From Rhizomucor pusillus (Eukaryota; Mucoromycota; Mucoromycetes; Mucorales; Lichtheimiaceae), in contig FWWN02000658.1 in NCBI GenBank assembly GCA_900175165.2, positions 62,001 through 126,000 of the forward strand: DNA of 64,000 bases, given 5' to 3'. Below, in pieces: positions 1 to 64,000 of this stretch. Positions within the stretch are counted from its first letter, which is position 1. Each line of letters starts with the position of its first letter. Both the position numbers and the translations under genes were made by a program. The notes under the pieces are model-generated. The model saw nothing but the letters and a program-made list of their open reading frames with translations, did no database searches and was not told where the DNA came from.

Positions 1-2145
1 TCTCTGCAGTATCGGCATCTTTTTGGTGGTCGAGATTCTCGTCATGTACGCTGCCTTCCGATACAACTACCGTCGTGGTATCGATAACCTTTTGGTCTTG
101 CTCATTGGTGGTATCCCTATTGCCATGCCCACGGTCCTGTCGGTAACATTGGCCATTGGCGCTAAGCAGCTCGCTGAGCACAAAGCCATTGTCACGAGAA
201 TTACGGCCATTGAAGAAATGGCTGCTGTGACCATTCTTTGCTCTGACAAGACCGGTACCCTCACGCTAAATAAGCTTATTGTTGACAAACCTACCGTCAA
301 GACCTATGCCGAATATAGCGTCGATGACATCCTTTTGATTTCCGCGTATGCTTCTCGTACGGAGAATCAAGATGCTATCGACTTTTGCATTGTCAACTCC
401 TTGCCCGAACCCAAACTTGCGCGTGAAGGCATCGAAGAACTCGACTTTAAACCCTTCAATCCTACCGTCAAGCGTACTGAAATCACTTACAGGCGCACAT
501 CTGATGGCAAGGTGCTGCGTGCTACCAAGGGGATGTCTGCCTTCATCCTTGATCTTTGCACTCGTGACAAGACAGAGGAGCAGATCAAGCAGCTTGAAGA
601 CGATGTTGACGAGTTTGCTCGCCGTGGTCTGCGTTCTTTGGCTGTTGCGGTCGACGAGGTTCCCAGCGGCGACCCTGAAGGCGAAGGTCTTGGTTTCCGC
701 CTCATTGGTCTCTTGCCTATCTACGATCCACCTCGCTCTGACACCAAGGAAACCATTGATCGTGCGATTGCCTTGGGTGTCCAAGTCAAGATGATTACCG
801 GTGACCAGCTTGCCATTGCCAAGGAAACTGGTCGTCGTCTTGGTATGGGCGACAACATGTTCCTCTCAAAGACGCTCAAAGAAGGCCCTCCACCTGGTTC
901 TGGCTACTCTAACATCGATGAAATGGTTCTGCAAGCCGATGGTTTTGCTGGTGTGTACCCTGAACACAAGTACGAAATCGTAGAACGTTTGCAGGCTATG
1001 GGCCACATGACTGCAATGACTGGTGATGGTGTCAACGATGCTCCTGCCCTCTCCAAGTCCAACGTCGGTGTTGCCGTGGCGGATGCTTCCGACGCTGCTC
1101 GATCTGCCGCAGACATTGTCCTGACAGAACCTGGTCTGTCCGTCATTATCGAGGCTTTGATCCATTCGCGCCGTATTTTCCAACGTATGCGCAACTATTC
1201 GATTTACACTTGCTCTGTGACGATCCGTATCGTCGTTGGCTTTTCTATCATGTGCTTTGCGTTCCAGTTTGACTTCCCGCCATTCCTGGTTCTGATCATC
1301 GCTGTTATTAACGACGGCACCATCATGACCATCTCCAAGGATCGTGTGCGACCATCGCCATTCCCAGACAGCTGGAATCTGTTTGAAATCTTCTTGTACG
1401 CTATCGTCTATGGCCTCTACCTCGCTGCTTCCACCATTGCCTTCCTCGCCGTTGCCTACAAGACTAACTTCTTCCAGAGTCGCTTTGGCGTAAGCGAGTT
1501 CACCGACGTGAACGATCCTGTACTGCACTCTATTATTTACCTGCAAGTTGCATCGATTTCTCAAGGTCTCATCTTTGTGACTCGTTCGCATGGCTTCTTC
1601 TTTATGGAGCGCCCGTCCATCCTTTTGATGTGTGCCTTTGTGGTCGCTCAAATCGTCGCTACCTGCATTGCTGTCTATGCCAACTGGGGTTTCACCAACA
1701 TTCAAGGCTGTGGTTGGGACTGGGCTGGTATTGTCTGGGTCTGGAACTTTGTCTGGTTCCCTCCTCTAGACTTTATCAAGTTTGGTATGCAACGCCTCTT
1801 CCGTCCAAAGGTCACTGCTCCCTTGCATCCAGGCGGTGGCGCTCCTCGCTCACGCCGATCTTCCGTCGTTTCTGGATCTGCGTCTGCCCGTTACTATGCC
1901 AACCGCACCCGCTCTTTGCGTGCTCTGGAGCGCCCTAGAAACTTTGGTCGTCGCTTGCTCGGTCTCAACAAGAAGTTATCCATGGATCCTCACGAAATGC
2001 GCCGATTCTCTTCTGTTCAGGTAATGATATATTGAAAGAGGAAGATTGTATTATATTTCCAGCAGGGAACTAACATTTTTGGCTTTCATTACAGACAAAT
2101 CATGCTTCTCAGGTCCTCAGCGGTAACGCTCCTAGCCAGTCTTAG
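1..2145 (+). CDS. PMA1: Plasma-membrane H+-ATPase (P3A-type), 3' part
   Basis: C-terminal two thirds of a fungal proton pump that exports H+ at the cell surface at the cost of ATP. The frame is open from base 2, so the gene starts left of the window. Visible landmarks are the phosphorylation loop DKTGTLT (near 248), the hinge TGDQLAIAKE, the TGDGVNDAPAL motif (near 1020) and the C-terminal membrane helices, followed by a basic, Ser-rich tail of the kind that autoinhibits these pumps. A short last exon (2095-2145) follows an intron at 2021-2094 that has a clear branch site (CTAAC) and GTAATG donor; it adds 16 codons ending in SQS. The exon before it reads through to a stop if unspliced. Identity is secure; the 5' part is missing. 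Confidence 0.97.
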
Positions 2146-2580
2146 ACAGCGTAGACCTGTTTCGTCTCCGTTTCGCTTCCTTCTTTTCTATAGCTAGAGT
2201 ACTTGTGTACATATATTGACTAAATGGATGGAAGTTATATATTCTCTTTTCTATTCTATTTGCAACGATCTCATCTGTGCTCTTGCTGACGTCTCAGTAA
2301 AGGTAAAACGTAAACACGTCCCATTGTTTCGCTCCATAAAATGCACCTCAGCTGCTGCAATTTGGTATCTTTGGACTACCGCTCGACGTTGGTGGTATTC
2401 AACATCCAATCATCGTCTCATGTTCTAAAGGATCCTTCGCACAAACTCTGGTTTCATACAAAATTGCAACATTCCTTTCCGCGATATTGAGACACATGGT
2501 TGTTACGTAGAGTTGCTAAAACAATGTATGTAAAAAAACCGAACGAAAACGATATCTCTGATACTGCTTTGTCTTATTTA
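2146..2580. other. Intergenic, convergent 3' ends
   Basis: No credible gene. It lies between the converging 3' ends of the H+-ATPase and SmD3 genes and presumably holds both 3' UTRs. Open frames here are short and have no recognisable motif. Confidence 0.7.
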
Positions 2581-3084
2581 TTAACGGCGGATGGGAGGTC
2601 CCCTTCCACGGAATCCACGGCCTCTTCCTCGTGCTATATAGAAACATGCGTTAATAAAAGAGAGTTTGGCAAACCTGCATGTAGCAACCAGTGTTTGATG
2701 TTACCTTGTGCTCTTGCGACAGTCGCTCGTCCTCGACCCAAACCAATACCTCTGCCCTTGAGCGCACCGGGGCCGACTTGCTTGAACATTGGCGCATTCT
2801 TCAGCATGTCTGGAACAATGAAAAATCGTACGCTGGATCCACGAATGTACACTTGATCGAGTTGAGACACACGTCCGTCGCGTGCGGTCACTGTGATTTC
2901 TTGCAGCTGTACGTTCATATTGTCCTCGGCTACGATACCTAAGTTAACGATCCTTTGCATCTGAAGCCTATGTCTTACCAGCTAGCAGCTTGCCACGGTA
3001 CAATTGACCGGTCTTGAGTTCTAACGTGATGATGTGACCTTGCGCTTCGTGGAGCAGTTTAATCGGCACGCCAATCGTCGACAT
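2581..3084 (-). CDS. SMD3: Spliceosomal Sm protein D3
   Basis: Core protein of the seven-member Sm ring on U1, U2, U4 and U5 snRNAs in the nucleus. Three exons: 3084-2979, 2929-2705 and 2633-2581, giving 127 residues, the usual length. The start reads [17 protein letters not shown], the Sm1 part is GQLYRGKLL, the Sm2 part contains [11 protein letters not shown], followed by [10 protein letters not shown] and an arginine-glycine tail ([12 protein letters not shown]) that is normally dimethylated. I placed exon 2 at 2929 because that gives LLAAEDNMN, matching the family; an upstream AG would insert three residues. It shares a 139-bp divergent promoter with RCL1. Confidence 0.96.
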
Positions 3085-3223
3085 TTGCGGTGAGAAATGA
3101 GGGATTTGGTGCTAAGCTGGGTGCGGCGTGTCAAGTGGACAGTGCCCTCGCATGGTGGCTGAAAAATGGTCAGCTTCGCTGCTACCCGAGCTTTGACATT
3201 TCTTTTTCGACACCAGTTCGTTT
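3085..3223. promoter_or_regulatory. Divergent promoter SMD3 / RCL1
   Basis: Only 139 bp separate the start codons of SmD3 (minus) and RCL1 (plus), so both must be driven from this segment. I see no clear TATA box. Both genes act in nuclear RNA maturation, so shared control would make sense, but that is inference. Confidence 0.6.
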
Positions 3224-4536
3224 ATGAGCAAATTACTAACTTTCGAAGGGCACAACTATCTGAGGCAACGGCTTGTACTGGCAACCCTCAGTGGTAAATA
3301 TGTACGCATCGACAAGATCCGTTCAGACGACGAGAATCCGGGTATCCGAGGTGGGTTGCATTCAAACAGATCATTCTTCATTTCAGGCACAACCTTTTAA
3401 CGGTTGCAATAGAATATGAGGCCAACTTTTTGCGCTTGCTGGAACGAGTAACAAACGGATCGACGATTGAGATCAGCTACACCGGTACTTCTATATTATA
3501 CAAACCTGGATCTATCGAAGGAGGTCGAGTCGAACACGATTGCGGCACCGAACGTAGTATCGCCTATTACCTAGAACCCATGATCGCACTTGCACCGTTT
3601 TCAAAGAAACCGTTTGTTCTCAACTTGAAAGGCATAACAACAGATCACATTGACAACTCGGTAGTGTAGCAAGACCACTCGTGTCGAATGGTATCAGTCG
3701 GTTGACGCAGTAATTATGTATTGTTAGGTGGATATCATTCGCACAGTACTGCTACCTCAGTTGGAAAAGTTCGGCATTGAAGAAAACGTAGAACTCAAAA
3801 TTACAAAGCGTGGAGCTCCACCGTTAGGCGGCGGCGAAGTTATATTCAATTGCTGCAGTGTGCGACAGTTAAAGCCGGTCCAGTTTACAGATGAAGGACG
3901 AATCAAACGTATTCGAGGCATTGCCTACTGTACACGAGTATCACCACAGACGGCAAACAGATTAGCAGAGTCAGCACGCTCCGTGCTGAATCGATATATT
4001 CCGGATGTTTATGTATACACAGACGTTTACAAAGGAGCTGAAAGCGGAAAGTGAGTCCTTTTCTTTTCGGGCACGTCAAAGACGCAACAGAAATACTGAT
4101 ATCTCATGCAGGTCGCCCGGTTTTGCTCTATCACTCGTAGCAGAATCCACGACAGGAGCGTTACTGTCAGCTGAAAAAGCAGCGCAGCCAGGAGATGCAG
4201 CTGAAGATGTTGGTCTGGCGGCAGCGAAGATGCTACTTCGAGAAATTAGCAAAGGAGGATGCGTAGATACCTCGAGCCAGTGGTTAAATTTGTTGCTCAT
4301 GGTGCTCAGCCCCGAAGATGTGAGCAAGATACGGCTGGGGCAGCTATCGCCATTCACGTAAGGACATGTGTTTCTTGGGTCTTCGATTACGTTGCTCATT
4401 GTTGCACAGCATCCAGTATCTCCGTGATCTCAAGTCATTCTTTGGGGTTTCATACAAGATCAAGCCTGATGGAAATACCACTCTAATGACCTGCCTTGGC
4501 ATCGGTTATGTAAATCATAACAAGAAAGCAACGTAG
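3224..4536 (+). CDS. RCL1: RNA 3'-phosphate cyclase-like protein Rcl1
   Basis: Nucleolar protein needed, with Bms1 and the U3 snoRNP, for early cleavage of pre-rRNA on the 18S side. Five exons: 3224-3350, 3413-3660, 3728-4050, 4112-4357 and 4410-4536, 356 residues (yeast about 367). The start is MSKLLTFEGHNYLRQRL; family features include FLRLLERVTNGS, the region around KRGAPPLGGGE, and the C-terminal DLKSFFGVSYKIKP. All introns are 50-70 nt and phases join cleanly. The Rcl1 branch lacks the cyclase activity of RtcA relatives; the sequence fits Rcl1 rather than RtcA. Confidence 0.96.
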
Positions 4537-4680
4537 ATAGTTTTGCATCTTCTTTTATACTACTCTATCATTGTAATATATGAATCAACAACAGCTCCTG
4601 TGTGTGTCACGGATTCAGATGCGTCACGCGCATTTGGCATTGGGGCGGAAGAGCTTTCTCTGCAGCTCTTTTTGAGCAGC

Positions 4681-5630
4681 ATGACACAAGAGATTCCTAC
4701 CCTTAAACTTTTGTTGATTGGCAATTCTAATGTTGGCAAAAGCTCATTGCTTCTGCGATTCACTGACGATACCTTCTTGCCACAAGAAGAAGTATCGGCC
4801 ACGATTGGTAGGATTTTGTCACTGTTTCTGTGAGAAAGGGACGAAATAATTCTGAACGAACGAGATCCTCTTTAGGTGTCGACTTTAAAGTAAGCATGAT
4901 GAATCTCGACGGGGCAACGTACAAGTTGACGATCTGGGCAAGTCAAACCGATATTCTTGAAACCAAAGCATAATGCAATAACCTCGTGAAAATATAGGAT
5001 ACAGCGGGGCAAGAACGATTCCGAACACTTACATCGTCATATTACCGTGGAGCACAGGGAGTCATTCTAGGTAAGTCGTTGTTGCAGGTTATGGATTGTT
5101 CGATGGCGAAAATCTAACTGCATTGGTTAGTATACGACGTAAGCAACCGGGAATCGTTCGAAGCACTCAACACATGGTGGAATGAAGTCAATACATATTG
5201 TTCGAGCCCGGATGTAGTAAAAATGATTGTAGGAAACAAAGTCGATAAGGTAGATAAGCGCAAGTATAGAATCTTTCCATTGGGACACCATCGCTCACAA
5301 TCCATGATACGTAACTAGGAGTCATCGCGGGCTGTCACATACAAAGAAGGAGCAGACCTAGCTCGTAAATTGCAGACGTTATTCATAGAATGCAGCGCAA
5401 AGACCAACACTGGTGTCAAGGATGTATTCGAAGAATTGGTCAGAAAGGTAGGAATTATTACCGTGCGAGGATATATGTCACGTAGAACGTTCGATACGAA
5501 TATTACTTGACCAAAGATCATAGAAATGCCGAGTTTATGGCAGAAGAAGCAGGCCCCAGCATCTACTGTGCGGGTTACTCCATCGCAGCAAGAAGGAGGA
5601 GCAAGTCTATATGAATCCTGCAGTTGCTAA
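4681..5630 (+). CDS. RAB18: Rab18-type small GTPase
   Basis: Small Rab GTPase; Rab18 family members act at the ER and lipid droplets. Six exons: 4681-4807, 4876-4937, 4998-5070, 5131-5249, 5319-5447 and 5517-5630, 207 residues. Motifs in order: P-loop GNSNVGKSS, switch I region [21 protein letters not shown] and ECSAK. The C-terminus ends in CSC, a double-cysteine geranylgeranylation signal. [10 protein letters not shown] and [15 protein letters not shown] point to Rab18 rather than Rab1 or Rab8. Intron 2 (4938-4997) uses a GC donor: TGG|GCAAGT ... ATAG|GATACA; no GT donor keeps the frame. Start chosen at the methionine just before the G domain. Confidence 0.95.
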
Positions 5631-8100
5631 TCACTGATGTAATACCCAATATATGTACCTGATCATTCTCTAAGAAATCAAATTGTGGAAACACAGTATA
5701 TATTTTAGAAATGACCTCCGTAAAATTCCCATTTTTAAAAAGGAATTAAGCCATGTTGTTCTTCGCACACTACACCGATTTATGACACCGATTTGACCAG
5801 TCCAGGGATAGCTGTAAAAGGCAATAGCAGCACACGTAGCACTCCTGAAGATAACGCGTTGCATACGCGTGGGTGGCGACCTGCAGAGTTGCATTGCGCG
5901 CACGAAAATACCAAGTCTTCTTTCGTGCTCGCCTCGCTGAGTGCGCTTGGTATGGAAATCTATGGCTGCTTCAAATCTGCGCTTTTTCTTTGTAATACAA
6001 AGCAAATATTGTGACGTTACGGAGGATCATCCAGCTACGGAATATAAGGAAAAACAGAGGGTGAAGGAGAAATGAAGAGAAAGACATGAATCGCCAGTAG
6101 GATTGTCAAATACTGACGGTGGCGCCAATAAGATCAAAAGCAATACAAATAAGAAGGCTCAATTTTCCGAGTGCGTCGATGTTCACACTGTTGATTGGAT
6201 GTGTGCAATCACTATACGTTTCGCACGTTTAGCAAATTCTGATCAAAAACAACTGTGAAGCGAACTTCATCATCCATCGATGCTGCTTGACACAGGGACA
6301 TTGCGAATAAGAAAAAGCACTTGGTAATATTCGATGCAGGACTTCTCGACAGGAGCTTTTACGATGAAGAGTTCAGGACCGTATCGTACGCGATGTAGAG
6401 GCTTTCACGCTACCATAAAGATTCCAGACGTCAGGATTGACGTGAGAGACCATCGAGATAGTTCGCAGCGGGAAGCACATGTACGCTTGTGTCCACGCGC
6501 TGCTGAGTTGATTTCCTTGTTCAAGAGGTTATACACTGCTGCCAATAGCCTTGATTCTTACGTTCAGCAAGTAGGCAATGAGTCTGTCAGATGAAGGCAA
6601 GATTTTTTTTCTTTAGCTCCCCCACTCTACATTTGTTGATTTTACCTTCACACTACAACCAAGTATATATTTTTGACTACGCATTTCACTTTTTCGGTAC
6701 GTACTCGCCACATCTCTGTACGACGATTATGTGTTGAGTTGTTGCATAAAAAAGAACGGATCATTTAAACACCGTCCTGACATCTGGTATAACGGTTCCT
6801 TCACCCAAAGGAATACATGCCTATATACAATATCCAAACTGGTAACATTGCAAGCTCTCCGTAGAAACTCGCACTATTTCGCATCAATGAGTATACGCCA
6901 AGTTTGGCCAAAAAGTGCAAGCGGGCGACCCAAGTTTCCCCAGGCCTCATTGCCTTTTTTGGTAACAGGCTGGGTGACGGTCCGCGCTTCTCAAAAAAGT
7001 CCAATCTCTTTCCAACTTTCACCTTCCAAGGTAAGCACCAGGTTCTCCGTATAACAAGGTAACATTCGATCTGTAGGTTCCGATTCTAGTCTCCATGTCC
7101 CAAGCAAGATTCCGGTCGCCCTGAGGTTCTCAGTCAATCTCCACCCAGCTCTTTTGGTTCCATGTTCCGAGTTGGCTTCCTCGTTTCGCACTAACATCTT
7201 TTCTTAGGTTTAGTTGTAGAAAGTCTTACATAGTCTTACACAGTCTTGGTGTTTAGCATTTATCTTACATATTGTACATTTTTGTAACTAGTAAATTTTG
7301 CCTTCTGCACACTTAGCTCTTTATATCCTCAATCTATGGCCGTTTAACGCAGCATGCTCTTTCTGCCTTTAATCGCTACCAACTAAAGTGTGCCAGACTA
7401 CTGTATATCGAGCCAGATAATTGATACATTTCTAACTTGCGAACATTTCGGTAGCTCTCTCTTTGAACCGAGGATGGTCGGCTATGTCGCATTTTTGCAG
7501 ATTCCTGACGCAGCTGCTTTGTTGTTTTTTAACGGCAATCAGGAGTAATTTGGAGAAATTTACACCGTGTCAACGAGGAATATAGCAATATATACATGGG
7601 CCTATTGGAAGAAAAAAACGCGCCTGGTAGTCACTGTGTTACAAACGCACGATCGCAGACACACTTCGCTGGCCGCAATAGCTAAAATTAAATACAGTTG
7701 TAATATCCGTAGAGTAATACTCATATCATATAATTTGAAAGTTGTAGATCCTAAATGGCAAATTAAGCCAAAATACTGTTATCGCTTTCTGAAGAGATAT
7801 CGTTACGATATGTACGACTCTTGAATTTCAAGGAAGGATTCACGTCAATTAAACTTCTTGCAGCAACTATAGCCACAGCATCCCTTAGCCTCTGAAAAGG
7901 AAATAGTGATCAACAGCAGTAGTCTTGTCAACCGACTTCAATATCGGCACATTCTACATTCTCAACGAGTCCAGAGAGCGTAAATTTCCGTTCGAGCCAA
8001 CTCCACCTCGCGTAAGCTTGTAGAGAACGGTGACTTTGTAAGTAGTTGATGTAAGATGATCAGAGCATGAAAGAAATATTCGAAAGTGAGGATACGCGTA
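5631..8100. other. Gene-poor stretch
   Basis: About 2.5 kb in which I cannot support a gene. Open frames are all below about 110 codons and show no family motif on either strand. The GC content looks lower than in the neighbouring genes and short AT-rich runs are common. The right-hand end probably belongs to the transposon whose broken coding region follows. Confidence 0.55.
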
Positions 8101-8200
8101 TGAGATAGACCTTGGCGATTCAGCACGCGTTGTATGCAGCAATCGACACGCAAGATGATGACGAGGAGGAAGACGCTATTCTTGAGGCTGAGGACTTCAA

Positions 8201-9748
8201 GTGAACATCCTTGATTCACATGAAAATGTTGAACCTGATACTGCAGCATTTATGCAAAATGCATCAGCTCCATTTTCGCATACGAATATCGATTATGACT
8301 TCACGAACTCTGTTAACGACGTTGACGACGCTATGCAAACAAGCATTGACCTACTGTCGTATTTCATCGAGCACGGTGCGTCAAGAGATCTGTATGAAGC
8401 TATCATCAAGCGGGTCAACAAGTATTTGACGGGACGTACACCTCGTTTGCGGCATCATTACTCTGTAAAGAAAACTCTGCACCGTATCTACCCGATACCA
8501 CCTCGCGAGTATGATATATGTCCTAAGGGACACTGCCCTTTTGTAGCAGACAACGATGACGAGTACCCGGTGTGCCAAGTTTGCAAGTCTCCACGGTTCA
8601 TAGCACCTGGAGAAGCTTCAAGGACTATGGAGCAGTTGTCTTTGAAAGATCAAATTGAATCATTATTGGTCACCAAAAAGGATACCCGCGACCTTTTGCG
8701 ATACCCGCAGACACGCGAAGCGCCTTCCTCGGGGATCCTCAACGATTATTACGATGCCGAGTTCCATACCATGTTGCGGGAAAAGCTCTTTCAAGGTCCC
8801 GACATGTACATCTCGATTGGTCTCTTCAGCGATGACTCCACAGTGTATAGGCGCAGCAAATACGGCTCTATGGCGATCATCCATGTTGTCATTTTGAAAA
8901 TATGCTGCAAGTTTGCATTGTCCCTCCCTGCACTGACGAAGCCGAAAAAAGACATCGACAGTTTTTTGAGACCACTCTGCGACGACCTTGAAGAGCTTGC
9001 ATCGCGTGGCATCACAGTAAAGCTGGATACCGACAGGACCGTCTGGGTAAAAGCCCATTAATGCTTTTGTGGTGGTGACATACCGGCAGTGGTGAAGCCG
9101 GCAGGCGTAGTAGGCCATACTGTGAAAGGCTGCCGATTCTGCACAATACTTGGAGTTCGACATGGTCGTGTCACCACCTTCCCACCGTCTTCTTCCTCCT
9201 CCTACGACTACCGACGTCCTAACAGTTACAGCATTGTTGCTCCCGAGGAAGGCCAAAACGGACCATCGCCGTTCTGCAAGCTTCCAAGTTTCCATGGGGC
9301 CTCTTTCTTTCCCATTGATATCATGCATATGCTTGGTCTCGGCATCAGTCGACAGTTTTGGAACTTGCTTTCCGGCGATTATGATAGCGCAAATGCAGAA
9401 CACAATCCATTGCGACTATCTACATCATCTTTGAAAGAAATTGGTAGATACGTCGCAATTTCTCGGTCGCACACGCCATCAGAGTTCGCAGGCCATTGCG
9501 GGGATATCTATACAAAAAGCGGATTTTATCGAGCAGTAGGCTGGTTACATTTTATGCAATATCTGGTGCCAGCAATAGTACTCGAGTACATCAACGACGA
9601 TGATGCTCGCAAGGCTGTATTACACCTTGTCAACATCTACTTGATTGCATGTGCTCGAGTAACTAGTGAACATGCAATTGACCAGCTACAAAGTCTGTTT
9701 TCGAATGGTGTTTCTGGCTCCATACTCAAGTACAGGATGGCTGCATAA
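8201..9748 (+). pseudogene. CACTA/Tnp2-type transposase, broken
   Basis: Large remnant of a transposase of the Tnp2 (CACTA/CMC) group common in fungi. It contains the metal-binding segment YDICPKGHCPF ... CQVCKSPRF, the region KDIDSFLRPLCDDLEEL, then GDIP, and GCRFC followed by LPSFHGASFF and DIMHML, in family order. The reading frame is cut by one in-frame TAA at 9059-9061 directly after WVKAH, where relatives have leucine; a single TTA to TAA change explains it. The frame resumes at once and runs to 9748. The N-terminal side is also unclear: an acidic stretch in another frame ends at 8204. The C-terminus is shorter than in intact relatives. I did not find convincing terminal inverted repeats. 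Confidence 0.8.
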
Positions 9749-10133
9749 ACCCGACAGTGTACACGATTAAACAGCAGTATCTGCTGCACTTATCACTATT
9801 ATACGCCGTCTCGGATCGACGTTTATTTATGTGGAATAAGTAAACCAAAAACGTAAATCAATAAAACGGAGCATTCTGCATCCACATATATGCTTGAGGA
9901 GACATTTTTTCCTGTTACGGCCTCCTTCCAGAGGACATCCAAATATGCGCCTGTATTGTTCTATTACGGTTAGCGGGTAGTTAATATGCCTCGCTCTAGA
10001 CGTTGACCTTCGATAGATGCCGATTTGTGGTTTTTTAAGGCGCAGATCAACCCATGAAGCGCCGAAAGATTTTTTTTATTGCGGGGAAGCATCTGTCAAA
10101 CTTGAATCTTCTTGTTTCTTGTTTTTGCTCGCC
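9749..10133. other. Intergenic, upstream of dihydroorotase
   Basis: AT-rich sequence between the transposase remnant and the dihydroorotase start. It must contain the promoter of the latter; I see no distinct element. Confidence 0.5.
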
Positions 10134-11387
10134 ATGACTACCTCCATTACGATACCTTCTGCCTGCGATTTCCACCTGCATCTTCGCCAAGGTGAAATGA
10201 TGCAAATGGTGACTCCCAAAGTAGTAGAAGGCGGCGTCTCACTTGCGTATATCATGGTAAATTCTCTGTGCATAGCGGTAAACTTGAATATCCTTTGCCG
10301 ACGATATATTCCTTTTTGCAGCCCAACACTGTGCCACCGATCAAGACAACCGAGCAAGCACTTTCATACAAGAAAGAATTGGAAGCATTGGCTCCTCAAG
10401 TGACATTTTACATGACTCTTTATCTGTCTCCAGAGTTGACTGTGGAAGAAATCCGCAAGGCTAGCAAGGCTGGCATCGCAGGTGATTATTTCTTTGAAAC
10501 TCAAGCTCTTCCTCCCCCTCCTCGTCGACTGACGTGATTTGCAGGTGTAAAGTCGTATCCTCGCGGCGTCACTACTAACAGCGAATCCGGCATCGAATCC
10601 TACGAGATCTATTACCCCATTTTCCAGGCCATGGAGGAAGAAGGCATGGTGTTGAACCTTCACGGCGAAATTCCCAGCGACAGCACCAAAGATATTTGTG
10701 TCATGAACGCTGAAGAACGTTTCTTGCCACAGCTGGAGAAAATCCACAAAGCATTCCCCAAGCTAAAGATCGTCCTTGAACATGCCACCACCAAGGCTGC
10801 AGTCGATACAGTCAAGAGACTGGGCGACACTGTTGCTTGCAGTATCACTGTTCATCACCTCCAACTCATTGTTGATGACTGGGCTGGTCAACCTCATCAT
10901 TTCTGCAAACCCGTTGCAAAGTATCCTCACGATCGAGAAGCTTTGCGAGAAGTCGTTTCATCCGGTCAGTTGTTTGTGGCCAATGCCAGAGATAAAATCA
11001 TAGAAATTTAACAGCTAATCAACAGGCCATCCTCGTTTCTTCCTGGGCACCGATTCCGCACCTCACCCGCGTCACACCAAGGAAACCGCAAAGGGCAACG
11101 CCGGCGTATTCACCACACCTCTCGTATTGCCATATCTTGCAAAGATCTTTGAGGAGATGGGATGTCTCGACAAGTTGGAAAACTTTGCATGCCACTATGG
11201 ACGCCAGTTCTATGGACTTTCGCAAAAGGAAGGATTTGAGGACCGTAAAGTCACTCTTGTCAAGGAGCAGAACGTCGTCGTGCCCGAACAATACCCCGTT
11301 TCAGCCACGAACGCCGAAGCTGGCGTGGTTGTACCATTCCTGACTGGCAAAGACTTGGGTTGGAAGATTGCTTCCAACTTTTATTAA
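10134..11387 (+). CDS. URA4: Dihydroorotase
   Basis: Third step of pyrimidine synthesis: cyclisation of carbamoyl-aspartate to dihydroorotate in the cytosol. Four exons: 10134-10256, 10322-10481, 10545-10964 and 11026-11387, 354 residues (yeast Ura4 is 364). Metal ligands are visible in DFHLHLRQG near the N-terminus, the lysine that is carbamylated in this family in VKSYPRG, further histidines in LNLHGE and LEHATT, and the catalytic aspartate in GTDSAPH. This is the class II, single-domain enzyme rather than the CAD fusion. Its 3' end lies only 28 bp from the convergent QTRT2 gene. Confidence 0.97.
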
Positions 11388-11415
11388 AAGAACAAAACAT
11401 AATAATACAATAGAT

Positions 11416-12716
11416 TTAGAGTACAATCGTCCGTTTCTTCTTGACAGGAGTTCCTAAAGACTCAAAGTCTATTTCGTCTTCGTGTCCAACACTACCGTTG
11501 ACTTCTCTTTCATGCTTGTAGCGCTCCATAAATGCGTCCCTGTCCTGCTGGAAGTTATTCGATTCTATACTTTTCCGGGCTGATTCCATGAATTTTTCCA
11601 GCTGGTAGTTATTGTGACTATAAAGGTAACACGGGTTAGTGCCACGCGGAAACTGCAATTTAACTTGAACAAACCTCATCAACAGCAATGGACCCAGCAT
11701 CTCATGTGCATTGAGTAAATGGTGAATGTACGCTTTGCTGTGCGGCGTAGAGCAGGTATAGCACCCACAGTTGGGATCGATAGGTTCAAAACTGTGAGCC
11801 ATCTTTGGATCCCACAAATTAATCGTCTTGTCTGCTTTCTCGTGGGACTTCATGTTAACATCATTTCCAAATTTCATGATTATCGCGCGGCCTAACTCGG
11901 TCGTCTTGTATGCGTAGCTTCCATCAAAAAGGTCGATACCCAATGCAATCCCTTCTAGTATCCGTTCTATTACAAGAGTAGGTTAAGAAGACGGCAGAAT
12001 GAAGAGTGAGGCACTTCCACGTAATTTACCTGGAGATGAAAATCCATATGCAACTATTGGTTTATTCTTTGGTAAGTGTTCCAATGATGTTTTGATATGT
12101 TCAGTAGCATCGTTCTTTGATAATTCAAAAGCATTCAATATAAACCCTATCAAGCAGATTAATGCGTCAGGCATATAAAGATAGCAACTATACTTTAGCA
12201 CCGTACCATCAACATCACGCTCTGCAGCTTGGGATGCTGAACGTATCCGTTCCTCTTTGTTGTGAAATCCAACAACGGGTGCAAACAAAGGAATGTTAAG
12301 TTCCTAATTGATAAAAAGAGACGGATACAAGTTAACAGAGCTGTTCTTTTTGCGCACGTCCTCGCTCTGAATCTTACTTTGGCCTTTGCAAGGCATTCAT
12401 CGAGCCATCTGAGTGTCCGATCTACTGACTTTTTAATTCGCTTGTTCTTCACATCCTCCTCTGCCTTGATGGAATCAGCCATAGACGCGCAAAAATCTGG
12501 TTTGTATGCCTCCATAGCTTGTTTCCAAACATCGGTCGTTACTCGCCGGACACCGCCGTGAGTATCCACAGCAACGTATTTTTCAGTGTTGCTGGATACA
12601 GGAGCAAGTTTTGAGGGATCACGAATGTCGCAGAAAAGCAAATAATCAGGTAAATTCAGGTACTTGTGCAATCCGTGCGGGTATTTGAAGGAAGCAGGTT
12701 CCTTCTGTTCAACGCT

Positions 12717-12750
<34 letters not shown>

Positions 12751-13015
12751 GACAGAGCTATGAGTATTAGACCTCCATACGACTGGTATAAGCGTTGACT
12801 TACAAGTGCTCCAACGAAACCTGAATCGCTTGGATCGGTTGATCTGTCAAATTGTCAGGAATCAAATGCGGGACGGATCCTCGAATCGTGTAGGTCAGGC
12901 AAGCTGGTGTCTGAATCGCCTTGTTCTTTTGAAGGAACCTGAGGCAGCCGCGTCGTGCTGCGTTGGAATGCTCATGCAGCGTAAAGTTGATCGCTGCGTT
13001 TGACATGATTCGCAT
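11416..13015 (-). CDS. QTRT2: Queuine tRNA-ribosyltransferase accessory subunit 2
   Basis: Non-catalytic partner of QTRT1 in the eukaryotic enzyme that exchanges guanine for queuine at wobble position 34 of tRNAs for Tyr, His, Asn and Asp. Five exons: 13015-12804, 12714-12378, 12303-12207, 12146-12030 and 11966-11416, 437 residues. Zinc ligands are seen in CGCYTCSTPHSKAYIHHLL near the C-terminus; VDTHGGVRRVT, NIPLFAPVVG and ILNAF also fit. The motif GIDLFD replaces the catalytic-subunit form, which argues for QTRT2. A second ATG at 13006 could serve as start. Intron 1 holds a TAA microsatellite. Baker's yeast lacks this pathway, so the gene is informative about the organism. QTRT1 is not in the window. 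Confidence 0.93.
12718..12747. repeat. (TAA)10 microsatellite
   Basis: Ten perfect TAA units lying in intron 1 of QTRT2, starting three bases from the 3' splice site (read on the minus strand as TTA repeats). It forms part of the pyrimidine-rich tract before the acceptor. Confidence 0.95.
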
Positions 13016-13187
13016 AGACTCCAGCGTTTGACAGGGCAATTGCGGGGAGACAAGTGAAAATCTAACAGCAGGGAGGCGGCTTTTTTTTCACAATTTATTG
13101 AAAATGATATATTATGGGGAATATGGAGAATTGTGGCATTAGAAAGTTTCCAATAATCAAATAATGTACAGAAAAATATATTAAAGG

Positions 13188-16100
13188 CTAGACAAGGTCA
13201 TCGTTGTCTTCAAGAAGCCTGTTGGTTTTCCCATCCCGAGGATCAGCAGAAGGAACTCCTTCGTGAAGCTGTTGCGACTGCGGTAACGTGCGCTCCGTAG
13301 CCTCCGAGTCGCTCGATTTGAATAAAGGTCGCATGGACCATGCTCTGGGTATAGTCTCGGAGCTGCCAGACATGGATGTCTTGTTATTCTTTTCGTGACG
13401 ATGATGACCGCGAACAATGTCAGCCAAGCTCCTCCTCTTGCGTTGCTGCTCTTCGTATTGTTCCGGTTTCTTGAGAGCTCGATCAAGACGCCGAAACACT
13501 TCATCGTCAATGTAGTATGACTTGAAAAGTAACTCCAGCAGCTGCATACGATCCTCCACACGCTCAAGTCGGTGTGTTTCATCGATATCGCCAAGTCCTC
13601 GTCCTCGTTCAGGCTCATCAATGTCGCTCGAAGTATCATCATCGTAGTAATCATTGGGTATACCGTAGCTCTTGATATTCAGCCGTGAGAATCGTCGATG
13701 GACAGGGTTGACGAGCGGTACAGGTGTGTGAAGTAAATCGAATCGAGATTTAAGTCCTTTGGTTATAGAACGTCGCATATCGCCCACAGACCATCGATGT
13801 ACAACACCCCAGGGTGACCGTGGACGGTAGCCAAACATGATTGTTTGGAAGGCAACGAAAAGTCCATAAAGACCACCGACAAACCCGACAGCGTTTAAGA
13901 GTGAATAGATCTTTTGCTCTCTAAGGCGGATAATGGTGAACGAAGATGGGTTGAGAAACATGACGTTGACGACGTTGTCCAACAAATCAACGCTGCCTCC
14001 CGGTGCCTGTTGTCTCGCCGTGGTAACAATTTCAGGTGTCGAATTCAATGAAGGTGCAAACCCGACATAGTTCCACCCGGTATTTTGCAAGTATTGGTGG
14101 TACTGAAGCTGGTAATTGAGCACAGAAAATGTGGATGGCTCAAGGTCCAATATGTTGGTCGTTTGAAAATCATTGCCATCGTTGTTAAGCCAATCTTGCA
14201 TCTGTAGACCATCCAGGTATTGATTCGAGGCGTTAAAGTAGTAGACACGATTTGGATCCTTTTCGGGTGGATACACAGCAATGTGTACAAGACCAGCCCG
14301 TGCATTGTTGGCAAACATGTTGAACTGAATCTTGGTTCCATTATTGGTTGCAGGATCGGTATTCTGTGCTAAATGGAAGTCGGAATGAGGCATAAACAAG
14401 AAGCAAGTGATCTCTCCGAGATTGGCGATAAAGTACGGAGTGTGTGTTGATAGATCGAGTTGGTGAATATAGTTACTGCACTGTACACCTGCATCTGTTT
14501 GGCAGCTGACGGTGGGTGGCATGTCCTCTGTGGTACTGTAGCCATTGAAACAAAACCGTATATCTAAAGTAATCCAATAAGCACCTTGTTTGCATTATCG
14601 TGCTTGTACATACCTGGTACTGCAAGCAACCCTCCTGGAGCAGGTTCAGTGAAGGAATAGGTCGCTTTTGGACTGTTGATGACTTGCATTACGACAAATG
14701 CAAAGAAGAGGAAAAAGAGGATTGCCAATAAAAGCTTGCATATCAGACGGGCTGATTCAGCCCACAAAGGTTCACCGGATCTATGCCCAATGTTATTTCA
14801 ATATGTTGTACGTACGTCAATTGCTCCAGTATACCTGCCTTGGTTTCCAAAAGTCGTAGTGAACGCGCATAATCTTTCGTCGCACACTGCGTCTAAACCG
14901 CCACAGGAGGAATAAAATTAAACTCGCAGCAATTACACAGACACTGACGATCGCTGCAATGACGCCTCGATTGATTTCGGCCGGCACTTGCTCTGGCTGG
15001 TTGGTAAGCGCACCTGTGGTCACGTTTGCAACCCAATTGACCGTCTGTAAGTCATTTGACGCTGGTACTTGAAGGACATTGATGTCGTTGTAATACATAT
15101 TGCCCGCGCCGCCTATTCAAACACACAGATACAGAATTATTACGGACTCTTGTATATACTAATCGGAAAGACATTTAGGTGCCATACGCAAAAATGATGT
15201 AGTCATTACTTATGAGGCCAGCACTTGCAAAAGATCGCAAGCGCGGCGGTGAACCTTGGATAGAGGGCCTGATCCATTGCCAAGTACTGGTATCCAGGAT
15301 ATCGACTCCGTTTCGGAAACGACGGCTCCACGGCGCTCCTCCATCGTCTCCTGCAAAGAAATAAATGGTTTTCTGGTCCGGGCCTGTAAAGTGTCACTGA
15401 ATATACGTCCCTCGTGATCATGAACAAACAACAATGGTAATACGTTACCAAGGACTGCATTTCCATCAAGTCTGGATGATACTCGATATGCACCGTTCAA
15501 AACGGTGATATTCCAGGTATTCGTGGTTGTATCGTACAAGAGGCTTTGATTTGAAGCCATGCGTACGAACATTCCATTTTGCTGATCAATAGTTGTAGAT
15601 CCGAACAGATACAAGATCTTTTCATTCCTAATGGGTATCACAAATATGAATAACAACGTGTAATATGTTACTAGCAGCCGGATACTTACGGAAGCGCAAC
15701 TGCATTGTATCCATACAATGCTGGCTGGCCAGGTGCAGTGAGATTGACAAACTCGCCTGTGGCTGGATTGTACGACCAAAAGTCGTTCAGGGCAGTCTGC
15801 ACAGCTCCTGCTCCTCCGTAAATATAAACGAGACCATTCGAAGCCAACGTTGCTGTAAAATACATTCGATTTGGAGGAACGGCTGTACCGTTGATCAGGC
15901 CTGGCGTCCAAGCACGCGTGCTGAAACGGAACTGGTAGAATAGTATTTCGGATCCATTGGTGGCCGGTGGCGAAGAGCTTCCGCCGAATAGCAGCACTGT
16001 GTCGTTATCTGGCAGGAGAACTGCCTGGCTGTAGGCGACTGAAGGTCCTTGCTGTGCTACTTGGACTGGATTATACACGATACTGCCATCGTTCGCGCTG

Positions 16101-16315
16101 AACGCGACCGAAACAAAATTGCTCGTTGCATTGATTCCTCGCCCTTCGCCGCCATACGTGTAGAGTGTATTGTTGAGCACAAAAGTAGCTGCGCCGAGTC
16201 GATATGGCAACTGTTGCGTAAGGGCTGAGCTCATCGGATACGTCCCGAGTACGTATTGTATCTGGCATATCCAAATCACCGATAGCACAAGTAAACTGTT
16301 TGCTATTGGAATCAT
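13188..16315 (-). CDS. Kelch-repeat membrane protein with three TM helices
   Basis: About 940 residues in six exons: 16315-15690, 15627-15449, 15383-15183, 15112-14839, 14780-14614 and 14563-13188. Order: signal peptide (MIPIANSLLVLSV...), a kelch/galactose-oxidase-like propeller to about residue 375 with repeats such as YTYGG, VYIYGGAG and LYLFG, then TM1 (about 385-405), a basic loop, TM2 (about 438-460), an extracellular segment with Cys and several N-glycosylation sequons, TM3 (about 703-726), and a charged cytosolic tail of about 210 residues. Two introns need GC donors: 14838-14781 (AAG|GCAGGT) and 15182-15113 (ATG|GCACCT, weak). An upstream in-frame ATG at 16420 exists, but 16315 gives the better signal peptide. 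The family is widespread in early fungi as I remember it; its function is unknown. It could be a cell-wall or surface sensor. Confidence 0.8.
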
Positions 16316-17139
16316 TTCCAAGAGGCCGTATAAAACCACAGATGGAACGAAAGAAACAAGAGAAGGATAAAATAAGACTGTTCTTTCGAAATAGAGCCAT
16401 GCAGAGGGAAACAGTGACATTTCGCGTTAGGATTGATCATCTGCCATGTCAAAAATAGAAATTGGCGTGATCATGCGTACAAAAATAAGCCCAAAGACTG
16501 TGCTGCCGCGTTGGAATGCCCGGGTTTCTGCAGCAGTTTCGTGTTACCGTTTGGCTTCCAGCATGGATCGAAAATGTTGTCAGTATAAATGTTCTTCACA
16601 TACTACAACATACTTCAAATTTTGATTTATGCTATTGCACCGCCCTTGGGCAGCAATCGGGATCTTTAGTCTAGTTTCGCTGAGATCAAGTTGAAAGTTT
16701 GAGCGAGGCTGATACACATGTTTGTACTATTTCCGTGGTGAAGTATATAAGTGATTGTTTACCATCTGAGAGTGCACTCACAGCAAGCGCAATGTGATCG
16801 ATACTTTCATACAAAGCTTCAAAGCAATCTGATGACTTCAATATTTTATCTCTGCAATCTCTTATCGATTGCTTTATTTCTTCTATGTCTACGAGTTTAA
16901 TACGTTCTCCAAGGCACAATCCCGCAAAACTGTTGACGGCGTAGGCCACTTACATGTATTAAAGGTTTATTGACCCATTTATTCAACAATGCATCGTGTT
17001 AGAAGGTGAGACTTTACGAAAGGAATCTATGAGGATTGAGGGAAGGAGAGAAAAAGAAGGAGTATACAATCTTTATATTAAAAAGAAATAATCAAAGTTC
17101 GAAGTGAAGCGTGAAGCGCTTGTAAAAAAAAGTGCACAA
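16316..17139. other. Intergenic with one small helical open frame
   Basis: Contains the 5' flank of the kelch gene and the 3' flank of the FAT1-type gene. On the minus strand 16949-16686 encodes about 87 residues of helical, mixed-charge sequence (DIEEIKQSIRDCRDK) without an ATG at its beginning; it might be an exon of an unrecognised gene but I cannot link it to anything. Confidence 0.35.
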
Positions 17140-19810
17140 TCAGAGTCTGACTTTGCCAGCCTCAATGTCAGCAAGATCTTGAGGCGTAAAAGGCACGTAT
17201 GTATCGCCCTTGAGCCAGAAAACCGGGTCGCTCTTTGGGATCTTGGAGAGGTCGATGCCTTGATTTCGGAATACAACCTTTTGCTGTTTGAAGGTGCCTG
17301 TGAGCTCCATGGAAGGCACAAAACGGATAAAGAGAGGGATGGCATAGCGAGGAAGCTTTTTCCGCATGTATTGATACAAATCCTTAAAGTCAAGAGTTTG
17401 GTCCTGCTTGACAACGACGGCGGCCATGCCAGCCCGACCATCGTGGTTAGGAACGAGAGTGCCGTAAACATTAGCCTCTGCTATGGCAGGATAGAGGCCG
17501 ACGACTTGAGCAACTTCAGTCGTGGCAACGTTTTCTGACTTCCAACGGAAAGTGTCGCCCACACGATCACCAAAGAAGAAGAAACCATCTTCATCAAGTC
17601 TTAGTAGATCACCGCTACGGAAATACGCATCGCCCTTTTGGAAGACATTGTTCAATATCTTCTTCTTGGTTGCTTGCTCGTTCTTGTAATAGCCGTCAAA
17701 AGTCAAGGCGTCAGCGTCGTCGATGCGAACAAGCAACTCGCCTTGTTCGCCGAATTGTGCCTGCAAACAGTTATTGTCAGTTAAGCTGCATGATTTACGC
17801 ATATATCCTCCCGAAGCTACCGCGTACCGCCACGCAGAAACCATCACATCCTCGAACAGGTTCTTCTGTGATGGGATCAATCTTGATGAGCTTGAGTTCC
17901 CGGCGAATACCTCGGAAAAGAGGTCCACGATGGCCAACGGCGCCTGCGCCAAAGGGTCCAGTATTTCGGTTGAACAAGGTAGTCGGCGCCTCGGTTGCTG
18001 CATAAAATTCGCAAATCTCGGGGATGCCAAATCTGTCCCTGAAACGAGTCCACACATCAGGTCGCATACCGTTGCCATAGACAAGGCGCACCTTATGCTG
18101 GCGCTCTTTTGGATGAGGAGGCTGCGCAAGGAGATATCTGCAGAATTCGCCGATATACTTTTGAAAACAGCATTGAGAATCTATCAACACAAACTAAGTC
18201 TGTTTTGCGTATGAGGACTTACTGTGAAGGCAGTAACGTTGTAGCGGTGGCAATCATCCCAGAAACGACTAGCAGAGAACTTGCGGCCCAGGACTACGGT
18301 GGCGCCAGCTTGAAGTGCCACTGCAGTGGTAACGATGACTAGAAAGATATGCAATGTTCAATACCTTTGTAAATTGTATGCAACCAAACCACCATCGCAC
18401 TTACTTCCTGAGCTGTGGTAAAGAGGTAAGACACAGTATACTCTATCTTCTGGACGCAAGGCTGTGACACCGGAGTACATCATTCCACCGACTAAGTACG
18501 GGGTTATATCAGCATTTTTGCAACACGTTTCACTGACAGTCTGCTTTGAGACTTACAGTTGATGCGGACGTGTTGACTCAAAGCAGCCTGTACAATGTTA
18601 GCGTTGTTTAAACGTTTCTATACCCTATTCATCTACATTGAACCAACCTTAGGTAAACCAGTAGTGCCACTATCAAGAACCAGATGCATAAGAATCATGT
18701 GATAATATTGAGAGAAGCTGGAAGGTAGGGGATACTAACCTTGTGTAAATCAGCATGGCCGGATCTGTGCTGGTGATACCTTTAAGTAGCTGCTCGTCCG
18801 TATCCTTTGCTGAGAATCCAGCGAGTACACTGGGAGTCAATGTGGGCGCAATCGACAAAGGCGGGAGTTCGTTGGTTTCGGTTGCCTCGCCGTACGCGTA
18901 CAATTTGATACCGGCCTCTGCCAACTGATCTGCAATGGTGGCAACTTGCTTTTCGTACACGGGGTCGAACAAGAACAATGCCGAGTTTGCTACTTTGATG
19001 CAGTGTAACAAGGAATTTTCGGCGAGGTTGGTGTTGATGAGGGCGGGAGTGGCACCAATCTTGAGAACTGCGAGCCAGGTGATATAAAATGTAGGGTGAT
19101 TCTGGTGCATCATGCAAACGATATCTACATGGACATGTTTTTGTTGATCAGGACGGGCCCAATGCGGCCAATACGGGCGTTCCAGAGCATTACCTTTCTT
19201 TTGGACATTCTGTGCCAGCAGCCAGTGAGCCTAAGCATGTGGATGCATAAAGGTTAAGCATGTGCATCATAGCATAAAATGTTTGGGGTAAATTAAAGCT
19301 TACCAAACGATTGGACTCTAAAATGGGAGGAGTGGAATGTTAACGGTGTCACAAAGCGATTAAATTAGGAATTGCGTTTCCGCCGCTTACCTGCTTCGAG
19401 ATGACGGAATGTGTACTCTTTGCCTTCAAACACAACAAAGACGCGGTTTGGGTTCGCTTTGGCTTTTGCTTTGAATCTATAATACAAATGCAACTTGTCT
19501 TGCCAACTCCACAGTCTATGACTATTGGATTGGTTTGGTTCATGAGACGATCAGCCGGCATTGAAGGCAAGTAAAATTAACCAAGTTGCTGCTGTAAAAC
19601 ATACTATATCTGCGCACCGGCACCTGCACGGATTTGATGTAGATCTTGCTTCAACAAAAGACGCGCATCGAGATACATGCTGCCAAGAAGGCCACCGATA
19701 CCAGCGCTGGCGATAGTCAACAATCCCTCTAACGACAAAAATTACCGGCGTTAAGTCCGCGACTCTGCTGACATTTGTTGTGCATGTCCCGCAACATTAC
19801 CTGGATCCAT
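17140..19810 (-). CDS. FAT1: Very-long-chain fatty acyl-CoA synthetase / fatty acid transporter
   Basis: AMP-forming ligase of the FATP/Fat1 family, which couples uptake of long and very-long-chain fatty acids to CoA activation. 12 exons, 635 residues: 19810-19801, 19728-19605, 19521-19391, 19317-19304, 19230-19194, 19124-18740, 18669-18648, 18587-18557, 18491-18405, 18338-18223, 18157-17828 and 17760-17140. The AMP motif YTSGTTGLPKAA is split over exons of 385, 22 and 31 nt. The FATP signature FRWKSENVATTEV and the sequence YGNGMRPDVW are present. The first exon has only ten coding bases, and exon 4 is a 14-nt microexon (ESNRL with neighbours), forced by the family sequence around FRHLEAESNRLAHWLL. 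An N-terminal glycine-rich hydrophobic segment follows the start. Confidence in the family is high and in individual small exons moderate. Confidence 0.92.
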
Positions 19811-20124
19811 GGCGTTGTTGCGAGTTAGGGGCGGGGGAAAAGGAAAATGACACGCCAAGCAGACGGCCTTTTATACTTGCAGTTGAATCAGTTACCCCAA
19901 TTCACATGGCTCCACCAGCCATCTTCATTCACTTTCCGACCCAAATACATGTTTGAAAGCGACTTTTAGTCAAAGGCGTTCTGCCAAATTGGGTAAAAAT
20001 GACTGACATTTGATCGATAGAAAGGGAAAGGAGGGAAAAGGACATACATGAGAAAAGAAGAAGAAATAGAAGAAAAAGAAACGGGAATAAAGAAGATGAT
20101 GACTATCAAAAAGCAAAACTAAAA

Positions 20125-22193
20125 TTATTGCACTGGTACTGATATCGAGGGTGAATGTGTAGCTTTCGGCGAGTCGCTGGCGGCAGCTCCATCGTTATCC
20201 TTCTGCCTTGATCTGACGTAGCTGTCATTTACCCACTTTTGTAGTTGCTGAAGCAGTTCACGATGCCGTTTAGCAACTGATTTTGAGTTCCTCCTCGTCG
20301 TCGTTGTTGTTGTCGACGCCTGCGGCTTGTGCTCGTTCGTCTCCTTCTCCGGCAGAGAGGTCGTGGATGGATAAAGCGTCGTAGTCTGGCTATCCTCGTC
20401 AGTCATTGTTGGAGCTGCCTTTGCACTTGTTCTTTCCTGCAGATTTAGGCTCTCGATATCGTTCACCAGCAATTCCATGACATCTTTCTTGACTGAAGAT
20501 CGCTTCTTTTCTTTGGAAACTACCTTGTGTTCCTCTTGGACCTTCTTCGTTTCGGGTTTGTTAGGCTTCTCGCCTGATGGGCTTGCAAACACGTTGGACA
20601 AAGTCGCCATGGATTTCTTATCTTCATGAGCAGATACAGTTGCTCTTGTTGGTACAACTGTCTCTCCTGCATCTTGCTTTTTAACATCCGTGTCAACTGG
20701 GTTCTTGGCAGGAACTCGTTTGTGTCTGTTGTTTTCGCTCATGTAATTCATAGCTGTACGTATATCGGGTGCAAAGCCTGGCGTGGAAGTAATTCCAGGC
20801 ACAACAGAGTAGTGATGTCGGACGCCTGTAATTCCATCCGTATCCATTGCAGCAGGCATCGACGTATCCATAGGCTGATATTGTGATCCAAAGTATCCAA
20901 AGTGCGATAAAGAATCATCAACAGGAGGGTAGCCGTTCGATGCACATGAGAAATCGCCGTAAATGTTACTGGGTGTTGTTGCATTGTATCCGAGTGTGCT
21001 GCTGGGAGCAGGAGGCGCAGCAGTAACAGGATAAGACCGAACGTACATGTCCTGTTCGGGAGAGACTGGATACAACTTGCTCTCTGAAGGGTAAGCGTGA
21101 GGCACGTCAGTGTAAGACTGCAACATCAGGTCAGATGCATACGACGATGCTGCTACTGCTGCTGCTGCAGTGGCGTTGGTGCAAGTATCCTGAGCAGGCA
21201 TGCAGTTTGCTGCCTGTCCGTATGAGTCCATCGTCATTGTTGTCGGAGCATAGTTGTCAGGAATGCTTCCAGATAGACGAGCAAGCCAAGCATTGATATC
21301 CGCTAATTGTTGTTCGCTTGTAATATTAAGACTCAAGTTCTCGGGGCTCAATCCTCCCGTATTGACCATGTGCTCCAGCACATTCAGACGTTGAGCAATA
21401 TCTAAAAAAAAAGATGGAATGCTAAGAATTTTCTGCGACCTATTCTACCTGATAATGCCTTACCATCATTATATTCTGCTTTCAACGTCGAATCACCAGG
21501 GAAAATAAGGCCATTGATAAGTTGATCAGTCGATTGTTTAAAATCCGTCGCAGCAAAATTGTCACAAGCATCAGTGATTGGTGACACGTTGGAATGCATG
21601 TGGCTATCTATTTTAGCAGTGAGCACCAACGACGCCCTTTACTTCCATAAGCTTAGCATGTTGCAGTACCTTCAGATACAGTGCTCTGTGGTGGCGAGAA
21701 AGGCGCCTGCGAAGGAGGGGACGGGGAATGTAAGTAGTGGTCTGCAGAGGAAGAAGAAGCAGGCGATAATGCTTGCGATGGTCGCGGAGGTGTAAGTGGA
21801 TGCTGTATTTTCCGTTGATGGCTTCGCAGTGATGACAAGTGTTCTTCAGTGTGTATCTTTTCATGTTTCTTCAGGTCCTGCGGGCGTTTGAAAGATTTAT
21901 CACAATACTACAAAGCAGAAAAGGACTTAATACCAGACTAAAAATAACACTTTAAGTTTGTCATTTACACTGCAATGGTGAGGTTTCAACGGCACATGTA
22001 CTCGAAGATGGCTGGTAATGTGGTCTCGTTTCGTAACTGAAACATCACAGTTCTCCCAATAGCAAGTCAAGCAGAGGTTTCCGGTGGACTTGCGACCAAC
22101 GTGATCGTTGGTGAGATGACTGTAAAGTTGCTCCGGCTCTAGATATGTAGCATTGCAGTCTTTCCACCGACATTCAAGCATCTCTTTCTCCAT
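20125..22193 (-). CDS. pacC: pH-response transcription factor PacC/Rim101
   Basis: Zinc-finger regulator that activates alkaline-expressed genes and represses acid-expressed ones after proteolytic processing through the Pal/Rim pathway. Four exons: 22193-21969, 21907-21670, 21607-21464 and 21401-20125, 627 residues. Three C2H2 fingers lie in the first about 100 residues: [21 protein letters not shown] ... HLRVH, and [19 protein letters not shown], the last being nearly invariant in PacC. The rest is low-complexity, rich in Ser, Pro and Thr, with a Lys-rich nuclear-localisation-like region ([11 protein letters not shown]) near the end. I could not identify the processing site by eye. It is divergent from the 4CL-like gene. 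Confidence 0.94.
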
Positions 22194-22496
22194 AATATGG
22201 GCGGTAAAAGGATGGAAATCTGGGCGCTTTCCTCTGTCTCCCGTTGAGTATCATCAAACAACTCCGCATCTCCCGTTTGGGAAACAACCTTGTTTCAATG
22301 GCAATGAACAAGACACTGCATTAACCTGCGCAGTCTTCCAGTATCCTTTGTGCGAACCATCTTTGCGAACCCTCTTGGGACACCCTTCAAACTTTCTGGA
22401 TAGTTTCCCCGTTCCTTAAATAAAACTCATCTTTGGGACCTTATCATCCCTAGCCTCTCCCGGCATCGTCCTTTTTTCTTCTTTTTTTTTTTTTTT

Positions 22497-22546
22497 NNNN
22501 NNNNNNNNNNNNNNNNNNNNNNNNNNNNNNNNNNNNNNNNNNNNNN
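22497..22546. other. Assembly gap (50 N)
   Basis: Fifty undetermined bases directly after a long T run on the plus strand, in the pacC/4CL intergenic region. The gap probably reflects sequencing failure at the homopolymer; its true length is unknown. Confidence 0.99.
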
Positions 22547-22913
22547 GACACATCCCCTGTTTCTTTCCAGTGATAGAGTTCCACTAATGACAGTACACGA
22601 AAGTACAAGATCCAAAAAACTATAGCTTTTCGGGATGAGGATATAAGGACTATGTTATCAACTGACATCCATCAAAGTGTATGGATCCGTTTCCCACGTT
22701 GCATCATCCGAATTCCTTCGGTTCGAAACGCTTTTGAGGAGCTGAATGCTTGTTGAGGCATCATAAGTACATTGGTAAACCGCCATCAGTATATATATAT
22801 ACGTATACACGTAAATGGTTCCATCGGCAGGACGTGGTCGTGACAAACGGCCCCCATGTTTATGGTGCGCATGACTGTACTTTAACCGAAGTTACACCAT
22901 TATTTCATTCAGC

Positions 22914-22937
22914 GCCAGGTATATGGTGGTATAAAAG
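22914..22937 (+). promoter_or_regulatory. TATA box and PacC-like site of the 4CL-like gene
   Basis: TATAAAAG at 22930-22937 lies about 50 bp before the ATG at 22988, a typical core promoter distance. Just upstream, GCCAGG at 22914-22919 matches the PacC core GCCARG. Such a six-base match arises about once per kilobase by chance, so binding is only a suggestion. Confidence 0.55.
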
Positions 22938-22987
22938 GGTGCATTTCATCCGCAGATCTTCTTCTTCACCGCTTTCCCACCAGCACC

Positions 22988-25194
22988 ATGGTTTTCACCT
23001 CGTCCATACCAGCCATCCAGGAGCCCCAATGCAATATCATCCAGTTCCTTTTTGAAAACCGGTTGAATGTGCCAGAAGATCGAAAGGTCTTGATTGACGT
23101 GAACACTGGTGCTTCCCTGACATTATCTCAGTTGAAAGATCTATCCCTTCGGTTCGCTGCTGGTCTGCAAGATGTGTGCAACTTTAAAAAGAACGAAGTC
23201 GTCTTGCTTTTTGCTCCGAACCAGGTACTTACTCGCATATGTATAACGCACACTGTGAAGATGACTAAAAGGATATGTACAGTATGATTATAGTATTCCT
23301 CTGTTCGGAACTGTTGCTGCAGGTAAAACTGCAGGATTATTGCTTTTGCTGAATAAGAGAGTCATTAAACGGTGATCCTGTTAGGTGGCGCTTGTTCCCC
23401 CGCAAACCCGACCTACACCGCACGCGAACTTGCGTATCAATTAGGAGAAACCAAAGCAACCGTGTTGATCGCCATCCCAGAGAATTTGGACACTGCGTTT
23501 GAGGCTGCCGCTGCTGTCGGCTTGCCAAAGGAACGGATATTTGTCTTTGGAGACAAGGATGCTCGAGGAATCCAGCCATTTAAAAAAGCTCTCATCGGCA
23601 CTCGCAAAGCTGAGCTCATAAAGTATACACCAGAGGAAGCAAAGGAAACGGTCGCGTACCTTTGTTTCTCTTCGGGCACCACCGGTAAGTTCAACCTGCT
23701 GTGGCAAGTTTGCTAAATACAGGGCAAATTTCTTATCATTGACTTTAGGTCGGAGCAAAGGTGTCATGACAACGTACGTTAGAAAAAGAAGCATCTCAGT
23801 AATGGATGAGAAAGATATTAGGCCGCTAACTCGAACAATACATTAGTCACGCCAACATGACAGCCAATATTCTCCAGTTAGCTGCGCTGGAAGGAAGCAA
23901 CATCAACGGCGAAAGGGACAAGACGATCGTGGTGCTTCCGTTCTTCCATATCTTTGCGTTGACTTGCGTGCTGCACTTTGCTCTGTATATCGGTGTACCG
24001 GCATATATCATGCAGCGCTTCGACTTGGAAACGTATTGCAGAACGATTGATAACAAGAAAATTACGTATGGCTACGTCGTCCCTCCTATCGTTTTGGCAC
24101 TCGCAAAGCAACCCCAGGCTCTCAAGTACAATCTCTCTTCTTTACGCTTTGTAGTTTCCGGTGCAGCTCCTCTTGGTATCGAGTTGCTAAAGGCCCTGAA
24201 AGCACGTTTCCCGGGAATTGAAGCCAGACAAGGCTATGGTTTGACAGAGACATCGCCTGTAGCAATCATGGAACCAAGTGGCAAGTCTATTCCAGGTATA
24301 AAAATTTGTAAAGATATCCATTCAAACGCGAGTAACTAAGCAATGGCGTGCTTCTTCCCCAGGTTCAATCGGTATTTTGGCTCCGAACATGCTGGCTAAA
24401 ATCGTCGACGAAAACGGAAAGGGTGAGTTGAACAATCACTTTGTTGGGTAACGACCATTATATCATTTCTACGATATACGTAGAGCTTGGTGTCGGCGAG
24501 CGTGGTGAGATTTGGCTTAAGGGACCTAATATCATGAAGGTAAACATTACGTTATTGTGATACTGGATAATACATTTCTCTAAAGGCATCACCACTTTCT
24601 CCTAGGGCTACATCAACAACGCTCAAGCAACTGCTGATTGCATCGATGCGGAAGGCTATTTCCATACCGGCGATGTTGCTTACATTGATCCAAATGGTCA
24701 TTATTACATTGTCGATCGCGTCAAGGAGCTAATCAAGTACAAAGGATTCCAGGTACAAAGGAGAAAAATGCTTTTGCGTGCATTTGTGTGATTAAAAGTG
24801 TTCTGCTGCCTTTTCATAGGTCCCTCCTGCCGAACTCGAAGCACTTTTGGTAAATACAGACATAACGGACATTTATTCGTTTTGAAAATGCTAACAACGA
24901 TTTTAGCTAAACTCACCAGATGTGGCTGACTGTGCAGTAATTGGAGTGTACGATCCTCAGCAAGCAACTGAGCTCCCAACAGCCTACGTCAAACTTATGC
25001 CGAACGTTCCACAGACGGAGGAAACTGCAGCCCGCCTTACCAAGTACATTGCAGACCAAGTGGTTCACTACAAGCAAATTCGAAGCGTCAAGTTTATCGA
25101 TGAGATACCGAAGAGCCCATCTGGCAAGATCCTAAGACGTATCCTGAGAGACGCGGCGCAGAAGGAAGCAGCTGCACCGAAAGCCAAACTCTAA
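22988..25194 (+). CDS. 4-coumarate-CoA-ligase-like acyl-CoA synthetase, peroxisomal
   Basis: Adenylate-forming ligase that makes an acyl- or aryl-CoA through an acyl-AMP. Ten exons: 22988-23224, 23283-23322, 23385-23684, 23749-23773, 23847-24295, 24363-24422, 24484-24539, 24606-24752, 24820-24849 and 24907-25194, 543 residues. Motifs: SSGTTGRSKGVM (split by an intron, with the second part in a 25-nt exon), [19 protein letters not shown], and PSGKILRR with the catalytic lysine. The last three residues, AKL, form a type 1 peroxisomal signal. Substrate cannot be told from sequence; in fungi such enzymes act on medium-chain or aromatic acids. It shares an upstream region with pacC. Confidence 0.93.
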
Positions 25195-25515
25195 GTGCAA
25201 TTGTTATATGCGACGACATATATATATACAAAAGGAAACCAAGACTTTAATTAATCTAGGCTAAAAAATTGCAATTGCTTTTTTGCAGGGCAGCACTGAT
25301 AAAATCATTACGCCACAATAGGCTAGCAAACCATAGAAAGAAGGGCAATGAGAGATTATTACCAGTCTTTTGAGGATTAATGGCTGTAATTGTCGTTAAA
25401 CATGCATGAGGATACAAAATTCAAGCTTGCACGATGCGATGCGAATATATCAGATGGGGCATACATGAATGAATGGAGATGGGTAATTCGAGATGGAAGA
25501 AAATAATTATCATCA
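25195..25515. other. Convergent 3' flanks
   Basis: AT-rich sequence between the 3' ends of the 4CL-like gene and the small basic coiled-coil gene. I see nothing else in it. Confidence 0.6.
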
Positions 25516-26117
25516 TTATGCAAAACGAACAGTCTTTTTCTTCTTAGCCTTTGCTGCTTCCTCTTGTCCGGCAGCGGCTTTCCGTTCCTTCTGCTCCTTT
25601 TGTTTCTTCTTTTTGTTCTTGAGCGCTTCCTTTACTTGTTCCTGCAGAAAACTACGTTAGCAACTGTCTCATCACAGCTCTCCGTATGCATCTTATCGAC
25701 ATACCAGCTTTGCTTTCTTTTCAGACACCTTCTCTTCCTTCTTTGACGCCTTTTCTTGTCGCGCCTTTTCTATAGCTTCCTGCAAGGATATATCGCTTAA
25801 TCCTAAGCACGATAAGTATAATGCAAAAGGCACTTACTCTTCGGGCCAGGCGTTCCTTCTCCCGCTGTTCTTCCTTTTCGGACGCCTTCTCAACCATTTG
25901 CATGATGAAATCCTACCAAGGATGCATATAATAGTTAGCTACCAAGGATGCATATAATAGTTAGATGTATTCATCGCCCAAAGCAGCTGTATATTCGAAC
26001 CTTGTTTGCAAACTTTGGATTGTCTAGCTCGGATGCACCCTTGACTCGCTTTTTGATGGTTTTCGACTTCTTTACAACTTTGCGCGGAGGCTCTTTCCGT
26101 TTCGTCTTGTCACTCAT
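25516..26117 (-). CDS. Small basic coiled-coil protein, function unknown
   Basis: Four exons, 26117-26001, 25912-25838, 25779-25705 and 25641-25516, give 130 residues. The start is MSDKTKRKEPPRKVVKKSK, the middle is a long Lys/Glu/Arg/Ala helix, and the end is KKKKTVRFA. The three downstream exons start and end at codon boundaries and two have exactly 75 nt. Composition resembles nucleolar or ribosome-associated factors, but I recognise no family. The regular exons and clean phases argue that it is a real gene. The acceptor of intron 1 is duplicated (see the repeat at 25913). Confidence 0.7.
25913..25964. repeat. 26-bp tandem duplication containing a 3' splice site
   Basis: Two directly adjacent identical 26-base units (25913-25938 and 25939-25964). 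On the minus strand each carries a CTAAC-like branch sequence or its flank and ends in TTGGTAG, so intron 1 of the small coiled-coil gene has two candidate acceptors 26 nt apart. Only the downstream one keeps the frame. Confidence 0.9.
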
Positions 26118-26396
26118 TGTTGAATTCGGTGCCTATTCTTGAACTTTTGACGTATACGCTCTCGATTACGACGCTATATTGGCATGGTCAGCATCTTGCA
26201 ACGTAATTAACATTCTGATCTAGTGATCTTAAACCCACCTTGAGCGAGCTATGGAAAAGTATGGAGTAAAGTGAAGTGGAATGGAGTGGCTTGCTCCGTC
26301 TGAATTGTTGTACAGGAGAGACGTTAAGCATTAGAAACAGCGACTTTATTCATGAAATATCTACTAAAGAAAAAACATTTATGCGATACAGACAAT

Positions 26397-27609
<1,213 letters not shown>

Positions 27610-28146
27610 TTTGCCCAACGATCGCGTGTAAACAAGGAAAGGGATGAATCAAAAGGGGGTGTTTGCCGAATTTGAAGGGCGCTCTTGCCCCAAAATCATG
27701 CGATGTTTTCGGAATCAGCAGACACTCCGTGGCACAGTACGTTGAGCCGCACCTGCGGCAAATCATAGCAAGCAATTATATATAGTCGTGGCGTCTTGCT
27801 AAATCCGTCTATTTGAAGCACATACAAACAGCTAGACTCGCTTATATCTTCATCTTAACGCATAGAGTGGTTTTACATTTCGAAGGAATATGGGAACAAG
27901 TCAAAGTGCTACCAGGACTGGACTTCTGGTGAATGGACAGTCATTTCTAAGACATTCACAAGAGAATCCACATTAAGGCTGCTATATACACGAAGATAAG
28001 TGAAAAGAACTTTGGCTATTCGCTGGTATACACGAGATTTACGGATTTGGGATGCAGTCCAAGAATAAAGTTCAGCCGCAGCAGCTATTACCGTATAAAT
28101 AAAGACTGGATCAATTACTTTTCTACGCACAAAGTACTTGACAATC
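27610..28146. other. Divergent intergenic region CBR1 / sulfotransferase-like
   Basis: 537 bp between two divergent starts, so it holds both promoters. TATA-like AT runs occur near 27775. No further gene is seen. Confidence 0.5.
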
Positions 28147-28980
28147 ATGGCTCCGTTGAAGGTTATAGGTGCTGGACTTAGTCGCACCGGCACAATGAGC
28201 TTGCGTGATGCATTGAATATATTAGGGTAAGCAGACCTTCTTGATATTTAACTGTTCGTAATTATATGACATCAATTGACGATGATGATCTTATTTAGAT
28301 ACCAAACCTTCCATGGTGTGAACTTTTCGTTTGACACCACTAGAGACTTATCCATATTTTACGATGCCTTCTATCACCCAGATAAAGAACTAGACTGGGA
28401 CGGATATTATGATGGATTTGACGCTGCTCTGGAGTAAATGTTGCCATGCTTATATCTATGAAGGTGATCAAACTTACCAGTCTTTATATTTTTCCTTTGC
28501 AGCATGCCCACTGCAGCCTTCGTCGGACCATTGACGAAGAAATATCCTGATGCCAAGGTCATTTTGGTGGAACGCGACTTTGACCGCTGGTACGAATCTC
28601 TCGAGAAAACACTTTACGTGATTTTCTGTCTGTCGGATCCACCAACAGAACCTAGAGTTCGAAAGGTCTATGACTTTTGCAAGTCTGAAGTGAACATGGG
28701 AGGTATATTTAAGGACAAGGAATCCTTTCAGGACAAGGAAAAGGTCAGGTCTGTGTACGAAAAGCACAATGAGTGGGTCAAAACGAACATCCCCGCCCAC
28801 AAGTTGCTCATTATGAAGCTTGGAGAAGGCTGGGAGCGATTGTGCCAGTTTCTCGGTAAGCCAGTGCCAGACATCCCGTTTCCACATGCAAACTCCACCG
28901 ATGAATTCCAGCGTCTCTACCATGACAAAGATTTGGCCGAGTATGTCGACGCAGCAGACCTCGTAGGCGCCAAGCAGTAA
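28147..28980 (+). CDS. Sulfotransferase-fold P-loop protein
   Basis: Three exons: 28147-28226, 28299-28433 and 28503-28980, 230 residues. The N-terminus carries GAGLSRTGTMSL, the phosphate-binding loop of fungal and animal sulfotransferase-like proteins; VILVERDFDRWYES and KLGEGWERLCQFLG, PVPD and FPHAN are typical of this short family. Acceptor substrates are not known for the group, and some members may not be active sulfotransferases. Splice phases are consistent and no signal peptide is seen, so a cytosolic location is likely. Confidence 0.88.
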
Positions 28981-29580
28981 GATCTGTTTGCTGCATACTA
29001 TGGTTAATAAATATGCCTCAACGAGGGGTGCCGTCAATAGTGATCTCTTGCTCTTATTTCATTTGGAGAAACATTAAGATTGGAATACATACTGCCGAAT
29101 GCTCTTGCAGGATGAAATTGGCAATACATGAGCATTTCTTTGCCTCGATTCGGACCATGCTTCGTCAATTGGCTATTTAAACTTCTTAAAACCTTTTGCC
29201 TGGAAAAATAGCGGGAAGAAGCTCTAGTTCTTGCGAATATTGCCATGGATATATGGGCCCTAATCTCAAAGCATCTCACAGCGACAAGTATCTGAAATTC
29301 GAAACTCGCCATTGACCGCAGGGATGATACATCAGTTTACTGCAGCCGAAATTCTTATGCTCTTTTTGTGGTCAAGTCGTGATAACAAAAGGGAGATTTT
29401 AAACAGCGATTATTGACCAGAGCACTCGAAAAAGCTAGAAAACCTGGATCTAGTAGCAGTTGTTGGCCCGCTCACGCGGTAGGGAAAACCAGCACCAGGA
29501 TACGGAATTCCAAGTGAGCTTTTGCACAAAGATAAATTTACACACAGACATCGTTTATTAACCACCAAGAGGTTTTATTT
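28981..29580. other. Intergenic, no gene seen
   Basis: Flank between the sulfotransferase-like gene and the transposon relic. The only sizable open frame (minus strand near 29034-29312) has no motif. Confidence 0.5.
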
Positions 29581-30360
29581 GAAATCTGTAAAGTCTATGG
29601 TGTCGGAGAGGCGCATTTGGCTCTTGCACTTCAATTGTATCGATGGCATCGCAAGCGTGCACCCTTGCCCAGGAGGGGGGACAGTTGGGCGCATGCACCC
29701 AACCGAAGCAACCTGGAGGCAGACAGCATTGGTCGATATAATTCATGGGAATCTGCTGCAGTTCTGTCAACCCTTAGTCTTCTATGTGATTTATGGATTC
29801 AGCAATATTGAACTGGGCTTGCCGTAAGTTGCTGCCTAGGCTGTACATCTGGACGAATTTCCATGCGCGTTGTCAGCGTTGCAATAGATTCCATACGCTT
29901 TGGCAGCATGTTGACCCATTCTTTCAGATCGGCGAACCATTAGTCGCACTTAAGCACGAGCTATCGTCTTCATTTCAGACCATACACGTCCATCCAGTTG
30001 CACTCGCAATGGGAATTTGGGAAAAACCATTCCGTCCTTCTCAGCGAACGAATCCTTTGCAACACGGAGCATTGCCCTTGAAAGTCTGGTTGAGCGGCGT
30101 GGTCTGTACAAGTCTGCTGATGATAGCCAAGTATATCACGTCCGGGGGGTTACATTGTGCCTACCTGCGATCATACTCTCCCGAGCTCAACCCGCTTGAA
30201 CAGTTTGGTCAATCGTCAAAAGCAAAGTTAAGCGTAACAGGTTCTTGGAAAAGGAAACACTCATGACCAGGTCCAGTAAAGCCACGACAGCTTAAAGTTA
30301 AACGTTTCGTATCTCATTCCTACTAATGCTTAGGCAAGTGCCGCAACAGAGCAGCTCTGG
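29580..30360 (+). pseudogene. Tc1/mariner-type transposase relic, copy 1
   Basis: Decayed DDE transposase. Between about 30100 and 30345 the frames read SADDSQVYHVR, then in a shifted frame CAYLRSYSPELNPLEQF, and further on a match to the tail of a second copy on the minus strand at 58474-59220. The catalytic PELNPLEQF segment survives, but at least one frameshift lies between the two motifs and the upstream part is scrambled. Sequence near 29600-29680 may be the helix-turn-helix end of the same protein; that is weaker. Confidence 0.7.
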
Positions 30361-30647
30361 GTGCACATTCCCAAATAAAGATCTTGGGTAGCGACGAGAC
30401 TCTCGGACTTGCGGCAAGCGCGAAATCTATGCGAAGTTCATTTCAAAGAAGGCGAGGGTGGCAAATTTGCTTTCTTTCAAGAATGTAGACAGAATCAGAG
30501 TTCCTGGTATAGAATGCATCTGTCCCAAAAGAAGCTATAGTACCGGAGCGTTTATGGAGCCCCTGGTAGCGAGGGCTACTTCCATCATGGATCGTATACA
30601 AGCTGAACGGTTGTGCTTTGACTTTTTGCTCTCACTTTCTTTCGTAT

Positions 30648-32732
30648 TTACATCAACATGCGTGTAGTAAAGATATGTATGCATTGCAAGGAAATACATG
30701 CTGTTGTCAGCTGAGCATCACTAACAATTACTAAAAACATCCATGATGGTTTCTTGGACGCGTGCATTCGCCTTGTTGATGGGTTTGCGATCACTCCAGT
30801 CAGCTTTACCAATTGCTGATTGAGAGCCACATTTCCAAGAAAGCACAATTTTTGCTGATTTTCCGGAAATAGCTGCAGAATAGCTTCACAGGTATTCTTG
30901 ATGGAGCAGTCGAAACAGTGTTGGATGCAGTTTTCAACATCTTGCTTGCCCAAAACCGGTGATTCGCTCGAGATAACGCTTGTCGCAATCTTTTTAAAAA
31001 GAAGCGAGGCAACCTTGCTGCTGCTGGTATCGCCACCGTCATAATCACAGTAAGTAAAAATTGTATAAGGTCTGCAGCGGTGACCGTTCGTGAAGGTGTT
31101 CAATGACCGGCAAAGGAAAAAGCTTGAGACGTCGTGGAATTTCGACCGAATCTGGCGCAACCGATACAGTGTGTCATGCTTACTTAGTGCATTTGCCGCC
31201 GGGTTCCTTGCCAGCTCGAACGCTGTCTTGGTCAAAAAAATGCGCGTAGTCAGTGAATTCTTGGGGGCCGTCAGGAGAAAAGATGTAGTTGATGCGCCGA
31301 CATTGGCTGGTACATTGGAGAGACGAGCTGACAAGTATGTTACAAGATTTCGTACCAATTACAAGTTTTGCTCCTTCACCATCTTCAATCGTGGTGGGCC
31401 ACACATTATTGTACAGAGTTCTTGGTGGACGCAACGAGCTCGGCGCCGGCCGTCCCTTTTTGTTCACGAAACATTCTCTGTGCGCGTCTACTGTTCTTGT
31501 TCGACCGTACGCTTCGGCGCAATTGATGATGATCCCGTGCTTTTTTGATTCATTGATCAACACCGCGCCGGCAAAGAGCTGTGCGCAGCAGTACTTCGAT
31601 TGCGGCTTCATCCACCAGTCTTCGTTGGAGGTGATCCAAGTTTAGTTGGAGTTGGAGTTGGAGCTGGCGCTCCAAATGGGGAAGGATTCTTTGAGTGGAG
31701 GCATGGAGGCGGATCCTAGCGAATCGGTACCGATGCATACCCAAACCATATGGGTTTGTTTTTAAAAATCCACCGGGCCATCTTTTTGGATGAACCCCCA
31801 CATTTTGGATGGAGGCATTCGGTGGTCCATGCTCGACCATCCCAATGCCTGCACCCAAAGAATCCTTCCCCATTTGGAGCGCCAGCTCCAACTCCAACTC
31901 CAACTAAACTTGGATCACCTCCATTGACGATATCGCACACCTCGGTTGTAGCCTCCACGAATTTCCGACTCAACAATGCTGGACCGTAGACACCGTTCAA
32001 GATCGTGTTTAGCAGTGTGGAATCCATGTTGGTTGCTCCATGCTTTTTATCATCGCTGTCAATGCTGTCCCAGCGGCGTTTGGCTGGAATGATTCTCGCG
32101 AAAGTGACAGGAGAGTGATCAACAATCTTGGCAATGTTGGATTTGTGACTCAGACCGATCTTTTCGACGCCATCAGCATTCAACATTGAAAACGGTTCCA
32201 ATTGTAGCTGGTCGATTATCCACATGGCCTTTCCTTTGTCATCGCCATCCGACTGCTGACATGCATGTAATACAGCGTCATCATGCCCACGTCGGCTGCT
32301 GGTGAGTTCAACTGCCTTTGGAACAGGTGGGATGCTGCAAAGTTGAGTGATACGAGGAGGAACCGGAACGCCCTTGAAGTCGGTCTCTCTCGCTGCTTCA
32401 GTATCGCCATCGTCGTCTTCGTCCAAGATAAGATCCATCAATAAAACAGCGACATAAATAGCTCATGCCAACCCACTTGTGCTGACGGAGTCGTGATGCC
32501 TTTGTACGTGAGCACGCAAGCCTGTCGTGGTTCTCATCTCATGATCACACAGAGGACACTTCAAAAAACCGTTGTCCTGGCGTTTGACATGGTGTTTGCT
32601 TCCTCCGTGTTCAAGCGACAACTCGGCATGGTAGTTATAATTCTGATTTTGAAGCATCCTGTGGTCCTCAAAGTGAACGGGAGGCCGGCAATTTGAGCAG
32701 AAAATGTCTTCATTGACTGTTTTGGTGGTCAT
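30648..32732 (-). pseudogene. Decayed C2H2 zinc-finger gene of unknown family
   Basis: Three long minus-strand frames that appear to be pieces of one protein. The first (32732-32463) has CSNC and a C2H2 finger CPLCDHEMRTTTGLRAH; it ends in TGA, and the same frame continues at once to 31716 (DEDDDGDTEAARETD, VTFARIIPAKRRW, TILNGVYGPALL). A 298-bp palindromic element interrupts it, after which TSNEDWWMKPQSKY, LFAGAVLINES and NCAEAYG follow in 31625-31350. A further frame change near 31350 leads to a segment ending near 30740 with CFLGNVALNQQLVKL. So there are three lesions: stop, insertion, frameshift. The family looks like one I associate with early-diverging fungi but cannot name. An intron could explain the first stop, though I find no good splice pair. 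Confidence 0.55.
31626..31923. mobile_element. 298-bp palindromic element with 68-bp inverted repeats (MITE-like)
   Basis: Left arm 31626-31693 and right arm 31856-31923 are inverted copies of each other, identical over 68 bases by eye, starting TGGAGGTGATCC. The arms contain TTGGAG repeats and GGCGCTCCAAATGGGG. The 162-bp loop is partly palindromic again (CAAACC ATAT GGGTTTG). It sits inside the decayed zinc-finger gene and carries no protein. No clear target-site duplication is visible, so the insertion mechanism is open. Confidence 0.8.
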
Positions 32733-32995
32733 GGCAGCGTCACCAAGCAACAGCGTTACCCAGCAACAACTTGCTGAGGAGCGCACGGATTCTACGCAGT
32801 CTACGGTTGTCCCTGCACCTCGTCTGTGCATTCTGCGCATTATGCGGAGTTTTGTACGCACTCTGCGGTTGTCTGCGCACCTGTCCACGCATTCTCGCAT
32901 TCTACGCATTCTACGCATTCTGCATTCTTGAAAGAAAGCAAATTCGTCCCTCTCCCCTCCTTTGAAAACCGATTTCACATTTACATCTCTACCTG

Positions 32996-33616
32996 GTGGA
33001 TATAATTGCAGCTGGTAAGCTTGCACACGGCATAAAGAATGACCTCGCGTCTTCTTTACCGCGTTTCAACCCAGCCTGGACAGAAAAGCAAAAGATTTTA
33101 TCGAATCGTCAGGAAGAAAATCGCATTGCCAATGAAGCTGCGATAGCCAATGGACCTTTCGTTGACCTGCCCGGTGGTGCCCAAAAAGTCTACATACTGC
33201 TAGCTTTGGGCACTCCATGCGGAAACATCGAAGAAGTGAACGAAGACCAACTCCTTCAGGAGGCGAAGGCGCTCCAACGACGCGAGGAGCAAACGCTTAG
33301 ACGAACGGCAAAACGTCAATGCGGTTCGTCCCAATGCCTACCATATCAACTCCAATGAAACCATAGTCACTTCAGAAACCATTACAAAGATCTTCTATAA
33401 GACGTCACTCCCCTCTTTGAAGAGCTCCATCCAGACTGCCAGGCTGTCCTTTTTTCGACCAAAGCAGCAATCACAATGCTTATGCAAAGGGCACATTGCT
33501 CGCTCAGAGAATGGGAAGAAAGGAAACTAGATGCAATGCAAGCGACAAGTACTGCTTCAGAGATGGCCGATAAGGCGTACAGTGTTGTGAAGCGAATGGA
33601 ACAAGATATAGCATGA
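32996..33616 (+). pseudogene. Decayed gene, unknown family
   Basis: From 32996 the frame gives about 120 residues (KLAHGIKNDLASS, FVDLPGGAQKVYILL, a Glu/Arg-rich helix). After about 33290 the protein-like sequence continues in other frames: ETIVTSETITKIFYKTS near 33355, then VLFSTKAAITMLMQRAH and DKAYSVVKRMEQDIA ending at TGA/TAG near 33616. This pattern suggests one protein with at least two frameshifts. It starts only about 260 bp from, and points away from, the decayed zinc-finger gene, so the two may have been a divergent pair. Confidence 0.4.
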
Positions 33617-33898
33617 AGTTGAAGCCGATAATAATAGTGCAACAAAGCTCTCCATCGTCAAAACATGAAATTCACTAGAAGGTCAGGACTTTCAAGCAGC
33701 TGGCACAAGATTATCAAACCGATCCTGAAAATACCAAGCGGCCTTCAGCTGTAAGTACCTGATGTTTCGACAACCAGCCAGATGTCTCGATTTTTTTGAG
33801 ACCCATGCACAAGACGGGGCCAGGTCGGAATTTCTACTGCATTCAATGCGCAGGAATGAATTACTACTCTTTTTCATCTTTCCAACAAAAATCACGTC

Positions 33899-35580
33899 AT
33901 GGTTCGACGCGCACCCCAAGCAGTTCCTCTGAAAGGCGAAAGTCTAGGTGGATCGCCCGAGCAAGAAGAGTACATGAAAAAGCTGGCCGAACAGTTCACG
34001 ATCACCCCGGAATATCTTCAGAAAATATGCGATCATTTCATGGCAGAAATGGACAAGGGTCTCAACAATGAAGGGCAGACAGTTGCCATGATTCCCTCCT
34101 ACGTTGAAGGAAGACTAACAGGTAAAGAAACTCGGCTGACCGATGAAAATTAGGTCAATGTATAGCTAACGTCAACTGTTAGGTCAGGAAAAAGGTCACT
34201 TTCTGGCGCTGGACCTCGGAGGCACGAATCTGCGTGTTGTACTCGTAACTTTGGAGGGAGATGGAAAATACAAGACAAAATCTTCAAAAGCACGCTTAAC
34301 AGAGGAATTGAAAACGGGTCCCATGCGACATTTATGTGGTAATGTATACATAACTATATTTTCCCCTCAGATTTTATTAACCGTAAACAAACAATATAAA
34401 ATTATTATCTTTTCATTCTTAGACTACATTGCTGATTGCGTGGATGAGTTCTTAACCGAGCAAAATTTGTCTGATCAAGAAACCGACTTATATCTGGGTT
34501 ATACATTTTCGTTCCCTGTACTGCAGTCAAAGGTAAAGTACAAATCCATTCAACTTGAGAAGAAGGTGTATAGGTCACGCAATAATGAGTTGTTTGTTTG
34601 TTCAGATCAATCGAGGCATCCTCAAGTCCTGGACTAAGGGTTTCAACTGCTCCGGCGCTATCGGCAAGGATCCTGTCATGCTACTCCAGGATGCACTCAT
34701 GAGAAAGAATGTGCCAGTAAAAGTCTCAGCTCTAGTCAACGACACTGTGGGAACATTGCTATCCCATGCATACCAAAAGCCAGATACAACTATCGGCCTC
34801 ATCCTCGGCACAGGTGCAAACGGCGCATACATTGAAAAGATGTCCAAGATTGGCAAGTGGAAAGGCGGTGAAACCACCCATCCTGAAATGATCATCAACA
34901 TGGAATTCGGTGCTTTCGACTGCGAGCGCGTTGTGTTACCTACTACACCATTTGACAACAAACTTGATCGCCAGTCAATTAATCCCCACGGCCAGATATT
35001 CGAAAAGATGGTGTCAGGCATGTATCTCGGTGAAATTGTACGCAACATCCTTCTCGATATGATGGACCGCGAAATCCTGTTTGGGCCTGTTGATAACCAA
35101 TTCGATGGCAAGTCTTGGTCCAAGGAGCTATCGCGCCACTATGCATTTGAAACAGCGTACATGTCAGCAATTGAAGCAGACGGGACACCAGGCCTGGAAC
35201 GAACGAGAGACTTGCTCGATCTTAATCTCAACCTGCCCAAGGTGACGGAGCAAGAGTGCCGGGTGATCAAGAGAGTATGTGAGCTGGTTGGCACACGTGC
35301 CGCGCATTTGGCTGCTGCCGCTATTGCTGCCATTGTTCGTCACACAGAAATCAGTCCGCAGGAAGGAACAGATATTGGAATTGATGGCTCCCTTTACGAA
35401 TTCTATCCGTCTTTCGAGGATCGTATATATAGCGCTTTGCGGTATCTATTACCAGATCACAAGGATATTCGGCGAACGATCAGACTGGGACTTGCAAAGG
35501 ACGGTAGCGGCGTTGGTGCCGCCTTGACAGCATGTGTTGCATCTCAGATGGAGTCTAGAAAAAAGGGCACAATCGCATAG
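33899..35580 (+). CDS. HXK: Hexokinase
   Basis: ATP-dependent phosphorylation of glucose and fructose, the entry to glycolysis, in the cytosol. Four exons: 33899-34121, 34183-34338, 34423-34532 and 34606-35580, 487 residues, the same size as yeast Hxk2. Motifs: LDLGGTNLRVV (phosphate 1), the sugar-binding region INRGILKSWTKGF, catalytic aspartate in LVNDTVGTLL, GLILGTGANGAY and, near the C-terminus, DGSGVGAAL. The N-terminus lacks the membrane anchor of animal forms. Whether it also represses genes as Hxk2 does cannot be judged. Confidence 0.97.
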
Positions 35581-35809
35581 CGTCACATACGTATATGTAT
35601 TCATATAAAACGAACATTTAACATTAAATTTGTATATACAGTGCTTATGAAAACTTGTAAACCAGTAGTCTACTGCTTATACATTGCAGGGTATCTGTAT
35701 TTATGTAGCGAGGATGATCACTTTTGACATTCTGGTGTCGGACCCACGCTGTACAACAAATTTGACATTTTTGCCCGCTAACAAGGTGCCAGATCTCGTT
35801 GTAAGAGCA

Positions 35810-36721
35810 ATGCAGTTCCTTTGGCAACGAGCACTGTTGCACACTGTACCGAGACAATCAGCACTATTTGCGACATCGCTTGCCAGCATACGCTGCCGAG
35901 CGTCGGCGACGCGATCTTACGCGGCTGCAGCTTTCGACAAAAAGTCCATGCAGCAAATCGCAAAGCAATGGAAACAGAAACTGCAAGGCAACGACGTTGT
36001 ATTTTACCGAGCGCCTGAGGGTGTAGGACGTACGTTTACGTTCATGTATATATCTGCCGGTGTCCAGCTGCTATTCTGGTATGTGCGGCCGATGAGACAT
36101 TATTTGAAGAAATTTATAATTAACCGTACCTTAGGGGCAACCTGGCAAGTCTCGCATACGTTACATACAGTAAGAAGGAAAGTGACGCTGAAGATGCACC
36201 GGTTGTGCTCGCACCCAAAGGTCAACGCATGGCGATTGCTGCTGGCCTGGTATCCATTGGCGTTGGCATAGCAGCTGTGATGTGCACTTATCCATGGAGG
36301 TACAATAAGCTCCTTTTTCTTGTTACGATATGTACTGCTGGAATGAATTCTTACTCCCGTTTTGATAGATACATTGACAAGCTTGTTCTTCTGAGAGGGG
36401 GCAACATTGTTCGACTGGTGACGCACGCACGCTTTGCAAACTCACACAAGATCAAAGAGTATCCAATTGATAGACTTTACTGTAAACAGCAGGTGCACAC
36501 CGGTATCGGTATGTCGCAGGAGTAGTCGGCAAGAATTTATCCGTATACTGACATAAATAACATCAGGACGACTTGGCACCGAGAATCCCAGCAAGTCCAA
36601 TTCCACGCATATCTTTCTGCGCGCTCAGGGAGAGAGAATGGCGTACATGCTGGACCGCAAAGGCGTATTCACAGACAGCAAACTGTTTGATGGACTGTGG
36701 TATGAACCGCGCGGCCGGTGA
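35810..36721 (+). CDS. TMEM223-like mitochondrial inner membrane protein
   Basis: Four exons: 35810-36078, 36135-36299, 36369-36508 and 36567-36721, 242 residues. The first about 45 residues are rich in Arg, Ser and Ala and lack acids, a mitochondrial import signal. Two hydrophobic segments follow (around FMYISAGVQLLFW and IAAGLVSIGVGIAAVM). The C-terminal half has RNA-independent family marks such as DKLVLLRGG, IFLRAQGERMAYMLDRKG and LFDGLWYE. In animals TMEM223 assists translation and assembly of cytochrome oxidase subunit 1; transfer of that role to fungi is inference. Confidence 0.85.
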
Positions 36722-38997
36722 AAAGGTAGAATTATCTAACGTCATTTGGCGTTCATGAACATACATTCTTCCCAGAAGCTAATTTCCCACCCCACCCCCG
36801 CAATGGAAATCGGTGTCGCATTCTCCAAAGTGTGAGTTTCGCAGTTCCCTAGACTATCCATCTGAGCAATAAATCCGAGCGCTACTGTAAAAAAAAGAAG
36901 CTATGCAGGCCATCATGCGATCTCATCGAACGACCTACTGCATAGCGTAAAATAATAGCAGATTGACTACACGATTGACCTGTATTCAACTACCAGGTAT
37001 CATGACGCGCTCAGAAAATTTCCAGTAGCATAGTAGTCAAGCAGTTACTGTCATGGTTACGAGAAGGTTGTCTCGACAGAAAACTATGTACATTTTATTC
37101 ATGCTCAAATGGAACTTGATGATTTCCTCTTCTTAGACTTATAAGGACGATGTAGATGAGGAATAATTGGAGGGTGAGATATGCGCCGGGGGAATAGTTG
37201 ATGGGTCGTCTGAATTTGGGGTCATGAAAGCAATCGATGCGGCGTCACTTCCCACGCAACTGATCAATGGTGTCCGTTATCAAGTCCTTGTAGCGTATTA
37301 CAAGCTGCATGAGCTTCTTAGTACATGAAGTCCGGAGAGGTCGGAAAATGTTTGAGACGTGCAGGATTACATCGGCGGGTTGCTTCCGGGTTATCAAGCG
37401 TGGAAGTAAGTACGAGCGAATCGCGGTGTACGAGGCAAGCGGCACACATATCCGGCTGGGGTGTTCATGGCCAGCATAGGGATCTAGAGACGCGTATTCT
37501 ATAGATTACTTGAAGCTGGCCATGCCAGCTGGTCGTTCGACGCTTCGCTGGGAATGCCGCTTAAAGAAAAATGAGGTATTTAGAAGATCATGTTGAATAG
37601 TCCTATGGGAGATTTACGAAAACAGCTTTATCCTTCTTGGCAGAAAGCAGGAGTGGACCAGTCCCCAGACAAAAAGAGGACCAAAGACACGTACGGCAGT
37701 ATTGGAACGACTCAAGGAACACAAGCTATACGCCGAAATGGAAAAAAGCCAATTTGGAGTAGACCGATTGGAAGAAGTCATACTCGTACATGGTAGTCAC
37801 GTCTTCAATGGTCTTCTGGGCCCACCGCAATATCAGGCTTCGACAGTCAGCTACATAAAACAGACGGTGATCAGAGCACGGCCAATCGTGCCTCACCCTA
37901 TCTCCTGCTGCGTGCGCTGGTAATACAAAAATGAACCTGACGGAGGATGCTGTAGATAATCATCAGATGCCATTTTTTTTGAAAAACACATTTATAAGAA
38001 GCGTCCCCAGCTCTCGCTTAGAAATGTATTTGGAGCCTTTTAGAAAACGCTTCTAGGAGAGGCCATTGGCTCAATTTAAGATGTTGACCACTACGATTAT
38101 CAAATAGGAATCACCCTTTAGCTTCGTACTGCATTCAGTTCTGTGAAATTTTGCAACAATGTTTTACCATCAACGTCCAGGGTATTTATGCATATACTGC
38201 ATGTATCGATTTATGATAAAGCTGTATATGCTGGGACATCACACCGAATGTTACCGGTTAGCGATATTTACTAGTCTTTCGACTACAGTAATAGAATATT
38301 CATATATCAGAGCAGCCAGCGGTATTGTCTCGTGAGGATGCCTTTATGAAATATTGTTAAAAGTGAAGCCGCTCAGAGATCTCCATAAGTGAATGACTGT
38401 TTGTGGCTACCTTTGGTACAATGTTGGAGCTTGTAAACAATTGTAAGTTATGAACATAGATTAAAAGAAGTACGTTAGAATGAAGAGAAACTTATTTCCT
38501 TTGCATTGATCGTGTCCATGGCCAAGCTTTCCAGGGCAAGAAGAAAGCCGCGTATGCAAGTCGACTAGTCAACGCAAACGATGATATCTCTGGCGCAAGC
38601 TATTCATTAATTAAATCTGGTGTTCCGGGATGAAAACAAAGGGGAAACTTGGGACAACCGTCAGGGACTTTGTTCCTAAATGTCCATCAAGAAATACGTA
38701 CACTGTAATAATTGTAACTTCTCATTTCTTCCTAAGTATCATTAACCTTATTTGACGGTCGTATGCCCTTCACGAGCCAACATGCCACCTCTGTGTGCTG
38801 ATCAGATATGGCTCATACATTTATGCCTATATTGTTTTCATTTCAAATGTACATATGTCCAAGCATGATTATTACAGGCTCTTATCCAAGCAGAGAAACG
38901 GGAAATGCCGGGGAAGACGGTTTGGCAACTTTTTTGATAAAGCGAAGATTCACGAGTTATGCGGAACCCATAGTCTACAATTGAACACTGTATAGAC
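36722..38997. other. Gene-poor island
   Basis: Apart from a short gypsy reverse-transcriptase scrap near 37.7 kb I find no gene. Frames are short and unsupported on both strands. The right end adjoins the Fanzor-like gene and may contain its 5' exons or transposon end; an AG acceptor near 38877 is followed by a short open frame that I cannot assign. Confidence 0.5.
37670..37830 (+). pseudogene. Ty3/gypsy reverse transcriptase scrap
   Basis: Around 37700 the plus strand reads ERLKEHKLYAEMEKSQFG followed by VDRLE, the conserved segment of gypsy reverse transcriptases after the catalytic YxDD region. Upstream HVRQ lies in another frame, separated by a one-base indel, and the expected FLGH after VDRLE is lost. 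No long terminal repeats were noticed. It is a short dead fragment. Confidence 0.7.
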
Positions 38998-40547
38998 GTG
39001 ACATCGTTCAATGTTGCAAGGCTCCATGGAGCAACTAACAAGGGTGCTTCCAAAGCTTGCAAGAAGTCGTTTTTTACGCCCACTCCATTGGATGGAATGG
39101 AAAAAGACGATTTGATGACTTGCATCGAGACATGGGAGGAGCGTATTTCGGCGTTGCAAGAGAGAAGCAAGGAGTTGAACATGCGAAAGCATACATCCAT
39201 TAAAACATTAAGCAAGGCTGAACAAGAAGGAGCAAAGCGTGCAGACCTGAAATCATTACAGCTGGCAAAAGCTGATGCAGAGTATGAAGCGCTAAAGAAC
39301 CAGCTAGCCTTGAAAGACTTTCGTGCTGCTGTTAATCATACGAAATGGATGATGAAAAACCAGGATCGCAAAGACGGCAGTGGAAAAGAACAGGAGAGGA
39401 TGGCAAGACCTGCATTAGAGCACCATACATATGAAGCCAGAAGTGTTGGATCTATCAAGACTACAAAAGGAGGCAGCAAGATCGTCCAGGAAGCTTGCAT
39501 TCAGTGGGACCGATTGCGGTATCGTAAAACGTCAGTTACGGTGCCGATATCATTACAACAGTATCGACATCATATCGAGCTGTACAAGCGATTTCAACCG
39601 TTATCGACCAAGGAGGAAGATATGAGGATGGTAGCAATGGCAACGACGAGCTAACCTCCCAAAGGTGCAACGACTTGCTTACATTACCAAAGCCTTCGAC
39701 AATTTCATCCAAGCATATGTATAATAAGGCAATGGTGTACAAGAATGCCAAGTATCGAGAGAAGAGAAAAGCTCGAAATCCAGAGGTCCGAGAAGCGGAA
39801 GAAAACGTTGCAAACAACAATATTCACAGCGCCAAGTCTGTAGAAGATGTTTCCAATTGGCAGAAGGTATAATTGATTCTCTTCGTTATTATNNNNNNNN
39901 NNNNNNNNNNNNNNNNNNNNNNNNNNNNNNNNNNNNNNNNNNCTCTACAATATTTCTATAACTCCCCAGCAGAAAACCGAGCAAAATGCAGCCAAGAGCT
40001 GGCCCGGAAAAAAGCGTATTCGCAGGAAGCCTCCCGTGAAAAGGCATACGTGAAAGAAGCTTGCGGAACCGGGAAGAAGTCTATTCCCATTATGTTCATC
40101 GGCGACCAAGGCTTAGGAACAAACACACGGTTAAATGGCCACGTGAAGGGAGTGGCCACGAAGATACGAAAAGAGCACCATTTACACACAGTCGTGGCCA
40201 TGACATCAGAATATAGAACATCTCAAACCTGCGACTGGTGCCTAGGACCTGTTGTGGGACCCAAGGCAACCATCCTAAAGGATGGAAAGAAGAAAAAGCG
40301 GTCCGTTCATGGTGCTTCTTTATGCATGAATACCAAGTGTCCTTTGTATAGGGCCGGGCGAGCCGTACAAGGCCGTGACTATATGGCTGCAATTTGCATT
40401 GCACTTAATGGCATTAGCCGGGTGATAGACGATATACACCTATCGCCTTTTACAAGACATTCAGCCGCTTTACATATGCTGAATACAAGCAACTCCCCTG
40501 ACATCATTGGTGATAATTGGACTTCACAGTTATGTATCTTTCAGTAA
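38998..40547 (+). pseudogene. Fanzor-like (TnpB-family) RNA-guided nuclease gene, interrupted or incomplete
   Basis: The C-terminal part (39943-40547) has the hallmarks of Fanzor proteins: a YNS...R helix region, FIGDQGLG, then VVAMTSEYRTSQTC (Glu codon 40209-40211), a zinc ribbon with CDWC (40230-40241) and C-x4-C (40323-40340), and GRDYMAA carrying the presumed RuvC-III aspartate (40377-40379). TnpB relatives use RDxNAA at this point. Upstream, 38998-39654 encodes about 218 residues, mostly charged helix, in another frame; 39675-39872 is in the same frame as the nuclease end but closed by TAA, possibly inside an intron with donor GTATAA at 39867. A 50-N gap follows. I could not find the RuvC-I aspartate. 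The gene may be spliced and intact, or decayed. Confidence 0.72.
39893..39942. other. Assembly gap (50 N) inside the Fanzor-like gene
   Basis: Fifty undetermined bases between the helical upstream part and the nuclease domain. The gap size is probably nominal, so reading frames on its two sides cannot be compared. Confidence 0.99.
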
Positions 40548-41299
40548 AACTCACAGTGCTGAAATGTTAGGCAATGATGCTCAGGAGGATTCTGTCGAAG
40601 GGACAGATATACAATCTTCCCTAGATGAATGTAAGTTTCCGTCGATAAGCCTACATGAAACAAGTGCACTGACTTTATAATTATAGGAGAGGTAAGAAAA
40701 TAGAAGGCTACTTTTACATCAATTCTTGTACTATGCGACCTGGGGCGTCCTTTTGCGCTGGCTCTGCTTACGGGCTTGCACGAATATCGCAAGCGTTAAG
40801 TCGTCAAATTTCAGTAGATTACAGTGGTTCAACGTTAATTCGATTTCTGTAGGCGCAAAATGTAGCCAACTAAAGCGCTAAAGGATTTTCCGCGCACCAC
40901 CCAAAAATGCCGCTGCGAAAAAATGCCAGCGATGTTGTTGATCGTGCCGATAGAAAGAAGTGGGGCGGTTTTTCTCACATCTTGATTAAATTCTCATAAT
41001 CCATGTTGTTACAATAATTACAAAAAGAAAAAAACCATGTTGGCTTCTGGCGAGTATGGTTCAACAAAGAACACAGTGATATTTCATTGCAAACAAAGAT
41101 GCCATATGTACAAAAAGGGCGAAATTGAAAGAGAGAACGACATTGTACAAACAAAGAAAGATGAAGAAAGGCAAACTGCTATGTAGGAAGTAACGCAGGA
41201 AAAGAGAAGAGTGTCGATTATATACAGTTATTTTTTGTTTTCGGCGGTGGTGGCGGGTATCGTGATAAGAGAGCAACAAAACCATCCTTGTCAATTCGC
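40548..41299. other. 3' flank of the Fanzor-like gene
   Basis: Directly after the stop a different frame continues with acidic sequence (MLGNDAQEDSVEG) up to a good donor, GTAAGT at about 40632, and an acceptor near 40685, so a last exon may exist. The remainder to 41299 has no gene. In Fanzor elements the guide RNA comes from the 3' end, so this is where one would look for it; I see no proof. Confidence 0.4.
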
Positions 41300-41557
41300 T
41301 TAACTCCAGGAGCTGGAGATCAAGTCCTTCTGTACATAATCGTCAGCAGAGTGCTGTGAGATGCCAAAGAGAGTCGAGTTGGCGCGTGGTCGGATAGGGA
41401 TAGCTTGGCTGGTAGGTGGTTGAGCTGAAGCAGTCGACTTGCTGCGAGTGAACTTGTAATCGACTGTGCCTTGGCTGCTACAGCTGTCGCTGCTTTCAGA
41501 GCTCACAGAGTTTCGTTTTTCGAAGCTTTTACGCAAATTGGTGAAAATGGACGACAT
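41300..41557 (-). CDS. Small serine-rich protein, function unknown
   Basis: A single exon of 85 residues, starting MSSIFTNLRKSFEKRNS, with a Ser/Thr-rich middle (RSKSTASAQPPTS) and a C-terminal end DDYVQKDLISSSWS. The end looks conserved in my memory of early-fungal proteins, but I cannot name a family. A strong TATA box lies about 57 bp upstream. An in-frame extension without ATG exists further 5'. Small size, Ser-rich make-up and the TATA promoter recall stress- or development-induced proteins; that is a guess. Confidence 0.6.
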   Translation of the reverse strand: MSSIFTNLRKSFEKRNSVSSESSDSCSSQGTVDYKFTRSKSTASAQPPTSQAIPIRPRANSTLFGISQHSADDYVQKDLISSSWS

Positions 41558-41612
41558 ATCAAGTAAGAAAGAGGAGAAAGAAGGAAGAAGCTGCGAGTGG
41601 GGCAACGGGAGC

Positions 41613-41620
41613 TTTTATAC
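41613..41620 (-). promoter_or_regulatory. TATA box of the small serine-rich gene
   Basis: TATAAAAG on the minus strand, 56-63 bp upstream of the ATG at 41557. About 90 bp further upstream a C-rich run (CCCCCCCT) could act as a stress-response-type element; only the TATA box is convincing. Confidence 0.7.
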
Positions 41621-42251
41621 TTTCGAGTTTTCTTTCCTTTTGTGTCCAAGATTAGTTTTGACTTTTCTGAATACCAATCACAGCCATTGTTATGCAGTTT
41701 TGCGGGGTCGATGAAGAGGGGGGGACAGTCGAACCTTCTTTTGGCAACTAGCTTTTTCTCAGCAAATTCGTTGCACAATGTAGCACAATGTATTGATGAC
41801 AAATGCAAAAAAAATGTCACGTTCATAAACTCCTGCAAACACTGTTAAAACTCTTCATTCCTTAAGTCTGTCGTGTTTTTTTTTTTACAGCCGAAATATG
41901 GATGATGGATTGGTTTTGTAGAGGGATATAGCTTCCTGAAACTTTGCAGCCCGACGTTTCCCAAAAACCCGGCTTCGACCGAACGAAACTCTCCCAATCA
42001 CGATGAACTCTGATAAGATAACAACGGCACCATTCTGCAAAAGTCAGTGTTCCCAACAAATCACTGGCCGATCGCTGGCTTTGTGTTGCCTAGCAACATC
42101 AGCAGTTCAGGTACTGGCGTTTCAGAAATGCATATTGCATCCACTCCCAGAACAAAGTACAAAGTATCCTCCAAACCAAAAGCAACCCTAGCTATAGGCA
42201 GAAATACTCAATTCACAACGTATGAATTTGTTCAAGATGCTACAGGTTTTT
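41621..42251. other. Intergenic
   Basis: Upstream flank of the small serine-rich gene and 3' flank of the transporter gene. Several stop-rich short frames only. Confidence 0.5.
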
Positions 42252-43945
42252 CTATGAGTTCGACTGCATCTTTCTACGGTAGGCCACGGAAACGAGAGCA
42301 AAGCCTAGCAACGTCATCGTGGCACAAAGTGCAAACATCATCGAGGTTGACATGTCATTTACCTTGATTCATGAAAATTAATAAGCAGTCATTTATATCT
42401 GATTAGCAACAACCTTCTTTATATTTGTAAACGAAAATGATACTCACATGCCACATGATAAGACCAACGCCGAGGTTCATTGGAATCCGCAGCAGAGTCA
42501 TGATGGCTGCCCTCGTCTCTTCTGGTATTGTTTCGGCTTTCAATGATGATATGGATGGATAATAAAGTCCTGTTGAGAACTCAAATATATGGAATGCGAT
42601 GATTAGAATTGAAAGCTGTGTGTGGATAAAATTAGCTTATTAGAATATGCACAGATAATGGCATTCCAGATAGCAACGGGACTTACAGAGCTTGATTCGC
42701 TGTATACCATGAGAGCAAAGGAGCAGCTAGCTACAGCCAGAGCTGTAGCCAGCAGTTTGTTGGGAGTGAACCATCGTAAAAATGAAGATGACGAGGATAA
42801 GGATGCACGCTGTTCAAGGGTTTGGAAACTGAGAGAACCAAGCATGACTGCAAACATCATCGTTGAAAACATGTATCCCAACGGGATCTCATCCGAATCT
42901 ATATATCGATCACGTTCGAATGTTATTTATTCAATGTTTGATATTCGAAAATACATACCATGAATTGCAGCCGTATTTTCAACAGCCGGAGTGTACAAAA
43001 GAACAAATATGTACATGGCACACTCAAAGACTGTCTGCGCTGCTCCCAGAATCATTATATTTGTATCTATTTGGGAAGCATAAGTTGGTTATTTGTATCA
43101 ATAGCTCATTCTTGCATATTTTACCATTCCACATTGATCGGCAACCATCTAAAATTGTTGCTGTCAATGATCGTTTGGTGGTGGAAATTTCAGAGCTCTC
43201 CCCATAGTTTTCGGACCAGGTGAGAGTGATAGTTGAGGATGCTACGCCAAGCAAAGCCATAGATATTAGGAAGGGTGCTGAGAAACCCCACATGTTGACT
43301 GCTGTGTTTGCTACGACGCCTGCGACGATAGCTACCAGACCGTTCAAGAACGTGGCGACGGCAAAGGTCCGTGCGCGCCACTCCGATGGGAATCCTCGTG
43401 AGATATGCTCTGACACATACCATGCTTCAAATACACTGTACTGCAGAGCGGCAGCTGTGCCTGATAGCACGTGAGATGTAAGGAGAAGGGTATAATTATT
43501 GACAAGTCGTAGCACAATAGATACGGCTGTTATTCCGCAAAATGCAAGACAAAATCGGCGTCGACCCCTAACACCTGCGCATCAGCGTTGTACTGGAACT
43601 ACTGCTGTCTATATATATCTGTGCAGACCATGAATCGGCAAGACCGCCCAAAGCTGTGCCTGCCACTGCACCGCTTACAAAACCTGTCAAAAACAGCAAA
43701 GCTATCCGTACTAGATCTAGTCCGTACGACTGGTATAGCTTGTATAGATACGGGCCCTGAAGCCAGTCAGCGCCTATTGTCTAGAGATGAGAACAAGGCG
43801 CTGCGGATCGCGTCGTACGCGTCATATATGTACCCATAACAAGCAGATAGACGACGAGGTATGTGTGTTGGAGTGCTTGGAAGCGCGACTGCTGCTTCGT
43901 CTCATTACTACTGCCCTCTACTTCCATTGGCTGCATTGTCGTCAT
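42252..43945 (-). CDS. MFSD5-type (molybdate) major facilitator transporter
   Basis: Membrane carrier of the MFSD5 group, linked to molybdate-anion uptake in algae and animals. Seven exons: 43945-43834, 43773-43629, 43567-43125, 43066-42959, 42898-42687, 42615-42448 and 42362-42252, 432 residues with about 12 helices. Marks are ADWLQGPYLYKLYQSYG, GGLADSWGRRRFCL (loop 2-3 motif), LSGTAAALQYSVFEAWYVSEH, ATFLNGLVAI and FEFSTGLYYPS ... IPEETR. Donor of intron 2 is GTCTGC, unusual but required by the motif LADSWGRRR. The start is MTTMQPMEVEG, with an N-terminal cytosolic segment. The substrate assignment comes from the family only. Confidence 0.88.
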
Positions 43946-44465
43946 TTCTGTAAGGAGGAAGCGGCTAACAATTCAGGAAAAGAATACAAGACAAGCTATT
44001 CTTGGATTATTGGATCCGACGTTACCCAAAGTAGTAAAGTGGGCTAAATCACTAGCATGAAATTGAAAGGCCAGACGACAAGTGCAGCTATCGGCCATGT
44101 GTCATGCTTCAAGTGGGTAATGAGAATAGTTTCATTCTTGCTGTTGCTGGGTGAAAGATCCGTAATAATGTTTGAAAACGACCTGCAAAATCCCCTTTTT
44201 CATAGCGACAAATCATTGTAGCAGCAAAAAGGTCAAAGACATTCAATGTCTTTAGATGCACGGAAATGAACGCACCGGTATATCCCTCAAGCAATAAATT
44301 TTCTACATTGGATACAAGATAAACTAATAAGCAGACAAAGATGGCCGAATTATGGGGAACAGGCTAGTTGCTGCTGGTGCGCTGAGGTTCAGTAACCATG
44401 TCACCCGCCGATCCTTAAATGCTGATAAAAGCCACTCGGACAGCCCTTTGTGCCGTGTGCCGAGA
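43946..44465. other. Divergent intergenic region MFSD5-like / PDCD2
   Basis: 520 bp between the divergent starts, containing both promoters. An in-frame ATG at 44352 could extend the PDCD2-like protein by 38 residues. Confidence 0.5.
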
Positions 44466-45934
44466 ATGTCAAAGACGGTAAAAGTGATCAACGAGGCGGA
44501 CAGCGACGTGTCAGATCTCGACCAGCAGCAGCTCGGTCAAGCAATGGTTGTAGACAAGTGGGCTCCCCAGCTGGGATACTGCGAGGATCCTGAAACGCCC
44601 TTAACGGCAGATACCTTTCCAAGCAAATCAGGTGGCAAGCCTGTATGTGAGCGATCGCTTTTCCTTCGTTTCCGTACAATACCACCTTGCTTACTATTTA
44701 GCTGATAATAGGCATGGCTGAATCCTGAACATATTTTGGATGTGGACAAGGCAAGGTGCGGTGTTTGCGAGCAGCCGTTGGCACTTTTGGTCCAGGTAAG
44801 CAAATTCTGCTAGGAGACGAACGAAGAACGCTCAAGGTTATAATAACTGGTAATCTCTTAGCTGTACACTCCCGAAGATCAACCTGAAGAAGCATTTCAC
44901 CGAACAGTCTATGTATTTTGCTGCAAGGACGGAGCGTGTCTCAAGGCAGATTGGAAGAAATGGTAAAGAAAAAAGTGTATGCAAAGTGTGTCACATTGAT
45001 GTTTATGCTTTGTATTGTTAGCTTCAAAGTATATCGCAGCCAGCTGCCTCGCGACAACCCGTATTACCCTCCTACTCAGGATGATGAGTCCGACAACGAC
45101 GATGTTGCTATCGACTTTACACCTAAAAAGTTCACACCTCCTCCGCAATGCGTTATTTGCGGGCTGTCAGCACCAAAGACATGCGGTCGCTGCCACACCC
45201 CACATTACTGCTCTAGACAGCATCAGATGGTTGACTGGAACATGTGCCGGCACAAGGAGTTTTGCAACAAAGATATGAGCAAAGACGAGATGGAAACTGT
45301 GGAAAGACTTCGTCGCGGACGGATATTTGCTGAAAAGGAGATCGTGAATGAGCCGGAAGGATTGGGACAGGATGGTAAAGAAGAGGAGGCACAAAAGGCA
45401 CATGCTCAAGAGCAGCAGGCATCCGAAAGTAAGTAGCAAACATGCAAGAGTGATATTTTTTAGATAACTTACAAGGCTGTATCTTTTTTTTTTCTAGGCA
45501 ACGCACTCGCTTTGAGAGGTGACGAAGCATACGAGAACTCCAAGGTGGATGTAGACGAAGCGTTCTTGAAATTCCATATTAGGATTGGTCTCTATCCGGA
45601 CCAGGTCATCCGCTACGAGCGTGTCGAATATAACATGCCGGATCGAGAACCGCTGTGGGTGCAGGAAGGACAGAAACCTAGCGTGATCCCTGACTGCGAG
45701 CGTTGCGGTGGACCACGCACTTTTGAGTTCCAAATCCTTTCAACGCTGCTCAACTTCCTCGGTATCTCGCACATTGCTGTGGATTCGTTAGACTGGGGCT
45801 CTCTGTACATATACACATGCAAACGTAATTGCCCTGTTGGATCTGATATCTTTGCAGAGGAATATCTATGGAAACAGGACTTTTCGGCAGACGGAATGAA
45901 CTTGGCTGGGCCCCGACCTGACGACGACGATTAG
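44466..45934 (+). CDS. TSR4: PDCD2/Tsr4-like ribosome assembly factor
   Basis: Dedicated chaperone of ribosomal protein Rps2 (uS5) in yeast and animals, acting in cytosol and nucleus. Five exons: 44466-44642, 44712-44795, 44862-44962, 45022-45428 and 45498-45934, 401 residues. The start region SDSDVSDLD type acids leads to LGYCEDPETPLTADTFPSK and GGKPAWLNPE, typical of PDCD2. A MYND zinc finger follows (CVICGLSAPKTCGRC ... CSRQHQMVDW), then the conserved C-terminal PDCD2_C domain with PDQVIRYERV, CERCGGPRTFEFQ and DWGSLYIYTC. The tail is acidic (DDDD). An upstream ATG at 44352 is in frame but adds sequence unlike the family. Confidence 0.95.
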
Positions 45935-46048
45935 GCTGTTATGTCTTAATTCGTTGCTGCTGCATGAATTTGACACCCTTGTTTTTTCATTATTTTTTAC
46001 CTGGTTTCCCTTTTTCTTTTACCTCTCATTCTTTTCCCATACATCATC

Positions 46049-47139
46049 ATGTCATCTGTCCTCGAACAAATTAAAAAGTACACGGCCATTGTAGCAGACA
46101 CTGGAGACTTTGAAAGTGCGTTGGAACTGTCTTTTCTTGCCGATAGTTTTGCTTATTAATCTGCTGTGTAGCCATCGCCGAATACAAACCTCAAGATGCA
46201 ACCACGAACCCTTCGTTAATTTTGGCTGCTACGCAAAAGCCTCAGTATGCCAAGCTTATCGATGATGCTCTTAAATTTGGCAAAGAGAAGGGCGGGCAAG
46301 TGCTCTTTATCTCTGACCATCATTGGAAATAACCAAGTCGATTGATTTTTCATTCTAGTTCTCTGGACGAGCAAGCCGGCTGGGCAATGGACAAGTTGCT
46401 TGTGAACTTTGGTATTGAAATTCTAAAAATTGTACCAGGCCGTGTATCGACTGAGGTGGATGCCCGTCTGTCATTTGACACAAAGGGAACTATCCAGAAA
46501 GCCTTGCGTTTGATTGATCTTTACAAACAAGCTGGTATTGACAAGGAGCGAGTGCTAATCAAGGTCGCCTCTACCTGGGAGGGTATCCAGGCTGCCAACT
46601 GTCTCGAAAAGGAGCACGGCATCCACTGCAACCTCACGCTTCTTTTCAGTTTCCCTCAAGCAGTTGCATGCGCGGAGGCTAACGTCACATTGATTTCACC
46701 ATTTGTCGGTCGTATTTTGGACTGGTACAAAAAGAATGAGCCCGGCAAAGATTACGAAGGCCCAAATGACCCTGGAGTCAAGTCTGTCACAAGGATTTAC
46801 AATTATTACAAGCAGCATGGTTACAAGACCATCGTTATGGGCGCTTCTTTCCGTACGACTGATGAGATCAAGAACTTGGCTGGATGCGACTTTTTGACAA
46901 TTTCTCCAAAATTACTTGCTGAACTTGCCAAGGATACATCGAAAATCGAGCCCAAACTTGGCCGGAACAACGTTGGAAAGGAAGACAAGGTTTCTTTCTT
47001 TGAAGATGAGATTGCTTTCCGATGGGCCCTTAACCAGGATGCCATGGCAACCGACAAACTCGCTGAAGGCATTCGCAATTTTGCCAGCGATGGTTGCAAG
47101 TTGACAGAAACTCTCAAGGAGCGTCTTCAGAAAATCTAA
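46049..47139 (+). CDS. TAL1: Transaldolase
   Basis: Pentose phosphate pathway enzyme exchanging a dihydroxyacetone unit between sedoheptulose-7-P and glyceraldehyde-3-P. Three exons: 46049-46115, 46172-46295 and 46359-47139, 323 residues. [27 protein letters not shown] and the Schiff-base lysine in [11 protein letters not shown] are all present, as is [14 protein letters not shown]. Intron 2 (46296-46358) has a GC donor, GG|GCAAGT, with acceptor TTCTAG; the GT two codons on breaks the frame. Expression level may be high, as the 5' flank is pyrimidine-rich, but this is a weak hint. Confidence 0.97.
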
Positions 47140-47322
47140 AAACTTTCGTCTCTCTCTCTCCCTCTCTCTAGTTGATGCTTTTGGAATAAATGCGTCTAGT
47201 TTAAACTTCTGTCAATTCATTTGCTGCATGGTTCACGGTGAAAGCAGGCTCAATGCATCAAATTACGCACAAAAAAGACGCGGCCGGACCTCGATAAAGA
47301 CGCGCGATTCCCTTTTTCCGCC

Positions 47323-54890
<7,568 letters not shown>

Positions 54891-55132
54891 AAATGACACA
54901 TTCACTCTTTGTATATAACTAGAAGGATACCACGCATATTGATCTAGCATAGAATTGACTTTTGTGTATTAAGTCTTAGTATTCCTATCAAGTAATAGAG
55001 AAATATGGTGGACGCAAAACCGCCAGAGAGTGGAGGTTTATGTTGAAGGCCAAGCGAATTATTATTTAGTGAGAAGGTGCGCAAAGAGCCGAGTGTAGGA
55101 AACGTGAGCGACAAATGTAGACAGAAAATAAA

Positions 55133-56281
55133 TTACCATTCGATGAAAAGATTATTTGAATCAAAGTTTGATGCTGTGGAAGATTGCAATGATAACAAAG
55201 TAGGATGGTCGAGTTTCGCGCCATGCTGGAGCATTAGTCCAATGATAGCTGCATTTTTATCACGAATTGCGTCCGATAATCCTCTCAGAGCTCCAGTACT
55301 GTTGGGATCCGCACCGTGCTCCAAAAGTTGACGAGCAATATCATAATTCCCTGCACGCAACGCTTCACGGAGAGGCATTCCATTCAACGCATCTGGATCA
55401 GCGTGGTGAGCGAGGAGTATTCGTACAATTTCCGCTGCATCGTTCCGACAGGCATGTCGCAGAGGCCAATCTTGCTGACAGCGAGGATCTGCGCCTGCTC
55501 GAAGAAGAGAGATGACAGACGATAGATTGTTGTTGCTTATTGCATATTTCAAAGGTGCATTTCTGTTTGCTTGCGGATTGGCTCCTGCCTCGAGTAACCG
55601 ATCAACTATTTGCCAATGGCCCTTATGTGCCGCATTCTGCAGCGCTGCATCGTTAAACATGCTCACATCCGCTCCCGGCAATAAAAGTTCAACGAGTTCA
55701 ACGTGCCCATGCAAGCATGCGCGTCGCAAATGTCGCTCTCGATTTCTGTGAATATCGCAGCCATATTTCTCCATGAGATGGCGCACAACGTCGACTTGAT
55801 TTTCGGCGCAAGCTAGCATAAGCACTCTATCTTCGCCGTTTGGTTGATGAATATCGGCATTGTACGAATTGACTATCAGATCGATGATATTTGTTGAACC
55901 CTTCATGGCGGCTACATTCAGAAAATGGCCCAAGGTTCGTTTGGATGGTTGCATAGCATCTAACAATTTGGCACAAAGCTCTTCATCCTGGTTTTCGCAA
56001 GCTTTCCAGTAGAGCCAGTCGCCATCTGCGCGAGGGTTACAGCCCATTCGTAGCAAGTTGTCCACAACGTCAATGTTAGCAATCTTGCTGGACATGGCCC
56101 TCTCTCCGAGCGACGCAATTTTGCCATAGCGATGGAATAGGTATTGCGAACGTACAAGCGACGACTGCGAGAGTCCCCAGAATGACTTTGAGACGACAGC
56201 AAGGTTGGGATTCTGTGCATATACAAAGATTTGGGTTAGCAACTCCACAGGCAGATCGTCCAGCCGGCAGCGTCTATGCAT
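55133..56281 (-). CDS. F-box/ankyrin-repeat protein
   Basis: Single exon of 382 residues. An F-box-like motif opens the protein (LDDLPVELLTQIFVYAQN, residues about 7-25), followed from about residue 100 by eight or so ankyrin repeats with units such as GHVELVELLLPGAD, GHWQIVDRLLEAGANP, NDAAEIVRILLAHHADP and GNYDIARQLLEHGADP. Such proteins recruit substrates to SCF ubiquitin ligases, the ankyrin part being the binder; the substrate is unknown. The frame is open further 5' without ATG, with an AG just at its beginning (56407), so an upstream exon is possible. I chose the first ATG because it places the F-box at the N-terminus. Confidence 0.82.
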   Translation of the reverse strand: MHRRCRLDDLPVELLTQIFVYAQNPNLAVVSKSFWGLSQSSLVRSQYLFHRYGKIASLGERAMSSKIANIDVVDNLLRMGCNPRADGDWLYWKACENQDEELCAKLLDAMQPSKRTLGHFLNVAAMKGSTNIIDLIVNSYNADIHQPNGEDRVLMLACAENQVDVVRHLMEKYGCDIHRNRERHLRRACLHGHVELVELLLPGADVSMFNDAALQNAAHKGHWQIVDRLLEAGANPQANRNAPLKYAISNNNLSSVISLLRAGADPRCQQDWPLRHACRNDAAEIVRILLAHHADPDALNGMPLREALRAGNYDIARQLLEHGADPNSTGALRGLSDAIRDKNAAIIGLMLQHGAKLDHPTLLSLQSSTASNFDSNNLFIEW

Positions 56282-56573
56282 TGAGCATTGCAGACGGGAA
56301 GAATATGTTCCGACGCTGGATGCTTGTGCCACGAAACATTTTGCGGGGCGCGAGCTTTCATTCTTTTTGGGCGATCTAAATGCGACTCTCCTCCACGTGA
56401 TCTGCAAATATCCGCATGAGTCTCTGAGCAGTCAAACGTATAGCAGCTACTCTTGATCAACTCACATACTTGACCAAGCAGCTCAAACAACTTGTCATCC
56501 AAAAAATCAAAAAAGAGGGGAATTGTTTACTACGATAGATGACAGTACGGAGATCAAAAATGGAATGAAAGTT

Positions 56574-57889
56574 CTAGTAGCTTTGCATGGAAGGATAGGC
56601 ATTTCCGAGGTCCGGAGTAGATTGAGTAAAGGTTTCCGTTTGCTTGATGCTACCGGAGCCAGTGCTGCTAACTTTAGACTTGGAGATTAGTTCCGCAGCG
56701 ACATCCATAAAGTCTTGCACTGCCTCCGGAGTAATTTGATAATGAAGAACAACGCGAGTGACAGTGCCTGCACTTTTAGTGATCTTGATTCTCTTTTCGC
56801 TTAGGGCATTAGCGAGCTGCTCGACAGTCAAATTGACAGGTGCAAGATCGATAAACAACATGTTAGTTTCACATGGTAGCGCAAGGTGAACACCGAGATC
56901 CTGGAGATGTCTAGCCAGCTTTGCGGCCAATTGATGCGTTTCTGCTAAGCGAGGAACAACTGTATCGATACAGTGACGAGCAGCAAGGGCCAAAAAGCCA
57001 GCTTGACGCCAACCACCACCCAAGAGCTTTCTCAAGTGACGAGCATGGCGGATACGATCAGTCGTACTGGCGACGATGGAGCCAATGGGAGCACCGGCAC
57101 CCTTTGATAAGCAGACGGAAATGGTGTCAAATAATTGGCCATATTCTTTCATGGAGACACCTGTCGCAGCACTTGCGTTCCACAAACGAGCGCCATCCAG
57201 ATGGAGATAGAGTCCGTTTGCATTGCAATACTCCCGAATTCTCTTGATCTCTTCGATGGGCATCAAAGTGCCATTCAATGTATTTTCCAGAGCGACGACT
57301 ATCGATTGTTTTCCCCGTGGGTCAGATCGAAACAAAGTAGGCGCTTTTTTCCCGGTTTATCCGGTATTTGTTTGCTCACCTCGAGTAGGTGCACCGCACA
57401 GGGTATCTGTGACAATATTTGCTTTGACATCTTCCACGGTCAAATATTTGCCGTTTTTCGGCATCACCGGTGTGACGCTAGCCTGGGAATGGTAGCTGAG
57501 ACCGCCGCATTCGTGGACGAAAATATGAGCGCGAGCATCACACAGAACAGAGTGAGGTGGTTGCGTCAACAATGTACGCAATCCAAGTTGATTTGTCATT
57601 GTGCCGCTGGCACAGAACAAGGCCGCCTCTTGACCAAGCAAATCGGCCATAAATGCTTCCAATTCATTCACATTCTTGTCAGCCTGATCATACCAGAGAG
57701 GGTACCTTTGTGTCAAGCTTTCTGCAGACAAAGGGCTTGTCATTGAATGTTTGCTCTTACCGCAAACACATCATCGCCGCGGGATGCCATTTTCATGATA
57801 TCAAACATTTCATCTGTAGGAATGGTAGCAGTGTCGCTTGTGAAATCGTACACATGCTCAATAGCATCCGTTGTAGACGAAGGCGACAT
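56574..57889 (-). CDS. GLY1: L-threonine aldolase (low specificity)
   Basis: PLP enzyme splitting threonine into glycine and acetaldehyde. Three exons: 57889-57761, 57683-57380 and 57298-56574, 385 residues. Marks: DFTSDTATIPTDEM and GDDVFAADKNVNELE near the N-terminus, ALFCASGTMTNQL, LENTLNGT, LHLDGARLWNA, and the PLP lysine in SVCLSKGAGAPIGS. The acceptor of intron 1 (57684) and of intron 2 (57299) were chosen to restore these conserved strings. The frame is open upstream of the start with a basic, Ser-rich segment, so a mitochondrial form cannot be excluded. The tail of about 30 residues is Ser/Thr-rich and not conserved. Confidence 0.95.
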
Positions 57890-58440
57890 TTTCGTGTCCT
57901 GTTTGAGGAGAAGAGAACTGAAAAATGAACTGGAAAATGTTCGGCCTTTTTGATTTTTAAGGCGGAGATGGACACATTTTACCACGCTCCCATTAGCTCT
58001 CAAAATTGCGCCAAAAAATCTGGACCTTTTATTTGATATTAACAGCAGTGAGCCACAGCGCATTAAGCATCTGGCTCTAGTCAGTTCTCCAAGGGCACAA
58101 GTCAACAGGAGTCAGGAGCTAATAAAAGCCGTTTATGGGCAAAGGTAAGAATGGGGAAGGCTGTGAAGAATGGGGAGGTTAAGAAACGGAAACACATTAG
58201 GTGGTGGCGGGAGATCATTGTTGCGTGACTCGAACATTATTCCAGATATTTAATGTATTAGGAAGTTGGGTCAGTGAGTCCAGAACGGACTGCATATCGC
58301 ATCAGAATTCAATAAGACATCACGATTCCATACGTCCTAATCCTGGAAAAAGTGAGAAAGAAGATACATGTAGCAGAAGGGACAAGTGAAAGAGTATCAT
58401 CGTGTGCATGCCAGAAGTCGTCAATTTATCAAAAGAATGT
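57890..58440. other. Intergenic, promoter side of threonine aldolase
   Basis: No gene. Left part is the 5' flank of threonine aldolase; the right part adjoins the transposon relic. Confidence 0.5.
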
Positions 58441-58473
58441 CTTGGCATCCATGCGTTGCATTATTTCTGCACC

Positions 58474-59500
58474 TCAGAGTTGCTCTCTGCGGCACTTGCC
58501 TAAGCATTTGTAGGAATGAGAGACGAAACCTTTGTGATCCTTCAACTTTAAGCTGTCAGTAGCTTCACTGATCCTAGTCATAAGTGTTTCCTTTTCCAAG
58601 AATCTGTTACGTTTAAATTTGCTTTTGACGACTGACCAAAACTGTTCAAGCGGGTTAAGCTCGGGAGAGTGTGATGGCAGGTAGGCACAACGTAACCTCC
58701 GGACGTGGTATACTTGGCTAGCATCATCAGACTTATGGATGGGGATATTATCCATTACAAGGTAGTAGTCCCTCATGTGCGGATACTGGTCCATTTCGTC
58801 CATTGTAGCCTTCAGGAAGCTTAGGTAATACCCGTTATGGTTCCTGTCTTCATAAGCTCAGCGTCTGCTCCTCGCTTTCTGTTCTTGACCGGCGGCTGCG
58901 TTAATCTCGGGCTGCACTTCGCCAGACTGGAGCCAGAGATCGCGCCCAAAATGGTGGTTGTCTGCGCTCGTATTTTGGGTAGTGACTGTCGCAGGGGAGG
59001 CTTTCTTCGACCAGGCCATAATGCGCTTCATGTTACATGGAAAGCAGACTCAACCACGAAGACGCAATTGCTCCTGAAATCCATTTCTGTCCCCTCCCAC
59101 TTGCGCACCCAATCAACCGCTGTTGGATCTTCTCCTCGCTGTTCCTGTCTGCAGACTGGAACCGGGTCTTCTTGAACGATAAGTTGAAGTGGGTCCTCAC
59201 AAAGTCATAAACATTACTCTAGAGACCTTGAGTCATTCTCTGAAACAATCGTTCTCATCAATGTATTCCAAGATCACCTTCTTATGTTCTTCGGAAGGAT
59301 ACCTGGGCGACGAACCCTCTTAGGCTTCGCAAAGATGGTGTCAGGACCCTTTCATACTGCTCAGTCCATTTTTGTCCTGTACGAACATGAATCCTAACTC
59401 CTTGCAGCAGCTGACGCGTTCGTAACCTTCTCAAACGTCACTTTAAAGAACCTCACTCTATCCTGGTCTATGTAGATTGCGTAAACTCGCTTTGAAGGTC
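58474..59500 (-). pseudogene. Tc1/mariner-type transposase relic, copy 2
   Basis: Better preserved copy of the relic at 29.6-30.3 kb, in opposite orientation. The C-terminal frame (58803-58474) has YLVMDNIPIHKSDD with the second catalytic aspartate and SHSPELNPLEQFW with the final glutamate. Further upstream on the same strand VFVVESAFH matches the first catalytic motif, where the usual aspartate (VF-D-ES) is valine (codon 59054-59052). An in-frame TGA follows two codons later, and weaker helix-turn-helix sequence extends to about 59500. It is therefore inactive. Flanking inverted repeats were not found. Confidence 0.8.
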
Positions 59501-60370
59501 GCTTCTCCCATGCGAACATCTGCATCCTTTGCATCTTCGACATGCATTGCAATGGATTCGCAGTTGCTCTTGTGAGATATACTCTGCAAGTACTGTGTGT
59601 GAGAGCTCACGGTCTCAATAGTATATGACTCTCATCGATTACGGAGTTCACGGACTCAGGCTTGCCACGCTTGTTAACGACGTTGCCTTGCCCATCTTCA
59701 TGGCAAAACTAGTTACCCATTTTGAAATGTGTGCTTCGGTGTGGTACTTTTGAGTGTGTGAAATGGTAGAAAAAAAAGAAGAAAGACGTAAGCCGAAACA
59801 CTAAATATAGTCCTCAGTGTGCCAAGCTTTGTGGACAAGACTTTCTGGTTATGCGACATCTGCTTTGTAAGCCTACGACATCTATTCTTTGGGATACGCA
59901 AATTTGATTTTTGACCAAATGCGACACCAATTTTCACTGGGAGTGACATAGCTTTCCGGAAAGAGTGTATTGATTCAGAGGACTGTCGCTAGCTATAATA
60001 GAGAACAACCCTGAGCAAAACTGCTTAATATGTCGTTACTAGTATAATCTCTATCTACCAATACGACTCAAAAGATACAAACACTACAAGTTAGATATGG
60101 ACATCGAATCAGCTCTATAGGTACAACTGAGCTGCTATCTAAATGGAATCGTGAGCAATAAAACTACTCTTCCCTAGAACCATGGTCCCGGATTCGAGAG
60201 CTTCTTGGGGATGTTCCGGGCACAAAGGCATAAATTTTCGCCCACTTACCAATCTGGTTTTGATTTTTAAAGGTACGCTGAACCTAATTCGCTGACCCTA
60301 CGAACCCACGATTTTAGCATTTGTCATTGAAAATCTTTATTAACACACCTTTTCCCGTACTTATCAAACC
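59501..60370. other. Intergenic, no gene seen
   Basis: Low-coding sequence between the transposon relic and the acyl-CoA dehydrogenase. One minus-strand frame (59949-59713) has no motif. The last 200 bp must contain the dehydrogenase promoter. Confidence 0.5.
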
Positions 60371-62009
60371 ATGGCTACCAATTCGCTCGTCGACATAGCC
60401 AAGCTCTCACCAAAATTCCAAGATCTCTATGCCAAGGCACAGGATTTTGTTGAGGTATGTCCCCCACGATAGTATGTAAAATGGACTCGTCTAACAAAGA
60501 ATGAGAATATTAGAATGATTGTATCCCAGCGGAAAAGGTTTACGCTGCACAGATGGGACAAGGCGATCAGAGATGGAAGGTAAAGCATGAGTATATCGAC
60601 AATTCTACGTATTTGACTTCTAAAGAGATGAATACAATGTTACTATTGGCAGGTCGTTCCACCCGTTATTGAAGAATTGAAAGCAAAGGCGCGTTCCTTG
60701 GGATTGTGGAACCTATTCCTGGGCCGCGATTATCCTGAAGGTGCCGGACTCACCAACCTCGAGTATGCTCTCATAGCTGAAATCAGTGGCCGTTCCAGCC
60801 TCGCGCCTGAAGCTATGAACTGCTCAGCCCCTGATACAGGCAATATGGAAGTGTTTGCAAAGTATGGTACGCCTGCGCAAAAGGAAAAATGGCTCAAGCT
60901 CTTGTTGGATGGCAAGATCCGTTCTGCTTTCGCAATGACTGAGCCAGCTGTCGCGTCCTCTGATGCTACGAACATTGAGACAAATATCCGTCGCGAGGGC
61001 AACGAGTATGTTATCAACGGCCGTAAATGGTGGATCTCTGGTGCAGGCGACCCTCGCTGCGCCGTATTCTTGGTCATGGGCAAATCCGATCCAAACAATG
61101 CAAACAGACACAGACAGCAAAGTTTGGTAATTGTGCCTGCTAGCACGCCCGGTATCACTGTTGTCCGACCGATGCAGGTCTTTGGCTTTGATGATGCACC
61201 TGAAGGTCACTGCGAAGTTGTCTTCAAAGACGTACGCGTTCCTGTCGAGAACATCGTTCTCGGCGAAGGTCGCGGATTTGAAGTTATCCAAGGACGTCTT
61301 GGTCCTGGTCGTATTCACCACTGGTAAGGCTTTTTGCGAGCATGATGGTCTCTGTGAAGAAATATCACGAAAGGTTTCTAACCCTGCATTCTGCTTCTTT
61401 AGTATGCGCTGCATTGGAAAGGCAGAACGTGCACTTGAATTAATGATTGCTCGTGTCACTGATCCTTCACGCCGTACATTCGGCAAAAACTTGGCAGAAC
61501 ACGGAACTATCGTGGCAGATATCGCACGGTCCCGCATTGAAATTGATCAAGCCCGGTTCTTGGTGTTGAATGCTGCCAAAAAGATCGATCTAGTCAAGGC
61601 CAAGGGAGCTATGAAGGAAATCGGCATGGCAAAGGTATCCATCGTAATATACACGATCTCTCTGTTGCTGTTCCCTAACAAATTTCCATAGATCGCGACT
61701 CCTACGATGTTACAGAATGTAGTCGACCGTGCAATGCAGGCTTACGGCGCTGCTGGTTTGTCGCAAGATACTCCATTAGCTGGATTCTTCACTCGCGCAC
61801 GCACGCTTCGCTACGCTGATGGTCCCGATGAGGTATGATAAGCTCTTGCTGCATACAATCTAAACAGTTCGGCAATCGATCTAACTTTATTGCAGGTGCA
61901 TCGCAACCAGCTCGGAAAGGTCGAGCTTCGCCGCGCTGCCGAGATTGTAGCAAAGCAGAACGAGCAGAGACAATCCAGTGATAAGAAATTGGCAAACTCG
62001 AAACTGTAA
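60371..62009 (+). CDS. Acyl-CoA dehydrogenase (ACAD10/11-like), peroxisomal
   Basis: FAD enzyme introducing a trans-2 double bond into acyl-CoAs. Six exons: 60371-60454, 60514-60579, 60653-61323, 61403-61634, 61692-61832 and 61896-62009, 435 residues. Marks: [16 protein letters not shown] (FAD/substrate), [30 protein letters not shown], and [18 protein letters not shown] with [10 protein letters not shown] at the C-terminus. The sequence fits the ACAD10/11 and fungal long-chain group. It ends in SKL, a strong peroxisomal import signal; many fungi run this oxidation in peroxisomes with oxygen or a carrier as acceptor. An N-terminal mitochondrial signal is not evident. Confidence 0.94.
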
Positions 62010-62194
62010 TCTTACCTTGTGATATTACATTTTATAATTTGTTGACACCGACTGTCAACCATTTCAATTATCGTAATAAAAATTGCGGGTTTACCTGGTT
62101 TGAAAATCTGGGGTTAATAGTGGGCAAAAAAGCCCGCGCATGTCGCAAAAAAAGTCTGTATGACGTGCCTCCTCGTTTACTTTAATTCTCCCCA

Positions 62195-63458
62195 ATGAGG
62201 AATCTCGTCGTCTTTGGAGGCTCGTCGCACCCTGAGCTGACAAAAGCTGTCTGTAATCGCCTGGGAATCTCGCCCGGAAAGACAAAGCTTTCAAAATTCA
62301 GCAACAACGAAACAAGCGTTGAAGTACACGAGTCAGTCCGTGAACAAGACGTCTTTATTATCCAGTCTGGCAGCGGTCATGTCAACGACACATTGTTCGA
62401 ACTATTGATCCTTATTAATGCTTGCAAGATCGCTTCTGCAAAGAGGATTACGGCGGTCATTCCTTATTTCCCTTACTCACGACAAGCTGACATGCCGTTC
62501 AAGTCGTCTGCCGGCGCACCATTGGAACGGCTGCCAATGACTCCCCGACCAGAAAACCAACAGGAAGCTTCTACGGAGAATGTGTCTCAATTATTGTATC
62601 AGAAGCTTGCAAAAATGTCTGTAGAAACTAACAGCAACAACAATAACAACGACGACGAATGCTCCAGTTATCGGGAATGGGTAGCTCGATCTGGAACTCT
62701 CGTGGCAAACCTTCTCACATGCGCAGGTAAGGAAGAAGGATGATCGTTTCAAGTGTCACAACGATTTGACATGGTAATTGCTGTTTCAGGCGCTGATCAC
62801 ATTATTTCGCTGGACATGCATGACCCTCAATTCCAAGGCTTCTTTGATTGTCCGTTCGATAATCTCGTCAGTATGCCATTGATGATCCGATATATCAAAT
62901 TGAACATCCCCAACTATCAAGATGCTGTAATTGTATCCCCAGACGCGGGAGGCGCGAAAAGGCAAGATATCATATATACGCGTCGACGAAGCAGGAACGT
63001 ACAGTTAACACTCTACTCTCAATAGAGCTACCGCCATTGCAGAGAAGTTATGCATGGATTTTGCACTTATTCACAAGGAACGTCGTCAAGTATCCACCCA
63101 GAAACGGGATCTTATGCTCGTTGGTGATGTAAGAGGAAAAGAATGCATTTTGATCGACGATATTTGCGACACAAGCTATACTATCACTCGAGCGGCAAGA
63201 ATGCTGAGAGAAAACGGCGCACTTAAAGTATACGCCATTGTTTGTCACGCTATTCTGTCTGGCAGTGCACTGGAAAACATTGAAAAAAGCGATATAAATC
63301 AAATCGTCGTCAGCAACTCGATCCCACAAAACGAGCATCTGCAGAGCTCCAAAATCAAGGTGTTTGATGTGGCACCTTTGTTTGCGGAAGCTATCCGACG
63401 TATTCACTTTGGTGAATCTGTATCCATGTTGTTTGACGCTCAACATGAAATTGTGTAA
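62195..63458 (+). CDS. PRS5: Ribose-phosphate pyrophosphokinase, fungal long-insert type
   Basis: PRPP synthetase subunit making phosphoribosyl pyrophosphate for nucleotide, His and Trp synthesis. Three exons: 62195-62726, 62790-62961 and 63026-63458, 378 residues. Present are [60 protein letters not shown] and the PRPP loop [11 protein letters not shown]. Between residues about 100 and 165 lies an insert rich in Pro, Gln and Asn (SNNNNNDDE), as in the fungal Prs1/Prs5 type. The PRPP loop and the HDPQ segment differ from the standard enzyme, which suggests a regulatory subunit. Intron 62962-63025 is GC-AG (AAAAG|GCAAGA). Confidence 0.93.
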
Positions 63459-63828
63459 ATATGACTGTCTCCGATTTCTTGCGTTCTCCATTTGAAATAG
63501 ATATTTTACATTTTGACTGTTTTGGAATTGAAGAAATCCCGTCATTTGATGAACATTTGATCTTTTCTAGCGCTGGATAACACGGCGCTGCAGAAATGGA
63601 TTATACAGAATAAAGTCAAAAGCGGATCAGGACGCCGCTTATTTTGCTGCTTATTTGTCTCTAAAATCCATTCTTCATTCTGGTATGTTTGATATGCAAA
63701 CTAGAATGATTAGTAGCAGATGCTTGAAAGTCTCCGACCTAGTACAAGGAACATGTTGCAATAGTATGTAGCAACTGTAGATAGAGAGAATCGGACATTG
63801 TCGCTTGCTTTCAGATAATTGTACTTAA
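63459..63828. other. Intergenic
   Basis: 3' flank of the PRPP synthetase gene and presumed promoter of the next gene. Nothing else is visible. Confidence 0.5.
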
Positions 63829-64000
63829 ATGGACGTAAAATTCGAGCCTCACACTGTAGTTTCAGTGTATCGGAGAGACGGATCGCTTGTACAAAGTCAG
63901 TTTTATTTTCGGCTTGGCAACCATGTTAAAAATAGTAAGCTTGTGCAACAAGGCGACTTTAAGCGTAAGTGGACCTCAGTCTCAGACAAAAGTATGCTTG
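63829..64000 (+). CDS. Start of an unidentified gene, cut by the window end
   Basis: From the ATG at 63829 the frame is open to the end of the window (57 residues, MDVKFEPHTVVSVYRRDG ...). A good donor (C|GTAAGT) lies near 63965, so the first exon may end there with FKR. I do not recognise the protein. Confidence 0.4.
   Translation, partial: MDVKFEPHTVVSVYRRDGSLVQSQFYFRLGNHVKNSKLVQQGDFKRKWTSVSDKSML

Follow-up and report, generated by a model that had tools for sequence, protein, structure and literature searches.

This locus raises two questions: does a gene fragment in the window (the 64,000-nucleotide stretch of a Rhizomucor pusillus contig analyzed here) descend from an RNA-guided nuclease, and is this copy of it alive? 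Fanzors, the compact RNA-guided nucleases of eukaryotes, have drawn interest as genome-editing tools. Our analysis indicates that the locus is very probably a dead copy of a transposon gene, the product of which would have been a divergent member of the TnpB/Fanzor superfamily. The features of the locus are collected in Table 1.

Table 1. Positions in the window of the element, its coding remnants and the conserved motifs.
Feature	Position	Strand	Basis
Degenerate Fanzor-carrying element, ~2.9 kb	37986..40891	+	BLASTN boundaries vs 12 stretches of the same genome; end alignments
Coding remnant, helical region before RuvC-I, frame 1	39052..39438	+	TBLASTN with R. pusillus P0005
Coding remnant in another frame, holds RuvC-I	39437..39526	+	TBLASTN with P0018, P0009, P0014, P0007
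RuvC-I SGTDCG, candidate catalytic aspartate	39503..39520	+	Motif and TBLASTN
Coding remnant after RuvC-I, frame 1 again	39527..39621	+	TBLASTN with P0005
Coding remnant, helical, RuvC-I to RuvC-II, frame of the C-terminal exon	39620..39866	+	TBLASTN with P0005, P0014, P0009
Putative intron (donor GTATAA, holds the stop) and start of next exon	39867..39942	+	Copies L031, L033, L032; P0005
C-terminal exon, end of RuvC domain with zinc ribbon; stop at 40545-40547	39943..40547	+	ORF translation, genome matches
FIGDQG, putative strand of the canonical TnpB RuvC-II glutamate	40095..40112	+	Motif
Alternative RuvC-II glutamate, in EYRTS (40209-40223)	40209..40211	+	Aligned with SpuFz1 E541
C4 zinc ribbon, CDWC (40230-40241) ... 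CMNTKC (40323-40340)	40230..40340	+	Motif, family profile vs SpuFz1
RuvC-III RD, in RDYMAA (40374-40391)	40374..40379	+	Aligned with SpuFz1 D606
Long hairpin region of the right end, candidate guide-RNA scaffold	40735..40898	+	Folding, z -0.44 in the window copy

The earlier note on this DNA had recognized a Fanzor by an EYRTSQTC segment, a four-cysteine zinc ribbon, GRDYMAA and a preceding GD-x-G strand. All of these are present in Fanzor order and spacing: FIGDQG, EYRTSQTC, CDWC, CMNTKC and RDYMAA follow one another in the C-terminal exon. The acidic site of FIGDQG is D, N or T among the relatives. The proposed displacement of the catalytic glutamate to EYRTS agrees with the cited part of Yoon et al. 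(PMC10711439), and this glutamate aligned with E541 of SpuFz1. A glutamate of the alternative RuvC-II type, placed six residues ahead of the zinc finger, tells Fanzor from TnpB and is found in the window: exactly six residues lie between E (40209) and the first zinc-ribbon cysteine (40230). When the same 200 residues were shuffled 20000 times, the pattern E-x6-CxxC...Cx2-4C...RD appeared twice; the combination is rare by chance.

The kinship with Fanzor and TnpB was pursued with profiles. As a single sequence the C-terminal piece of the window was too weak a query. It gave nothing significant against Pfam, NCBIfam or the PDB, its score for Pfam TNB was 10.5 bits vs a cut-off of 26.3, and no solved Fanzor was found with it in the PDB. 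With its relatives included, the claimed kinship was borne out. The A6 family profile, searched against PDB chains, matched SpuFz1 at E 2e-6, the next match being at E 0.28, and SpuFz1 was also the top PDB match of the other profiles (A2, 1.1e-5; A1, 0.0013; A3, with four sequences, 0.017). With profiles A1, A2, A3 and A6, SpuFz1 was the only Fanzor, TnpB or Cas12 chain of the PDB below E 10. The A6 match spans about 190 positions, not the ribbon alone, and sets the family glutamate on E541 and the RD aspartate on D606 of SpuFz1 (chain offset 394), the catalytic residues of which are D383, E541 and D606 according to the cited part of its description (PMC10432273). The RuvC-I aspartate lies upstream of the profile match and was placed by motif, order, spacing and invariance, not by alignment to D383. 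The D, E and D (D479, E739 and D795 in P0010) are invariant in the four A3 proteins, and hhalign against SpuFz1 together with families A, B and C of the same genome gave a probability of 96.8.

The AlphaFold model of the relative P0010 was poor (pLDDT 56.9, pTM 0.34), and its comparison by VIA-align found mostly the coiled coil of 327-438, with no Fanzor or Cas12 among the 50 entries listed, which speaks neither for nor against a RuvC fold. This lack of structural information and the silence of the databases toward the window piece alone leave some room for a zinc-ribbon protein unrelated to RuvC nucleases, alike by chance or convergence. Such a protein does not account for a match that reaches well beyond the ribbon or for three invariant acidic residues, and the idea is largely refuted by the hhalign and A6 results; we regard it as extremely unlikely. 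The Fanzor/TnpB motif described by Bao and Jurka, D-X(125,275)-[TS][TS]-XX-C4-X(5,50)-RD (PMC3627910, as given in the part cited), is present in P0009, P0010 and P0013; in P0014 the spacing is 276, one residue more than the range allows. All parts of this motif are in the window, but in different frames.

The aspartate of RuvC-I, which had been sought upstream of the exon, was located in SGTDCG, in another frame. The coding part upstream of the exon switches frame near 39438, 39526 and 39620 (TBLASTN), and at each switch the adjacent codons carry on in another frame with nothing skipped. Of the proteins matching the segment that holds RuvC-I, P0014 does so at only E 0.23 (TBLASTN). Over the region of these changes the copy L033 has one open frame, and L032 has one frame with one stop. 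Introns were considered as the cause of the three changes and ruled out, since no sequence is skipped there and both copies stay in one frame.

A stop and a gap had been reported upstream as interruptions of the gene. Both are present, the stop lying in what is probably an intron and the gap within or adjoining it. The in-frame stop (39870-39872) sits within GTATAATTG..., and the stretch assigned to the intron and the start of the next exon is mostly hidden by a 50-base N gap (39893-39942). In L031 (at one place with L002) and in L033, CTGAC and TTAG come after GTATAATTG at a distance of up to about 55 bases; the intron region is complete in these two copies and altered in L032. Because of these signals, and because the annotated R. 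pusillus protein P0005 reads across the region, we infer from sequence and annotation that the stop is intronic.

Whether this copy was live and spliced or dead had been left undecided; with three frame changes and the loss of the element ends (below), it is a pseudogene. Compared with 12 copies, the window copy showed 65/85/115 differences by codon position, and 149 nonsynonymous codons, 90 synonymous codons and 4 stops, all summed over non-independent pairs. Its divergence from the sister copies is close to neutral. The genome is a draft of 353 contigs with an N gap inside this very gene, which lends something to the thought that the frame breaks are assembly errors in a live copy. Three separate frame changes, two lost element ends and near-neutral divergence speak against such errors, and we consider a live copy very unlikely.

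The feature itself is larger than the 38998-40547 first assigned to it, which covers part of a repeated element. Copy counts in the 24.5 Mb draft assembly are lower bounds. For the C-terminal piece the genome gave 42 matches, a count that takes in fragments and the piece itself, with identity from 100% down to 28%, and the 3' non-coding part (40550-40891) occurs at 17 places, the window included. In five copies (L035-L038 and L040) a shorter stretch replaces 38923-39942. Seven of the 12 stretches examined reach the left end, and all seven have TA[CT]AGGATTT there. Among the A5 right ends outside the window (n=7), AATCCAG-TA is intact in five, while one carries an additional base and another two changes; the right ends of L032 and L036 are altered. 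The right-end pattern was found at 10 places in the genome vs 0 for the reversed control, and that of the left end at only 2, even when as many as 3 mismatches were allowed. The ends of the better copies are thus mariner-like, with terminal inverted repeats adjoining TA as in Tc1/mariner elements. In the window copy, both repeats are lost or unrecognizable in the end alignments, and its left flank is single-copy except for three short partial matches.

No transposase gene was recognized in the elements, and we therefore presume that they were moved by a separate Tc1/mariner transposase. The genome holds 161 DDE_3 matches, none of them tied to the element's ends. The window has a DDE_3 (Tc1/mariner-type) transposase remnant of its own at 58474-58857 (-). 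Adjoining the element, at 42400-43580 (-), are open frames that resemble a membrane transporter by eye. Past the stop, at 40640-40690, most copies have GTAAG...CTGAC...TATAG, perhaps a second intron that gives an alternative C-terminus as in P0004. The window gave no Rfam match at the gathering score and no tRNA.

A second subfamily (L018, L019, L020 and L021) consists of longer relatives. Their elements end differently, in GACTAGA[TG]TAGCTAGTC for L018 and L021 and in TTAGCTAGTC for L019 and L020, and are without the mariner-like repeat; one of them, of ~4.9 kb and with a palindromic end, occupies about 70475-75407 of contig C41 (L018, L065, L069). These differences in the ends suggest that transposons of more than one kind carry the gene family.

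At the right end of the element, ~160 bases immediately ahead of the terminal repeat can form a hairpin closed by 23 pairs. Folding of seven rows against plain base shuffles yielded z values ranging from -0.6 (window copy) to -5.4 for a stretch of ~190 bases, 0.5 to -3.8 for a longer stretch and 0.1 to 1.6 for a shorter one. With dinucleotide shuffles, applied on one strand to L040 and L037 (the two best of seven) and to the window copy, z was -3.2, -4.0 and -0.44, respectively; the right end of the window copy is not unusually stable. Pair counting on A5 showed 93.4% of cells paired vs 35-57% when slid, and covariation was not significant (one compensatory pair, with 71 of 500 shuffles as high). 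The pairing is a clear inverted repeat. The hairpin of some copies is a candidate guide-RNA scaffold, as yet unproven, and a subterminal repeat serving a transposase would look the same.

Relatives of the gene were found in Rhizomucor pusillus, Mortierella spp., Lunasporangiospora, Radiomyces and Modicella, all named hypothetical or uncharacterized; the count of 24 is a lower bound, only the 8000 candidates sharing most words having been scored. P0005 has an identical run of 283/331 residues with the copy L033, and P0011 one of 245 residues with L019. The precomputed Pfam column is empty for all 24 relatives, and the TNB model was touched at E <= 0.1 by 2 of 18. The window gene appears to belong to a poorly labeled branch of the Fanzor family in several early-diverging fungi. 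In P0022, a partial sequence, RuvC-II is preceded by 1080 residues, and the N-terminal extensions matched no Pfam model above its cut-off. An extra CxxCxxHH...C motif stands just before RuvC-II in P0009, P0010, P0013, P0014 and P0016 (Mortierella, Lunasporangiospora); it was not seen in the Rhizomucor sequences.

RuvC-I sets this branch apart. Among the 15 of 24 relatives that cover the site, 14 have D[YC]G, one has DYA and none has DPG. The motif reads [SA][GR][TS]D[YC]G...[MI]SxTV in most relatives; SGTDCG is common to the window and P0005, and SGTDYG is found in most of the others. According to the cited part of Yoon et al. (PMC10711439), DPG is near exclusive in Fanzors and D-hydrophobic-G is typical of TnpB. 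The window has DCG, and we therefore speak of a divergent variant and not of a typical Fanzor1. The third position of the triplet is not fixed either, since in SpuFz1 residue N385, two residues after D383, coordinates metal (PMC10432273, part cited).

Other families of the same genome bear on how this RuvC-I arose. Families A (L055, L056, L058), B (L062) and C (L063) score above the Pfam PF07282 cut-off, and in these and in family E the C-terminal motifs follow the order seen in the window family. RuvC-I is VDPG in A (L056, L058), GIDFG in B, GVDPG in C and GIDPG in E (L030). Family B, which has NEYNTSQIC with its GIDFG, is another exception to DPG, so the window family is not the only one. 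Family E has 31 matches, and its copy L030 has K at the site of the alternative glutamate. The combination of D[YC]G with the alternative glutamate also occurs in a TnpB clade with alternative glutamate and D-hydrophobic-G, as described in the cited part of Yoon et al. (PMC10711439), and it might have come from a separate prokaryotic TnpB lineage by a transfer apart from that of Fanzor. Both trees, which have long branches and no bacterial rows, join the window family with the DPG-bearing family E (support 99/98 and 92/91), and short patterns confirmed no relative in GTDB contigs (142 pattern matches) or viral contigs (28 pattern matches). We judge such a separate transfer improbable. The position of family E favors, on these trees, a secondary change to D[YC]G inside Fanzor; the window family alone as one clade has a support of only 46/34.

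The locus might also be an ordinary Fanzor1 of the kind covered by published surveys of Mucorales, with D[YC]G a local quirk, which would be compatible with the dead divergent copy that we favor. In the cited part of Bao and Jurka (PMC3627910), Mucor circinelloides has 10 families of Fanzor1, Rhizopus oryzae 4 and Phycomyces 3, all of this order, and Fanzor1 is also described from Mariner elements with duplicated TA. Other Fanzor structures have been published, among them that of PpFz1 from Parasitella parasitica, also of the Mucorales (PMC11423790, part cited). Within the genome, the closest kin of the window family (family E, L030) have retained DPG, and the DFG of family B shows that departures from DPG occur elsewhere in it. 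A local quirk is at odds with D[YC] in 15 of 15 relatives, with carriers in Rhizomucor, Mortierella, Lunasporangiospora and Modicella, which makes it a clade trait, and ordinary membership is at odds with the near absence of Pfam labels noted above. We see this as a possibility of some weight, short of an even chance. A literature search found no paper joining Fanzor and Mucoromycota; this branch may still be among the published families of Mucorales.

A bolder proposal is a separate Fanzor lineage of early-diverging fungi, marked by long N-terminal extensions, D[YC]G with the alternative glutamate, the CxxCxxHH...C knuckle (in Mortierella and Lunasporangiospora) and a right-end guide RNA of its own, and moved between unlike transposons (mariner-like ends vs the palindromic end of the L018 type). 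We hold it as tentative and rather doubtful because family B has DFG and because PpFz1 is known to us by description only.

Returning to the dead transposon gene of the TnpB/Fanzor superfamily, a function for its intact relatives may be drawn from SpuFz1. They would be loaded with a guide RNA that stems from their own element's right end, and the nuclease would recognize a short motif together with guide-matching DNA. The DNA would then be cut at a RuvC site to which RuvC-I and RD each contribute an aspartate, with the alternative glutamate as the third residue, and cutting may favor retention of the element, or its copying anew, once it has been excised. The origin of Fanzors has been argued from the signature of DPG with the alternative glutamate, and a eukaryotic branch that has this glutamate without DPG tests that argument. 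Because members of this branch carry no Pfam label, Fanzors may reach further among early-diverging fungi than is now estimated.

Among the known systems, the Tc/mariner Fanzor1 of Bao and Jurka (for example PUl-4) is likewise transposase-less, with terminal inverted repeats flanked by TA; compared by the description in the part cited, these elements differ in host and in RuvC-I, which is D[YC]G in the window family (PMC3627910). PpFz1 comes from a member of the Mucorales, as Rhizomucor is, and has a solved structure and a cyclophilin-binding insertion; it was absent under E 10 in our PDB profile searches and is likened here by its description (PMC11423790, part cited). The closest likeness in the PDB is to SpuFz1, the Fanzor1 of Spizellomyces punctatus (PDB 8gkh). 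The window family differs from it by a GSRIxGHARRGGKK segment in most relatives, and shares with it a helical stretch, the alternative glutamate, the RD, their order and spacing, and a C4 ribbon with CxNPxC as its second half.
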